Below, in pieces: positions 1-64,000 of a DNA stretch of 64,000 nucleotides (positions are counted from its first letter, which is position 1; each line of letters begins with the position of its first letter). Both the position numbers and the translations under genes were made by a program. The DNA comes from Malassezia japonica (Eukaryota; Basidiomycota; Malasseziomycetes; Malasseziales; Malasseziaceae), in the NCBI RefSeq assembly GCF_029542785.1, contig NC_083370.1:62001-126000 (forward strand), written 5' to 3'. Below the pieces are notes generated by a model, which was not told the DNA's origin, made no database searches, and saw only the letters and a list, made by a program, of their open reading frames with translations.

Positions 1-839
1 TGAGCACCGCGAGCTCACGCAGCTGGCTCCGCTTGTGGTCGTTTTGGGTCTCGGGCGTGGAGGCGGCCGTGGACACGACCTCGTTGATGAGCTTAATGCA
101 GAGCTTCACTTGGCGCTCGGTATCGGCGGTAACAATGCAGTGCATGTCCTCCTCGTCCTCCGCACTCGCGCCTTTGCCGTGCTTCACACTGCCGCGGCCG
201 CGGATATGGATCTTGGCCCCGCTCTGGTTCTCCATCTTTTTCAGCGTATTGCCGCGGGGGCCGACCAGCAGACCAAAGAAGTTGATCTCGGGGAACTCGC
301 GCACAGGCAAATACACCTTCTCGGTCGGGCGCATCGTCCGCTTCGCCGCCTGGTACTCGGCGGGGGGGCGGAACATGGGGTCGATCTTCATCTGCCGCTC
401 CACAAGGCGGATGCGCTCCTCGTCGAGCTTCTTGCGATACCGCATCTCGCGCGTGTTGTTTCGGCGGCCGTACTGGTCATAGGTTGGGGGGGGACGGCGA
501 GCGCTCCTTCTCGGGAGGGATCACATCGCCGGTCCGCATCTTGCGGTTGATCTCTTCAAGGCGCACCTGGATCGCATACCGATCGAGGTCCTGACCACTC
601 ACAGGTCCTTGAATCGCGGCAGGCGCAACATCTGAGCGCTCGGCGCCCCAGCGCGAGCGCCGCTTGCGCGCACCGTGCGGATCGTCGCCGCCGTGCGGCT
701 GGGGCGGCTCGTCCGCCCGGCGCTTCGGCGCATCGTACGGACCGGGGGCTTGATCGCCGCCACCGCCGCCCCAGCGTCGCGAATGGCCGAGCGGCTGCGC
801 GTTCATGCCCGTGATCTGGGCATTGTTTCTCCTGGACAT
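1..839 (-). CDS. MSL5: Branchpoint-bridging protein (SF1/BBP), 3' end beyond window, apparent frameshift
   Basis: This protein binds the intron branch point in the early spliceosome. Seen: after a Gly/Arg-rich N-terminus comes the SF1 helix-hairpin segment (YAIQVRLEEINRKMRTGD), then an ERSPSP motif, an NNTREMRYRKKL block and a KH domain with the GPRGNTLKKME loop; the gene runs off the left edge inside the KH/QUA2 region (LRELAVL). The ATG at 839 is chosen because the segment starting MSRRNNAQ resembles BBP N-termini, although the frame stays open upstream to 1166. The reading frame breaks at a run of eight C residues (minus strand, about 486-493): read as written it stops at 477, while one more C joins ERSPSPP directly to the conserved TYDQYGRR segment. 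I therefore read it as one gene with a homopolymer indel, either an assembly error or a real lesion. It is divergent from the coiled-coil gene at 925. Confidence 0.85.
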
Positions 840-885
840 CGCGCGACGGTTCAGTGGCGAGCGGCGCCCGCGCAGATTTGCGCAC

Positions 886-901
886 CACGTGGGACCACGT
901 G
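886..901. promoter_or_regulatory. Twin CACGTG boxes in an 85-bp divergent promoter
   Basis: CACGTG occurs at 886-891 and again at 896-901, one helical turn apart, in the 85 bp between the start codons at 839 (minus) and 925 (plus). CACGTG is the core bound by fungal bHLH factors such as Cbf1; which factor acts here is inference. Confidence 0.5.
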
Positions 902-924
902 GCATTGGCCTGAGCGGGTTGCTC

Positions 925-2205
925 ATGGCGAAAGGCTCACGGCGAGGACGCAGCGGCGCACGGCCCAAAGGCGACGACGCGCAGAAGGGCGCCGGACGGG
1001 GGGAGGCGCAGAAAGGAGGAGTGGACGCAGGTGGCAAGGATGCGCCGGCGGCTACCGATGCTAGGGACGATGCACGCGCCGACAAGGGCCAGGGCAACGA
1101 GGCCCTGGATGCGCCGGCACCCAAAGACACCAGCGGGGGCGCCAAAGGACAGCGCGAGGACGCCAAGGACGAGCAGAATGATGCTCAGGACGATTCGGGG
1201 CCCAAAGGATCCGCAGGCAACGAGGCCACTGGCACAGACGTGCCTGCCGCTGCCGAGCCGCCGATCGAATCCACGCCGAACGAACCCCTGCCGAACGAAC
1301 TTACACCGGAAGCTACTACCAGCGAGCCTTCCCCGCCCGACACCGGCCGCGACGTTGCTGCGCTGCACGACACCATCGCCCGCCTCCAGTCGGAGCTCGA
1401 CGATACGCAGCGCGCCATTGCCGAGAGCCACAGCGCATTTGCCGAGCAGCTTGTCGCGATGCATACGCAGCACGCCCAGGACCTAGACGAGGCCGTGGCC
1501 AAGGCCGACGCGGCGCACGGCCAGCATGCCGATGCCCAGGACGCGACCGACCGCCTGGAGCAGCTCGAAAAAGAGCACGCATCGCTCGCCAAAGCGCACG
1601 ACGAGCACAAGTCTGCGCTGGATGCCGCGCACGAGGCGCAGCGTGTCTCTGAGCAGCGCACGCACGACGAGCGTGTGCGTCTCGAACGCGAGATCGAGGG
1701 TGTGCGCGCCGAGCGCGACGCGGCGCGTGCCGACCTTGCGGCTGCCTCGGCGACCGTCACGTCGCTCGAGGCACAGCTTGCCGAGCGCACCGCGTCTGCG
1801 CAAGACGTCGAGGCGCTCGAGCAGCGCATTGCCGTACGTCGCTTTTCTCACGCAGACCCTCACTACGCACGCGCCCACGCTGGCTCCTCCGGAGCCCCTT
1901 GCGGACATTGCACGCTCGCTGGGCTACTCTGCACCCGACTATGTACGTTGTGTTACTGACGCAGACCCTTGCCGAATCTGTACGTCACGACGCTGACCCA
2001 GCTCCATGCGGCGCATAATGCCAAGTATACCAAGCTCTATACCGAGGCCGCCGCCTGCCGCGCCGCCTCGCAGTCGACGCGCGCGCAGATCGACCTGCAC
2101 CTGCGTCCTGCGCTCGACGCGGTTTCCGCGCAGGCCGACGCGGTGCCCGACCACGTGCGTACGGCGCTTGCCGCGCTGCGACGCGCGCTCGACGCGGTGG
2201 AGTAA
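925..2205 (+). CDS. Coiled-coil protein of unknown function, four exons
   Basis: I do not recognise a family. Exons 925-1833, 1856-1942, 1965-1979 and 2002-2205 give 404 aa; all three introns are 22 nt and phase 0. Residues 1-130 are low-complexity and rich in Asp, Ala, Gly and Lys. Residues ~135-300 form a long, highly charged heptad-like coiled coil (LHDTIARLQSELDDTQ onward), and the C-terminus is helical and Ala-rich. Exon 3 is only 15 nt. Without splicing the frame would end at 1959 in residues unlike the rest, and removing the three introns restores an open frame to a stop at 2205. The start at 925 is the first ATG after the shared promoter. The downstream kinase gene begins 59 bp further on. 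Confidence 0.7.
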
Positions 2206-2264
2206 TTCGGCCGAGATGTGTGTCGTTGGGCGGGAGGCGCCCCTGGGGCCTGGCGCGTTCAGCG

Positions 2265-3307
2265 ATGGTCGAGACGGCGCAGCCTGCAATCGGCCGGCCT
2301 CAGCGCTCCAACTCGTTAGAGAAAGGTGCTGCGGTGCTGCGTGCGCTTGCGCGCACGCCTTCCTACCATGAGGCGGTGCAGCAGCTGCCGAGTGGTGCGC
2401 CCGTGGTGGCCGAGCCCAGCGATGTGCGCGCCGCCTCTGCCACGCCGAAGCGCAACGGGGCGTGGGAGTACTGGGTGGTAAAGTGGGAGATTCCCCGCAA
2501 GATTTTGCACTGCAGTATCGGATTCTTTGTCCTGGGGCTGTATGTCTTTCACGTAGACCTCGCGGCGATCGTCCGTGTTTTGTTCTATTTGCTGCTGATC
2601 ATCTCGTCGGCGGACCTGCTGCGTCTCAACGTGCCTGCGTTTGAGCGCATCTACGAGTCGGTGCTCGGCGCGCTGATGCGCCCGGGCGAACGGGTACGTC
2701 GTACAACTAACCGCAGGAGCGCGTCAACGGCGTGGTGTGGTACCTGGTCGGCGTCATTGCCTCGCTGCACTTTTTCCCGGAGGACATTGCGTCGATCTCG
2801 ATCATGATCCTCTCGTGGTGCGACCCGTGCGCCTCGACGTTCGGTCGCCTGTACGGCCGCAAGACGCCCGCGATGCCCGCGCCGCTCTTTGCGCGCCGCA
2901 AGTCGCTCGCGGGCTTCCTCGCGGCGGTAGTCACCGGCTCGCTGACGACCTACCTCTTTTGGGGCACGCGCGTCGCGGCACTCGGCGAGCGTGCGTCGGG
3001 CCTGAGCTGGACGCCGGACGGTGTGGCAACCTTTGGCACGGCGCTCGCGCCGGGGCCGCTGCACTCTGGCTGGGCCGGATTCGCCCAGGGCTTTGTCGCG
3101 CGCGACACGTCGCTCCTGGCCAGGGCCGAGGCGCTGCGTGCGGGCGTGCCGACGATGCCGCCGGTGCTGCTCTACCTCGTGTGCGGCCTCATTGCCGGCA
3201 TCACCGAGTCGCTCGATCTCGGGGGCGTCGACGACAACCTCTCGATCCCGATTCTGAGTGGACTCGGCATCTGGGCTACGCTATGGGCCTGGGGCCTGTA
3301 TGCGTAA
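2265..3307 (+). CDS. DGK1: CTP-dependent diacylglycerol kinase-like membrane protein (Dgk1 type)
   Basis: Dgk1 enzymes phosphorylate diacylglycerol with CTP in the ER/nuclear membrane, opposing phosphatidate phosphatase. Exons 2265-2693 and 2717-3307 (intron 23 nt) give 339 aa. Seen: a polar N-terminus of ~90 residues, then a multi-span membrane domain beginning KWEIPRKILHCSIGFFVL, followed by ADLLRLN, SWCDPCASTFGRLYGRKTP and a C-terminal GLIAGITESLDLGGVDDNL segment. The Asp-bearing D-x-x-A/C-S-x-F/V-G-R-x-x-G pattern is typical of the dolichol-kinase/Dgk1/CDS-like superfamily. The ATG at 2265 is used because the upstream in-frame start at 2220 is GTG. It converges with the small membrane-protein gene, the stops lying 29 bp apart. 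Confidence 0.78.
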
Positions 3308-3336
3308 TGCATTGTGCTTGTAATACATCGTAGCGA

Positions 3337-3767
3337 CTAATTTTGCATCGCAGGCGCACGCCGCGTCTGCCGCCCGTGCACGCGGTGGTAGAGCATCCCG
3401 TGGAACTTGCGGGTCTGGTAGACCTGCCGCCAGACGTACACCGAGAGCGCCGCGACGACCAGGAGCACATTCAGAAACTGGATTAGAAGGGATACGCACC
3501 ACAAACTGGCCATAGTGCCGCACTTCTGCACCAATAAACTTGCCGCACGCGCTCCAGCCATCGACCAAGGCGCCGTCGCTCGCAAGGCACTGCACCGCCT
3601 GGCGGTTGTTGTATGGGCGGCAGTAGGGATAGGCAAGCTGCGTCAGCGCACACACGTACGTGGTCCTCAGGACACGGCATGCACTCGTCGACCGGCGCAC
3701 AGGCGTACGCAGGCGGCGCACCGGTGCTCGAGGCCTGCGGCGCAAACGCCGCCCCGCTCGCCGACAT
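3337..3767 (-). CDS. Small Cys-rich single-pass membrane protein
   Basis: Three exons (3660-3767, 3500-3637, 3337-3477), separated by two 22-nt introns, encode 128 aa. Seen: a short N-terminus, then CAPVDECMPCPEDH and YPYCRPYNNRQAVQC with further paired cysteines (GWSACG), one hydrophobic helix (FLNVLLVVAALSVYVW) near residue 90, and a basic tail ending RAPAMQN. The Cys pattern followed by one membrane helix recalls JTB-like proteins, but that is only a resemblance. Both introns are needed: splicing joins the Cys-rich module to the membrane helix in frame. CLF1 ends 29 bp upstream on the same strand, and the DGK1-like gene converges on its 3' end. Confidence 0.65.
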
Positions 3768-3796
3768 GGCGGAAACGTGTGGAGGTACAAGGCTAT

Positions 3797-6028
3797 TTAC
3801 GACGCCTGCTGGGCGCGCCACGCGTGCGCCATCTGGAGGAGCTTCATCGCGGGCTTGTTCTTGGCCTCTTCGTCGGGGAACACCATATCGTAATACTGGG
3901 TGAGAGAGAGAAAAACGTACCTCTTCCATCGCGCCGTCGCCGCCGGGGATCTCGCGGCGCTTCTTGAGGACGCGCGGCATCTTTTCTTGGACGGCTTGGA
4001 CGCGCTCCTCGTCGCCGTGCTCGACCTCGAACGCTTTCCACGCCTCGAGAAGGACCACACGCTGCGTTAGTGAAAGTACGTACCTCGTCTTTCAGGCCCT
4101 GGTCGCGCAGGCTCTCGTAGCCGCGCGCAAAGACGGCGCGCGTCTCTTTGGCGGCCTGCTCGCGGCGCGCAGCGCGCTCGGCCTGCTGCTCGGGCGAGAC
4201 GGCGTAGGTCTCGCCTTGCGCCTCGACCTCTTCTTCTGCGTCTGCGTCCTCGTCTTCCTCGGCGGCAATCGCGGCCGCCATCTTGCCGAGCGCGTAGCTG
4301 ATCCACACCTTGACGTGCCCCGTCTTGTCCAGCAGGCGCTCGTACAGCGCGTCGACACGCTCCATCTCGCGCTCGCTAAACTCAAAGTCGATGTACGCCT
4401 TCCACACCACTTCCGGCATGTCCAGGCCACCCAGCTCCGACTCGGCCTGGGCGATGGCGAGCTCGTAGATGCCGCGCGCACGCTCCAAATCGTAGAGGTT
4501 CTGCTCGAGCTCCGCAAAGCGCACCCACGTGCTGGAGCTCGAGGGGTCCCACTCGAGCGCCTTCTCGTACAGCTTGCGCACGCGGTCAAACTCTTTGAGC
4601 TCCAGTTCCAGCTGGATATAGCCCGCAAAGAGCTTCTGCTTCGGCGCAAGGCCGATCGCCGTGCCGAGGATCTTGCGCGCGAGCGCGAGGTCCATGCGGC
4701 GCACCTCGAAGTAGGCATACGCCAGCCAGAGCTTTGCAAAGGTAAACTCGCGGTGGGGCACCGCGGCGACCGCTGCCGCGTACACCTTCTTGGCGCGCTC
4801 GATGTCGCCGACGTCCGCCTCCTCAAAGAGCGCATAGCGCAGCCACAGGTAAATGTACCGCCGCCACAGGCGCTTTTCGTTCGCAGGTGGCACCTCGGCG
4901 ATCGCACGCTCGTATACTTCGCGCACTTTCTCGCGCGACGACTCGAGCATGGACTCGGGCGCGCCTTCTTCGAGGAGCGTGCGATAGGACTCCTCTTCGA
5001 GGCGCGTATAGTCGAACCACGTGTCGTAGTTGGTGGCCAAGCCCGACTGGACTTCTTCTTCGTACTGCAGTCGTCGTTTTTGCGTAACGGTATCTTCGAC
5101 GCCCTTGATGTTGCCAAACTGCTTCTCGAAGCGCGTGTAGCTTGCATAAATACCTTCGCTCTTGGCACGGGGCAGCCGCTCGAGCGCATACTTGTAAATC
5201 ATCCGCGCACGATCGTACTCGGCCTGGCGCGTCTCCATCTTGGCAAACGCCGTAAAGACGGTCTGCGCACGCTCGAGCGCCGCCTCGTCCTCGCCGAAAA
5301 AGTCGAGCGCCATGTGAAACACATTGCGCGCTTTGTCGAGGTCGTCGCGGTCCTCCTCGTACTTCGCCCAGCGGATCCACTGCTTCGGCTCGGGGTGGCA
5401 GGTCACGGCGCGCTCCCAGACGGCGCTCGCGCGGTCCATCTCCTTGTAGCGTACCTCGAAGGCAATGTACGCGTTCCACGCGCGCTCGTCCGGCTCCCAG
5501 CTCATCCAGCGCTCAAAGATTTCACGCGTGCCGCTCACGTTGCCGAGCAGCTCTTCGACGTGGACGTACTTGTACCACAGCTGGTCAATACGGGGAAGGA
5601 TCGACACGGCACGGTCAAACAGGTTGCGCGCAAAGTTGACGTTGCGCATCTTGAGCTCCTGCTCGGTATACCGCAGCCACAGCGGGACGTGGTGGGGATT
5701 CACGTCGATCGCGCGCTCAAACACGGAGCGAGCGCGATCCATCAGGCCTTGGTTCGCTTCCCATGTCGCGTACCGGATCCAGGCAACCATCTATGTTAGC
5801 AAAAATACGCACATTGCCCCGCAGCTTGCGCACGCTGTCCTCGAATTCCTTGCGCTTTCGCGCGCGGTACTCTTCCAGTTGCTCATAGTCTTCGATGCGA
5901 TGACGCGCCGTTTGGCGCCTAGGACGCTCCTGATTCTCTTGCGCTTCGCGGAGAAGCTGCTCCGCAGTGATCTGCACCGGCGCGGGCGCGCGGTTCTTGA
6001 TCTTGGGCGCACGCCCCTCTTCCTCCAT
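3797..6028 (-). CDS. CLF1: Pre-mRNA splicing factor CLF1 (Crooked-neck/Syf3, HAT repeats)
   Basis: CLF1 is the HAT-repeat scaffold of the NineTeen complex, needed for spliceosome activation. Exons 5813-6028, 4084-5790, 3921-4061 and 3797-3895 give 720 aa, close to yeast and fission-yeast homologues. Introns are 22, 22 and 25 nt. Seen: the N-terminal [21 protein letters not shown] element typical of the family, then at least 14 HAT repeats with W-x-x-Y/A-x-x-E patterns ([32 protein letters not shown]), and a C-terminal [12 protein letters not shown] segment. An acidic insert ([15 protein letters not shown]) sits near residue 575. The start [15 protein letters not shown] matches the family's Lys/Pro-rich opening. 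It is divergent from the copper-fist gene. Confidence 0.95.
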
Positions 6029-6065
6029 CGTGAAAGGCGACGCAGCCGCGTGGAGTCTTTTTTCG

Positions 6066-6071
6066 CACGTG
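6066..6071. promoter_or_regulatory. CACGTG box between CLF1 and the copper-fist gene
   Basis: Single CACGTG (GCACGTGATG context) 38 bp upstream of the CLF1 start in a 242-bp divergent region. The plus-strand side also has C- and CT-rich tracts just before the ATG at 6271. Function inferred only from recurrence of the motif in this window. Confidence 0.4.
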
Positions 6072-6270
6072 ATGCATCGGGGGGTTTTCGCCAAACGCCG
6101 TGAAACCCGGGTGCATTTTCGAAATCTTGGCACGGCGGCGTGATTGGCACAGAAACTCTGCGCGCATTTGCCGCCCCACCGCGTCGGCGTTGTGCGCACA
6201 TTAGGCCTTGGCAAACCAGGTTGATTAAAAGGCAGTGCCACTCAACCCACCCCCCACCCTCCTTCACTCG

Positions 6271-7209
6271 ATGCTCGCGCCTCAGCCAAATCAGCCGCAG
6301 CAGCAACCCGTTAAGCTGGCTTGTGCCACTTGCATTCAAGGCCACCGCGCCTCAACATGCAAGCACCAGGACGGATCAAAGGGCCCTCTGCTAGTGGTCA
6401 AGCGGCGCGGTCGCCCCCTGTCGCAGTGCCAATCCTGCCGCGAAAAGCGCTCACGCACAGGGCGCCACACTCGCTGTATCTGTGACGCTCGGCCAGGCAA
6501 CGCCAAGGGCAAGACAGCGACCGCCGAGCCGAACACGGCGGCGGCGACCGTGGCTACGGCGCCTGCGCCTGGCCTTGATACCCGGGAGACGTCGGCCGCC
6601 TCGGCCGCGTCTCCTCTTTCTTTTGCGAACCTTTTGAACCCGTGCCGGTGCAAGACGACTGGCATTTGCACCTGCTGCAACACAAATACGTTTGACTCGA
6701 ACGGCGTTGCGTCGTGCAAGCCTAATGCCGAGAACGACTGCAGCCCTTCGTGCGGATCGTGCACCGATGCGTGCAAAGAGTCGACGAATAACGCAGCGCG
6801 CGCCGCGCGCTCCGCCCCGCAATATATGCCCAGGCCGATCATGCCTGCCCTGCCCGCGATGCCGACGCCAAAGCGCGAAACGGCCGGATGCTGCCGGCCC
6901 CGTGTGGCGGAGGTCGATCTCCCGAGCAAGCGGCCCAAGCAGGACTCGATGAGCTTGCTTGCGCAGGCCGCCGACATGTCTCGCCCGTTCAAACCCTCGT
7001 GCACCTGTGGCCCGAACTGCAAGTGTGCAGGCTGCTACGAACATACGCTACGATCAAACCGCCCGTCATCGCTGTATCCGCGCCCTTCCGATACGAAGCC
7101 GGACTGCAACAGCTGTGGCGCTTGCGACATTCAACTTACGGGCCCTTCGGGCATTGAGCAAGTGGACCGCTGGTTTTCCGCGGACAAGCTCTCCACGGCA
7201 ACGAAATAA
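6271..7209 (+). CDS. Copper-fist transcription factor
   Basis: Copper-fist proteins (Ace1/Mac1/Cuf1 group) sense copper and control metallothionein or copper-uptake genes. Single exon, 312 aa. Seen: an N-terminal copper fist at ~16-72 with C18, C21, C30 and H32 (ACATCIQGHRASTCKH), an RGRP minor-groove motif at 47-50, and further Cys/His (C53, C56, H66, C69, C71). Two later Cys-rich clusters (C125-C136, CRCKTTGICTCC; C244-C255, CTCGPNCKCAGC) resemble the copper-responsive repeats of Mac1/Cuf1-type proteins, so a copper-sensing activation role is plausible. The spacing in the fist (KHQDGSKGPLLVVKRRGRP) is longer than the usual C-x-H-x-D-R-P-L form. The ATG at 6271 is the first in frame. The C-terminus has GPSGIEQVDRW, a motif also seen in homologues. 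Confidence 0.85.
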   Translation: MLAPQPNQPQQQPVKLACATCIQGHRASTCKHQDGSKGPLLVVKRRGRPLSQCQSCREKRSRTGRHTRCICDARPGNAKGKTATAEPNTAAATVATAPAPGLDTRETSAASAASPLSFANLLNPCRCKTTGICTCCNTNTFDSNGVASCKPNAENDCSPSCGSCTDACKESTNNAARAARSAPQYMPRPIMPALPAMPTPKRETAGCCRPRVAEVDLPSKRPKQDSMSLLAQAADMSRPFKPSCTCGPNCKCAGCYEHTLRSNRPSSLYPRPSDTKPDCNSCGACDIQLTGPSGIEQVDRWFSADKLSTATK

Positions 7210-7508
7210 CGGCCCCATCACGAACATGTACATCCATACACTCCCGCCCCGCACAGCCTCATCTAGGGCGCACCCCATCATGAATAGTTTGCTCCGTACG
7301 CTTGCCAAGACTGATCCCGATGCTCAGCGTGAATTTAGCGCCCAAATAGCGAAATTGGCTCTCGTGGTTCGAGGCATTCCGTCTTGGCATTCGTAAGCTG
7401 CATGAACATGCAGATTTCACCTAAAGTAACCCCGACGTGCACCGAAAGTGGAGAAACGTGGGCGTAAGAAAAAAGCGCGAATTTCGCCGTGACCTGGAAC
7501 AAAAATTT
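7210..7508. other. Intergenic stretch between copper-fist gene and tRNA
   Basis: About 300 bp with no gene that I can support. A 38-codon ORF at 7280-7396 (starting MNSLLRTLAKTD) is open, but I find no splice signals joining it to the copper-fist gene. The five A residues at 7501-7505 are the probable RNA polymerase III terminator of the minus-strand tRNA. Confidence 0.5.
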
Positions 7509-7612
7509 GGGCCCAACCGGGAATTGAACCCGGGACCTCTCCCAGACTCAGGGCTCCCCTGAGGGTTTCAGTTATTCCCGAAGGGAGTATAATACGACTA
7601 TACTATTGGGCC
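7509..7612 (-). tRNA. tRNA-Pro (anticodon CGG) with a 32-nt intron
   Basis: Read on the minus strand, acceptor GGCCCAA pairs with TTGGGCC, the D arm contains TAGTATAGTCG (A-box-like), the anticodon stem CTCCC/GGGAG encloses loop TTCGGG-T (anticodon CGG), and the T arm is CCGGG-TTCAATT-CCCGG (B box). The intron occupies 7545-7576, just 3' of the anticodon-adjacent G37, the canonical position; its CCCTCAGGGGAGCCCTGAG can fold. A T5 run follows on the minus strand at 7501-7505. Confidence 0.93.
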
Positions 7613-7726
7613 TCCGCTTCTACACCACCAAGGTGGTCGAACCTACATAAAGGAGAAGCTTCATTGCGCTGCTCGGGTTTCCCGCCGACCCAACGCCATT
7701 CTCGTATAGGTTCGTGCTGCTATGCT

Positions 7727-9598
7727 CTACCAGAGTGCACGGCGCTCGCGGCGCTCCTCAGCGGCGATACGCTTGTTCATACCCCACGTGGCGCGCTTGA
7801 GCTCGGTCTCGGCGCGGCGGGCACTGCGCACCTCCTTTGGCGCCGGAGCGACGATCGAGATAAAGGTCGGCGAGCAGCCAAACTGCTTGGCAAGCACACC
7901 GGCCGTGTTCTTAAAAGGGTCCTGCGCACGGAGCTGCTGCACCTGCGCAATCTGCTCAGCGCTCAGCGTGCTGGAGGCGTTGCGCGCCTGGCGGTGCTGC
8001 TTGCGCAGGAGCGGCGGCAGCTGCTGCGAGGCCGACTCGTTGGCGCTCTCGAACAGCGCGTCGGCGCCCTCGACCGTCGCGCGGCTCGACTCGGGCGTCG
8101 GAGGGGTGCGTGCAATGAACGTCTCGCCGGTGGCGAGGGGGAAGCGGGCGGCCTCGCCCTTGTCGAGCGGATCACGCGGGCGGCGCACCGGCGCGTTGCG
8201 CTGCGCAGCCGTGCTCGTCGAGAAAGCGCGCGGGCGGTTCAGCGCGCTGGTCGTGTATGAACGGCGACCAAAGCTCCAGCCCTTCGGGCCGGCCCACGTG
8301 CCCTTGACAAAGTTGTTGTAGTACACCCAAGGGAAGAAGTCCTTCTTCAGGTAGTAGAAGGCCGTCTGCGGCTTGGCCTGGTCGAGGCCAAAGTTGGCAA
8401 AAGTCTCCTTCGGCACACCGCCATACTTGAACTCGGCGAGGAGCACCTTGCCGTACTCGGTGATGAGCGGGCACGAGGTGTAGCCGTCATAGTCGGCGAT
8501 CGGCGACTTGCTCTCGAGCGCGCGCAGGAGGTTATCGACGAGCACCGGTGCCTCGCCGGTGATGGCAGCGGCCGTCTTGCTGGTCGGCAGCGACGAGGCG
8601 TCGCCGATCGCCCAGATGTTCTTGTAGTGGATGTGCTGCAAAGTCGACTGGTTCACGTTGGCGTAGCCCGCCTCGTTCGCCAGACTGGAGTTCTTGAGGA
8701 ACGCAGGCGGCGCCATGGTCGGCGTCGCGTGCAAAAAGTCAAACGGCAGGCGCACCTTTTCGCCGTCAGGGCGCGCAAAGACGGCCGTCGAGCCATTGTC
8801 CTCGATCGCGACGAGGTTGTGCTGGAACAGGCCACCGACGCCGCGCTCCTCACGCAGCTGGTTGAGCACCTCGCTGTACTTCGGCACACCGAACATCACC
8901 GGGAGGCCGGTGGCAAAGTCGATCTGGATCGGGGAGTTGGCGTCGTGCGGCTTGTAGAGACCGGCCTTGGTCCAGAGGTCGGTGGCGAACCACATGATCT
9001 TTTGCGGCGCACCCGCGCACTTGATCGGCGAGGCGGGCTGCGTAAAGATCGCGCGGCCCTGCTTGAACTTGTTGATCTTGCCGTAGACCTGGTCGACCGA
9101 GTCGTAGGTGTAGATCGAGGCGACCTTGGACGCCGGGTCGTCGAGGGCCTGGCGCAGGCCCGGGATGTCGTCGAGCGTGATCTCAAAGCCCGGCGCGACG
9201 ACGAGCTGCTCGTAGGTCAGCTTCTCGCCGCTCTGGGTCGAGACCTGGTTCTGCTCCGGCGCAAAGGTCGACACCTTGTCGGTGTACAGCTGGATCTTGG
9301 GATCGAGCAGCGACTTGGTCGGGCGGCGCAGCGCCTCGCGCGACGTCAGGCCACCGCCCACGAGCGTCCAGCCCGGCTGGTAGTGGTGCCACTCGGACGG
9401 CTCGACGATCGCAATGTCGTTCTGCGCAAACTTGCCCGAGCGCAAAAGCTGGTGCGAGACGGTGAGACCGGCCGTGCCGCCACCGACGACAACGACCTTG
9501 TGCGCAGCATCAGCAACACGGGCAGACGTGGAGAAGAGATGGGCCATACCGGCCTGCTTCGGCAGAGCCGTAACGCGCTTGGCTCCCAGCAGCATCAT
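7727..9598 (-). CDS. Sulfide:quinone oxidoreductase fused to mitoribosomal protein mL58 (MRPL20)
   Basis: One uninterrupted frame of 623 aa. Residues ~1-440 are a mitochondrial sulfide:quinone oxidoreductase, which oxidises sulfide and passes electrons to ubiquinone: presequence-like start (MMLLGAKRVTALPKQAG), FAD motif VVVVGGGTAG at ~35-44, KCAGAPQK and YTSCPL carrying the two family cysteines, and AIGDASSLPTSKTAAA. The domain ends KGTWAGPKGWSF. Residues ~445-480 (RRSYTTSALNRPRAFSTST) look like a second presequence, and ~545-623 match fungal MRP-L20/mL58 (SAEQIAQVQQLRAQDP, LAKQFGCSPTFISIVAP, EERRERRALW). No Met lies between the modules, so mL58 has no start of its own. Inference: a tandem precursor that may be cut inside mitochondria. 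The start at 9598 is the first ATG; upstream TTG at 9610 is ignored. Confidence 0.88.
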   Translation of the reverse strand: MMLLGAKRVTALPKQAGMAHLFSTSARVADAAHKVVVVGGGTAGLTVSHQLLRSGKFAQNDIAIVEPSEWHHYQPGWTLVGGGLTSREALRRPTKSLLDPKIQLYTDKVSTFAPEQNQVSTQSGEKLTYEQLVVAPGFEITLDDIPGLRQALDDPASKVASIYTYDSVDQVYGKINKFKQGRAIFTQPASPIKCAGAPQKIMWFATDLWTKAGLYKPHDANSPIQIDFATGLPVMFGVPKYSEVLNQLREERGVGGLFQHNLVAIEDNGSTAVFARPDGEKVRLPFDFLHATPTMAPPAFLKNSSLANEAGYANVNQSTLQHIHYKNIWAIGDASSLPTSKTAAAITGEAPVLVDNLLRALESKSPIADYDGYTSCPLITEYGKVLLAEFKYGGVPKETFANFGLDQAKPQTAFYYLKKDFFPWVYYNNFVKGTWAGPKGWSFGRRSYTTSALNRPRAFSTSTAAQRNAPVRRPRDPLDKGEAARFPLATGETFIARTPPTPESSRATVEGADALFESANESASQQLPPLLRKQHRQARNASSTLSAEQIAQVQQLRAQDPFKNTAGVLAKQFGCSPTFISIVAPAPKEVRSARRAETELKRATWGMNKRIAAEERRERRALW

Positions 9599-9626
9599 GG
9601 TGTGGAACAACCTCGGGGATTATTTT

Positions 9627-9632
9627 CACGTG
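9627..9632. promoter_or_regulatory. TCACGTGA box upstream of the SQR-mL58 gene
   Basis: CACGTG in a TCACGTGAC context, 29 bp upstream of the minus-strand start at 9598. It lies in the 65-bp spacer behind the MFS gene that ends at 9664. Confidence 0.45.
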
Positions 9633-9663
9633 ACATTCGATGGTGCAACCGGCTATGATACAA

Positions 9664-11370
9664 TTAGAGGGCGTCCCTTCCGCGGGGTTCGTAGGGGAGG
9701 AAAAGCATAAGGAGTGCCGAGAGCAGGAAGAAGGACGCGGACACATAAATTGGTGCGACGAACTCCTCGCTCTTATACACGGCAATGAGCGTCGCGACCA
9801 CGCCAAACACGCGCTGGGTGCTCATCGAGAGTCCGTCGCCGGTGCCCCGTTGAGGGGCGGGGAATACCTCGTAGGTGATTGCGTAGAGGATGGCGTACAT
9901 GGCATTTTGGGTAAGGCTTGCTGCGCAGTTCCAGCCAAGCACTGCGCTGGAAGTCTTGGCGGTGGTAAAGAGGAACAAAAAGACACCGGTGAGCACCGTG
10001 AAAAAGGCCATGCTCCAGCGGCGGCCGGCATAGGGCACTTCGACCATCATCGCGGCAAAGATGCTGCCGGGAATACCGCACGCCGCGATCTCGACCAGTT
10101 GGCGGTACTGGTCGGAAAGCGAGTTGGCACCGTCCGAGACACCGGCGTGGCCGAGGTAGATGGCAATGAACGAGTTGTACAGAGGGTATGCGAGACCGAT
10201 CGCGCCCCAGCACGCACAGATGAGCAGCGTGTTGAGCGTCATTTTGGGCGATGCAAAGAGCGCGCTGAGCGGCGAGCGGTGCATCGCGCGGTAGGTCGCC
10301 ATGACCCGGCTGGGGCGCATCGCGTCGCTCCACGCAAAGGACTCGGCGAGCATGCTGCGCTTCGGCTTGGGGACTCGCACCTGGAGCGTCGTCGCGTCTT
10401 TTTCATCTTTCTCCTCGGTACTGGTCTCCGGTTCGGTCTCGAGGTCGACCGTGTGGCCGAGGCCGGCGAGGCGCAGCTTCTCGAGGGTGAGTGTGGTCTT
10501 GCACTTGTTCTCCTTGGCGATAAACTCGATCACTTCAAACGCCTCCTCGACGCGGCCCGTCGCGAGCAGGTACTTGGGCGACTCGGGGATGGGGTAGACA
10601 AAGAAGCGGATCACCCACATGAGCAGCACGACGCCGCCCAGCAGGAACCACGAGTAGCGCCAGCCTGCGTTGTTCTTCCAGGTGCATGTGTCCGCCGAGG
10701 TGCAGTGGTAGTTTGTGATGAACGCCCATCCAATCACCGCGGCAAACAGCTGGCCGAGCGACCAAAAGAGCGAAAGGAAGGTGAGCACCCACTGGTACGG
10801 GCCCGGGATGTACTCGATGAGCATCGCACCGTCCACCGGCAGATTGCCGCCGAGGCCAAGGCCGAGTATCGCGAGCAGCACACACATCGCCGGAAAGTGC
10901 GGCGCGGCGCCGACGGCCACACCAAACACGGCAGAGATGAACAGCGAGATGTTCCACGACGGACGCCGCCCAATAATGTCGGAGCACAGGCCCCAGAAGG
11001 TCGAGCCGACCAAGAGGCCGGCGTACAGAGAAAAGGTTGCAAACGCGACGTGCTTTGGCGTGAATTCCAGCTTGGCCTGGGGGAGCGTCATGGCCAGAAT
11101 CTCGAACCAGATGTTGTCCGCCAGCCAGCCGAAGCCGGCGAGGAACGTAAGTTTGATCTGGAATGCGCCAAAGCCGATCTCCTCGTTGATAGTCTTGTTC
11201 ACGAGGAGCACCTGGCGCTCGTACTGCGTCGAAACGCCGAGCTCCTTTGCGACGAGCGTGTGCGAGTCCACAGATTCCTCGTCGTCTACCACACGCGCGC
11301 GCTCCACGTCGGGCACGTCACTTTCGACGCGCACCGACCTCCTCGCTGCCTCCGCTCCAGTACCACGCAT
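9664..11370 (-). CDS. MFS transporter, sugar-porter/SV2-like
   Basis: Predicted plasma-membrane or organelle transporter of the major facilitator superfamily; the substrate is not evident. Single exon, 568 aa. Seen: an N-terminal tail of ~75 polar residues, FGAFQIKLTFLAGFGWLADNIWFEI opening helix 1 (written in two halves: FGAFQIKLTF and LAGFGWLADNIWFEI), the loop motif GLCSDIIGRRPSW, a long luminal or external loop with paired Cys (NYHCTSADTCTW), PESPKYLLATGR after helix 6, a charged central loop, and APQRGTGDGL late in the second half. This pattern matches fungal SV2/SLC22-like MFS proteins. The ATG at 11370 is used because the preceding in-frame start is GTG. It is divergent from MGM101. 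Confidence 0.8.
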   Translation of the reverse strand: MRGTGAEAARRSVRVESDVPDVERARVVDDEESVDSHTLVAKELGVSTQYERQVLLVNKTINEEIGFGAFQIKLTFLAGFGWLADNIWFEILAMTLPQAKLEFTPKHVAFATFSLYAGLLVGSTFWGLCSDIIGRRPSWNISLFISAVFGVAVGAAPHFPAMCVLLAILGLGLGGNLPVDGAMLIEYIPGPYQWVLTFLSLFWSLGQLFAAVIGWAFITNYHCTSADTCTWKNNAGWRYSWFLLGGVVLLMWVIRFFVYPIPESPKYLLATGRVEEAFEVIEFIAKENKCKTTLTLEKLRLAGLGHTVDLETEPETSTEEKDEKDATTLQVRVPKPKRSMLAESFAWSDAMRPSRVMATYRAMHRSPLSALFASPKMTLNTLLICACWGAIGLAYPLYNSFIAIYLGHAGVSDGANSLSDQYRQLVEIAACGIPGSIFAAMMVEVPYAGRRWSMAFFTVLTGVFLFLFTTAKTSSAVLGWNCAASLTQNAMYAILYAITYEVFPAPQRGTGDGLSMSTQRVFGVVATLIAVYKSEEFVAPIYVSASFFLLSALLMLFLPYEPRGRDAL

Positions 11371-11419
11371 CACGACAAGGAGCGCGTTGGGAAAAAAGCG
11401 CAGTCAGCCGGCGTCTGAA

Positions 11420-11425
11420 CACGTG
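11420..11425. promoter_or_regulatory. CACGTGAC box in the MFS/MGM101 promoter
   Basis: CACGTG followed by ACG, 20 bp upstream of the MGM101 ATG at 11446, within a 75-bp divergent promoter. Same TGACG-flanked form as the box between TAF2 and MED7. Confidence 0.45.
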
Positions 11426-11445
11426 ACGTTTTCTACCTCCTGACG

Positions 11446-12165
11446 ATGCTGCGTGGGTCCGTGCCAGTGCGCGCATGGACGCGTACCGCGTCGAGCGCTG
11501 TGCCGCGTGCTGCGGCGCCGGCGAGTGCCCCTGCGCGCGCCGCGCCAAGTGCTGCCGCACCGCCGCGCGCTGCGGCGCCGAAGAACGACGACGCGCCGGC
11601 GCCACAGGAAGAGCCGCCGGCGCCCGAGATCGACTGGCGCAACGGCTTTGAAGGCATTGGGCTGCGCCCGTTTCCGCAGGAGGCGGCGAGGGTGCTTGTG
11701 CAGCCGCTGGAGAAGGACGATGTCGAAATCAAGCCCGACGGGCTGCTGTACCTGCCCGAGATCAAGTACCGCCGCATTCTCAACCGTGCCTTTGGGCCGG
11801 GCGGCTGGGGGCTCGTGCCCCGTGGCGACCTCGAGGTCGGCCAGGGCATCGTGAGCCGTGACTGGGCGCTGGTGTGCATGGGGCGCTTCGTGTCGACCGC
11901 CAAGGGCGAGCAGGAGTTTTTCCGGCCCAGTGGCGTGTCGACCGCGAGCGAAGGCGCCAAGTCGAATGCGCTGATGCGCTGTTGCAAGGACCTCGGCATT
12001 GCGTCTGAGTTGTGGGATCCCCGGTTCATCCGGCAATTCAAGGCGAAGCACTGCGTTGAGGTGTGGGCCGCCGGCACCGACGGCAAGAAGAAGAAGCTGT
12101 GGCGGCGCAAGGACGATGCGCCGCTGGAATACCCCTACAAGGAGAGCGGCGTCGTTTCCAGATAG
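11446..12165 (+). CDS. MGM101: Mitochondrial genome maintenance protein MGM101
   Basis: MGM101 is a Rad52-like single-strand annealing protein of mitochondrial nucleoids. Single exon, 239 aa. Seen: an Arg/Ala/Pro-rich presequence ([14 protein letters not shown]) and low-complexity linker to ~60, then the conserved core: [75 protein letters not shown] and the C-terminal basic [10 protein letters not shown]. Core length and motif order agree with the yeast protein. It converges on RRP3 across a 209-bp spacer. Confidence 0.96.
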
Positions 12166-12374
12166 AGCATTGTATGTATTGTGCGCAAGCGAAGCGTTGG
12201 AACATGGAAAGAACGTAAAGTCGGCTGGCGTGCCGGACAGAGCAACGACGCAGCGTATCCTATTCCAATACCCGCTGCTCCTAAAGCCTCGCGCAGGACG
12301 GCACGTTCCAAAGACGCTGTTGACGGCCCTATTGCGCCGCTCTCTGTAGCCAGCCACGAGCTCCTATGAATACA

Positions 12375-13811
12375 CTACCTGCGCTTCTTGCCGCCCTTGG
12401 CCTTGCTGCGGTACGAGCCCGCCTGGACGACGTCGTCGTCCCGGTCGCGGTCGTCGTCCATGCCTGCCGCCATGCGGCGCTTGCGCTTGCCCGCGCCGCC
12501 CGCGCCGCCCAGCCCCTTTTCTTGGAGCTCGCGGATGGCGGCACGCTGCGCCTCGCCCACGCGCTCCGAGAGAAGCATGACCATCTCGCGGTCGTTTGCG
12601 CCCGGGAACTCGGCGAGCTTCTTGCCGATCGCCGCCTCGATACGCTGCAGGAGCTCGACGTCGTACTGCGTCACGAGCGTGACACTGCGTCCCTGGCGTC
12701 CCGCACGCGCCGTACGACCGACGCGGTGGATATAGTCTTTGGAGTGCGTCGGGATATCAAAGTTCACGACCAAGTCCACGGCCGGGATATCGAGACCGCG
12801 CGCCGCGACATCGGTGCACACCATGATGTTGCGCCCCCCCGACTTGAACTTGTTCAGCGCCCCGAGACGTGCGGTCTGCGAGAGCTGGCCGTGCAGCGGA
12901 ATGGCCGAGAAGCCGAGCATGCGCAGCATCACCGCGAGCCGCTGTGCGTCGTTCACGGTGCGTGTAAAGACGATGATCGAGTGCCCCGCCTGCTCGTTGG
13001 CGAGAAAGACGAGGTACGTGTCCTTGTGCGCAAACGGCATAAAGAGGTAGTACTGGTGCAGCGTCGAGACCGTCGAGTACTTTGTGCCGATTTCCACACG
13101 CACCGGGCTGCGCAGCGAGGCGCGCTGCAGCTTGGCGACCTTGGTCGTCATCGTGGCACTAAAGAGCATCGTGCGGCGGTCTTTTGGGATATTCTGCAGG
13201 AGCTTGTCGATAATCGGCCCAAAGTCGAGATCGAGCAAGCGGTCGGCCTCGTCCATGACGAGGTACTTGAGGCCACGCAAACTAAAGCCCTTGGTATTTT
13301 CCAGGTGGTCCTGCAGACGGCCCGGCGTCGCGACAATGACGTGCGGCCGCTTCGACAGCGCGATCGACTGGCTCATCATGTCCATGCCACCGACGATCGT
13401 CGCACAGCGTGCACCGATCGTCGCACCCAGCGCCTCGATCTGCTGCGCAATCTGGTAGGACAATTCACGCGTCGGCGCCAGGACACACGCAAAGAACGGG
13501 CGCGGATTGTCCCACAGCGCCTGCAGGATCGGAATACTAAATGCGGCCGTCTTGCCGCTACCCGTCTGCGCGAGACCGATCACGTCGCGGCCCTGCAGCG
13601 CCTCGGGAATGGCCTTGGCCTGGATCGCGGTCGGCTTGGTAAAGTGCATTTTATCGCATGCCTCGCACAGCGGCTCGATCACGCCGAGCTCTTTAAAGGT
13701 CGACGGAAGCTCTTCCTGCTCCTGCTCCTTCTCCTGCTCCGCGTGTCCCTCCTCCGAACGCTCGTCCGCGCTGCGCTCGGACCCCGTCTGCTCGTCCCAC
13801 TCGTCCGCCAT
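12375..13811 (-). CDS. RRP3: DEAD-box RNA helicase RRP3 (DDX47)
   Basis: ATP-dependent RNA helicase of the nucleolus for 18S rRNA maturation. Single exon, 478 aa. Seen: an acidic Glu-rich N-terminus, Q-motif region ([16 protein letters not shown]), motif I AQTGSGKT at 81-88, [27 protein letters not shown], then helicase domain 2 with [42 protein letters not shown] and [13 protein letters not shown]. The C-terminus is a basic nucleolar-type tail ([16 protein letters not shown]). The motif wording ([25 protein letters not shown]) fits RRP3 better than other DEAD proteins. The ATG at 13811 is the one preceding the acidic N-terminus; the frame is open further upstream but overlaps the divergent gene. 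Confidence 0.93.
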
Positions 13812-13834
13812 CGTGGAAACTTTTTCCTCCACAC

Positions 13835-13840
13835 CACGTG
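13835..13840. promoter_or_regulatory. CACGTG box in a 53-bp divergent promoter
   Basis: CACGTG (CCACGTGGC context) lies between the RRP3 start at 13811 and the Pro-rich gene start at 13865. Confidence 0.45.
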
Positions 13841-13864
13841 GCAACAGGTCCGTGTCCTGCCACG

Positions 13865-14263
13865 ATGCCGTGGGATCAATGGCGGCATGACCTGAACGAC
13901 AAGTTTGATCGTCTCGGCGAAGACAAGATGAGCAAGCTGCGCGGAAACCGCTCGCAAAACTCGTCGTACGAGGAGCGTATCGCATCGTTCCGTAGCGGAG
14001 GGGGTGCGAGCGGCACGGTGGGCGGTGCTCCCCGCCCACGCATGGTGCCTCCGCCGCCGCCCGGCGGGAGCAAGCCGGCGGGCTATGCGGCGGCTGCCCC
14101 TGTGGCGGCTGCGGCTGCGCCTGAAGAGGATGTGCCGCCGTATGAGCCGCCGGCGAGCACGCACATCGAGTTTTCGCGCTTTACGGAAAAAGACAAGCAG
14201 GCGTTCTTTGCCATGCTCGACGAGTACTTTGCCAAGCGCACGGATACGTCGGATATGTGGTAA
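13865..14263 (+). CDS. Small proline-rich protein, function unknown
   Basis: Single exon, 132 aa. Seen: an N-terminal helical segment ([18 protein letters not shown]), [10 protein letters not shown], a proline tract (MVPPPPPGG) and Ala-rich linker of the SH3- or profilin-binding kind, PPYEPP, and a C-terminal [20 protein letters not shown] that looks conserved. An actin-cytoskeleton adaptor role is possible but not shown. The stop at 14261-14263 overlaps a perfect GTAAGT donor at 14260, and a CTAAC branch box and AG acceptors follow, so splicing into the kinase frame cannot be excluded. The kinase ATG is only 20 bp downstream. Confidence 0.6.
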
Positions 14264-14283
14264 GTCGTTGCTGCGCGAGGGAC

Positions 14284-15537
14284 ATGACTAACTGGGCTTG
14301 GCCAGATAGGCTCGACGATCCCTTTGATGCCAAGAGCCTGCTGCCCGTCGGCCACGGCCTCTGCTCCCTCGTGCACAAGGCCCCGCTGGTCGTCCAGAGC
14401 GATATCGTAGAGCGCCACGGCGGCGTGCCCGGATTCTTGTGCCTGAAGCAGGTCGACGTCGACGAGCAGAATCCTCCTCACAATGTCCAGCACGAACTCG
14501 ACCTGATGAAGCGCCTGCGGCACGAGAACCTCTCGGCCCTGCTTGCGGCGTTTACCGAGACCCCCGACTCTTTTACTACTGTATATTACCTTGCGATGCC
14601 CTTGTACCCCGTCCTCCTTTCGGCTATCCTGGACGACGAACGCTTCCACCCCGGCCTCGCGCCGTTTCCGGCCGCCGATCAGCAGGACGAGGCGTGGCCC
14701 GCGCTGCTCCAAGGCCGTACACACGCCGGCTTTGTGCTGCAGTCGATGCGCGAGCTCCTCAGCGCGGTCGCGTACCTGCACGCCGAAAAAGTCGCGCACC
14801 GCGACCTGAAGCCCGCGAATGTCATGCTCGGCGCCGACGGCCGCGTGCGCCTGATCGACCTCGGCGTCGCCTGGTCATCGGGCATGCACGAGGCGGCACA
14901 GTTCGCCAACGAGCACAAAACCGACTTGCAGCTCGCGCGGATCAGCGAGGTGGGCACCGGCGCGTACCGTGCACCGGAGCTCCTCTTTGCGCCGCAGCAC
15001 GGCTACAATGCGCTGCAGTCGGACATGTGGTCGCTTGGTGTACTGATTTCGAGCTTCTTTACGCGCCTCGAGCAGGTCCCAAGCGCCGACTACGACGACG
15101 AGGAGGACTGGAGCGAGTCGCACACCGGGTTCAAGCCGTGGGAGCAGGCGCTCTGGCCCAAGCCGCCGCTGCACACGCCGGGCACGCTGCGCCGGGCGGC
15201 GCGGAACGTGACGCGTCGCGCGACGCTCTTTGATGCATCGCGCGGCGATATCGGCTATGCCGGCGACGTGTTCAGCGTGCTGGGCCTGCCGAGCGACGTG
15301 GCCGCCTGGCCGGAAGCCGCGCACTTTCAGCCACCGCTGCACCAGTTTCCGTTTGTGCCGCACGCCGGCACAAAAGACCTGCTGGGGCGCCTGCCGGAGC
15401 TCGCCGAGCTCGCGCGCGTGCCGTCCGACGAGGCCGCGGCGCTGCACGCTTTCAGCGTGGAATGGCTGCCGCGCCTCGTGCAGCTCTCGGCGCGCGAGCG
15501 CCCGACGGCGCAGACGCTCCTGGACGCGCTATGCTAG
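14284..15537 (+). CDS. Serine/threonine kinase, CDK-activating (Csk1/Cak1)-like
   Basis: 417 aa single-exon kinase. Seen: a degenerate glycine loop (LLPVGHGLCSLVHKA), LCLKQVDV with the ATP-binding Lys, HRDLKPANVML catalytic loop, LIDLGVAW in place of DFG (Asp kept, Phe replaced by Leu), VGTGAYRAPELLF activation segment and DMWSLGVLISSFFT. The GxYRAPELLF wording and unusual DLG suit the fungal Csk1/Cak1 group that phosphorylates CDKs; I infer this from motifs only. There is a long insert rich in Asp/Glu after the DxWSLG motif. The ATG at 14284 is the only one before the glycine loop. Its stop overlaps that of OMA1 on the other strand. Confidence 0.75.
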   Translation: MTNWAWPDRLDDPFDAKSLLPVGHGLCSLVHKAPLVVQSDIVERHGGVPGFLCLKQVDVDEQNPPHNVQHELDLMKRLRHENLSALLAAFTETPDSFTTVYYLAMPLYPVLLSAILDDERFHPGLAPFPAADQQDEAWPALLQGRTHAGFVLQSMRELLSAVAYLHAEKVAHRDLKPANVMLGADGRVRLIDLGVAWSSGMHEAAQFANEHKTDLQLARISEVGTGAYRAPELLFAPQHGYNALQSDMWSLGVLISSFFTRLEQVPSADYDDEEDWSESHTGFKPWEQALWPKPPLHTPGTLRRAARNVTRRATLFDASRGDIGYAGDVFSVLGLPSDVAAWPEAAHFQPPLHQFPFVPHAGTKDLLGRLPELAELARVPSDEAAALHAFSVEWLPRLVQLSARERPTAQTLLDALC

Positions 15538-16711
15538 CTACGCTGCCACGGCAGGGCGGCGGCAAACGCCGAGGCGTCGCCACACCCACTCGATCTATAC
15601 AGTTGCTCGGCTTTGGGCAGCTGCCATGAGTCTCGCGACATACCCATTCTTTAATGTGCTCGATCCGCCGGCTGTTGACGGGGTGCGTCGAGAGCAGCCC
15701 TTGCGCGCTCTCGGCGATGCCCCCGTGCTCCTCGCCCTTGTTCATCCGGCGCCAGAAATTCACTGCCTTGTCGGGGTTGTAGCATGCCTGCGACATGATT
15801 CGTAGACCCAGGAAATCCGCCTCACTCTCCATCTTGCGCGAGTTCGGTAGGGACATGAGCAGGTTCAGCGCGATGCGGCTCAGGCCCACGTCAAAGCCCA
15901 CCAAGTCGAGCAGGAAGCCGAGCGCCATGACCACCTTGTAGCCCGACATCTTTTCCGCCGAGTGGCGTGCAAGCTGGTGTGCAATTTCGTGCGCCATGAC
16001 GGTCGCAAGGCCGTCGTCGTCCTCGCACACCGGGAGGATGCCGGTAAAAACAAAGATGCTGCCGCCCGGCAGCGCAAACGCATTCTGCTGGGAGTCGCGG
16101 ATGACGTGCACGGACCATTGCGTGGGCGGCGCATGCGGCGCGCGCTCCGCGTCCAGCTCCTTGCACGCCTGGATGATGCGATTCGCGACGCGGCGCACAC
16201 GCACGCTATCCGGCGCCGACGGCGAGAGCAGCTGGCCTTGGTACTGCCGCATGGTCTCTTCGTACGCCTGGTGGCCCATACGCAGCTCCTCCGGGATGCC
16301 GACGTCCATAAAGCGCCAACGGCCGGTCGACGGCACCTTGTGCAGGTTGAACACGTAGTATACGCCTGCGCCTCCTGCCACGATCACGATCAGCACGAGG
16401 CGGGGGTGCGCTTGGGCCGTGCGCTGACCGTGCGAGGCGGCATTCTGCGCAGGGTATGCCTCGTACTGCTGCTGCCGAGGATACCGGCTCACCGGCTGGT
16501 ACCCATACTGCTGCTGTTGTATGCGCTCCTTCTTGAGCTGCTCCTCGGCGCCTTGGCGAAGCAGCTCGGCAAAGAGCTCGCCTTGCGTCTTGGGCCGCCG
16601 AGGATCCTGCCGCGCGATGATCCGTGCACTATGGAAAGATTGACGCAATGGTACGCGTCTCCCCACACTGCGCACAGCTGCGCAACGTACGCCGCCCAGT
16701 AGGCCCTGCAT
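15534..16711 (-). CDS. OMA1: Mitochondrial inner-membrane metallopeptidase OMA1
   Basis: OMA1 is a stress-activated zinc protease of the mitochondrial inner membrane. Exons 15644-16711 and 15534-15620 (23-nt intron) give 384 aa. Seen: an Arg/Ser-rich presequence (MQGLLGGVRCAAVRSVGRR), a Gln/Tyr-rich linker, one membrane helix (LVLIVIVAGGAGVYYVF), peptidase M48 core with HEIAH at 241-245, the third zinc ligand in ESEADFLGL, and STHPVNSRRIEHIKEW. Splicing replaces a non-homologous 3' extension by LPKAEQLYRSSGC, the normal family ending. The stop codon overlaps the kinase stop in the palindrome CTAG at 15534-15537. The ATG at 16711 follows an in-frame TTG. Confidence 0.93.
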
Positions 16712-16763
16712 CGCGATCCACAAATGAAGCGTCGTGGTGCACCCCGGCGCCGCCTTGCAGATT

Positions 16764-16783
16764 ATGTATGATTAGTCATACAT
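16764..16783. repeat. 8-bp inverted repeat in the OMA1/permease promoter
   Basis: ATGTATGA-ttag-TCATACAT, a perfect 8-bp inverted repeat with a 4-bp spacer, in the 160-bp divergent region. Such symmetry would fit a dimeric transcription factor site; no factor can be named. Confidence 0.4.
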
Positions 16784-16871
16784 TTGCATACCGAGACCCT
16801 GTGCTTAGGTTGGTTATAGGGCGATTCCACCTGCGCTGGAGCAGCACGCAACCAAACTTTTTTTACCCACC

Positions 16872-18605
16872 ATGCCCGTTTTTAAACTGCGGAACGCGGC
16901 CAAGGCCGAAGAGGCCAAGGCTGATGCCGTCCCTCATGTTGTGCACGAGGAACTTGCCGTGGAGAACATCTCGCTGAACGAGGACGATGTCGAGCTGGCC
17001 AAGCGCATGGGACACAAGTCGGAGTTTGCGCGCGAATTTAAGAGTTTCTCGACGATCTCGTACGCATTTGCCATCATGGGCCTGGTTTCGTCGGTCGCAA
17101 CGACCTTTAACACGCCGTTCACGACCGGTGGTCCCGCCTCGGTTGTCTGGGCGTGGTTCATGGGCTCGATCTTCAACATGGCGCTCGGCACGTCGATTGC
17201 CGAACTCGTGTCTGCTTACCCGTCGTCCGGTGGTCTGTACTCGGCGAGTGGCCTGCTTGTCCCGGCCAAGTACCGTGCGATCACCGCGTGGGTCACGGGA
17301 TGGCTCAACTTTACCGGTCAGATTGCAGGCATTGCGGGCTCCGAGTACGGTCTGGCAATGATGATCTACGCGTGGGTCTATGTGATCACCGATGGCAATT
17401 TCGCTGCTACCAATAACCAGACGGTCGGCCTCTACTTTGCGCTGCTCTTTGTGCACGGCACCATCAACAGTCTTGGCACCAAGATCCTCGCCAAGATGAC
17501 GAGCTCCTACGTGATTGTCAACATTGGCATTACGTTTGTGATTATCATTACGACGCTCGCGTGCACGCCTCTGCACGAGATGAACGGCCCTGGGTACACC
17601 TTTGGCCACCTGAACTCGGGCGAGGCCAGCGGATGGTCGGGCATGGGCGGTACTGCGCTGTGCTTCTTCTTCGGTCTGACGTCGGTCCAGTTCGTGATGA
17701 CCGACTATGACGCTACCGCGCACATTTCGGAAGAGGTGCACCGTGCGGCAATTGCTGCGCCGGTTGCCATCATAGTCGCCGTGCTGGGTACCGGCGCGGT
17801 CGGCTGGCTGCTCAACATTGTGATGATCATCGTTTCGGGCGACACGATGGCGAAGGAGGACACCTGGCCGGGTGGACTTGCCATGGCGCAGATTATCTGG
17901 AACCGCCTCGGCAAGGTCGGTTTCCTGGTTGTCTGGCCGTTTGTGTGCGCCGTCGCATTCTTTGTCGTGACGACGGCCGTGCAGGCCAACGCGCGTTCTT
18001 TCTACGCATTCTCGCGCGACAATGGTCTGCCCGACCGTGGCATCTTTGCCCGGATCAACAAGCGCACCGGCACTACGGTGAACGCAGTGTGGCTCGTCAT
18101 TTTCCCCTGCATTCTTCTCGGCCTCCTCGGTCTCGCGTCGTACTACGCCATTAGCGCCATCTTTTCGCTTGCGGCGCTTGGTATGGACCTTTCTTATCTC
18201 GTTCCGATTGTCAGCCGCCAGATCTTTGCGAACCACCCCGAGGTGCAGTACGTCCCGGGTCCCTTTTCGCTCGGCAGTGGCTGGTTCGGGCGCACGGTCA
18301 ACATTATTGCCATTCTCTGGACGATCTTTGAGTGCGTGATCCTGAGTATCCCGCTGGCCCTGCCGATTACCGGAAAGGGCTTCAACTACTCGTGGGTCAT
18401 CATGGTGGGTGTGCTGCTCCTGGCGATGATCTGGTACGTGGTCTATGCGCGCCGCCACTACCACGGCCCGCGGAGCACCATGACCCCTGACCTGCTCAAG
18501 AAGCTCGGCGTGGTGACGGTGCAGGAGGACAACGATGCGCAAGCGTACTCCTCCGCGGTGCCGACGGCCGAGACTGAGACCGTCTCGGAGTCTGCGCAAA
18601 AATAA
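16872..18605 (+). CDS. GABA/choline-type amino-acid permease (APC superfamily)
   Basis: 577 aa, single exon, about 12 membrane spans. Seen: a short acidic N-terminus, then FKSFSTISYAFAIMGLVSSV, NTPFTTGGPASVVWAWF, SIAELVSAYPSSGGLYSASG (in parts), DYDATAHISEEVHRAA and NARSFYAFSRDNGLPDRG. The SAYPSSGGLY and DATAHISEE motifs are those of the fungal UGA4/HNM1/BAT1 group that carries GABA, choline or polyamines; the substrate cannot be decided here. It differs in sequence type from the four permeases at 47.8-55.9 kb, which belong to the GAP1/AGP1 group. The ATG at 16872 follows a T-rich tract typical of a strong yeast leader. Confidence 0.87.
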   Translation: MPVFKLRNAAKAEEAKADAVPHVVHEELAVENISLNEDDVELAKRMGHKSEFAREFKSFSTISYAFAIMGLVSSVATTFNTPFTTGGPASVVWAWFMGSIFNMALGTSIAELVSAYPSSGGLYSASGLLVPAKYRAITAWVTGWLNFTGQIAGIAGSEYGLAMMIYAWVYVITDGNFAATNNQTVGLYFALLFVHGTINSLGTKILAKMTSSYVIVNIGITFVIIITTLACTPLHEMNGPGYTFGHLNSGEASGWSGMGGTALCFFFGLTSVQFVMTDYDATAHISEEVHRAAIAAPVAIIVAVLGTGAVGWLLNIVMIIVSGDTMAKEDTWPGGLAMAQIIWNRLGKVGFLVVWPFVCAVAFFVVTTAVQANARSFYAFSRDNGLPDRGIFARINKRTGTTVNAVWLVIFPCILLGLLGLASYYAISAIFSLAALGMDLSYLVPIVSRQIFANHPEVQYVPGPFSLGSGWFGRTVNIIAILWTIFECVILSIPLALPITGKGFNYSWVIMVGVLLLAMIWYVVYARRHYHGPRSTMTPDLLKKLGVVTVQEDNDAQAYSSAVPTAETETVSESAQK

Positions 18606-18692
18606 GATACCCCCGTATGTGCTTATAGGATGGCCAGTGGCTACTGGCCGGGACCATACTGTCCCTAGGTAATTGAAATAGCATTTCTTTTT

Positions 18693-20036
18693 CTACGTTT
18701 CCAACGCGAGAACGCGCAGCCGTTCGTACTCCATGTCGGGATCCTTGCCGTGGATCTGTTCCCATTTAAAGAGGCAGTTGAGCCTGCTTGGCGAGTATTC
18801 CTCGGCTGTGTCAGTCACACGACGTACAGAGCGAGTCGTCCGGCACACACGCGCATTTGCCCGGCTTGGCAATCGGGCAGTGCTGGATCGGCGGATGGCG
18901 ATACCCTGGGTAAGCCTGGTCGCGTACCGATCTCGTTAAAGTAGTGTACCTCGTCCTTTTCCAGGAACAGCGAGACGGCCAACGAGCGTACCGGCGCATC
19001 CCCCCAGCGTTCGCTGCGTTAGCATTACCACATACGAAAAGAAGCCGTTGGTCTGTGTGAGTCGCGCGACGTACCTTGCTCAGGTACTGAAAGTAGGCCT
19101 GGTACTCTTCCGACCGGAGCCAGTTTAGGTCGGTGATTTCAAAGTCTGGGTTAGTCGTTTTACATACTTGTCCAAAAATCTGGGTCAGTAGAGCAACGTA
19201 CGGCACATGTTGTATCCCTGGTTAAACTTTCGCACGGAGAACGGTAGCATGCTCGTGTTCCTCGCGTACTGGGGGTATTCTTTGCGGAATTCTGTGTGAG
19301 TCGCGCGACGTACGCAGCGCGGTCTTGTAGAGCGACGGCACGGTGCGTGGGCTGCGTCAGTAGATCGACATACTCTTCGCGGAGACTAATGGCCCAGCCG
19401 TATTTCTTCTTCCCATCGCGCATCACGCGGAATGGGTCCTCGTCCGACATCTTGCAAAAGTAGGACACGCCCGGCTCGATGCGCCATGCATAGTCAAAGT
19501 TCCGGAGGAGCTCATGGTTCATAAAGAAGCCGCTTTGGTATCGGCACATTTGGCGGTACGACTTGCTCCTGGCGTAGAGCACATTTTGCTGAGCCAGCTT
19601 TTCCCACTCCTCTTTGGCCTTGGTCATATTGAACGAGCTCGGCACGTCCCACTCTTCTGCCGGCACGAGGCCAAAGTGGATGTCGGCCTTGGTCGCTGCG
19701 CGCACGTACCGCATGAAACGGTCGGTAAACGGCTCGTCGTTGAGAAACACCTGAATTAGCCTCGCGACGCACATAAGGGTACCGCGTATCCGCGCGGTTG
19801 TTGAACGTGCTTTCCACGTCGCGCATCGACTCGAGCAGCGCGCCGAGCTCGCGGTTGCGCACCAGCGCATAAAACGCTCCCCTGGGCCGCTGCGACCAAA
19901 AATTCGCGACGCCCGCACCGCTCCCTGCAGAAATCACCTGATTCTTCGCATCGTACGTATTCCGATAGAGCAGCAGCGCATTCAAGAGCAGCGCGACGAT
20001 CCCCGCTACAAGCAGGTACCGACTCACGGCCGTCAT
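18693..20036 (-). CDS. GT15 alpha-1,2-mannosyltransferase (KRE2/MNT1 family), ten exons
   Basis: Golgi type II glycosyltransferase adding alpha-1,2-mannose to O- and N-glycans. Exons: 19773-20036, 19374-19750, 19314-19351, 19202-19291, 19168-19179, 19075-19145, 19036-19052, 18928-19013, 18828-18905 and 18693-18805, giving 381 aa. All nine introns are exactly 22 nt. Seen: an N-terminal signal anchor ([18 protein letters not shown]), [58 protein letters not shown] and [16 protein letters not shown], in family order. The 12-nt exon at 19168-19179 supplies the HFWT part of CHFWTNFEI, and another exon is 17 nt. The summed coding length is divisible by three and every junction restores a KRE2-family motif, which supports the model strongly. 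Confidence 0.93.
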
Positions 20037-20185
20037 GGCGGAGGCTGACTAAACAAAAAGGCGGAGCGGAGTATACGTGCTATGGACAGGAGAAGAGATT
20101 CCCAAGTTTGGGTATCGGTGCGAGGTGCAATTCAGGCTCACCAATCGGTGTCTGTGGTCAGGCACTTGTGCCCGAGCAACTAGTA

Positions 20186-21193
20186 TCACCCATGGTGGTC
20201 AGGCTTGACCGTGAGATCCGCACGTGGTTCGGCGGTGATATGTGCAAGTGCGTCGGCGAGACGTGCGTCCATCCGATCCAGGCGATCTTCGAGACGTGCG
20301 AAACGCGACTCCCAGGCCTGCGACTCCTGGCGGACACGGCGGTCGACGGTTTCGTCAAACACCTTGTTGCTGCGTTGCAGCGTATGCAGCAGCGCGTTGC
20401 TCGAGCGGATTTGGTACTCAAGCGTGGCCTTCAGCGTGCGGCTGTCCGACAGGCTCTCGTAAAAGTCGGAAAAAAGTGCGAGAAACTGCATTTTGTTGGC
20501 CGACATACGCTGGTGCGTCTCGTCCGAAGCATCGCTGGCGTAGTCAGGCCGCCCGTGGCCCCGGTGGTTTGCGTGGTAGGCCGGCGACGGGAGGGTTGCT
20601 GCGTGCGGCATGTATGTGCGTTGCGTCGCACTGCCCGGCGCCGAGACCGGGTCGTAGTACACCGTATGCGATGGGCTCACTTTGCGCGGATCGTCGTACG
20701 CAGCGTCGTTTGAGAGCGGCGTGTAGCCAAAGTCGCGCTCCCGAGCGCGAAACAGGCGCGAGGGCGACGGGACGTAGGCGTCCGACCCAAATGAGTGCTG
20801 GTGCGGCGGTGCGCTGCGCGCGGTCTGAGGCGCCGTGTCGGGATGCGCGTTGTGCGCTTCCTCTGGGTCGAGGTTGAGGCGCGGCATTTTGGCGATCGCC
20901 TCAGGGCCCCTGCGCTGGATGAGCGACGGAAGCTCTGGCTCCATTGGTCGCACCGGGGCCGGGCGCTTCTTGGGGCGCTCTGGCGAGTGGTCGAAGCGCG
21001 CCACCGGGCTTACCCGGCGGACAAGCTCCGGCGAGCGGCCCTCGCTCCGGGGCATGTCACGCGGCGCGTTGGGCGATCCAGATGTGTTCCTGGGTCGCGC
21101 GGTGGGGCTCTTGAAGTGGTCACGGGCGACGCTCGGCGAGTACACACGTCCGCGCTCGTTATAGGGCGGGGGATGGACGTCTGTCTTGGCCAT
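20186..21193 (-). CDS. Disordered protein with C-terminal coiled coil, unknown function
   Basis: Single exon, 335 aa. I recognise no family. Residues 1-220 are rich in Pro, Ser and Arg with repeated SP/TP sites (VYSPSVARD, EGRSPELVRRVSP, DHSPERPKKRP), as in CDK or MAPK substrates. Residues ~240-330 are helical and charged (FYESLSDSRTLKATLEYQIR, then a FARLEDRLDRMDARLAD heptad run), suggesting an oligomerising coiled coil. A yeast cell-cycle or nuclear-division adaptor is possible but only a guess. The ATG at 21193 is the first in frame. Confidence 0.7.
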   Translation of the reverse strand: MAKTDVHPPPYNERGRVYSPSVARDHFKSPTARPRNTSGSPNAPRDMPRSEGRSPELVRRVSPVARFDHSPERPKKRPAPVRPMEPELPSLIQRRGPEAIAKMPRLNLDPEEAHNAHPDTAPQTARSAPPHQHSFGSDAYVPSPSRLFRARERDFGYTPLSNDAAYDDPRKVSPSHTVYYDPVSAPGSATQRTYMPHAATLPSPAYHANHRGHGRPDYASDASDETHQRMSANKMQFLALFSDFYESLSDSRTLKATLEYQIRSSNALLHTLQRSNKVFDETVDRRVRQESQAWESRFARLEDRLDRMDARLADALAHITAEPRADLTVKPDHHG

Positions 21194-21494
21194 GGTGCGC
21201 GGTGAGGATCGAGCGCGTGGACAACGCCCTTAAAGACCCTGGCACTTATGAAAAAAGGTCCGGACGCGCAAAATTCGAGGTAATGCGCCCAGGCGTCGGC
21301 GTAGTGTGCGTAGTCGCCTCACACTACGCGGGGTTTTGTGGTGCGCGCAATTGAGGGTCTTAAAATTGAATGAAGGCGTTTTTAGCCACTCCCAGCGGGG
21401 CGTGACGTAGGATATGCACTATCTGCAAGAATAGACATCATGCATGGGGATGCATAAGCTGCACGCCCGCAGCGCCCCAGTCGATGTTCGCCCG
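21194..21494. promoter_or_regulatory. Intergenic region with a 10-bp inverted repeat
   Basis: 301 bp upstream of the coiled-coil gene and downstream of the TPR gene. It holds GCGTAGTGTG at 21299-21308 and its exact reverse complement at 21320-21329, an 11-nt spacer between, and two ATGCAT palindromes at 21441-21456. I see no RNA gene. Confidence 0.4.
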
Positions 21495-23464
21495 TCAGAG
21501 CAGGCCGCCTGGCAAACCAGGGTAACCCGCCGACTGCGCTTGCGTAGGAAGCCAGACCTCGCGCCAAAAGCGGCGCTCGGCGTGCGTTTCAGTGGGTTCG
21601 CCCAGGGCAGCCCGCAGCCGCTGCACACTAGCTGCAGGGTCCAAGGCGGCGGGCCAAGCGCTGGGCGCTGTATGTAGCAGGGACCAAACGCCGCCGCCCA
21701 GGCACTCGAGTTCTGCTAGGGTCTTGGCGGCATGTGCATCTGGGCTGTGGGCGGATTCATAGACGCCCAACAGGAACAGGGACCGGACATAGGTCATGAG
21801 GAGCTCGGCGTCCTGCGCCAGACCCTCCCAGCCATCGGGCGGGCGATGGCCCAGCGCACGCCCATAGAGCGCCCCGGGCGCATTCGGCTTTGTGCGGATG
21901 TGATGGACCCAGGCCAGGCCATGGTCCACCAACGCTCGGCGTATATAGATTCGTGCATTCATCAGCATCCGTCCGTGGGCGTCTGCCGCAAGGGCCGAAT
22001 GCTCCAAGAGGGAAGCATCACAGCGGGTCAGGGCGACCTGGGCGAGGCTTGCGTACACCGAAGCACGGGTACGGGACACACTCGTCGAGGTGTTTGTGGC
22101 GCCCGCGACCGGCGCTGTGCCGCGGTCCATCGCAATCCACTCAAACGGCGCACCGGGCACGGCGAGGCTCGCCGCGGACGTGACCGATGCGGAGCTCGCG
22201 CCTTTCCCGGCCGGCTCCATGGCCGAGGCGGCGGTATTGAGGCACCGCGTTGCGAGGCCGGTAAGTGCCCACGCCGCGTCCGCCGCGTCCGACGTCGCTT
22301 GGTGGATGCGGATCGTGGCCAGCGACTGTGCATAGTCCGCTACATCACATAGACGCTGCACACCGCGCTCATACTTGTGCTGCGCCTCACCTCCGCCGCG
22401 CACCGACGTAAGCGACTGGGGAGGCGGCGCATCGACGAGCAGCTGTGCGGCAAGGCTGTTCACTTCCGCCTCGAGCTGCGCGACCATCGCGACGTCGGCA
22501 TCGTGCATGGGCCATACTTCGTGCGCGGCGCGCGCAAGCTCGGCTGCACGCTGCGCGGCCGCGGCGCGCACCGCGAGCTCGTTCCAGGGTAGCGCCGAAA
22601 GCTCGTCGTCCCACTCGCCCTCGGGGCTCTGCGCTGCGCCAAAGCCGTCGGGGAGCGACGCGACATAGGCCTGTGCACGCGCGACGACCGCCTGTGCGTA
22701 CTGCAACGCCGTTTCGAGCGCCGCTGCATCGAGCGCCTGGCCGAGCATCGCAGTCGTGCACGACAACTGGTCGCTCCACGTCTCGAGCAGCGAGGCAGGG
22801 GCGACGAGCGACGAGGTGTACATCTCGTCGTCGTCGGACGCGTGCGCCGGAAACGACGGCGCGGCACGCGACTGCGACGCAAGCACCGCGTGCTGCCCGT
22901 CGGCCGTCATCTCAAAGAGACGCATCGAGGCGCTGAACAGCGCGCTGGGCACGCTCCCTGTACGCGTGCCGCCGACCCGCTCTACGTGCGCCGCCCACGC
23001 CTCGAGTAGGGACGCATCGTCAGAGGGAAATGTGTCCTGTAGCTCTCCAAGCGACTGGAAGGCGTACGCGCAGTTGGACAGCACATCGAGACGCCCGGCG
23101 TCGGGCACCCCGTCGAGGTCCGGCGGCGCACGCTCGAGCGCGCCAAAGTACATGTCGAGCGACCGCGTAAGTGCCGCGTGCGCATCGGGCGGCATGTAGA
23201 ACGATGAGCCAAGCACGTACTGCACGCGCGCCCTGGGTGAGCAGCGAAACCTACGCATTGTACCACGCATCCATCGACCGGGGCGCCAATTCTTTGGCCT
23301 GCACATAGTGCGCGTACGCGGCCTCGTAATGCCTACATAAGAGAAACGACCTACCGAAGGGCTTTCGCGCCGGTGACGTGGCGCTCGCCACGCTCCTCCT
23401 GGTCCACGCCCGCGTCCATACACGACGCAAACGTCGGCGTGCTTTTCGCTCGCTTCGGCGCCAT
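21495..23464 (-). CDS. TPR-like helical repeat protein, unknown function
   Basis: Exons 23355-23464, 23255-23332 and 21495-23232 with two 22-nt introns (GTAGGT donors) give 641 aa. Seen: near the N-terminus a classic tetratricopeptide unit (HYEAAYAHYVQAKELAPRS, then DAWYNAARVQYVLG), followed by further helical pairs (NCAYAFQSLGELQDTFP). The rest is Ala-rich helical repeat sequence. A similar TPR architecture occurs in ribosome-assembly and protein-complex chaperones, but no specific family is clear. The ATG at 23464 is only 24 bp from the ATG of the opposite gene; Met16 is a possible later start. Confidence 0.72.
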
Positions 23465-23488
23465 CGTTGTGGAGGTTTGTCGCCCACG

Positions 23489-26400
23489 ATGGAGGAGCGG
23501 AGCCCCGACAGGGACGCATGTGCGGCGTGCCTGTCGGCCGCCGGAAACGCACACGCCGAGCACCCGTTGCGCCGTATGGTGCTGGGGCCGCTCCCCGCCG
23601 AGCTCGTCTCGTCCTCGACGCTGCTCGAGACGGCGCGACGTAAAAACATACCGATCGACGTCGACGAGGAGGGCGGCGTGGCGACGCTGCGCAGCCGCTC
23701 GGGCGAGTTTAGCGGCCCAGGGCGGCGCACGCGCGCCTTCTTTGGCCTGAGCCCCCGTCCGCCGAGTGTGCAGCGCTCGGCGTCGCTGCGGCGCGTGCTG
23801 AGCACCGGCTCGCTGTCGGACGCGTTTACACGGCGCGTGCCGCCCGATGTGCCCGAGTCGCTCGCCGGCACGCAGCCTTCGCCCGGCGCGCCGCCGTCGA
23901 TGACCGAGTCGCCGGAGCGCGATCCGTCGCTCCTGATGCCACACGAGCCGTCGCGGCAGATGCGCCGCGACATGACGCCGCACCGCGGGCGCGTACGGAG
24001 CATGTCGGGCTCCTCGGTCTTTTCCGACGGCCAGACGGCACGCTACCGAACATACCTGCAGCGGCGGCAGCCCCAGTCGCCGTTCCGCCACGGCTCCGAC
24101 CCGCTGCGCACCGTGTCGTACTTTTCGTCGCACAGTGCGCCGCCCCCGGTCGCTTCGTACAGAAGCCCAGACTACCGCTGGCTCGATGCAAATACCCGCC
24201 AGGAACTCGAGCAAGAGGTCTCGGTCATCGCGGGGCATCACCGCATGGTCGGCCAGTCATTCGAGGTAGGGTCCATTTTTTGGGAGGCGCTCCAGGCGGA
24301 CACGGCGCGCCCCGAGACGCCGTTTGTGCGGTCGCCGTCGCAGCGCGCGCGCCCGCGGCGCGCATGGTCGCTTTCCCGGGAGCGGGGGTCGCCCGCCAAG
24401 GGTGGGCGCACACGCGCCGCGACCTTTGGCTCGATTAGCAAGGACCGCGTACGAGGCGACGGTTTTGGGCCGATGCACGCAGGCGCCTGGGAGGGCGTCT
24501 CGCCCCGCGAAGTGCCGGTTCCGAACGAGCTCACGACGCCGGGCACGACGCCGCTCAAGGTCGAGAAGCCGGACCCCCTCACCAAGGTGTGGCCGGTGCA
24601 GACGCCGCTCGTCCAGCACCCGGACATTAAGGTGCAGCACCGCGACCCAGAAGCAGGCCTCGCGATGGTCTCGGAGGAAGACGCGGGAATCTCGTCGCGG
24701 AAAACAAGCCAAGAGACGTCGCGCGACGCACACGAGAGCCCGCGCACGTCGATGCACTCGTGCACGTCGATCCACTCCGATCCTACTCATTCTGTATATA
24801 ACCAGGCGCCCGAGTCGCCTGCAGCGCCGAGCGCGGCCGGCGGCGGCGACGTCCCTACGCTTGCTTTGCCCGAAAGCGACGCGCGTGCCGACGCGCGTGC
24901 CCTTACGCTGCCCGACGCGAGCGGCCCGGCGGATGCGCCTGCGGTGCACGAACGGCCCCCCAATAAACTAGGCGAGCCCCATGCGTGGCATCTCCAGCCG
25001 CGGCGCCCGCCTGCCGACCGGCCGCGCCCCATTCTCGTGCCCAGCGGCACGCACTACGAAGGACGGAGCTTGCACTACCAGGACCCCCCCACCGCCGACA
25101 CGATCGAGAGCCGCGATGGCTGGGACGCGACGCGCAAGAGCCTTCAGGAAAGTACGCCGAAAGTACCGGCGATTCCGCGGCGCTCGCGCGTGATGCAAAT
25201 GCTCGAAGACGAGCTGCAGACGTCGATGAAGCAGCGTGGCCGCGGTGCCGATCTGCATGCGCCGAGGGACCAAGCGGCGCTGCCTGCATCGCAAGAAGAG
25301 CACGAGTCGCTGCAGGCCACGCGCGAGGTGCCGCCGGTGCCGCCTGCGCCTGCGCCTGCGCCCCGTCCTCCGTCGAGCATCGTGTCGCGTGAGTCCGAGT
25401 CCGCGTCGCTCGTGTCGATCCCGGCGGATGCCGATGGCACGTCTGCGGCGCCGCTCCTGCCGTCGTCGGCGTCTGGGCGCTCGTCACGCTCGCGGCACTC
25501 GTCGCGATCGACGCGCCTCCCTGCTCTGTCGCGTCTGGAGCCGAAGCAGCTCCTGAAAAAGGTGCGGCCGCGCAGTGGCCGCAAGGTTTCGTTTGCCCCG
25601 ACGGCGACCGTGCGCTCGTCGCCGGACGTGAGCACGCCGTCGCTGCTGAGTGTCCCTGAAGACGAGATTGCGTCGCACCTCGCCGCGCGGGGCGAGTCGG
25701 TGCCGGTCGGCCAAGGCGACAAGTCGCCCGCGCCGGTCGACGAAGTCTTGTCGCGCGAGACGGAGCCGCCGCTTCCGAATGCGCCTGCGCGCCGCCTGCT
25801 GATGCGGCGCGCCGAGGAGCGCTCGGCGCCGCTGCGTACCGTGCTGAGCCCCGTGCTGAAGCGCGACCGGATGCTGGTCAAGGTGCAGCACACGCCCGAC
25901 GTCGGCGTGTCCGAGACGTACGACACGCTCGAGGCACGCAAGCACGATGTGCGTTCCTTTCACTGGGCCGAGTACATGGTCGTCCTGCGCCCCGGGCGCC
26001 TCGAGCTATGGAGCGAAGCGGTACGTCAAGCTACTTACCCAGACCATCCGCGGCCGCCTGCTGGGCGATACCGAGCTGCTAAAGCTGCGGCACGTTGCGC
26101 TCCTTGAAAAAGGGACGACGTACCTGTCGCAGTACAGCGATATCGACAATCTCTTTTGTCTGACCTTTCCACGGAGCGTGCACAAGCAGTCCCGTACGAC
26201 ACCGACCCGTCTCTTTCGGCGTACCGGCACGGTGATTCTCCTGTTTGATGCACGCACGATGACGACGGCCGCCGACTGGATGTGGATCCTCTATCGCGAG
26301 CTCGGCGGCGCGCCGCCGCCGCACCTCTTTGTGCACATTCCCGAGCTATCGGTGCGTGTGCGTGTGCCGGTGCCGGACCTGCCGTCATTCAGCGCGATGT

Positions 26401-28181
26401 CGGATACCATCAAAGCCTCGCTCGACCGCCCTGCCGCGGATGCGCGCCTGCTGCACTACAGCCAGATGTCGCACACCGAGGTGGTGCGTGGCGTGCTGCG
26501 CCTCGTCAAGGCGATGCCCAACTGGGCGTGGCTCTCGGAGCGCATGATGGCGCGCGGCCTCAAGCCGCAGCTTGCGTGGCGTAGCGGCACGACGCTGAAC
26601 TGGGTCAAAGACGAAATTACCGTCGACGGCTTCCCGCGTTTCTGGTCGGTGCTGGTGGGTGGCCTTTTCAAGTCGCAGCGGCGCCTGCCTACGCTCGAGC
26701 TCGTGACCAATCTGCACTACCCCACCGAAGCGCTGCACCCCAACGGCACGCGCCTGGAAGAGCCGCCGGCGATCGAGGGTATCGTGTGGCGCCTGCGCCC
26801 CGTGTCTGGTCTCATGTCGCGCGTCTACTTTTCGACGCAAGAAAGTACGCTTTTCCTCACGCGCGAGTCGCGTGCCTTTCCCCCCGACGAGTTTTCCGGT
26901 CTGCCGCTCGACGCCGAGCTCGAGACGCCGTCCATGACGCGCAAAGAGAAGCTCGAGCAGCACGCCACCGCCTTCCACGCGCACGAGATCGTCCGGCAGC
27001 AGCTCCAGATCCGGTACTGCGAAGGCTTTGTGGATCTGGGCGAAGTGCAGGCGATTGCAAGCGTCGGTACCGGCGTGACGCTCTGCACGGACCTGTCGCC
27101 GACGACGGTCGAGATGGCCGCGCAGTTCCGCATGGACGCGGCGCCGGTGTCCGTCGCCGCACACACCCATTCGGTGTACGACTACAACGGGACGCGCGAG
27201 CAGATCGATGCCCTGCTGCGTTTCCCCGAGAACGACGGCGGCGTGGGCGATGAAGGCCTGCACGATGCCTCGGACAGGAATCGGGTGCACGCGCTTCGCC
27301 AGGTCGACCTATTGCTCGCCAATGGCCGTCGCGTGTCGTTCGAGTGTATTTCTGCGGAACTTGCGCACGAGTGGATTGTGCGTCTGTTCCAGCTTGCGAT
27401 CTACTGGAACTGCCGCCGGAAGACGGATACGTGGATGATGAGCAGCGTCGGGCAGGCGAAGCCGACGCGCGCGCACGTCCTGCCCGGCGCCCTCGGCAAG
27501 CACGCGGACGAGATTGCCTCGCTCTCGCTGCGCTACCTGTGGAACTGGTGCGTGATGGACGGGTGCCGTGCGGTGCGCTACAGCGGCCGCCTATTCTGGA
27601 AGACGCAGCGGAGCCACAACTTTACGAACCGTTATTTTGCGCTGTGTGGCGGCGCGCTCGTTCCGTTCAAAATGATGCTCTCGATGCGCAGCGCGACGTC
27701 CCGCCAGAACGAGGGCGTGCTGTACAAGCGCCTCGAGCCGCCGATTCTGCTGCGCGATGCGTACGTCTACACCGGACGCATCAGCGACCGCGCGACGGAC
27801 CTGCCGTTTGACGAAGGCGGCCCGGCGCGCCGCGGCCCGTCGCAGCGCGCCGGCACGCAGCAGCTGCCCCGCCTCTTTCGCGACGGCCTCAGCTCGTACG
27901 ACGAGGACGAGGACTGTATCTTTGTCTTGCGCGTGCGCACCTCGAACGACTCGCTCTCTGCGAACCAAAACGCGTACCGCCTGCGCCACAAAGGGCCGAC
28001 CGACACGGGCGAGTTTATTCCCGGCCTGGCCGACAAGATGTTTAGCGAGATTTTGTTCCGCGCCCGCACGGTCGTCGAGCGCGATCTATGGGTACGAGCG
28101 ATCTCCATCGAGATCGAGAACCTGGCGCGGACTGAGCCTGCGCGCGAGGAGCGCGTGCGTGCACGCGGCCAGGTGTTTTAG
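23489..28181 (+). CDS. Spo71/Mug56-like PH-domain protein
   Basis: Exons 23489-26020 and 26043-28181 with one 22-nt intron give 1556 aa. Seen: a long Ser/Pro/Arg-rich N-terminal half with a motif [18 protein letters not shown], where the first PH-like domain begins, continuing across the intron as [20 protein letters not shown] and [16 protein letters not shown] second PH-like segment near the end includes [20 protein letters not shown] and [16 protein letters not shown]. This domain order is that of fungal Spo71/Mug56 proteins, known in ascomycetes for prospore-membrane growth during sporulation. The role in this organism is unknown. The ATG at 23489 is the first after the 24-bp shared promoter. 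The stop overlaps that of uS12m. Confidence 0.75.
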
Positions 28182-28700
28182 ACGGGCGCCTTGGGGCGTT
28201 TGGCTGCGTGAGTGAAACGACCTACCTCCATACTTGGACCGCGACGTAGTACGACCAACGACACCACCAAAGTCGAGCGCGCCACGCACCAGGCGGTAGC
28301 GCACACCCGGCACGTCCTGGACACGACCGCCGCGCATGAGCACCACGCTGTGCTCCTGGAGGTTGTGGCCTTCGCCGGGAATATACGCGGTAACCGTGCG
28401 GCCATTCGACAGACGCACACGCGCCATCTTACGGATGGCCGAGTTCGGCTTCTTGGGCTTGGTCGTAAAGATCTTGGTGCACACGCCCTTCACAAACGGG
28501 CAGCCTTCGAGCGCCGGCGTGCGGTTCACCGGGGGACGGTGCGGCCGCCGCGCGCCGCGCATCGCCTGCTGCAGCGTGACGAGCGCAGGGGGTGTCGTAT
28601 GGAGCGACCGGATATCCAGACGCAGAGGCGCGGGCTGCACCGCCGGGCGCGCAATCCGCGCCATCGGCGCGAGCATCGCCATCCACCGTCCTACGTTCAT
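28178..28700 (-). CDS. MRPS12: Mitochondrial ribosomal protein uS12m (MRPS12)
   Basis: Small-subunit mitoribosomal protein at the decoding centre. Exons 28226-28700 and 28178-28203 (22-nt intron) give 166 aa. Seen: a presequence with LRSLHTT-like pattern ([19 protein letters not shown]), then [20 protein letters not shown], the [20 protein letters not shown] stretch and [20 protein letters not shown], which are family invariants. Splicing gives the usual basic end [11 protein letters not shown] in place of an unrelated read-through. The stop (TTA at 28178-28180) overlaps the stop of the Spo71-like gene. The acyl-CoA synthetase ends only 18 bp upstream of the ATG. Confidence 0.95.
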
Positions 28701-28711
28701 CGTGGTAAAAG

Positions 28712-28717
28712 CACGTG
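28712..28717. promoter_or_regulatory. CACGTG box in the 18-bp gap before uS12m
   Basis: CACGTG (GCACGTGACT) 12 bp upstream of the uS12m ATG. It sits almost on top of the stop codon (28719-28721) of the preceding same-strand gene. Confidence 0.45.
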
Positions 28718-28718
28718 A

Positions 28719-30616
28719 CTACAAATGGCCGCGGTGGTGGAGGAGGCGGAAGGCGCCGGCGGCCTGTTCGGCGGCGACGTGCGCCGCGAGCTCTTGGCGG
28801 AGTGTGGTTTTGAGGACCTTGCCGGTGGCGGTACGGGGAAGCTCCTTGTATACGAGCCAGACGTACTCGGGGACAGCGTGCTGAGTGAGCAAGGGGACGT
28901 ACGCGAGGCAGCGAGGTCGAGGCGAGGTTCACGAGTTCCTGCTCCTTGCCGCGCATGTCGGCGCCCACGACGCAGATCGCCGCGACACGCTCGCCAAGCT
29001 GCTCGTCGGGGAGGGCGAGCACGGCGCAGTCGCGCACGCGCGTGTCGTTCAGCAGCGCGCGCTCCACGACCGAGCAGCTGATATTTTCTCCACCCCGCAC
29101 AATCAGGTCCTTGGCTGGGTGAGCGGAGGAACGTACCTCGGTCGAGAATATAGACGGACCCATCGGTGTCCTGCATAGCAATGTCGCCCGTGCAAAAGAA
29201 GCCGTCGTCGCGAAAGGCGGCGCGTGTCGCCTTCTCATCCTTGTAGTAGCCGAGCGCGACATTCGGCGCACGGATCAGCAGCTCGCCAGTCGCACCCGTG
29301 GGGAGGAACTGGCCGGTGCTCGTGTCGCAAATGCGGATATCAACCATCGGCGGGGGGATGCCGACCGACGCAGGGCGCGCGGCGTACGACGGGCCGACGT
29401 TCAGCAGCACGCCTGAGTTGGTCTCGGTCAGACCGTAGCCGTTGCCGCCTGTGATCTCGCCGACGCGCTGCGCCTCGCCTGGGAGCGACGAAGGGGACGA
29501 GGCGCCGCCGACAAAGAAGCCCGAGAGAGAGGGGAGGTCTGCACCGCTCTTGATAATCTCGCGCACCATGAAACCAATGCCAATGAGGCTCGTCACCTGC
29601 TCGCGCTTGATCAACATCGTCGCCAGCGACACGTCGAACTTGTACATCATTACAAACGCGTCGCCGCTGAGCGTGCAGTTAATCAACACGCTATGCAGTC
29701 CCATCACATGAAAGAGGGGGATCATGCACAGCGCACGCCGCTTCGGCATGCTGCCAGGCGGCGGCAACATGCCGAGGAGCGAGAAAATCGTACGGATCAC
29801 GCTCCAGGCACTGACAAAAAGGGACGAGATGACTTGGTCGTTCGTCGAGACGACCGCTTTCGGCAGTGACGTCGTTCCGGACGTGAACATGATCAGCGCA
29901 GGGCGATCGAGCGAGATGCCGCGCACGTCGGGCGGCGGCGCGGACTCGTACTGCTGCCAGCTCCCCATGACGTCGTCCCAGTCGTGGATACGCACGTCGG
30001 CATGGCGGCCGGCGATCCACGGGCGCTCCGAGCGAGGGGGAAGCGCACTCACGTCGCGACCTGCCACGACAATCACATGCTCGAGGCGCGGCTCGTCCGC
30101 ACGGTCGTGTGCCGAGCCCTCGAACATGGCGCCAAAGTGCTCCCGCAGCGCCTTCCACGCGCCGTCGTCGACAAACGCGAGCTTGGTGCCGACCATGTTG
30201 ACGCACGCGGCAATCACGTCGGGCGTCTGGAACCCATTGATCGGCACCGCCACAGCCCCGACGAGCTGCAGCGCCCAAAAGATGGTGACAAACTCGATCG
30301 TGTTGCGCGAAACAATCGCCACACGCTCGCCGGCTTGGACACGGTACTTGCGCTGCAGGCCATGAGCCAGAACTGTTGATGCACGGCGCACGTCTGCATA
30401 CGTCGCGCGGTGGCGCTCCGTGGCCACGTAGTCGTTCTCACCATACTGCTCCGACTTTTGCAGCCAGTAGTCGCCGAGGCTCTGAAAGCCATGGTCGAGC
30501 TGCCGCCCTTCACGCCCGTCATGCCTGGACACGAATCGCACAGGACAGTTGGGATCCTTGAGTATCTGCTCGTCGAGCTCAGCGGGGCCCCTCTGCTTCG
30601 GGACGGACTCGCTCAT
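28719..30616 (-). CDS. Acyl-CoA synthetase / AMP-forming ligase
   Basis: Adenylate-forming enzyme activating a carboxylic acid, probably a fatty acid, as its CoA ester. Exons 29137-30616, 28903-29114 and 28719-28880, with two 22-nt introns, give 617 aa. Seen: IMFTSGTTSLPKAVVS (motif A3, with Ser where Gly is usual), GGNGYGLTETNSGVLLN (A5), DDGFFCTGDIAMQDTDG (A7), YILDRAKDLIVRGGENIS (A8), and ELPRTATGKVLKTTLRQEL carrying the catalytic Lys of A10. Both introns must be removed to connect A7, A8 and A10 in frame. I see no peroxisomal SKL-type end (it ends HHRGHL). The ATG at 30616 follows the open but unlikely upstream frame. Confidence 0.88.
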
Positions 30617-30700
30617 GTTTGAAAGTGCGTCTGCCCCACGAAACGCCCAGATACACTTGCGCACAGATCAGCTGACCAAGCGTTTGTCACTCCCCCTTTT

Positions 30701-31585
30701 ATGACCATGGCCGGTAAGGAAGGCGCGTCGGCGCGCCGAGTACTGCTGAAGGACCAGCAAGCGCGGCTATTGGTGGGCGCCTCTCCGGAACTAGCGAGTG
30801 CGCACGAGCGCGACTTTGCCGACGGCGTGCGGCTCCTCCTGCGCTATGGCAGCGATACATCGCTTGGGCCCAATCGGGGGGCGCTTTGGGGCCCGTCCGC
30901 TGCGCCGCTCGCTCCGGGGCAGGGCGAGGTCGCAGCCTTGCTCCCGACGTGGTACACACAGGCAAATGCGACGTGCGAACATTGCGCTGTGCCTCTTGTA
31001 CCTGGTATCACAGGCGAACATGTAGGCAAAGCACTGGTGTATGCATGCCGAGTTTGTGGAGCTCGGCAGCGAGTGGCCAAACGAGACAAGACCGCGTTTT
31101 CCAGCGTGCGCAGCCGAAGAAAGAACAAGAAGCAGATCATGGAAGGAAAAGTAACCGCAGAGGCAGGGCGCAGCGCCAAGGAGACCCAGCGCGAGGCCGC
31201 GCCTGTGCCGGCTATCGACGCCGCACTCTCTCTGGACGCCAAGGCGGGCAAGCGAAAGGAAAACGCGTCATCAACCCTCTCGGAACCCACGCGTGCAGCT
31301 GCTCCGCCTCTCAAAGCGCCCAAGCTCGATCGACAAGGTCCCAGCCTCGCCCAAGGGCGGCAGGGCACGAGTCTGCCGAAAGAGCCGCCCGGCCAAAGTG
31401 CGACCAAATCTCCACGCCCAGGCGCTGGGGCCAGGGCGACGCCCTCTGGCGCGCGTGCGCCGGCGCGCAAGCAAACGGTGGACCCCAAAGCCGGTCTTCG
31501 CGCGCTCCTCCAGCAGAAAAAGCAGCAAGAGGCCAAGCCGAAGCCGAGCGGCGGTGGCCTTGCCGACTTTCTTAGCCAGCTGTAA
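30701..31585 (+). CDS. Zinc-ribbon protein, Rpr2/Rpp21/Snm1-like
   Basis: Single exon, 294 aa. Seen: an N-terminal helical part, then CEHCAVPLVPGITGEHV and YACRVCGARQRVAKRDK, a four-cysteine zinc ribbon in the arrangement of RNase P/MRP subunits Rpr2/Rpp21/Snm1. A long Lys/Ser/Pro-rich disordered region follows and a conserved-looking end (GLRALLQQKK, GGGLADFLSQL). A role in RNase P or MRP is inferred from the ribbon only. The ATG at 30701 is followed by a second in-frame ATG two codons later. The 84-bp region upstream is shared with the acyl-CoA synthetase. Confidence 0.6.
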   Translation: MTMAGKEGASARRVLLKDQQARLLVGASPELASAHERDFADGVRLLLRYGSDTSLGPNRGALWGPSAAPLAPGQGEVAALLPTWYTQANATCEHCAVPLVPGITGEHVGKALVYACRVCGARQRVAKRDKTAFSSVRSRRKNKKQIMEGKVTAEAGRSAKETQREAAPVPAIDAALSLDAKAGKRKENASSTLSEPTRAAAPPLKAPKLDRQGPSLAQGRQGTSLPKEPPGQSATKSPRPGAGARATPSGARAPARKQTVDPKAGLRALLQQKKQQEAKPKPSGGGLADFLSQL

Positions 31586-31637
31586 AGTAGAAGGTGTTGT
31601 CGAGCAACTTGGCTACTTGCTATGGTCCTTTGGACGC

Positions 31638-32476
31638 TTAGAGCTTCTGCATGGCAGCAATGTCGGTGGACTGGACGTAGTCCTCGAGCTCCTGGACCTG
31701 CTCCTGGAGCTCGTCCATCGACACCTTGTCGTCCTCGACGACAAGGGTGATCTGGAGCTTGTTCACACCATAGCCGATGGGGACGAGCTTCGAGGCACCC
31801 CACACGAGACCGTCCATCTCGACGGCGCGCACGGCCTCCTCCATGGCCTTCATGTCGGTCTCGTCGTCCCAGGGCTTGACCTCAAAGGTGACGACCGACT
31901 TCTGGACGGGCTTGGGCTTGTTGGCCTTGCGGGCCTCGTACTCCTTCACACGCTCAGCCTTGACGCGCTCAGCCTCCTCGTCGACCTCCTCGTCCGAGCC
32001 GAACAGGTCGACATCGTCGTCGTCAGCGGCGTTGGGCGAGGTGAAGGCAAGCACCTCAGCGGCCTTGGTCTTGTCGCCGGGGAGGTCCTTGTGGCCCTCA
32101 GCAAACGACTGGATGTGCTCCCACCAGCGCTTAATGTTGGGGTAGAAGCTGGGGTGAGGGGGCTCCTTGATCTCCTCAAAGGCAGCAACGTCGACCTGCG
32201 ACGGCTCGTGGCTAAAACGTCAGTATCATCCACAGAAAAAAAACCCGTGGCTGCCGATGTATCAGTGGGCTTGGAAATGGGGTGTCGTCAAAGCAAAAAG
32301 AGCGCGGGGTCTTAAGCCGCTGGACTCGGAAACACGGACCAAAGCAATATTCATCGCGGTATAGGCAGGCAGCCACGGGCTTAGGTGTATACGTACCCGT
32401 CAAGGTACGACTTGGTACCGAGGAACTCCTCGAGCTTGGCGAGCACGTCGTCGTTCGTAAAGTCGGGCAGAGACAT
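31638..32476 (-). CDS. EFB1: Translation elongation factor EF-1beta, with a snoRNA-bearing intron
   Basis: Guanine-nucleotide exchange factor for eEF1A. Exons 32397-32476 and 31638-32211 give 217 aa. Seen: [19 protein letters not shown] then a GST-C-like segment ([28 protein letters not shown]), an acidic linker ([17 protein letters not shown]), and the C-terminal exchange domain ([39 protein letters not shown], ending DIAAMQKL). The intron at 32212-32396 is 185 nt, about eight times the local norm, and carries the U18-like snoRNA described separately. It is GTACGT at the donor and ends TACTGACGTTTTAG. The ATG at 32476 is the family start. Confidence 0.96.
32244..32379 (-). ncRNA. snR18: Box C/D snoRNA, U18 (snR18)-like, inside the EF-1beta intron
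   Basis: Seen on the minus strand, 5' to 3': stem half CCCGTGGCTGCC (32368-32379), box C-like GCGATGA (32351-32357), guide TTGGTCCGTGTTTC (32329-32342), a D'-like CCGA, a C'-like TGACGA, box D CTGA (32262-32265), and the exact complementary stem half GGCAGCCACGGG (32244-32255). The guide is a 14-nt perfect antisense to GAAACACGGACCAA, a highly conserved stretch of large-subunit rRNA that, from memory, is the U18/snR18 methylation target (yeast 25S A649/C650). In S. cerevisiae snR18 also lies in the EFB1 intron, so the host gene agrees. The stem, boxes and guide together make the call firm; exact mature ends are not determined, and the second guide before box D has no target I can name. Confidence 0.9.
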
Positions 32477-32650
32477 GGTAGATGGGGACGAGAGTAGTGC
32501 CCAAACGCCCTTCTTTTCTGCGCATGGATCCAACGAGTTCGGCCGATCACTCAATGTTCCACACGTGCGGCCTGCAGCAAGTCATTGGCCGCGGCAACCT
32601 CCACCGAGTGGAGCAGCGCTTTCCCTTTGACGCCGCCGCTCGCCTGCGTG

Positions 32651-33991
32651 ATGGTCCCGGCAGAGTACGCGCCGATGCCGATGATGCCGGAGGGAATGCA
32701 CCCGGCCATGGCGCAGCACTTGGCCTCGCTGCATCCCTTCTTCCCAAAATCGCGTCTGTCGGACGCGCCCTTATCGGAAGACGACGTGGCCCTGTACATG
32801 CTTTTGGTCACCTACTCGGACGCCCTCGACGCACTTCCCCTCGAGTTCACACGGAGCTTCTCTGACCTGCGTGAGCTCGATGCGGTGCTGGGCGCGCACC
32901 TGGGCTCGCTTACGCACCGCCTCCAAAACCTCGCGGCTGTGCTCGAGGACCCGAACGTGTCGCGCGGCGAACGTCTCCTGGCACTCAAAGAGGTCGCCGA
33001 CGAGGCGCGCGCCTACAAAATGGGTGGCGAAGACAAAATCCGCGTCGCGGGCAATACGGCCGAGATGATCGCATCGCACTCCGACTATATCGACTCGCTC
33101 CTCCGCTCGCTCACGTCGCTGCCGTCTCTGGCCGCCTACGCACGCGACGCGCGGCCGCGATTCAAGCGATTCGGCGATATGGGCATATACCCGGTCGCAG
33201 AAGAGCTCATGCCGATGCCCGGCGCTTATGCGCCGGACGCATCGTCGAGCCGCCGCTCGCGCAAAGTCGCACCAGCCGCGCCCCAGGCAACCTCGAGCCG
33301 CCAGCGCGAGCGTGAGCTCCAGGAGGCTTCGCGCAACACCAAGAAGCGCAAAACCGTGCCGCCGCAGGCGGTTTCCGCTGGCAAGGGGCGTGCAGGAATT
33401 CCGGACGCCGCCAACTCGCACGACCGCACGACACGGCCCGGCGGCGTGGCCAACGGACTGCCGGGCAAACGCCGCGCTGAGCCCGCGTACCGCGGCCGCA
33501 ACGGCTGGCAGGACGAGGGCGAGAGCGACGAAGGCGAGTACGACGCGCGCTTTGCCCGTTCGAGTCGCGTGCGTGGCGATGCGCAGGACGCATGGCCGCG
33601 TGGTGTGGACGGTGGTCCGTACGATGCGGCGGGCAGCGATGCACACGGTGCACACGGCGAGGCGGCACGCAGCGCGGCACGCAGCCGCCCCAGCAAGTCG
33701 TCTGGCGGCTCGAACCGCGATGATGCCGACGATCAGCGCTACTGTTTCTGCAACAATGTCAGCTACGGCGATATGATTGGATGCGACGACGACGACTGCG
33801 AGCGCGAATGGTTCCACCTCGGCTGTGTCGGCCTGTCCAAGCCGCCGCAAGGCACGTGGTACTGTGACGCGTGTCTCGAGCGCCGCACGCAACAAGCACG
33901 CAACAAGGCGAAGCGGGGCGCCCGCCCCGGGCGCCCGCCGGCCGCCGAGGTCGTGGGTGGCGCGCGACGTGTAGCTACTGGACGTCGGTAG
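32651..33991 (+). CDS. ING-family chromatin reader with PHD finger
   Basis: ING proteins read H3K4me3 in histone acetyltransferase or deacetylase complexes. Single exon, 446 aa. Seen: the ING N-terminal helical domain (LDALPLEFTRSFSDLRELD, LAALEE-like helices to ~170), a long Arg/Ser/Gly-rich basic middle, and a C-terminal PHD finger at ~363-412 (YCFCNNVSYGDMIGCDD, EWFHLGCVGLSKPPQGTWYC) with the Cys4-His-Cys3 set. The YCFCNN... and WFH...GL wording is that of ING PHD fingers. Whether it is the NuA4 (Yng2-like) or Rpd3 (Pho23-like) member is not decided. The ATG at 32651 is the first in frame; a short ORF at 32524 in another frame is not joined to it. Confidence 0.9.
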   Translation: MVPAEYAPMPMMPEGMHPAMAQHLASLHPFFPKSRLSDAPLSEDDVALYMLLVTYSDALDALPLEFTRSFSDLRELDAVLGAHLGSLTHRLQNLAAVLEDPNVSRGERLLALKEVADEARAYKMGGEDKIRVAGNTAEMIASHSDYIDSLLRSLTSLPSLAAYARDARPRFKRFGDMGIYPVAEELMPMPGAYAPDASSSRRSRKVAPAAPQATSSRQRERELQEASRNTKKRKTVPPQAVSAGKGRAGIPDAANSHDRTTRPGGVANGLPGKRRAEPAYRGRNGWQDEGESDEGEYDARFARSSRVRGDAQDAWPRGVDGGPYDAAGSDAHGAHGEAARSAARSRPSKSSGGSNRDDADDQRYCFCNNVSYGDMIGCDDDDCEREWFHLGCVGLSKPPQGTWYCDACLERRTQQARNKAKRGARPGRPPAAEVVGGARRVATGRR

Positions 33992-34002
33992 TTGGTACGG
34001 AT

Positions 34003-34341
34003 CTACTTCTTGCCGTTGATGCCGAGCAGCTCGACCTCAAAGACGAGGGTCGAGTTGGCGGGGATGACCGGGGGGAAGCCGCGGGCACCGTAGCCGTAGT
34101 CGGGCGAGACGATGAGCTTAGCCTTCTCGCCGAGCGAAAGCTGGGGCACACCCTCGTCCCAGCCGCGGATCACGCGGCCGACACCGATCTGGGTCGAGAA
34201 GGGCGCGCCGCGGTCACGCGACGAATCAAACTTGCTGCCGTCCTTCTGGAGGGTGCCGACGTAGTGGATGTCCACTGTGTCGCCGGGCTTGGGGAAGTTC
34301 TTGCCGTCACCGGGAGAAATGCGCTCAACCTGGACACCCAT
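34003..34341 (-). CDS. FPR1: FKBP12 peptidyl-prolyl isomerase
   Basis: Cytosolic FK506/rapamycin-binding prolyl isomerase. Single exon, 112 aa. Seen: [58 protein letters not shown], the [20 protein letters not shown] loop and FEVELL, which include the Tyr, Asp, Arg, Phe and Trp of the drug-binding pocket. Length equals human FKBP12 plus a few residues. The gene ends 11 bp from the ING-family stop on the other strand. The region upstream (34342-34603) is C/G-rich with a TTTAAAAAGG stretch 40 bp from the ATG. Confidence 0.97.
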
Positions 34342-34603
34342 TGTAGGAGAAGTGAGTGTATGTGGCTTGTGCGTTCTGCCGCTTAAAAAGGGCATCGGCG
34401 GCGCCTCCCGCGGGATGACGTGTCACGATTAGGTAATCCATGGGGTAGCGTGCTCCGAGTCTCTCGCGCCGATTGGTGCGGGAAGTGCATGGAACATTTC
34501 GGCGGCGCGACAGAGGAGGGACGTCATCGAGGCTATCAGGCTACCAGTTCATGACGTGACCAGCTACGAACAGCCGATTATCCGTAGTTCAGACTAGCGA
34601 GTG

Positions 34604-35075
34604 TTAGGGCGGCATGACGTACCGGAAGATGTCGTTGAACACGTAGAACGAGCCGTTCTCGGGCAGCAGCGTGAACGACTGGCTGAACTTGAGGGGGTTC
34701 TGACCGTCGTCGACCTACTATTAGCCAGTGCACGTACCAGGAGCATGCCGGTCACCAGCACGACCAGCGCCTGACCGTCGCCGGTGGGCTGCGCATCGCG
34801 CGTGTCGACCTTGTGCTGCACCTTCTGGAAGGGAAGGCTCTGCGGTAAGTCTAGATACGTACGGCCAGCTTCTCAACAATCGCCTGCGCACCCTGGGTCT
34901 GCGCACCCTCAAAGGTGAGCATCGACTGCGGACGCTGCGTTAGTCTATTACAGGCAGGATACGTACGTAGAGCGCAGCGAGCTGCGACCGGTCCGCGTCA
35001 AAGGTGGTGTAGTAGTAGTCGGTGAACTGCGGTCAGCTATACTGGACAACGTACCTGCTGCGCGACTTGCTCCAT
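34604..35075 (-). CDS. NTF2: Nuclear transport factor 2
   Basis: NTF2 imports Ran-GDP into the nucleus. Exons 35055-35075, 34967-35026, 34863-34934, 34738-34839 and 34604-34714 give 121 aa. The four introns are 28, 32, 23 and 23 nt and all lie between codons. Seen: MEQVAQQ | [20 protein letters not shown] | [19 protein letters not shown], then [19 protein letters not shown] and [11 protein letters not shown], a full cone-fold sequence of normal length. In the last intron the first AG would give a stop, so the second AG (TAGTAG) is used. No upstream ATG competes. FPR1 lies downstream on the same strand. Confidence 0.95.
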
Positions 35076-35747
35076 TGCACACAATCAAAGGAGAGGAGTC
35101 TCGGAGCGACCGCGCTCGTGGACGACACGTGCGTTCGGCCGAGACAATGTGGAGGGAACCAACACTTGGGCACACGCGTCCTTGGGCTCAGGACCCAGCG
35201 GCGGCGCGGAGGGCGATCCTCTTGCGCGCTTCAATCACACGGTGCCATGTGTCCTCGATCGCTTTGCTGAAGAGGCAGGCCAATGCACAGCTTGTGTTCA
35301 ACAGAGTCTACGGCGCTCAATGGCTGAGACCATGGATGTTGAAGTAGATTCTCACATGCATAATTACTTTGTCCTCCGCCGATGCAATTTGCTCGTTGTA
35401 TCTCGGCAGTCTGCCGTAGATAGTCAATTCGGCTGCGAGATGCGAGGAATGGGTGAATCTCTTTCTTAACTGGCCTAGCCTGGCATGAGGCAGTGGTGCG
35501 CACGGTGCACCAGTGGGGAAGCCAAGCCTCGTGGCTGCACTGAACTGTGCCACATTAGGTGTACAAAAGGAATTGAAGAGACTCGGAGTATCTTGGTCTA
35601 CACCACCGCTCCCACTTCCGTTATCGGCTACTGTAACCTCCCCTCTGGGAACTATTTGCCGAGCGACTCCTTTGTCTAGTAATAGCGTGCTAACCTTCCA
35701 GGAACACGACTAAAAGTACAAGCAGAACATTGTTTCTGACTTGTCCC
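35076..35747. promoter_or_regulatory. Long divergent region between NTF2 and the aspartyl protease
   Basis: 672 bp, the longest gene-free stretch in the window. Only short overlapping ORFs (up to ~106 codons) without family resemblance are present. Its size contrasts with the 24-110 bp promoters nearby and fits, by inference, a complex regulated promoter for the secreted protease. Confidence 0.5.
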
Positions 35748-35778
35748 GTAAGTATATCGACTAACCCTTTTTTTGCAG
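35748..35778 (+). other. Probable 5'-UTR intron of the aspartyl protease gene
   Basis: 31 nt with GTAAGTATA donor, GACTAACCC branch box, a T8 tract and GCAG acceptor, ending 30 bp before the ATG at 35809. It has the classical polypyrimidine-tract form, unlike the T-poor 22-nt introns around it. It lies outside the coding region. Confidence 0.6.
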
Positions 35779-35808
35779 ATCCGCATCTTGCCCTCGCTAC
35801 GAAGAAGT

Positions 35809-37404
35809 ATGGCGGTCATTCAATCTCCTTTCCTGCGCCTGATCGCAGTGCTGGCCACCATGCCGGCGCTGTTTGACCAGCTGTTGTTCCCCGACGCGAG
35901 CGGTGCGCTCGCCGCGCCGTTCGACTCGCCGAACAACACCACGCTTCCCGGCGTGCAGGAGCCCTCGTTCGACGTCTACCTGTCGCCCTCGGCTGGCATT
36001 CAGCTGCCGCTGGCGCCGCGCGATGCGGACGAGTCGGACACGCTCGCCGAGAACCCGTGGATGCACCTGCAGCAACACATTAACCATGCGAAGCGCCGTC
36101 ACGCGCAGATCAACGACTTGCCAGTCCCTACGGACGACGAGTTGCGGGCTGCGATGCTGAAGCGCCGCTCCTGGGTGGAGAAGGAATGGCTGCCGCTTCA
36201 GCGTCGCGATGCGGCGGATGCGAAGGCCGGTGATTCGTCGTCGCTGTCGAGCTACTTTGCGCGCTCCTCTGACAAGATGATCGGCATGGTGCGCCGCTCG
36301 AGCAGCGGCAGCAACCAGCTCGAGGCGCGTGGTAACGGCTACCCCTCTTCGGAGGCCAAGGCCGCACAGCAGCACTCGACGACGAACGCCGGCAGTCCCT
36401 CCATGTCGCACACCTCGGGCCTGAGCATCGAGGCGAACGACGTGGGCTACTTTGTGCAGGTGCACATCGGTTCGAACAATGCCAAGTTCACCATGTTGGT
36501 GGACTCTGGCTCGGCGGACACCTGGGTCACCGGCTCGAACTGCAACGGCTGTGGTGGTTCGAACCGGAACAAGCTCGGCTCGTCCAACTCCAAGTCGCTC
36601 AACATCCAGAACGACCAGTTCAAGATCTCGTACGGAACCGGCTCCGTGACGCTGAACAAGGCCACGGACTCGATTACGATTGCGGGAATGAAGCTGGACA
36701 ACTACAACCTGGGCGTGACGACCAAGGAGTCGAGCCAGTTTGGTGGCAGCAAGATCCCCTTTGACGGCCTCATGGGTCTCGCAGGCTCTTCGCTGAGCAC
36801 CACGGGTGAGAAGACGCCGATCGACGCGCTGTTCGACAGCAACAAGGTCGACCAGCCGATTGTGGGCTACCGCCTCGGCCGCGTCGCGGACGGCAGCAAC
36901 AAGGGCCAGATCACCTTTGGTGCGGTCGACGGCTCGCAGGTGTCGGGCAGTCTGCACGAGCTTGACAACCAGTCGAAGAATGGCTACTGGGAGGTGAAGC
37001 TTGACAATGTCAAGGTCGGCTCCAAGTCCATCTCGGGTTCGTCGAGCACGGCGACGCTCGACACCGGCACGTCGCTGATTGTTGCGCCGCAGGCGCAGGC
37101 GGATGCGATCCACGATGCGATTGACGGTGCGAAATCGGACGGCCAGGGCGGCTACACACTGCCCTGCACTACTAACCAACAGCTTTCTTTTACTTTCTCG
37201 GGCCAGACTTACACTATGGATTCGCGCGACCTTCTCTTCTCTCCGAGCGACTCGAACAATCTGCAGGGCACCTGTGTCAGCGCGGTGTCTGCCGGCGACA
37301 ACGGCGGCAACGGCGGCTGGCTCCTGGGTGCCGCGTTCTTGAAGAACGTCTACTTTGCGACGAACTCCAAGACGAACCAGATTGGTCTCGGCAAGCTCAA
37401 TTAA
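35809..37404 (+). CDS. Secreted aspartyl protease (pepsin family)
   Basis: Extracellular A1-family protease, 531 aa, single coding exon. Seen: a signal peptide (FLRLIAVLATMPALFDQLLF), a ~190-residue propeptide with dibasic sites (KRRSW, VRRSS), the first catalytic motif VDSGSADTWV with Asp at ~232, the flap region KISYGTGSVTL, the second motif LDTGTSLIV with Asp at ~418, and a C-terminal GGWLLGAAFLKNVYFATNS. The paired cysteines of the mature part are CNGC and the C-terminal pair. Secreted aspartyl proteases of this type are known from Malassezia skin yeasts, where they degrade host and microbial proteins. The ATG at 35809 is preferred over an upstream TTG; the probable UTR intron precedes it. 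Confidence 0.93.
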   Translation: MAVIQSPFLRLIAVLATMPALFDQLLFPDASGALAAPFDSPNNTTLPGVQEPSFDVYLSPSAGIQLPLAPRDADESDTLAENPWMHLQQHINHAKRRHAQINDLPVPTDDELRAAMLKRRSWVEKEWLPLQRRDAADAKAGDSSSLSSYFARSSDKMIGMVRRSSSGSNQLEARGNGYPSSEAKAAQQHSTTNAGSPSMSHTSGLSIEANDVGYFVQVHIGSNNAKFTMLVDSGSADTWVTGSNCNGCGGSNRNKLGSSNSKSLNIQNDQFKISYGTGSVTLNKATDSITIAGMKLDNYNLGVTTKESSQFGGSKIPFDGLMGLAGSSLSTTGEKTPIDALFDSNKVDQPIVGYRLGRVADGSNKGQITFGAVDGSQVSGSLHELDNQSKNGYWEVKLDNVKVGSKSISGSSSTATLDTGTSLIVAPQAQADAIHDAIDGAKSDGQGGYTLPCTTNQQLSFTFSGQTYTMDSRDLLFSPSDSNNLQGTCVSAVSAGDNGGNGGWLLGAAFLKNVYFATNSKTNQIGLGKLN

Positions 37405-37499
37405 GCTCCTCTCCCCCAGCGGCTCCTTGTGTTTCTGTATTTCCCCCACCGCTGGTCTCTCCTCTCGTAGATAGCCCCGTAAGATTGCGACAGACAGTT

Positions 37500-38214
37500 C
37501 TACTTCTTCTTGGGCGCCTGCTTGCGCGGGCGCAGATTGCGCTCCTTCGGCAGCCAGTCGTCACTCGCACTAGAGGCCGGCGCAGGCGCAGGCGCGGCCG
37601 TGCGCTTCTTGGCCGGCGCCTTGGTGCGCAGCGAGGGTGCGACGTACGAGGTGTAGGCGACGTACGCAATGCCGCCGACAAGCAACGCCAGCAGCGCGTA
37701 CACCGACAGAAGCTGGGGGTCCAGCAGCGACTGCGCCGGCTCTTCGACCGTCACCGAGCCGCGGTACACGTTGATGTTGTAGCGCTTCGAGTTGCCCTGG
37801 TCAAGCACCTTGAAGCGGAACTCGACGTCGAGCTGTTGCGGCTTAAACTCCGAGTAAAAATCGTACGGAATTTGGAGGGGCTGGCCGTTGACGTTGCGCA
37901 CTGGCACCGACTTGAGCTTGGTCGTGGTCATCTGTGTTAGCCTATCGACGTACGTTGCGCATGACACGGCTCTTTTGCCCATCCGCCTTGGCGGGGTTGA
38001 GGAACGCGCCGGTGATCTCCTCCAGGACCAACGCGCGGTCGGCCTTCGGGGGGTGCGTTACCGAGAACACCACGCGGTTCGAGCGGCCGTTCTGCACCAG
38101 CGAAAAGGGGTTGTTCGGGAAGGTCGTCACGACATTCAGCTCCGGCGCCTCATCGGCACACAGCACGGCACCAAGGCCGAGGCACGCTCCGAGCACCAGT
38201 TGCGCGATCCGCAT
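37500..38214 (-). CDS. Translocon-associated protein alpha / IRC22-like ER membrane protein
   Basis: Exons 37954-38214 and 37500-37931 (22-nt intron) give 230 aa. Seen: an N-terminal signal peptide (MRIAQLVLGACLGLGAVLCA), a luminal domain of ~135 residues (NVVTTFPNNPFSLVQNGRSN, PYDFYSEFKPQQLDVEF), one membrane helix (SVYALLALLVGGIAYVAYTS) and a basic Pro/Ala-rich cytosolic tail ending RKQAPKKK, an ER-retention-like KKxx/KK ending. This topology and the PYDFYSEFKPQ motif match the fungal Irc22/TRAP-alpha family, which associates with the protein translocon. TAF2 ends 21 bp upstream on the same strand. Confidence 0.85.
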
Positions 38215-38235
38215 GTTGTGGAAAGATGACTAAAA

Positions 38236-41200
38236 CTACGCAAGGTGGGCCTTTTTGGCGGGGCGGGTGGGCGACTCGGTGTCCTTGCGCTTCGGCGCTT
38301 CGCCCATGGCGAGGCGCAGTGCGTGGATCTCTTGGGCATAGGCGCGCTCGAAAGCGCGCGTGATCTCCACGATGCGCTCGTCAGCCGCGTTGAAGGTGTA
38401 GCAATTTGACAGCATCAGCTGGATATCGGCGTCGAGCGCGTCGATGCTGTCGTACTTGTCGCTGCGCAGCTTGTCGCTGATCAGCGTGAGGTCGCGGGCA
38501 TTTTCCTTCGGGATGACCTCGAAGTAGTTCGGGATGCCGAGTGCCACGGGGTCGACGGCGTACAAAAAGAGGCCGGCCGACGGGAGCTGCTTGAGGCGGC
38601 CCATCATGCTCTGCAGCGCACGCTTGTCCTGGTAGTCGAGCTTGCGCACCATCGCGCGGCTCCACTCGCGGCGCCACACGCGCGAGACGATCTCCTCCAT
38701 CTCCGCGGGGAAGGTGCCCGGGGGATTGAACTGGCGGCAGTTGGCAAACATCAGGCGCATGTCCGAGGCAAAGTCGTGCATCGTGGCATAGGCGCCTTTG
38801 CTGAGCTTCTTGCTGATCGTCGACAGGTCCATCGGGTGCTTGATCTCGTCGTAGTACGTCGGCGCCTGGTCGCGCACAGGATCGATGGGCTGCAAAAAGA
38901 TCGATGCCTCCTTGGTCTTCATCACAATCTGCAGGACCGAGCGACACTTTTTCGCCTGGATCGGCATCTCGCGCTCGCCGGGCAGCACAGGGTCCTGGCT
39001 CGCGCTCTTTGCCTCCTCGGGGTCGATGTGCTCCGCAACGGGCTCGGGCGCGGGCGGCGGAGGGGGCGCCTCGGTCTTGGAGCGCTTGAGCTTGAGCGTC
39101 GGCTTCGCCTCCTCTTTCTTGCCGCCGAGGCTGAGCTTGATCTTGAGACGCGGCTTGGGCGTCTCGCTCTCGCCGGCGTTGAGCGTGACGACCTGCTTCG
39201 GCTCCTCGGGCTCTTCTTCCTCCTCCTCCTCCTCCTCCTCGACCTCGCCTTCGGCGTCTGCCTCCTCGTCGGCCTGGCGGCCGGCCGCGGCACGCGCCTC
39301 GGCCTGCTCGAGCGTTTTGCTGATACGGTTCCACAGCTGACGGAAGGCCGACTCGGACCGCGACGCCTCGTAGTGGATCCACGTCTTGGGGTCCGGCGTG
39401 TACGTCTTGGCATTGCGGAAGATGAGTTCGACATCCTCCTTGAACTGGAAGCGGTCCTTGTACTGGCCCGACTGCAGCTTGTTCGACACCGAGTTGAGAT
39501 CCATCGGGTCCTTGATCACATCGAAGTAGTCCGGCGCCTCGTCGCGCACGGGGTCCACAGGATGCAAAAAGGGCTCGCAGTGCTTGTTGGCCATCAGGCG
39601 CTGGATACAGTTGCGGCACGCAGTCAGGTCCGACGACGTCATGCCGAGCGCCTTGCCGGGCTCGACCGGCTTTGGCTTCTTGGGCTTTGGCGCCTTGGGC
39701 AGCACCACGCGGAGCGCGGGCTGGGGGCGCGTCGGCACTTGCGGGGCCTGCGGCGCGTTCTTGATCATGAGCTTGATGCGCTGCGCGCCCGTCTGCTCGG
39801 GCTGCACCTGCTCGGGGCGGGGCGGCGGCTTGAACTCCTCGACCGGCTTAAACAGTAGCTCGGCGAGGTGCAGGAGGGCGCTGCGGATCGGCACCGCGCC
39901 GTGGGCGTTTGCATAGGCCATCAGGAAGCCTTCGCGCACCGACGCCGAGCGCCCGATTTCTTTCCGCAGGAACTTGACCATGGTCTCGTGCTGCGCCTCT
40001 TCCTGGACGCGCTTCGTCTCCTGCTCGCCGAGGTTCTCAATCTGGGAGGTCTGGCCTTCCTGGAGCGTGTCCTCGGGCCGTTCCTGGCGGGGGCGCGTGT
40101 AGCCCAGCTCGCCGGTGGCGATCGCCACGGCGAGCGCGTCGCAGAGGCCCCGCGCGAGGTGCATCTTTACGAGGTCGTTCTCGTCCGTAGTGAGAACCGC
40201 AAAGTAGTAGCGCGCCAGGACCTTGTGCTGCAGACCGCGCATGAGCAGCAGCGCATTAAAGGCCGCGAGGCGCACCGGCGTAAAGTTGCCTTCGCGCGTG
40301 TACTCGAGGAACAGGGGCAAATTCACCGGGCGCAGATTCGCAAAGATGAGCGACAGCTGGAAGTCGATGCTCGCGAGCGTCACGACATTGTGGAAAGACG
40401 GCACGAGGCGGTCGAGCTCCTGGAGACGTTCCACCTCGCTGATCGCCTGCTCGCGCAGCTGCACCTCTTCGTCGCTGTACTCGTCGTCGATGCCGGGCGT
40501 GCGTGCCGACAACGCGCCCGTGTCCGCCGGGATGAGCGAGCTGGCGAGCGCGTTGATGATGCTTGCGATGTAAAAGTCGTCGACAAACTTGTTGGTCGAG
40601 TTGTCGTTGTACTTGAGCAAGTTGATCAGGAAACGCTGCACGAGCGGCAGCGCCTTGCCTTGGTGGTCGCGGATGCGCCCAATGGCATGGATCAGCGCAC
40701 GGCGCACAAAGTAGTCGGCCATATCCGAAAAGTCGTTCGGACGGGGAATGCACGGCGCGTCGAGTGCCGTCGAGTCGCCCGTGTGTGGCAGGTCGAAGCA
40801 GTAGCCTGTGCGGAAAAGCATCAGCAGGTGAAAGAGGCCCAGCAGGTCGAGGTGCGGCAGCGCACAATTTGCGAGGCCGTACGCCGCCTCGGCGCGGATC
40901 CGGTAAAAGTACTTGGTCACGAGCACGGTACGCGTGAGCATACTGCTGGTGATCAGACTCGGCATCTGGCTCAGCGCGTGTACTGCGACGAGCTGCGCGA
41001 CGACGTCGCGATCGCGCTGCAGCTGCGAGACCCACATGTAGTCTGGCTGCTCGAACTGGATCTGAGCCATCCACTCAAAGTCGGCGTCGAGGCGGATCCA
41101 CTCGTACGGTGCCGAGGCCATGATCGCCTCGTCCTCTTCGGTCCAGTCGGCGACCTTCCAGCGCTTGCGCTCCTCTTCGTCCTCCCACATACCCAGGCCG

Positions 41201-43119
41201 AAACCAAGATCGATCATGCCGATCGCCTCGGCTGCGTCCTCGTCGCCGGCGGCGGCGGCAGCAGCAGCGGCCTGTCGCGCCTGGAAGCGCTTGGTATTGC
41301 GGCGCACACGCTTGTACTTGGTGTTGAATGGAACGTCGTAGCGCTGGTGCTCGTTCTTGATGTCGAGTACGTGCTCGTACGGCGTGCCGTCCGCCTCGTG
41401 AATTCGCACCGTCATCTGACCTTCCCAGAGCGTGACGGGGTTCGAGAGGAGCGCGTCTTCGGGATGGGCCTCTGCGTAGATTGCGGCGGGAGACTCTTGG
41501 CGCACATGCATCTCGATCAAGAGTTTCTTGCGGTTAAAGGTTGCGGTGCAAATAAAGCGGGGGCAGCCGCTGCCGTTGATCCACTGATCGACAAACTGAC
41601 GCAGATCCGCGCCGCTCACCTTTTTACAGATGCGCAAAAAGCCGTGCGTGCCGAGCGCATTGTTGGCCATCTCGCCGGTGATCGCCTGCAGGAACACTTT
41701 GGGAATGACACGTCCCAATCCCAGCGACGCGCCCATCTTGCACAGGCGGCGGTCGAGCAGGTAGAGCACGAGCGGCGCCTTGAGGTTGACAAACGGCAGA
41801 ACCTGCGGGTCCAGCGGCTCGCTCTGGCCCACCTGGTAGAGCGGCGGCATGCCAATGTCCCATGCGCAGAGGCGGTCGCAGTCCTTCTTCATGCGGAAGC
41901 GGTACTCGTTGTTGCCGAACAGGCGGCGCAGGAACATGGATGCGAGGTGCTGGCTCAGGCCGTGGATCAGCCACGTATCCGCCCACGTCTTTTGGATGAT
42001 GTTGATGCCGACCCACTGGAAGGCCACCGCGACGCTGAGCGTGTGCCGGTTTTCAAACGCCTGGTCGATCACCGAGGTGGGGTGCAGCAGATCGCTGGAG
42101 CAGACCGCGAGTGTCGACGCCGAGTGGCAGTCGACCTGGGCGCTCTCGACAAACACCATCTTGAACGAGTTGAAAGGAAACGAGCCGTACTCGCTCCCAA
42201 TGTACTCGATCGCCTGCCACGTAAACGCGGTCGTGTGCAGCAGCTCGTGCTCGTGCTCGGGCAGGCAGAACGCCAGCACCTCGCACGCGTCGGGGCGGCG
42301 TGGCGAGACGCGCCCCATCACAAACGGACCCGCACAGAACGCAATGTGCTGCACGGACGTCGCGACCGGCTGCGTATAGTAAAAGACGGACTTTTCGGGA
42401 TTGTGCGGGTGCACCGCGTGCTCGGTCAGCTCGCCAGAGCACACGACATAGACTTCGGTGCCACGCAGCTCCTCCTCCTCGTCCTCCTCGTCCTCCTCGT
42501 CGACCTCGCGCACGCGGTCCGCGCGCGGCTCGTCGGCCGTCTCGAGGCGCCGCGGCACGACAAACTCGAGCTCCCACGTACAGCGGTCCCACAGCGTGTC
42601 GACACACGGCACCCAGCACCGTGCACTGTCGGGCCCTGTCGGCCGTGTATAGAGGTGCGGCACCTTGTACGGTGCCTCTGGCGTCGGCAGCACGAGCTGG
42701 ATCGCCTCGTGCACGTCCTCGAGCAGGTATTCGACGCGCACGGTGATCGCCGCAAAGCCTTCCTCGCCGGTCGCCTCGCCGGGCGCCACGGCCTCGGGGC
42801 GTACGGCGTCCGGGAGCTTGATGCGCAGCTCGCCGAATGCCGTCTCGCTCGCGCTCGAGTATATCGCACGCTTCGTTTTGGGGTAGTCGTGCACGTCCGT
42901 CAGCGCCGCATGCTCGCTCGCGAGGTAGTCGTACACCGCTTCGTGGCCATTGCAGGTGATCTTTTGGATCTTGGCACGCCGTGCGTTCAGAAAGATGGAA
43001 CGCAGCGCAGCCGTCGTAGGGCTTACTGTTAGCTCTGTATAGCCCGCTAGAGCACCGCTAAATGCCAGCTCTAGCGCCACCCGCTGGTGTGTGAGCGTGA
43101 ATCCGCGGTCCTCGAGCAT
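38236..43119 (-). CDS. TAF2: TFIID subunit TAF2 with three C-terminal bromodomains
   Basis: TAF2 is an M1-aminopeptidase-like TFIID subunit that contacts the initiator. Single exon, 1627 aa. Seen: the N-terminal beta-sandwich domain (HQRVALELAF, EYLLEDVHEAIQLVLP), the catalytically dead M1 domain (FPFNSFKMVFVE, ASTLAVCSSDLLHP), HEAT-like helical repeats to ~1050, then three bromodomain repeats at roughly 1165-1265, 1388-1480 and 1497-1590, each with the PxDPVR/xxPxYxxxIKxPMDL or similar ZA loop. The acetyl-lysine Asn is present in repeats 2 (QFNPPG) and 3 (TFNAAD) but is Thr in repeat 1 (TYTPDP). A Glu-rich run lies between repeats 1 and 2. The ATG at 43119 is the family start. Confidence 0.9.
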   Translation of the reverse strand: MLEDRGFTLTHQRVALELAFSGALAGYTELTVSPTTAALRSIFLNARRAKIQKITCNGHEAVYDYLASEHAALTDVHDYPKTKRAIYSSASETAFGELRIKLPDAVRPEAVAPGEATGEEGFAAITVRVEYLLEDVHEAIQLVLPTPEAPYKVPHLYTRPTGPDSARCWVPCVDTLWDRCTWELEFVVPRRLETADEPRADRVREVDEEDEEDEEEELRGTEVYVVCSGELTEHAVHPHNPEKSVFYYTQPVATSVQHIAFCAGPFVMGRVSPRRPDACEVLAFCLPEHEHELLHTTAFTWQAIEYIGSEYGSFPFNSFKMVFVESAQVDCHSASTLAVCSSDLLHPTSVIDQAFENRHTLSVAVAFQWVGINIIQKTWADTWLIHGLSQHLASMFLRRLFGNNEYRFRMKKDCDRLCAWDIGMPPLYQVGQSEPLDPQVLPFVNLKAPLVLYLLDRRLCKMGASLGLGRVIPKVFLQAITGEMANNALGTHGFLRICKKVSGADLRQFVDQWINGSGCPRFICTATFNRKKLLIEMHVRQESPAAIYAEAHPEDALLSNPVTLWEGQMTVRIHEADGTPYEHVLDIKNEHQRYDVPFNTKYKRVRRNTKRFQARQAAAAAAAAGDEDAAEAIGMIDLGFGLGMWEDEEERKRWKVADWTEEDEAIMASAPYEWIRLDADFEWMAQIQFEQPDYMWVSQLQRDRDVVAQLVAVHALSQMPSLITSSMLTRTVLVTKYFYRIRAEAAYGLANCALPHLDLLGLFHLLMLFRTGYCFDLPHTGDSTALDAPCIPRPNDFSDMADYFVRRALIHAIGRIRDHQGKALPLVQRFLINLLKYNDNSTNKFVDDFYIASIINALASSLIPADTGALSARTPGIDDEYSDEEVQLREQAISEVERLQELDRLVPSFHNVVTLASIDFQLSLIFANLRPVNLPLFLEYTREGNFTPVRLAAFNALLLMRGLQHKVLARYYFAVLTTDENDLVKMHLARGLCDALAVAIATGELGYTRPRQERPEDTLQEGQTSQIENLGEQETKRVQEEAQHETMVKFLRKEIGRSASVREGFLMAYANAHGAVPIRSALLHLAELLFKPVEEFKPPPRPEQVQPEQTGAQRIKLMIKNAPQAPQVPTRPQPALRVVLPKAPKPKKPKPVEPGKALGMTSSDLTACRNCIQRLMANKHCEPFLHPVDPVRDEAPDYFDVIKDPMDLNSVSNKLQSGQYKDRFQFKEDVELIFRNAKTYTPDPKTWIHYEASRSESAFRQLWNRISKTLEQAEARAAAGRQADEEADAEGEVEEEEEEEEEEPEEPKQVVTLNAGESETPKPRLKIKLSLGGKKEEAKPTLKLKRSKTEAPPPPPAPEPVAEHIDPEEAKSASQDPVLPGEREMPIQAKKCRSVLQIVMKTKEASIFLQPIDPVRDQAPTYYDEIKHPMDLSTISKKLSKGAYATMHDFASDMRLMFANCRQFNPPGTFPAEMEEIVSRVWRREWSRAMVRKLDYQDKRALQSMMGRLKQLPSAGLFLYAVDPVALGIPNYFEVIPKENARDLTLISDKLRSDKYDSIDALDADIQLMLSNCYTFNAADERIVEITRAFERAYAQEIHALRLAMGEAPKRKDTESPTRPAKKAHLA

Positions 43120-43153
43120 CGCGCCGGGGCGCTGGAGGAGGAAGCGGTAGTCT

Positions 43154-43159
43154 CACGTG
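43154..43159. promoter_or_regulatory. TCACGTGAC box in the 52-bp TAF2/MED7 promoter
   Basis: CACGTG in TCACGTGACG, 13-18 bp upstream of the MED7 ATG and 35-40 bp upstream of TAF2's. It is one of seven gene borders in this window carrying the motif. Confidence 0.5.
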
Positions 43160-43171
43160 ACGTTTCTTGCC

Positions 43172-44041
43172 ATGGGCGACGACGCGGGGGAGCCGCTGGG
43201 GAGCACGTCGGTCTTTCCGCCGCCCCCGAGCGTGTACCAGCGCTTTACAGAGGAGAACTGCTTGTGGCTCGATGTCTTGAGGGGCGAGCTAAGGAAGGAG
43301 GGCAAGGAGGGCGTGTACCATGGCCTGGGCGACGAAGAGCGCAAAGAGCTGCAGGACACGCTCTTGAAGCAGGTCGTCGCTCGCGAAGGCAGCGACGGAC
43401 TCGAGCTGCCGACTGATGACCTGCATGAGCTTCTCCCGCCGAACGTACACTGGATCGAGGAGGACGGGGGCTACCAGCTGTTTGGGCAGCGCTGGCCGAT
43501 ACCCGAGGTCACGCCGTCGCTCCAGGACCTCGGCATTACGCGTCTATTTCCAGAGGAGCCATTCGACCGCGCCAAGGCGCTCCAGACGCTGCTACGGACG
43601 CTGCTGCACACCTACTTCATGCTCACCTCGGACCTCCTCCGCCCGATCCAGCCGTACGACGTGCTGGAGAGTGGAGGACCGAGTGGAGGGCAGGCGGGGC
43701 AGGAAGGTGCGGGGCAAGCGGAGCGAGCGCAGGGCGGCGAAGGCGGCGAAGGCGCGCCAGCGCAGGACGGCGAACAGGACGGCGCGCAGGACGGCGCGCA
43801 GGACGGTGCGCCTACCGGCCCTACATGGACCACGTCCACACGCATCAAGGACCGTCTCAAGCACCTCGAGGTCGCCGTGATTAACTTCCAATTCCTCGTG
43901 AACCAGCTGCGGCCTGTCCAAGCGCGCGCCTCGCTCGAGGCCCTGCTCATGATGCAGGTGGCACGCCGCGAGCGGCAGACCAAGCTGCTGCGTGAGAAGA
44001 GTGCGGCGATCCGACTCGAGATTGCCAAGCTCCAACTATAG
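43172..44041 (+). CDS. MED7: Mediator subunit 7
   Basis: MED7 is a core middle-module Mediator subunit. Single exon, 289 aa. Seen: the N-terminal proline motif (FPPPPSVYQRFT), a conserved block (LQDLGITRLFP), a helix (LLRTLLHTYFMLTSDLL), and the C-terminal coiled coil (HLEVAVINFQFLVNQLRPVQ, ARASLEALL). Residues ~175-215 hold a Gly/Gln-rich insert made of repeats of QDGA/EQDGA from a repeating 12-bp unit around 43770-43815. Its last codons CTA TAG form a palindrome used by the opposite DNA2 gene as its own end. The in-frame GTG at 43157 is not used. Confidence 0.92.
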   Translation: MGDDAGEPLGSTSVFPPPPSVYQRFTEENCLWLDVLRGELRKEGKEGVYHGLGDEERKELQDTLLKQVVAREGSDGLELPTDDLHELLPPNVHWIEEDGGYQLFGQRWPIPEVTPSLQDLGITRLFPEEPFDRAKALQTLLRTLLHTYFMLTSDLLRPIQPYDVLESGGPSGGQAGQEGAGQAERAQGGEGGEGAPAQDGEQDGAQDGAQDGAPTGPTWTTSTRIKDRLKHLEVAVINFQFLVNQLRPVQARASLEALLMMQVARRERQTKLLREKSAAIRLEIAKLQL

Positions 44042-47000
44042 ATACCCATCGAGGCCGTGCTCATAGAGGGCTTCAGCCGCCACACGTGCGACACGCTGCG
44101 TCTTGACCGCGCGCTGTTTGCTCGGGGACGTCTTGGTCGCGTGCTGCGTCGCGGGCACGGCGTAGATGGCCTCTGCATCGCGCAGCAGGCGCATCAGGCG
44201 CGGCATCGGCCGCTGGCCATCGCCGTCGTGCCCGGACAAGGTGCGTGCGCTGCCGACCAGCACGAGCTTGCGCTTCGCGCGGGTGAGCAGCACATTGAGG
44301 CGGCGTACGTCGCGCAGGAGCGTGCCGGCCGAGCCTTGGGCATTGGAGCGCACCAGTGACACGAGCACTACCGGCCAGTCGCGCCCCTGCGACTGGTCGA
44401 CGGTGAGCACTTCGGCGGCGCACGACGTTTTGAGGAGGCGCGCCTGGTGGCGGTACGGCGTCAGCACGCCAATGTCGCTTGCGGTGAGGCCGCCACGGCC
44501 GAGCGCTGTGCAGATCTGCGCAAGGAGCATGGCCTCGGCTGCATTCTCCATCACGCCGTCGGTGCGCGACTCGTGCGCGTCGATGGCGTCCGTGTCGACA
44601 AACGCCACCTGCACGTCGGGTGCGAGGACGCGCACGAGCCATGCAGGCCCGTCGTACGCACGTTGGTCCAGCGCGAGTGTCGAGCGCGCAATCGCCTCGC
44701 TGCCGCATGCAAGGCGGCCGTCGTATACGAGCGCGTTGCTCAGCGCCATGATCGCGTCGTTCATGCGGTACTGCTGCGCGAGCGCGACCATCGCCGCGGG
44801 GTGCGCGGTGCACAGGCGCTGAAACAGACTCGTCTGGAGGCCGTGTGCAGCCGCCGCCTCTTCGCGCACGAGCGGCGCCAGCTGGTGGTGGTCGCCAATC
44901 ATCACAAAGCGGTCGGCATACCGCAGCGGCCCCAGGCACGTCGGCACAGTGATCTGACTCGCCTCATCGACGATGCACACGTCAAAGGTGCGGCGCGCAA
45001 ACACCGCCTCGTTCGTCGCGAGACACGTCGCTGCAACGACCTGCGCTTCGGCGGCGAGCGTGTCGAGTGCCTCGACGCTCGCCGTGCGCCCGAGGCGCTC
45101 GTCCAGGCAGTAGTGCCGCACACAGGGGTGCACGCGGCCCGGCGCGCCGACGCGCAACACGTCGAGCCCGTCGCCGAGCTTGGTGAGCACCGTATCGACG
45201 GCCGAGTGCGTATAGCTGCAGAGCAGCACAGTCTGGCCGGCGGCAGCGAGGATGCGGATCAGCGCCGCAATCGTCGTCGACTTGCCGGTACCAGGCATGC
45301 CGAGCACCAGCGCATAGTCCTGTGCCTCTAGTGCACGCTCAATCGCCGCGACCTGGTCGGCATTGCATGTAGGGGTATACTGCCGCACCAGCGCCTGGAG
45401 CTCTGCCGAGAGCGGCGCCCACTGGGGTGCTTCTAGGTGCACAACACGTTTTGCGAGGCGCGTCACACGCGGCGGCGCGTCGGGGTAGAACAGGCAGGCG
45501 ATATTGTAACGGGGCACGCTCAGCATCGTCGACAGCTCGTCCTGGTCCAGGCGAAAGGTAAAGTCGCGCACACCGCTCTGCTGCTTGACCTGCACGAGGG
45601 TCTCGCGCCAGGCATTCTCCATACGCAGCGCAATCCGCGACTGCGTAACGTGCGCGACACGCCCACGGCCGACAAACGCAGCGTGCGGCGTGTGCGTCGA
45701 GAGCAGGACAAGGTCGTCGACCGCCCAGCTCGCACTCAGCATGCGCGCGTCTGGCGCGGAAAAGAGGCACTTGGACGCGTCCTCGAGCACGAGGCCCGCG
45801 ACGCAGCGGCCGACACTTTCGCGCTCTGCCGCAGGGAGGGTCCACAGCTCGTTGCGGAAGCGCGCAAGTCCCTGCTCTTCGTGCGAGAGGAGCGCATCCC
45901 AGTGCTGAAAAAAGGTACGGTCGGTCCCACTCAGGTGCTCGGTGTGCTGCGTGTAGAGTTCGGCAATCGCCGAGTCCGGATCGCGCACATGCTCGACGGC
46001 GGCACGGTAGAGCATGCATGCATCGCGTGCGTAGCACCGCGCACACTTGTACGCGCTGTCGATCGTCGGGGGAAGCAGCGAGGGGTCATCGAGCTGCGCC
46101 AGCGCAGCGTCGTCAAAGCCAAATTCGTCGTCGCTCGCGTCGTCCGCAACGACAATCGTCGGCAGCCGCGACTTGTACGTCGCCATTTCGTTGCGAGCGA
46201 GAAGCAGGCTGCGTACTTCGCGCAGGGCGCGGTGCACGCGGCTCATGGCGCTCGACTGGGTATAGAGAAGCAGGCCAGACTCGATTTCCACGCCGTAGCG
46301 GTCCGAGAGCAGCAGGGTATACAGGCTGGTTTGTGCGGCATGCTCGGTGCTCGACAAAACGCGCCCGGTCTTGATTTCCAGCGGAAGAACGGCGACGTTA
46401 ATGCGGCCGCGCTCGTAGATATGCGCCTCGACACAGACGTCGACTCGCCCTTTGAGGCCAAAAAGCGGCGAAACGACGTCATCCTCCGTGCCGAGGATGC
46501 GGGTAAGGCAGATGCGCACTTCGTGCTCCGCGCGGCGGTCCTCAACATCCTCGGCGTGCTCACTGCCGTCTTTCGGAGCGAGATAGCGCTCGCCGAACGA
46601 GACGAGGGATGGCACGACCTCGGCGAGCGATGTGCGCGTCTTTTCCGTCTCGGCGCCCACGATGGAGAGCGCGGCACGGTTCTGCACGAGCTGGCGCTCG
46701 ATTTCAGCAGTGATAAAAGGTCGCGAAAAGTTGCCGAGTCGCGTCCAAGTAGCAGGCGCTGGCAGCGGATCAGTCTCGACCGTGGCCATGGCCTCGGCGA
46801 GGTCGGCATCGCCGTCTTTCTCGCCGTCGGATCCGACTAGGCAGGCTTGCAGCAGGCCGTGGACCATGTTACCAAATACCGCCGAAAAGGTCGTGTCGGA
46901 TGCCGTCTTGATCCGCTCTTGAAGCATCGGGCGCCGCATGCACGAAGCGACGCTCGCAAGGTTCGACGCCGAGATGATCGTGTCGGGGTGCAGAACCAGC

Positions 47001-47711
47001 AGGTGCTGGCTCGCGGGCGCATCCACAGGGAGAAACGAGGCCAGGGTCATGGTAGGTATGCTGCCCAGCACGGCGTCAAACAGATGGTCGTCGAGCCCGT
47101 CCCAGAGGTCATCGTCGTCTGAAGGCTCTGGCGCAGGCTGCGCCTCGTCTCCTCGATAAGGCTTCATTTCCCACGCACCGTACAAGTGCACAATATCGCC
47201 CTCCTTGACCGGCGTCGCAAGCCATTCGTCACGAAGAAGCGCAACACTTGCCACAGGCTCGAATTCTTGCATGTTTGCTTGGTAGTACAGCGACTGATTG
47301 AGGATTGCATCGGCAGGTGGCTTTTGCGCGCCCGCTACGACGTCGAGCTCCAGTACCTTTTCAGTGACAGCCCGTTCCTGAGCATTTTTGGTCTCGCGCT
47401 CGTAGACGCGCTTCACGCGAGCACGCGAAAAGCGGCGAGTTGTCTGGCTAGAGTGACGTCGCGCTTCAATCGCCTACATGAGCAAGAGAACGTACCTTTT
47501 CCGAGGTGTCGGCCAGCGCGTGCCCCTCGATCTTCTTTCCAGGGCCAGCTCGCATGGGCTTTTGGTGGCGAATGGGAGCCGGGACCTCTTGGATTGGATT
47601 CGTCCGGTCATGCAACACGCCATTTTTTGGCTTACTATCGTTTTTCTTCGCAGCAGTCACCTTCCCTGCAAAGAGCCCCGACAAGAGGTCTCCATGCGAC
47701 GCCGCGCTCAT
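44036..47711 (-). CDS. DNA2: DNA2 nuclease/helicase
   Basis: DNA2 processes Okazaki-fragment flaps and resects double-strand breaks. Exons 47496-47711 and 44036-47473 (22-nt intron) give 1217 aa. Seen: a Lys/Pro-rich N-terminus, the PD-(D/E)XK nuclease region (MVHGLLQACL, GLKGRVDV, LPLEIKTGR at ~435) with Fe-S cysteines (CMRRPML and later CARCYARDACML), and the SF1 helicase: Walker A LVLGMPGTGKSTTIAAL at ~795, CIVDEASQITVP, GDHHQLAPLV, LAQQYRMNDAIM and LLTRAKRKLVLVGSA. The exon 1 ATG at 47711 restores an N-terminus; the second exon has no ATG before the conserved region. Its TAG stop lies inside the MED7 end palindrome. Confidence 0.95.
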
Positions 47712-47840
47712 TGTGGAGGACGCGACGCGCCGCGACGCGGTGGTGCAAAGTGGAGGTATGCAATCTTTTCTTGCCCCATGGGGCGACCCTATACGTGGAA
47801 CCGTGTTCCAATGCTCTATATATAACGGTATAATGCTCGT

Positions 47841-49586
47841 TTAGAAAACAGAGGTGATGATCTTCTTCCACATCGGACGAGCCCTCGCCTCGGCGCGCTC
47901 CTGCTCTAGCACCTCTTCGCTGACGGGGTCACGACGGCCGGTGTGGATGTCCATGTCTTCGAGGCGGACAAACTTGGAGCGCTTGATCAGCTTGTAGAGG
48001 ATGAGGAAGGTCAGGAGAATGACAAGCGAGATGTTGGCATTGAAGAACTCGTAGGCGCGCATACGCGGCGAGTAAGTACCCTCTTCCGGCGGGAATGCGC
48101 CGATGTAGATGTTGGCAATAATGACCAGGATGTTGAGGAAAAGACCGGCCATTGAGCCGTACACGCCGAGCGGCGAGGCCCATGGCAGCTCGCGGAGCGT
48201 GTATCCCTGCTTTGTCCACGCCGAACGGAAGCGGATATGGCAGAAGCAGATCGAGCCCCAGGTGAAAATCGCGGCAAGACCCGAGATCTGGAGCATCCAG
48301 CTGAAGACGGTGCCCTCCTCCGCCGAGTAGATCAGGAAGGCAAGCAGACCAAATATCAGCGAGACACCGACAGCCGGCAGCGGGCGACCCTCCCGGTCGA
48401 CGTACTTGAACATCTTGGGGGCGAGGCCCTGCTCAGCAAGCGCAAGCAGCGTGCGGCTACCGGCGTACACCGCCGAGTTGGCTACCGAGAGCGTCGAGAC
48501 GATAATCACAGCGTTGATAATGTGGGGAAGCACCTTGATACGTCCGATCTCCATCGCAATCACGAAAGGCGAGGTGCGAGGGTCGTAGTCGTGGTCACTC
48601 GACAGCCTCTCGTCGTTGTAAGGCACAATGAGCGAGACGAGGAAGAGCGACAGGACGTAGAACATGATAATGCGGAACACGATCTGCTTGCAGGCCTTGG
48701 GCAGCACCTTGCGGGGCTCCTTGGTCTCGGCCGCAGCGAGACCCACCAGCTCGGAGCCAGAGAAGGCAAAGGCAGCCGTCGTGAACACAGTGCAGAGACC
48801 CTTGAAGCCGTTGTTGATCGGTCCAGGGTCGTGCCAAGTGTGCGCACCCATGTAGCTCGGTCCGCCAATCACACCACCGCAGTCAATCACGATCAAGGTA
48901 ATGATCAAGCCGATGACTGTGATGACTTTGATGAAGGTTGCAGCGAATTCGAACTCTGCATAGCCTCGTACGCCGAAGAAATTGATGGTGGTAATGACAA
49001 TAATAAAGATCATTAGCCAAATCCCCACTGGTACGACTTGATTCGGATCCCAGAAACCAATGACAATGGCAGCGGCAGTAAACTCGAGCGGCGTCACAAT
49101 GAGCCACTGGAGGTAGTAGTTCCAGCCCATGGCAAAGCCCCAGGCAGGATCGACAAAGCGGGAAGCATACGTAGAGAAGGCACCAGAGACGGGAAGAGTA
49201 GCAGCGAGTTCACCCAGAGCAAAAATGACACAGACAAGCATGAAACCCATGATAATGAAATCGACGATCAGGAAAGCAGGACCAGCCGTCGAGAGCGCAG
49301 AAGCTGAACCGATAAACAGACCGGTACCGATACCACCACCCAGCGCGATGAACTGGATGTGACGGCCATCCAGGCGACGCTTCAGCGGCGTCTTCTCGGG
49401 CACATAGGCAATGGTACCGTCAGCCGTCTGGACGGCCGTCGTGGCATTGGCAAACTCCTCGTCGCCCAACACCTCGGGCTTCTGGTCACCGGCCTCGAGG
49501 AAGTCGCCGCCATAGGCAGGCTCCTTGCCGAAGCCCTCAGTTTCGGCCGGCTTGAAGCTCTCGGCCCAATTTTGAAAGAAACCCAT
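47841..49586 (-). CDS. Amino-acid permease 1 of 4 (AAT family)
   Basis: 581 aa, single exon, 12 predicted membrane spans. Seen: acidic N-terminus, LKRRLDGRHIQFIALGGGIG and TGLFIGSASALSTAGPAFL (helix 1), the conserved YASRFVDPAWGFAMGWNYYL loop, FAFSGSELVGLAAAETKEPR, and the C-terminal tail GRRDPVSEEVLEQERAEARA ending ITSVF. The tail resembles that of Gap1/Agp1 permeases. Substrate range is unknown; broad amino-acid uptake is likely. It is the first of four tandem minus-strand paralogues. Upstream (49587-50021) there are several GATA sites, a nitrogen-control signature. Confidence 0.93.
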   Translation of the reverse strand: MGFFQNWAESFKPAETEGFGKEPAYGGDFLEAGDQKPEVLGDEEFANATTAVQTADGTIAYVPEKTPLKRRLDGRHIQFIALGGGIGTGLFIGSASALSTAGPAFLIVDFIIMGFMLVCVIFALGELAATLPVSGAFSTYASRFVDPAWGFAMGWNYYLQWLIVTPLEFTAAAIVIGFWDPNQVVPVGIWLMIFIIVITTINFFGVRGYAEFEFAATFIKVITVIGLIITLIVIDCGGVIGGPSYMGAHTWHDPGPINNGFKGLCTVFTTAAFAFSGSELVGLAAAETKEPRKVLPKACKQIVFRIIMFYVLSLFLVSLIVPYNDERLSSDHDYDPRTSPFVIAMEIGRIKVLPHIINAVIIVSTLSVANSAVYAGSRTLLALAEQGLAPKMFKYVDREGRPLPAVGVSLIFGLLAFLIYSAEEGTVFSWMLQISGLAAIFTWGSICFCHIRFRSAWTKQGYTLRELPWASPLGVYGSMAGLFLNILVIIANIYIGAFPPEEGTYSPRMRAYEFFNANISLVILLTFLILYKLIKRSKFVRLEDMDIHTGRRDPVSEEVLEQERAEARARPMWKKIITSVF

Positions 49587-50021
49587 TATGGGGTATGGTC
49601 TTGAATGCGGGGTTTAAGCTTTTCTTGCGCCCAACGCCCTTGCTTTAAAGCATTTGAGTTTTGATTGCGCAGCACCATTTCTCTAACCTATCTCGCTGGG
49701 TTTATGGGGCTTATCTCGTTACCCCTCGCGGGGTCACAAGCAAATGCTCGTTGGGTGCTGCGCATGAAGGCTGATAAGCGTCATCTGCACGCCTTATTCA
49801 GCACAAGTGATAAATTAAACCGAGAAATCCCCACAAGTGGGGTAGCGGCAGAATTATGTTCCGCCCCTGCGCTTCGGGAATGCAGCCAGTTAGATCGTGC
49901 CTCCCTGTCGCCAACGCAGATGGGCAGTATAGCCAAGCCAAACTAGGGCAAGATGAGATAAGGATCGCTGTCTATAGCGTATGAAATCTAGAAGTTTGCG
50001 CCGGCATTCCAGATTGCGATT
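49587..50021. promoter_or_regulatory. GATA-rich promoter of permease 1
   Basis: 435 bp. HGATAR-type sites: TTATC at 49711-49715, TGATAAG at 49772-49778, TGATAA at 49808-49813 and GATAAG at 49957-49962. GATA factors of the Gat1/Gln3/AreA kind bind such sites in nitrogen-repressed permease genes (known in other fungi; inferred here). No other gene is seen. Confidence 0.55.
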
Positions 50022-51749
50022 TTAGAATAGGAACTGCAGCACGCGCTTCCAGATAGGCATCTCGGCGCGCTCGGCGCGCTCGCGCGCTAGGACTTCTTCC
50101 GAAACAGGATCCCGGCGGTCCGAGTCGAGATCAATTTCGTTAAAGCGCACAGTCCTTGTCCGCTTAAATATTTTGTGGGAGATAAAGAAGAAGATCACGA
50201 TCGGTGCCGAGATCATCGACTCGAAAAAGTCGTGCGCACGCTCCATCGGCGACATGCTTCCTTCGCTGATCGGGAACGCGGCGTAGTAAAAGTTGCCTGC
50301 CAGCAGCAAGCCGTTGATGATGAAGCCGAACCACGAGCCGTACACGCCCAGTGGCGACGACCACGGGAGCTGGTGAGTGGTGTACCCCTGTGCCTTCCAC
50401 GCGTAGCGGAAGCGAATGTGCGCCGCACACACAGTGAACCACACAAAGATCGTGGACAGGCCCGAGATACCAATCAGCCAGTTGAACACTTCGTTCTCTG
50501 ACGTGGAGTACACGAGGAAGGCGAGGAGGCCGAACAAGAAGACCACCACAAAGCCCACGAGCGGCCTGCCCTGGCGGTCGGTGTACTTGAATATGGACGG
50601 CAAAAGCTGCTTCTCAGCCATGCCGACCAGCAGGCGGCTCGCTGCGTACACCGCAGAGTTCGCGACAGATATGACCGAGATGAGAATCGCGCCGTTAAAG
50701 ACGCTAGGCAGTGACTTGATACCTCCGATTTTGATCGCGAGTACAAACGGCGACGCACGCGGCGAGTCGGAGCCAAGCAGACGCGAGTCATTATAGGGCA
50801 CAATCAGCGTCACGATGAACAGCGCGAGGATGAAGAAGATGAGTACGCGCCACACGACCATCTTGCAAGCGCGCGGAAGCTGCTTGCGGGGCTCGGCGGC
50901 CTCGGCAGCGGCGAGACCGATCAGCTCCGAGCCGCCAAAAGCGAATGCGCCAAACACAAAGACACTGCAGAAGCCCTTGAATCCGTTGATGAATGCGCCG
51001 CCCTCGAGGTGCCAGTTGTGAGCTCCGAGGTAGTGGCCTGAAGGCGAGCCGCCGCAGGTGATGACGACACCACCGATGATGAAGCCCACCAGGCTTATGA
51101 TCTTGATCGAGGTCGCAAAGAACTCAAATTCGCCGTACGCACGCACGCCAAACAGGTTGATGCAAAAGACGGCGACCAGGACGATGGCGATCAGTGCGCC
51201 TTTTGGCATCACGCCATCTTCGTCCCAGTAGCCCACTACAATGCACACAGTCGTTAATTCCACTGGCAGAATGATCAGCCAGGTCATCAGGTAGTTCAGT
51301 CCAATAGCAAAGCCAAGGGAGGGGTCAATAAAGCGGGAGATCATCACCGAGTAGGCACCCGCGACAGGGAATAGAGAAACCAGCTCTCCCACGGCAAAAA
51401 TGACAGTAATCACCATCGCAGCAAGCAGAATAAAGTTGATCATCATCGATCCAGGACCACCGGTAGCGAGGATATTTCCGGAACCGACAAACAAACCGGT
51501 ACCAATGCTGCTACCCAGCGCCAGGAAACGCAGATGACGCCCTTGCAGCTTGCGCTTCAGACCCTGATCTTCTGGCTGCACCTTGGAAGGATGCTCGGCA
51601 AGATCAAGGATCGAAGCTTCGGGATCATGGTGCGACGTCTTCATGTCGGCACTGCTGGCCTTGTTTCGTACCGACTGGGCACTGTAGGGCCGGGCCAGGT
51701 CCGAGCCCTCCGTCCCTTGGTCAGTCGAAACACCTCTGGACTGCGTCAT
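50022..51749 (-). CDS. Amino-acid permease 2 of 4 (AAT family)
   Basis: 575 aa, single exon. Seen: a longer Ser/Asp-rich N-terminus, LKRKLQGRHLRFLALGSSIG, TGLFVGSGNILATGGPGSMM, FAFGGSELIGLAAAEAAEPR and the tail DRRDPVSEEVLARERAERAE ending LQFLF. Its YAASRLLVGMAEKQLLPSIF stretch differs from the SRTLLALAEQGLAP form of the other three, so it is the most divergent copy by eye. It may have a distinct substrate. A GATAAA site at 51762-51767 lies just upstream of the ATG. Confidence 0.92.
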   Translation of the reverse strand: MTQSRGVSTDQGTEGSDLARPYSAQSVRNKASSADMKTSHHDPEASILDLAEHPSKVQPEDQGLKRKLQGRHLRFLALGSSIGTGLFVGSGNILATGGPGSMMINFILLAAMVITVIFAVGELVSLFPVAGAYSVMISRFIDPSLGFAIGLNYLMTWLIILPVELTTVCIVVGYWDEDGVMPKGALIAIVLVAVFCINLFGVRAYGEFEFFATSIKIISLVGFIIGGVVITCGGSPSGHYLGAHNWHLEGGAFINGFKGFCSVFVFGAFAFGGSELIGLAAAEAAEPRKQLPRACKMVVWRVLIFFILALFIVTLIVPYNDSRLLGSDSPRASPFVLAIKIGGIKSLPSVFNGAILISVISVANSAVYAASRLLVGMAEKQLLPSIFKYTDRQGRPLVGFVVVFLFGLLAFLVYSTSENEVFNWLIGISGLSTIFVWFTVCAAHIRFRYAWKAQGYTTHQLPWSSPLGVYGSWFGFIINGLLLAGNFYYAAFPISEGSMSPMERAHDFFESMISAPIVIFFFISHKIFKRTRTVRFNEIDLDSDRRDPVSEEVLARERAERAEMPIWKRVLQFLF

Positions 51750-51983
51750 CCAGGGCTATGCGATAAAGAGAACAGCCGTTCTCAACACCGTCTTCCTTCA
51801 CGCCGAGTGGGGGAGGAGCGAGGTACGAAAAAGAATCGAGACCCCAGCGTGACCACAGATTAGGTAATGAATTTACTGTGCACAGCGCAGGCCTGGAAAC
51901 ACTATGGGGTAATATAACACGAATCCGTAGTGTTGGTCGTGAGCAAGAGTGCGGTGAGCCGTGACTTGGAGATAATACACAGG

Positions 51984-53735
51984 TTAGATGAAGAAGTCTA
52001 GGATCTTGACGCCAATTGGCCTGGCGCGGTCTTCAGCGCGCTCCTGCTCCAGGACCTCGAGCGAGACCGGGTCGCGACGACCGGTGTGGATATCAATTTC
52101 GTCAAGGCGCACAAACCGGCTGCGCGACCAGAGCTTGTGGACAACAAAGAACACAATGACAACCGGCAGCGAAATCATGCCGTAGAAGAAATTATAGGCG
52201 CGATCGCTCGCGTTCATTTCGCCCTCGCCCACGGGCCATGCGTATGCGTAGAACGAGGCACAGATGACGAGGATGTTGAGCACGAGGCCGATGTACGAGC
52301 CAATCAAGCCAAGCGGCGAGGCCCACGGCAGCATCGCAAGCGTGTTGCCTTGCCGCTTCCAGGCAGCACGGAAGCGGATGTGCACGACGGCGATCGTGCC
52401 CCAAGTGAAAATCGCAGCGAGACCCGAAATGGCCAGGAGCCAGTTGAAAATGGTAGACTCGTTGTCAGCGTACACCAGGAAACCAATCAGGCCAAAGAGC
52501 AGCGAAAGGACGACAGCAGGAAGGGGACGGCCCTCGCGGTCAATGTAGCGGAAGAACTTGGGCGCAAGACCCTGCTCAGCCATGGAAAGCAGGGTACGGC
52601 TGGCACCATACACGGACGCGTTACCGACCGAGAGCGACGAAATAAGAATAACCGCGTTGAAAATGGCAGGAAGCGCCTTGATTTGACCCATCTGGATGGC
52701 AATCACGAAAGGCGAGGCCTGCGGATCGTCACTCGTAGTAGCACTCATGAGAGTGGGCTCGTTGGGAGCCACAATTAGCGTAATCATGAACAGCGAAAGG
52801 ATGTAGAAAATCAGAACACGGAAAATAACCTGCTTGCATGCGCGAGGGAGCTGCCTGCGGGGGTTCGAGGTCTCAGCAGCCGCCAGACCGATCAGCTCCG
52901 TACCCGCAAAGGCAAAGGCAGCTGTAATAAACACACTGCAGAAGCCCTTGAATCCATTGGTAAATGCGCCGGCCTCCGAGTGCCAGCCCCGGGCACCCAT
53001 GTAGTAACCACTCGGGCTGCCACCGCAGTCAATAACAATGGCACAGATGATGAAGCCAATGCAACCAATGACCTTGATAAAGGAAGCTCCAAACTCAAAT
53101 TCACCGTAGCCGCGGACACCAAAGAAATTGATGGCAGTAATGATCAGGAAACCAATCGCGATCCATACACCAGGAGACACGACTTGGTCCTTGTCCCAGT
53201 ATTTGATGATCATCGCCGCCGCCGTCAATTCAAGCGGCAGCGAGACAAACCATTGCAGCCAGTAGTTGTACCCCATGGCAAAACCCCACGAAGGGTCAAT
53301 AAAGCGAGTAGCATAGGTCGAGAAGGCACCCGTCACAGGCAGTACGGCGGCAAGCTCACCGAGACTAAAGATGATGCAGATAAGCATGACAGCGACGATG
53401 ATGAAGCCTAGCATCAGCGAACCCGGGCCACCCGTCGCAAGATTTTCACCGGAACCGATAAACAGACCCGTTCCGATACTGCCACCCAGGGCAATAAACT
53501 GAATGTGACGACCTTGCAGACTGCGCTTTAGCGCCGTCTTTTCAGGGACGAATGCCACACCGCCATCTTCGGTCTTGACAGCGACAGCCGTGTTGGAGTA
53601 GTCCTCCTTTCCCAACATCTCGGTGGGCTTCTCCGAGGGGGAATGCTCAGGGTTCTCGATGGCATAGCTCGGATCCCTGCCGTAACCCTCGACGGCTGGC
53701 TTGAAGCCGTCAATCCAATTTTTAACGATCCTCAT
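51984..53735 (-). CDS. Amino-acid permease 3 of 4 (AAT family)
   Basis: 583 aa, single exon. Seen: MRIVKNWIDGFKPAVEGYG at the start (closely like the starts of permeases 1 and 4), LKRSLQGRHIQFIALGGSIG, FIDPSWGFAMGYNYWLQWF, FAFAGTELIGLAAAETSNPR and the tail GRRDPVSLEVLEQERAEDRA ending LDFFI. The ATG at 53735 is used; the upstream in-frame codon at 53747 is GTG. It shares strong similarity with permease 4 across helices 1-8. Confidence 0.93.
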   Translation of the reverse strand: MRIVKNWIDGFKPAVEGYGRDPSYAIENPEHSPSEKPTEMLGKEDYSNTAVAVKTEDGGVAFVPEKTALKRSLQGRHIQFIALGGSIGTGLFIGSGENLATGGPGSLMLGFIIVAVMLICIIFSLGELAAVLPVTGAFSTYATRFIDPSWGFAMGYNYWLQWFVSLPLELTAAAMIIKYWDKDQVVSPGVWIAIGFLIITAINFFGVRGYGEFEFGASFIKVIGCIGFIICAIVIDCGGSPSGYYMGARGWHSEAGAFTNGFKGFCSVFITAAFAFAGTELIGLAAAETSNPRRQLPRACKQVIFRVLIFYILSLFMITLIVAPNEPTLMSATTSDDPQASPFVIAIQMGQIKALPAIFNAVILISSLSVGNASVYGASRTLLSMAEQGLAPKFFRYIDREGRPLPAVVLSLLFGLIGFLVYADNESTIFNWLLAISGLAAIFTWGTIAVVHIRFRAAWKRQGNTLAMLPWASPLGLIGSYIGLVLNILVICASFYAYAWPVGEGEMNASDRAYNFFYGMISLPVVIVFFVVHKLWSRSRFVRLDEIDIHTGRRDPVSLEVLEQERAEDRARPIGVKILDFFI

Positions 53736-54117
53736 GGCCGAGGACACAACGGAAGAGACAGTGGCTAACGGGCAACAATGACCCTTTACAAAAGGATATC
53801 AATTTTAACAGGCAAACTTCCGCAAATATGTTTGGGTAGGGTGAAATCAGGTGGCACTGGGCCAATTAAGTCCCGTGATTCGGTGCATTTCTCGTTATCT
53901 ACCTGATGGGGATGCGCTCGCCTGGGATTTGATGGACTCCGTTTGATAAGATGGAGGCAGCCGCAGCAAATCCCTCATTGGCCCCTTCGCCGATCTAGTT
54001 TATATAATCGATCGTAGATACCGCGGTAAAAAAGGTTCGCTCGGAGTCCAAGGGGAGCGCCGCAGCGCGGTGCGAGAGGGGGACCATGCTGCGCGTAGGG
54101 ATATATAATCTTCTATT
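53736..54117. promoter_or_regulatory. Promoter of permease 3
   Basis: 382 bp, A/T-richer than its surroundings. GATA-type sites are TTATC at 53895-53899 and TGATAAG at 53944-53950; TATATAAT occurs near 54001 and 54102. I see no gene. Confidence 0.5.
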
Positions 54118-55880
54118 TTAGAAAATGAACGTCATCACCTTGGACCACCAAGATTGCTGCCGTGCTTCGGCCCGCTCCTGTTCCAGGACCTCTTCGGAAA
54201 CAGGGTCGCGGCGCCCAGAGTGGATATCAAAGTCTTCCAAACGCACAAAGCGGCTGCGCGTCCAGAATTTGTGACCCAGGTAAAGTACAATGACAAAGAT
54301 CAGCGAAATCATGCCCAAGAAGAAGTCGTGAGCACGTCTCTTAGGTGTCATTTCGCCTTCACCGATGGGGAATGCCGACACATAGAAAGTGCCAATGATG
54401 ACGAGAAGGTTAAAAACAAACCCGACATAGGAGCCGATGATGCCAAGAGGTGACGCCCATGGCAATTGTCGGAGTGTATTTCCTTCGCGCTTCCACGCAG
54501 CACGGAAGCGGATGTGCGCCCAGCAGATGGATATCCAGGCAAAGATGGAGTTGAAACCAGCCAGACTCACGAACCAGTTCTGGAGTTAGTAATGCAACGT
54601 ACAAAGATTTCCACCTCGGTCGAGGAGTAGATCAAAAATCCCAGCGGGCCCAGGAGGAGTGCAAGAAGCACGGCAGGAAGCGGCCTGCCGTTGCGGTCCA
54701 CATAGGTAAAGATTTTGGGTGCCTGGTCGTGCATGGCAAGGGCTAGGAGCGTGCGGCTCGACGCATACACACTCGCATTACCCACAGACAAGGTTGAGAT
54801 GAGAATAATGGCATTGAAGATGTCGGGGAGTACCTTGATCGCGCCAATTTTGATTGCAATCACAAAAGGTGATGTGCGGGTATCGTAATCTCCACCTTGC
54901 AAACGCGGGTCATCGTACGGGACGATAAGCGAGACCATGAACAGAGACAGAATGTAAAAGAGCAAAACACGGAAAACAACCTGCTTGCAGGCGCGGGGCA
55001 GCTGCCTCCGAGCATCGGCGGTCTCGGCAGCCGCGAGACCCACCAGCTCGGTACCAGCAAAAGCGAACGCAGCCGTGGTGAAAACGGAGCAGAAACCCTT
55101 GAAACCGTTCTGGAAAGCGCCGCCAGCCAAATGCCACGTATGCGCACCCATATATTGGCCCGAAGGCGAGCCACCGCAGTTGATGACAATGGCGCAAATG
55201 ATAAAACCGATGCATCCAAGAACTTTGATGAAGGAGGCAGCGAACTCGAATTCACCATAACCTCGCACACCAAACAGGTTAATAAAAGCAATGATGACGA
55301 GCGATATGGCCACCCACACGCCACTTGGTATCTTCACATGGGGGTCCCAGTACTGAATGACCATGGCAGCCGCGATACTTTCGAGCGGCAGCGGAGTAAT
55401 CCAGCCAATCCAGTACACCCAGCCCATGGCGAAACCCCAGGAAGGGTCAATGAACCGTGTAGAGTAGGTAGAGAAAGCACCCGTCACTGGCAGCACGGAT
55501 GCCAGCTCGCCCAGCGCGAACACGACAGTGATAACAAGGATCGAGATGGTCAGGAACCCGACGATCAGTGACCCCGGCCCACCGTCGGCGAGCGGGGAGC
55601 CAGATCCGATAAACAGACCCGTTCCGATACTTCCTCCCAGCGCAATAAACTGGATGTGTCTCCCCTGCAGGCTGCGCTTCAGGTTGGCATCTTCGGTCGA
55701 GTAAACGCCTCTGTTATCCTCGAGCTGGGGCTCGTTCAGGGCGCTTGAACCGCGGTCGTTGCCGTAGGACTCATGGTCCGAAGCCATGGACATGGACTTC
55801 AGCGATTGTGATTCGAACTTCTCATCTGTGTTGGCCTCTTGACGCCTGAAGCCGTCGACCCATCGCCGAAAAAGACTCAT
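54118..55880 (-). CDS. Amino-acid permease 4 of 4 (AAT family), one intron
   Basis: Exons 54603-55880 and 54118-54579, separated by a 23-nt intron, give 579 aa. Seen: MSLFRRWVDGFRRQEA start, LKRSLQGRHIQFIALGGSIG, FIDPSWGFAMGWVYWIGWIT, FAFAGTELVGLAAAETADAR, and the tail GRRDPVSEEVLEQERAEARQ ending MTFIF. The intron interrupts between helices 8 and 9 (EVEIF | NWFVSLAGFN) and is absent from the three sister genes at that point, where the same region reads straight through. The ATG at 55880 aligns with the other copies; the frame is open a further 29 codons upstream. The divergent 296-bp promoter shares TTATC at 56004-56008. Confidence 0.93.
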
Positions 55881-56176
55881 TACACTTGCGCAACCGCGAC
55901 CGACGGACCTCGACTGCGAAGATTGATCAGAGTTTTGTTCATCAACTCTGACACGCCTCCCATCCATTGGCCGATTTTGCAGTTCGCACGCAAGAAACCG
56001 AAATTATCATCTTTTAGTCAGATATCAGCCACTGTCAGTGTTATCGTACAACGCCATTGGGCGATCAAAGAACCAAAGGAGTGGAGAAGCGCACCAAGCC
56101 CAACGAGCGAATTGGTCCCTCGGCCGAAAAATATTTCTCCCCGCACGGCGCAAAGCCAGGGACTTATCGACGAACG

Positions 56177-58189
56177 ATGAGCGGCGAGCCCGAACCGCAC
56201 GACCCTCGCGCGAAGCTCGACCGCCATGAGGCAGGCAGCCGTCCTGCACGGAAAGCGCGTACGAATGCCGAATTTGTTCTAGGCTATGCCGAAGAGTCGC
56301 CCGAGACGAGCCGCTCGCGGGCACCGCCCGAAAAAGGGACGTCCGTGCAAGAAGGACGTGCGCCTCGCCACTCGCGGCGTTTTGGTCGGCCGGACCGTAA
56401 CTCATCCGAGGACTCGATTGCAAACATGCCGCGCAATGACTCGATCCGGAGCCTGCAGGCGCTGCAGCACCTGATGGATCATCGCTCTGGCTACTACGAG
56501 GAAGCGCGCAAAGACTCTGCGGCGCTGAACGCGATGAGCAACCCCGGCCTGCGCGAATTTTACGAGGAACAAAACGAAGTGCTGGATGGATGGCGCGAGG
56601 TGGACGAGGTGCTCGAGAGCCAGTTCCCTATGGAAGTCATGCGCCGATTTTCGGTCCCTACTTTCTCCATGCCGCATTTCCGTCCGGAGCTCTTCCTCTC
56701 GTCGCGGCGCAATGTTACGTCACCCCGTCAAGTCGAGGATGATGATGGGTATGCGACCGATGAGGAGAGTGATTCGATCTGGACGCATCCCTTCTCGCAC
56801 AATTCGCACCGCCGGCAGCGCCGCATCAGCGAGCGTGCGCTCACGTCCCTCTCTGGATTTTTCAATATGGAGCAGAATGCGCTCGCACGCAGTATGGCGT
56901 CGGTGCGCAGCGACACGGGCCCTGAGAGTTCGCCCGAGCGTGCGATTGGATTTGGACAGCACATTCGCCAGAGCCACGATGCGAGCAAACTGGTCGATTT
57001 GCAGGAGGAGGGCGATGGCGCCGAGATGAAGGATGAGCCGAAACCGACCGAAGGTACGCCGCTCATGGCAAACAAGCGCGACAAGCAGGACCGCAGTCTT
57101 GTGCGCCAGGTCCTCAGCGCCAACCCGGCCGTGACAGGCATCCCCGCCACCGAACAGCCCGAGAATGCCGAGGCGGCGCTCAACGGAGCGGCGGCCAAGA
57201 CGCGCGACATGGTGTGGACCAAGGCAGACCGTGACCGGAACGACCTGCTTCAAAATGTGCCGACGCACCAGCGCAAGCTGGACTCGGACTCGTTTGTGCA
57301 GATGTACATCAACGTGAATCTGGCCATCAACTTTGTTCTGGTGCTCGGCAAGGTCGTCGCCGTCTTTTCGTCCAATTCCGTGTCGCTGATGGCGAGCTTG
57401 GTGGACAGTGCGCTGGATCTGCTCTGTACGGTCGTCATCTTTATGACGTCAAAAGCGACGGCCTACCGGAGCTGGAACACGTTTTACAAATACCCCGTCG
57501 GCAAACGGCGTCTGGAACCCCTCGGCGTGCTCATCTTTAGCGTGCTGATGGTGGTGTCCTTTTTGCAGGTGCTGCTCGAGTCGATCAACCGTCTTTTAAC
57601 GGTGATGCACCACAAGTACGGCACCGACAGCGGCCTCCCCCCAATTGGTATATTTTTCATGGTCCTCACGATTGTCATCAAGTCGGTGATGTGGGTGTGG
57701 TGCCGGCACAGCAAGAACTCGAGCGTGCGTGCGATTGCGCAAGACTCGGAAAACGACGTGATGTTTAACATCTTCTCGCTCGTCTTCCCGATGCTCGACA
57801 AGTACCTCGGCTGGCACGTCTTGGACCCGATCGGCGGTGGCCTGCTCTCCCTGTACATTATCTCGGAGTGGGTCGCGACGCTGGCCGATACTACCTCGAA
57901 GCTCACCGGCAAGGTTGCGAGCGCGCAGGACGTGAGTCGCTGCCTGTATCTTGTTTCGCGCTTCTCGCTGGTGCAGGCGATCTCGGGCTTTGAGCTGTAC
58001 CATGCCGGCGACACGATGGTCGCCGAGGTGGACGTTGTGCTTCCCCTCAGCTTCCAGCTGAAAGAGGCCCACGACCTCGGCGAGATTATCACCTACTGCA
58101 TCGAGAGCCTCTCCGGCATCGAGCGCGCCTACATTCACCTCGACTACAACCCCGCCGGCCAATCAGGGCACATTGGCCAACGTGGATAG
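56177..58189 (+). CDS. Cation diffusion facilitator (CDF) metal transporter
   Basis: 670 aa, single exon. Seen: a ~360-residue cytosolic N-terminus rich in Arg, Ser and Glu, then six membrane spans with the CDF helix 2 motif SLMASLVDSALDLLCTVVIF, KYPVGKRRLEPLGVLIFSVL, and the helix 5 site SENDVMFNIFSLVFPML, and a C-terminal ferredoxin-like domain (GFELYHAGDTMVAEVDVVLP). The D-x-x-x-D of helix 2 is present (VDSALD). The helix 5 site has Asn-Asp rather than the His-Asp of zinc types, as in Mn/Fe-type members, so manganese is a plausible substrate. The ATG at 56177 is the first in frame after several TTG/GTG codons. The Mgr3-like gene starts 25 bp after its stop. Confidence 0.88.
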   Translation: MSGEPEPHDPRAKLDRHEAGSRPARKARTNAEFVLGYAEESPETSRSRAPPEKGTSVQEGRAPRHSRRFGRPDRNSSEDSIANMPRNDSIRSLQALQHLMDHRSGYYEEARKDSAALNAMSNPGLREFYEEQNEVLDGWREVDEVLESQFPMEVMRRFSVPTFSMPHFRPELFLSSRRNVTSPRQVEDDDGYATDEESDSIWTHPFSHNSHRRQRRISERALTSLSGFFNMEQNALARSMASVRSDTGPESSPERAIGFGQHIRQSHDASKLVDLQEEGDGAEMKDEPKPTEGTPLMANKRDKQDRSLVRQVLSANPAVTGIPATEQPENAEAALNGAAAKTRDMVWTKADRDRNDLLQNVPTHQRKLDSDSFVQMYINVNLAINFVLVLGKVVAVFSSNSVSLMASLVDSALDLLCTVVIFMTSKATAYRSWNTFYKYPVGKRRLEPLGVLIFSVLMVVSFLQVLLESINRLLTVMHHKYGTDSGLPPIGIFFMVLTIVIKSVMWVWCRHSKNSSVRAIAQDSENDVMFNIFSLVFPMLDKYLGWHVLDPIGGGLLSLYIISEWVATLADTTSKLTGKVASAQDVSRCLYLVSRFSLVQAISGFELYHAGDTMVAEVDVVLPLSFQLKEAHDLGEIITYCIESLSGIERAYIHLDYNPAGQSGHIGQRG

Positions 58190-58214
58190 CCCGATAGCCC
58201 GATCTCTCATCATC

Positions 58215-59633
58215 ATGGTGGCAACGCGTGCATGGATCGCCGCACGGGGCATCGGCTTGCAAGCCGCGCCCCGTGCTGCGCTGCGCGCACGGATGGCGCC
58301 AATTCCAATGCGCCGCATTGAGCCGGTGCGTGTGCAGGCGCGCCACGCTAGCACTGCGCGGCCGCTCGGCACTGTGTCGGTCAAGGCCGGCGTCCTATTT
58401 GCGGGTCTCACGGCTCTTGCGTTCGGCCTGACGGTGTACGGCGTGTGGGAGTATCTTGCCGCGTTCCGTGTGTGGCCCAAGGAGCTGCGTGAGCCGCTGC
58501 GTGCGGCCCTCAAGGCCAAGAACCGCGGAAACCTCGCGCGGAGCGCCAAAAAGTTCCGCGAAGCGCTCGACATTGCCCGCTCCCTCGAGCCGCGCGTGCT
58601 CGGCGCGGATCCCGTGCTGAAGATTTCCGGTATTGCGATTGCGCTTTCCGATGTGCTGGAGCAGGACAACAAGTTCCAGGACGCGGCGCTTGTCTACCTC
58701 GATGCGCTGGACGAGGTCCTGGGCCGTGGCGCGTACGCAGCGGATGCTGCGCCCCCCCGCACCGCGCTCGAACGCATGCGTGCGGTTGGGCTCGCGCAAA
58801 AGATTGGTGATCTCGCCGAGCACAATGGGGCGGTCGTGCCTGCGTTTGACGACGGCGTCGGCCGCAAGACGAATGACCCTGCTGAAGGCTACCTGTCGTG
58901 GAGCGTCGACGAGCTCCTGCGCCTGCTGCGCAGCGAGCGTGCGCAAGGTGAGGAGCCTACTCTGCTCTCTGAGCTGCACCTCCCTCCGTGGGTCGCCAAG
59001 CAGGACATTGGCGCAAGTGTCGAGGCGCTCGGTGCGTTCTATGCGGCGCGTGGCGTCGCCGAGTACGCCGTGCCGCTCTACCTGCAGGCCATCTCGATTC
59101 TGCTGCCGGCTGCCGGTACGGGCCAGAAGAGTGCGCCGCCGACCGTCGCCGAGCGGTGCCGTGCGGCGATCCTCATGAACAATATCAGCCAGGTGCTTGC
59201 GCAAGGCAAGCGTCCTGCGCTGCCCGAAGGCGCGCCTGCGCCGAGCGCCTCGCCCCTCGACCAGGCGTCTGCGTGGGCGACCAAGGGTCTGGACCTCGCG
59301 ACGATCACGTCGTACCGCGCCGGTTTCCTCTCGAGCCTGCCGGACGACGAGCAGGAGTGGCTGCTGCGTTTCAGCGGTTTCGACCCTGCCAAGGTCGGCC
59401 TCGCGCCAGTGGTCGAGGCGCAAAACACAGAGCGCTTCGACCAGGTGAAGAACCAGTGCCTCGGCACGCAGTTTGTGCTTCTGTACAACCTCGCGATGTA
59501 CCACGAGATGCGGAGCGACCAGGACACGGCACGGACGCTCTTCCGCCGTGCGATGCGCCATGCCGACCGCCTCGGGCTGCGCGAGGCGCGGGCGCAGTGT
59601 GCGCGTTCGCTCGCTCGTATGGACCGCAAGTAG
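58215..59633 (+). CDS. Mitochondrial TPR protein, Mgr3-like
   Basis: 472 aa, single exon. Seen: an Arg/Ala-rich presequence (MVATRAWIAARGIGLQ, RRIEPVRVQARHAST), one membrane helix (AGVLFAGLTALAFGLTVYGV), then TPR-like repeats (ARSAKKFREALDIARSLE, KFQDAALVYLDALDEVLG, VAEYAVPLYLQAISILLP, FVLLYNLAMYHEMRSDQDTA, in parts). In yeast Mgr3 is an adaptor of the inner-membrane i-AAA protease, and this topology fits. Its TAG stop abuts the CTA stop of COQ4 on the other strand (59631-59636). Confidence 0.78.
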   Translation: MVATRAWIAARGIGLQAAPRAALRARMAPIPMRRIEPVRVQARHASTARPLGTVSVKAGVLFAGLTALAFGLTVYGVWEYLAAFRVWPKELREPLRAALKAKNRGNLARSAKKFREALDIARSLEPRVLGADPVLKISGIAIALSDVLEQDNKFQDAALVYLDALDEVLGRGAYAADAAPPRTALERMRAVGLAQKIGDLAEHNGAVVPAFDDGVGRKTNDPAEGYLSWSVDELLRLLRSERAQGEEPTLLSELHLPPWVAKQDIGASVEALGAFYAARGVAEYAVPLYLQAISILLPAAGTGQKSAPPTVAERCRAAILMNNISQVLAQGKRPALPEGAPAPSASPLDQASAWATKGLDLATITSYRAGFLSSLPDDEQEWLLRFSGFDPAKVGLAPVVEAQNTERFDQVKNQCLGTQFVLLYNLAMYHEMRSDQDTARTLFRRAMRHADRLGLREARAQCARSLARMDRK

Positions 59634-60575
59634 CTATGTAGACCAGCGTGGATCCTTTGGCCCGTGGCGCTCCCAGACCTTGCTCGGCCACCCCTGGAAG
59701 CGGCGGCCGGCGACGGTGGCGCGCGGCCGTGCCGGCGCGCGTGGCGGCGCCATGGTGTCGAGCACGACCGGCGGCGGCTCGTCGAGGCCGAGCTCGACGC
59801 GGAGCTCGTCGAGCGGCTGCTCCCAGCGCTTTTCCCACTCGATGCCGATCAGCGGCAGGCGGATATTGCGTCCGAGGCGCACGGCCCACGGCGCAAGCGA
59901 CTGGAGCTGCGCGGTGAGCGTTGCATTCTCTTTGGCAAAGAGGGCACGGCGGTCGTCGTTCACGAGGCGCAGCGAGCCGCCGAGCGCCGAGAGCGCGGCG
60001 ACTGGGAGGTGCATGTGTGCCATTTCAAAGTACTTGACGACCGTCTCGCCGAGCGTCGACGTCGGCATGCCGAGGAGGACGTGGTAAAAGTCGTGTGTTT
60101 CGCGGTAGCGCTGGATGACGTATCGCGTCTCGAGCGTCGGCATGTACCGTGCCTCGCAGCGGCCGTCCGGTCCGACGTTGTTCGCCTTGAGCCAGCGCAC
60201 CCACTCCTTGCCGAACGTGTCGTCCGGCAGCGCCCACAGCGCCGGGAGATCGATCGTGCGCGAGTTGATCGACGGGCGCGCGGCCATCAGGCGGCGGCCC
60301 TCGTGCGTCTGGCGCATCTGCTGCACGAGCCGATCAATGTTCGGATAGGACGACACCTGCGTCAGGACCGAGAGCAGGTCGCCGCGGCTGGGATTCACGA
60401 GCAGGCCGAGCGCGCTGCCTGCGCCGAGCAGCGCGCGCTCCCAGAACGGCGCGTGGATCGCATAGCCAGGCTTCTCGTGCTCTTCGTGTGCATGCCGGTC
60501 GCCCAGGCGCGCCGCCGAAACGTGCAGCGCACGCACGCCCCGCGCCGCGCCGCCGACTCGTACGAGGCCCCGCAT
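59634..60575 (-). CDS. COQ4: Ubiquinone biosynthesis protein COQ4
   Basis: COQ4 scaffolds the coenzyme Q synthesis complex on the inner mitochondrial membrane. Single exon, 313 aa. Seen: a presequence (MRGLVRVGGAARGVRALHVS), the core GSALGLLVNPSRGDLLSVL, SRTIDLPALWALPDDTFGK, RYRETHDFYHVLLGMPTSTL with the HD-x-x-H zinc/metal motif, and a long Pro/Arg-rich C-terminal extension (ending KDPRWST) beyond the yeast protein. The gene is divergent from NCS6 with only 26 bp between start codons. Confidence 0.95.
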   Translation of the reverse strand: MRGLVRVGGAARGVRALHVSAARLGDRHAHEEHEKPGYAIHAPFWERALLGAGSALGLLVNPSRGDLLSVLTQVSSYPNIDRLVQQMRQTHEGRRLMAARPSINSRTIDLPALWALPDDTFGKEWVRWLKANNVGPDGRCEARYMPTLETRYVIQRYRETHDFYHVLLGMPTSTLGETVVKYFEMAHMHLPVAALSALGGSLRLVNDDRRALFAKENATLTAQLQSLAPWAVRLGRNIRLPLIGIEWEKRWEQPLDELRVELGLDEPPPVVLDTMAPPRAPARPRATVAGRRFQGWPSKVWERHGPKDPRWST

Positions 60576-60582
60576 GGTGTGC

Positions 60583-60589
60583 TGAGTCA
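60583..60589. promoter_or_regulatory. TGAGTCA bZIP site within the 26-bp COQ4/NCS6 promoter
   Basis: The 11-bp palindrome GCTGAGTCAGC (60581-60591) centres on TGAGTCA, the AP-1/Gcn4-type core, in the gap between the COQ4 start (60575) and the NCS6 start (60602). The extended TGCTGAGTCAGC form resembles a MARE site. The factor is not known. Confidence 0.5.
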
Positions 60590-60601
60590 GCTTAAAAAGT
60601 C

Positions 60602-61702
60602 ATGGCGCCCAAGCTGTGTGCGCTGTGTGAGGCGTCGCGCGCGGTGCTGCGGCGCCCCAAGACCGGGCAGATGGTGTGCAAAGAGTGTTTCTTTTACGTG
60701 TTCGAGACAGAGGTGCACAATACCATAACGAGCGCGCGCCTTTTTTCGCGGGGCGACCGCGTCGCGATCGGCGCGAGTGGCGGAAAAGATTCGACGGTGC
60801 TTGCGCATGTGATGAAGACGCTGAACGAGCGCTACGACTATGGCCTCGAGCTGATTCTGCTGAGCATTGACGAAGGCATCACGGGCTACCGCGACGACTC
60901 GCTCGAGACCGTCAAGCGGAATCAGGAGCAGTACAACATGCCGCTGACCGTCCTGGGCTACAAAGAGCTCTACGGCTGGTCGATGGACGATATTGTCGCG
61001 AGTGTCGGGCGCAAGAACAACTGCACGTTCTGCGGCGTGTTCCGGCGGCAGGCGCTCGACCGCGGCGCGGCGTCGCTCGGCGTGGACCACATTGTGACCG
61101 GGCACAATGCGGACGACATTGCCGAGACGATCCTCATGAACGTGCTGCGTGGCGACATTGCGCGCCTCGAGCGCTGCACCGAGATCATTACCAAGGGCCC
61201 TGAGCTCGACGAGGATGCCCAGGGGTGCGGCGGCGGCGCATCGTTCGGCGGCAGCGGCATCAAGCGCAGCAAGCCGTTCAAGTACGCGTATGAAAAAGAG
61301 ATTGTGATGTACGCCTACTTTAAGCAGCTCGACTACTTTTCGACCGAGTGCATCTACTCGCCGAACGCGTACCGTGGGTACGCACGCACTTTTCTCAAGG
61401 ACCTCGAGAGCATCCGCGCCTCGAGCATTATCGATATTATCCATGCGGGCGAGAATCTGCACGTTGCGGGGCAGGTCAAGCGCGCGGTGCAGCGCACCTG
61501 CGAGCGCTGCGGCTACATCTCCTCGAATGCGCTGTGCAAGGCATGCGTGCTGCTCGAGGCGCTCAACCGCGGAAATCCCGCGCTCGGCATCCGCTCGGAC
61601 AAGTCGCGGACCGTGCGCGAGGAGCGCGACGAAAACATCGGGCGGACGATTCCCAAGTGGCAAGGTGTCCAAGCAGCGAGCGCGTCGGCGAATGCGTGGT
61701 AG
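60602..61702 (+). CDS. NCS6: Cytoplasmic tRNA 2-thiolation protein NCS6 (CTU1)
   Basis: NCS6/CTU1 thiolates wobble U34 of tRNA-Lys, -Glu and -Gln. Single exon, 366 aa. Seen: N-terminal zinc cysteines (LCALCEAS and CKECF), PP-loop SGGKDS at 59-64, [16 protein letters not shown] with catalytic cysteines, [15 protein letters not shown], and C-terminal Cys pairs ([20 protein letters not shown]). The order and length match yeast NCS6. It neighbours RNA-related genes, but nothing ties them functionally. It converges on the DRG1 gene with an 86-bp spacer. Confidence 0.96.
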
Positions 61703-61788
61703 AGTGCTGGGCACTTTTTGTCTATAGCCTGTACTATAGGGCGCAGCGCGCATAAAGGTACAACTGCCGCGGCAGTACATTGTCGCGC

Positions 61789-62991
61789 CTAGCGCTTGAA
61801 AATCGTCACACAGTCCTCGTCCTCCAGGACGTGGTCGCCGCCCACGCGCTGGCCACGGGGGTGCTTGGCGGACGTGCCCCAGACCATGGCGTACTTGAAC
61901 TGCTTGAAGATCTCGCGGTGGATCGCATTGCAAAAGTCCTCCACGGTGCACTTGCCACGGCGCAGCACGACCGGGGCCGTGTAGTCCGGCGGGCTCTTGC
62001 GCGGCTTGGTGTAGATGCGCACGAGGTTCAGCTCGTCCCACATCTTGTCCACCAGCTCGTCGACGTTCAGCCACTCGCGCGAGGAGATCGGGACCGACTG
62101 CGGGATCTTGTACAGCAGGTCGAGCTCCTCGATCGAGATGCTGTCGATCTTGTTCAGGACGTAGATGCACGGGATGTAGTGGCGGTTGCCCTCGACCACG
62201 TCGATCAGCTCGTCGACGGTGATGTCCTCGCGGAAGGCAATGTCGGCGTTCGCGATGCGGTACTCGCTCATCACCGCCTTGATCTCGTCGTGGTCGATCT
62301 TGGTGAGCGGCACGGTATTGGTAATCGCCAGGCCGCCCTTGTCCTTCTTCTTCACAATCACGTTCGGGGGGCGCTTGTTCAGGCGGATACCAAAGCCGTC
62401 CAGCTCAGCCTCGAGGATCTGCTTGTCCTTCAACGGCTTGCACACGTCCAGCACGATAAAGATCAGGTTGCACGTCCGTGCCACAGCAATGACCTGGCGA
62501 CCACGACCCTTGCCGTCCTTGGCACCTTCGATAATACCGGGCAGGTCGAGCACCTGGATCTTGGCACCGCGCACTGTCATGGTACCAGGAACGGTGGTCA
62601 CTGCGTTAGTCGTGAGACGTACGTGTTGTGAACTCGTAGGCAGCCGCCTCGGACGTCGTTCCCGTGAGACCCGACATGCTGCGTGAGAGAAAATCGACAT
62701 ACAGTGTAGATTTACCGACCGACGGGAAACCGACAAAGCCCACACTGGCGATACCAGTGCGTGCGACATCGAAACCGAGGCCGCCGCCGCCGCCGCCGCC
62801 GCCGCCGCTCGACGAGATCAGCTCACGCTTGAGCTTGGCGAGCTTCGCACGCAGCTGGCCAAGGTGGTAGGCCGTGGCCTTGTTCTTCTGCGTGCCTGGG
62901 GTTAGAGGTGCAACATACGGTTCATCTCATCTTCGACTTCTTTGATCTTTTGTACGGTCGTCTGCGTCAGTCAGCCAGCGCCACGCACCAT
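61789..62991 (-). CDS. RBG1: Developmentally regulated GTP-binding protein (DRG1/RBG1)
   Basis: Ribosome-associated Obg/HflX-like GTPase that promotes translation. Exons 62989-62991 (ATG only), 62919-62961, 62703-62895, 62623-62678 and 61789-62600; introns are 27, 23, 24 and 22 nt; 368 aa, the family length. Seen: [20 protein letters not shown], a poly-Gly tract from a GCC-repeat, GFPSVGKST at ~71-79 (P-loop), the EFTTLTTVPG switch [17 protein letters not shown] (switch II), NKID and the C-terminal TGS domain ([15 protein letters not shown]). Every intron is required to connect these motifs in frame. The first coding exon is just the start codon; this follows because ACGACC (T-T) is preceded directly by an intron ending GCAG. 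Confidence 0.94.
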
Positions 62992-63097
62992 CGTGCCGTT
63001 CCCTGCCAAAAAGTGGAGCCGCACCCCTGCCGAAGAAGACGAAAGAAGCTCGGCCGAAAGCAGCGGTCGCGGGCTTGGACCTTAATTTTTCCACGGC

Positions 63098-64000
63098 ATG
63101 GTAAGCGAAGCGCTGGGGGGTGGTCGAACGCGCTCCGGGATATCTTCGCAGTCTACAGCCAAGCTCTTGCTCGCTCTTGTTTCCTATGGTCTGCACTCGT
63201 TGGTTGCGGGCGTTCGCGCGACGCCCGTGACGCCGTTTGCCGTCGCGCCGGCCTCGCCGGGCGCTGCCGCGGCCTTCGCCGCGGTGCAGATGCACGAGGG
63301 GGTTGCACCGATTGAGAACAAGACGCCTGTGCAAAAGATGATCGACCTGGTGATGATTGGCTTATTGGTACTGCTGGGCGGTGTCTTTGCGGGTCTTACG
63401 CTCGGCCTGATGGGCCTCGACATGGTCAACTTGCAGGTGATGATGACCTCGGGTACCGAGCAGGAGCGCATCAATGCGACCAAGGTGATGCGCCTGCTCG
63501 AGCGCGGCCGCCACTGGGTGCTGGTCGTGCTGCTCCTGGGCAATGTCATTGTCAACGAGACGCTGCCCATCTTCCTCTCGGAGTTCGGCTCGGGCCTCAG
63601 CGCGGTGATCCTCTCGACGGTGCTCATTGTCATCTTTGGCGAGATTGTGCCCCAGTCCATCTGCGCGCGCTATGGACTGTCGATTGGCGCCATGTGCGCG
63701 CCGCTCGTGCACTGCGCCATGATCCTCATGGCGCCGGTCGCGTGGCCCACGGCCAAGCTCCTCGACTACTGCCTCGGCGAGGAGCACGGCACGACGTACC
63801 GCAAGGCGGAGCTCAAGACCTTTGTCACGCTCCACCAGCAGATCGGCACAGAGCACCTGAACGACGACGAGGTGACGATCATCCGCGCAGTGCTCGACTT
63901 GAACGACAAGACGCTGCGCGATGTCATGACCCCGATCGAAGACGTGTACACGCTGCCGAGCGACCACGTTCTCGACGAGCCGGCGGTCGACAAGCTCGTC
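63098..64000 (+). CDS. CNNM/MAM3-type DUF21 membrane protein, 3' end beyond window
   Basis: The frame is open from the ATG at 63098 to the right edge (301 codons). Seen: a signal-like N-terminus (KLLLALVSYGLHSLVAG), then the DUF21/CNNM domain: IGLLVLLGGVFAGLTLGLMG, LLLGNVIVNETLPIFLSEFG, IFGEIVPQSICARYGLSIGA and the start of the CBS region (LNDKTLRDVMTPIEDVYTLP). This matches fungal MAM3 and human CNNM proteins, which affect mitochondrial morphology and divalent-metal homeostasis. The ATG is followed directly by GTAAGC, but no branch box is seen downstream, so I treat it as coding. Confidence 0.9.
   Translation, partial: MVSEALGGGRTRSGISSQSTAKLLLALVSYGLHSLVAGVRATPVTPFAVAPASPGAAAAFAAVQMHEGVAPIENKTPVQKMIDLVMIGLLVLLGGVFAGLTLGLMGLDMVNLQVMMTSGTEQERINATKVMRLLERGRHWVLVVLLLGNVIVNETLPIFLSEFGSGLSAVILSTVLIVIFGEIVPQSICARYGLSIGAMCAPLVHCAMILMAPVAWPTAKLLDYCLGEEHGTTYRKAELKTFVTLHQQIGTEHLNDDEVTIIRAVLDLNDKTLRDVMTPIEDVYTLPSDHVLDEPAVDKLV

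Follow-up and report, generated by a model that had tools for sequence, protein, structure and literature searches.

The locus lies in a 64,000-nt stretch of the Malassezia japonica genome (hereafter the window) from assembly GCF_029542785.1 (G000), which holds 8.43 Mb in 9 contigs. The species is a skin yeast, and its genus belongs to the basidiomycetes. A gene for translation elongation factor 1 beta (EF-1beta) on the minus strand comprises an 80-nt exon 1 (32397..32476; 26 codons plus 2 nt), placed by spliced translation and the M. japonica protein record, a 185-nt intron (32212..32396), and an exon 2 (31638..32211) encoding the EF-1_beta_acid and EF1_GNE domains (Pfam EF1_GNE, 2.1e-34). 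The intron is of the GT..AG type (5' end GTACGT, 3' end TACTGACGTTTTAG) with a branch-like TACTGAC at 32219-32225. Splicing it out yields a 217-aa protein with 100% identity, over the full length, to 'Translation elongation factor 1 beta [Malassezia japonica]', confirming both the host gene and the 185-nt intron that a preliminary description of this DNA had proposed.

The elements of a box C/D snoRNA all lie within this intron in sense orientation on the transcribed minus strand, in the order box C-like, guide, D'-like, C'-like and box D, with 96 nt from C to D and an outer stem enclosing them. From the 5' side, these are the 5' arm of the stem, CCCGTGGCTGCC (32368..32379); a box C-like GCGATGA (32351..32357), which as GCGAUGA has one change from the consensus RUGAUGA; the guide CTTTGGTCCGTGTTTC (32329..32344), which reads (CT)TTGGTCCGTGTTTC on the minus strand and ends at 32329; a D'-like CCGA (32326..32329), which overlaps the final guide base and aligns in register with the D' box of Rfam SNORD18; a C'-like TGACGA (32285..32290) within TTGACGA (32285-32291); a box D of consensus sequence, CTGA (32262..32265; CUGA); and the 3' arm, GGCAGCCACGGG (32244..32255). 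The two arms form a perfect 12-bp external stem joining C and D, located 17 nt from the 5' splice site and 32 nt from the 3' splice site. The preliminary description had claimed boxes C and D together with this flanking stem; the stem is exactly as proposed, with none of 20,000 dinucleotide shuffles closing both intron ends in this way, and box D is intact, whereas box C matches its consensus imperfectly. Among 20,000 random sequences with the composition of the intron, 7 formed a perfect 12-bp stem at some position. The folding energy of the whole intron stands out only slightly (z -1.73, matched by 11 of 200 shuffles), and in the minimum-energy fold part of the guide sits in helices, which compete with an open guide.

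Directly upstream of D', the 14-nt guide core (32329-32342) is exactly complementary to GAAACACGGACCAA, a conserved large-subunit (LSU) rRNA site. The earlier claim of a 14-nt antisense match to conserved rRNA is borne out for the 12 of the 14 guide bases that are covered by the site of the universal LSU primer NL4; for the other two, the target bases are presumed, in agreement with the preliminary description. Two further guide pairs (one of them G-U) would form if the 25S target continues GG, as we presume it does. The NL4 primer occurs in papers in which Malassezia is mentioned as well. In the Rfam alignment, which covers the family over its full length, guide and D' fall into the SNORD18 consensus register without gaps. 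The fifth nucleotide upstream of D' is the U at 32334, whose pairing partner is the A of GAAACACGG; since the guide register matches that of SNORD18, this A in 25S rRNA is the predicted methylation target. The yeast U18 target is presumably A649. Excerpts of PMC3511168 give the U18 targets as human Am1313, Arabidopsis Am660 and, in the numbering of that paper, yeast Am647. Outside the EF-1beta intron the 25S target string has no copy in the 8.43-Mb assembly, and 5.8S rRNA has no match there; therefore, rDNA seems to be absent from the assembly or withheld from it.

In the 8.43-Mb genome there is exactly one copy of the guide complement, compared with zero occurrences of a backwards control. 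Allowing up to two mismatches to the target string, 44 places were found genome-wide vs. 39 for the control, so near-copies of the guide are background. Ten of the 44 were examined (the exact copy, both one-mismatch copies and seven two-mismatch copies), and among these a GATG core upstream combined with an NNGA box at the guide end was seen in the EF-1beta copy only; both one-mismatch copies are without boxes. A search with the U18 covariance model, which the preliminary description had suggested, recovered the correct family and register but a low score: RF00093 (SNORD18) matched the EF-1beta intron at 16.7 bits (E 3.7 in an 801-base search), missing the gathering score of 41 that served as the operational cut-off. 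The gathering-threshold search of the window gave no snoRNA call, and the whole-window search up to E 10 did not include the EF-1beta SNORD18 match. Rfam alone would not call the EF-1beta snoRNA. Elsewhere in the genome, a 39-nt place at C1:235409-235447 (L003:1501-1539) scored higher against SNORD18 (22.1 bits, E 0.44, whole genome); it combines GCTGATGA, similar to box C, with ten bases of the guide, TTGGTCCGTG. Because it has neither the TTTC guide end nor a D' box, it would not place a methyl mark and is an improbable second U18 gene; this partial second place slightly lowers confidence in the U18 reading of the EF-1beta intron. Of the nine places inspected among the 43 other than the exact copy, none carries a GATG core upstream or a D'-like box where the guide ends.

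The comparison with known systems points to the same identity. Guide and predicted target are, as we understand them, the same in S. cerevisiae snR18, and exon 1 of yeast EFB1 is presumably also 80 nt long, which would give the two introns equal position and phase. The yeast EFB1 intron measures 366 nt vs. 185 nt in M. japonica, and vertebrate SNORD18 copies reside in RPL4. The earlier statement that snR18 sits in the S. cerevisiae EFB1 (TEF5) intron agrees with excerpts of PMC2705663, which also place snR38 in TEF4; the EF-1beta host is therefore common to both species, while box C and D' of M. japonica differ from the family consensus. In the ascomycete C. albicans, snR18 likewise lies in the EFB1 intron, and its transcript was seen on tiling arrays, whereas the M. 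japonica copy is predicted from sequence (excerpts of PMC2926782). The U18 homologues of N. crassa, CD46A and CD46B, are two copies of 89 nt that are intronic and direct Am635 (26S A635) through a D' guide, as predicted for M. japonica (excerpts of PMC2780460). With Rfam SNORD18 the M. japonica element shares guide and target register, and differs in its sub-threshold score. The EF-1beta snoRNA is U18 by guide and host; by Rfam score alone it would not be filed there. A literature search found no recognised report of U18 in an EF-1beta intron of any Malassezia; one may well be contained in Canzler et al. 2018, 'The fungal snoRNAome'. In collections of viral and genomic contigs (viral_contigs and genome_contigs), 15 and 109 candidate stretches for EF-1beta relatives were found, respectively, with none confirmed. 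A U18 pattern with a consensus D' had 0 matches in genome_contigs, a pattern that a copy with an M. japonica-like D' would escape. The pattern without D' gave three viral_contigs matches, whose sequences show no evident snoRNA layout and which were read as chance.

If yeast-type hosts are kept in this genome, other host genes should show the expected snoRNAs. Known S. cerevisiae pairs include ASC1/snR24 and IMD4/snR54. Excerpts of the literature add RPL7 as host of snR39/snR59 in S. cerevisiae (PMC8476143) and the RPS22/snR44 pair in Candida (PMC5033589), and report that intron-poor species including M. sympodialis keep snoRNA introns in RPL7 and NOG2 (PMC8476143). Six host genes were examined as an internal control, namely EF-1beta, EF-1gamma, RACK1/ASC1, RPL7, IMPDH and uS8/RPS22; four of the six contained the expected snoRNA, all four below the Rfam threshold. 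The 156-nt EF-1gamma intron (G000:C3, L017:800-955), closed by a 9-bp inverted repeat, holds a snoR38 match at 823-921 (31.8 bits, cut-off 45, E 0.019 in a 3.3-kb search). The 225-nt RACK1 intron (L021, intron 1449-1673) holds a U24-like match at G000:C1:974916-975015 (SNORD24, 25.3 bits, cut-off 41; E 0.24 for the whole genome and 1.1 in another search), which includes both long guide stretches, AUAUUUGCUA and AAACCACCAAGAUC, has the box C GCGATGA, and is enclosed by a perfect 14-bp closing stem. The RACK1 gene has WD40 in Pfam, and its two exons match Gib2 and RACK1/Asc1 chains end to end (4d6v residues to 175 and from 176); the Gib2 chain is presumably of Cryptococcus type. This locus was found via the snoRNA search itself and is therefore not an independent host trial. 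The 245-nt RPL7 intron (G000:C4, L024:1585-1829), with a closing 7-bp repeat, holds an snR39-like match at 1642-1726 (24.9 bits, cut-off 40, E 0.68) that includes ACCAUCUUUCGGGGCUGAU. The IMPDH and uS8/RPS22 loci, covering 3 kb to 4 kb around the respective hits, gave no snoRNA match. Among the remaining hits, U14 produced weak matches (best 22.3 bits, cut-off 64) that were set aside after reading, and a second SNORD24 place on the plus strand of the window (54092-54164, 20.1 bits) is probably chance.

Taken singly, all of these E-values are weak; what counts is that the expected family was found within the intron of the expected host. The conservation of yeast-type snoRNA-host pairs in M. japonica is thus well supported, and the deep conservation suggested earlier for the EF-1beta pair is strengthened by three more yeast-type pairs, with two further hosts giving none. 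According to the Rfam alignments and sequences, box C reads GCGAUGA in U18, GCGAUGA in U24, AGGAUGC in snR38 and AUGAUGC in snR39, while all four share the box D CUGA. Among the four snoRNAs of this genome, the U18 box C is thus not exceptional, and low Rfam scores may be typical of the lineage.

Combined, the guide, register, strand, spacing, stem and host favor the U18-type reading of the preliminary description, and we hold it to be highly probable that the EF-1beta intron carries a U18-type box C/D snoRNA, for which we infer expression, processing and methylation; the snoRNA is very probably functional. In the proposed route, the EF-1beta pre-mRNA would be spliced and the intron released by debranching, the outer stem would join boxes C and D for binding of the C/D core proteins, and exonuclease trimming would leave an RNA of roughly 100 nt. 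The D' guide would then pair with GAAACACGGACC in 25S rRNA and direct 2'-O-methylation to the A five positions from D' (human Am1313). In Fusarium graminearum, putative intronic U18, U24, snR38, snR39 and snR44 drop upon loss of lariat debranching (excerpts of PMC9606315), a result that supports this processing route in fungi.

An alternative is that the intron holds a decayed snoRNA, a former U18 whose degraded box C and D' leave it unprocessed or inactive, with U18 activity lost or provided elsewhere. The departures of GCGAUGA and CCGA from their consensus sequences agree with such decay, but the 14-nt guide is intact, the 12-bp stem is perfect and box D is unchanged; moreover, exactly this box C recurs in the U24-like copy of M. 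japonica. A replacement elsewhere is also hard to place, as the one-mismatch guide copies are boxless and the higher-scoring 39-nt place has a partial guide, making decay improbable. A purely structural role in splicing, with the stem bringing splice site and branch point closer together and the rRNA match being incidental, would fit the stem's position near the two splice sites (17 nt precede and 32 nt follow it); such a stem requires neither guide nor boxes, and a 14-nt match to a known guide in the correct register and host is unlikely to arise by chance, so that we give this explanation hardly any credence. A random rRNA-complementary stretch would be compatible with the non-significant Rfam match taken alone, but is extremely improbable since the longest guide piece in 20,000 random 185-mers was 11 nt (none reached at least 12 nt), the closing stem never arose in the shuffles, and the host agrees.

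The preliminary description took the snoRNA as the reason why this intron escaped shrinking, which it may be. Based on motif counts, the window contains 21 GT..branch..AG strings of 20-29 nt vs. 3.7 expected, and 14 of the 31 listed intron-like strings of at most 45 nt, some of which overlap and all of which are defined by motif only, are exactly 22 nt long. Many intron-like strings of exactly 22 nt have a branch-like CTRAY shortly upstream of the 3' splice site, for example at 1943-1964, 19146-19167 and 62601-62622; this is a very short intron norm. Across the window, the EF-1beta intron was the sole intron-like string of 100-320 nt closed by a stem of 10 bp or more, and 20 random windows contained none. 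The preliminary description had put the intron norm at 22 nt and called the EF-1beta intron the sole large one; the norm holds, whereas the uniqueness applies only to introns that are closed by a stem of 10 bp or more.

External stems joining C and D are known from intronic snoRNAs, and in yeast introns stems are known to reduce the distance to the branch site. In each of the four snoRNA introns an inverted repeat lies close to the two ends, with a length of 12 bp (EF-1beta), 9 bp (EF-1gamma), 14 bp (RACK1) and 7 bp (RPL7), reached in 0, 50, 0 and 1,410 of 20,000 shuffles, respectively (combined p 1.9e-9; RPL7 alone is non-significant). Outside the stems, 49, 35, 45 and 46 nt are left in the same order. 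These repeats perhaps help a spliceosome that is used to 22-nt introns. A broader and still doubtful proposal is that snoRNA introns survive through a dual-role stem, which would join C and D while looping the snoRNA out so that about 35-49 nt remain, together with a box C that has drifted but kept its GAUG core. If true, the drifted box C would hide such snoRNAs from standard models.

The occurrence of U18 in EF-1beta of M. japonica is real, and the pairing itself was already known from budding yeast. The results for this genome indicate that budding-yeast snoRNA-host pairs persist across the ascomycete-basidiomycete split, even where most introns shrank to approximately 22 nt. The snoRNA content is a concrete candidate reason for the few introns that stayed long, and the four loci provide a test set for stems that let a small-intron spliceosome remove long introns. 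Separately, the E-value search of the window, though not the gathering search, contained a tRNA match on the minus strand at 7509-7612 (48 bits, cut-off 29) that spans 104 nt and is perhaps an intron-bearing tRNA gene.
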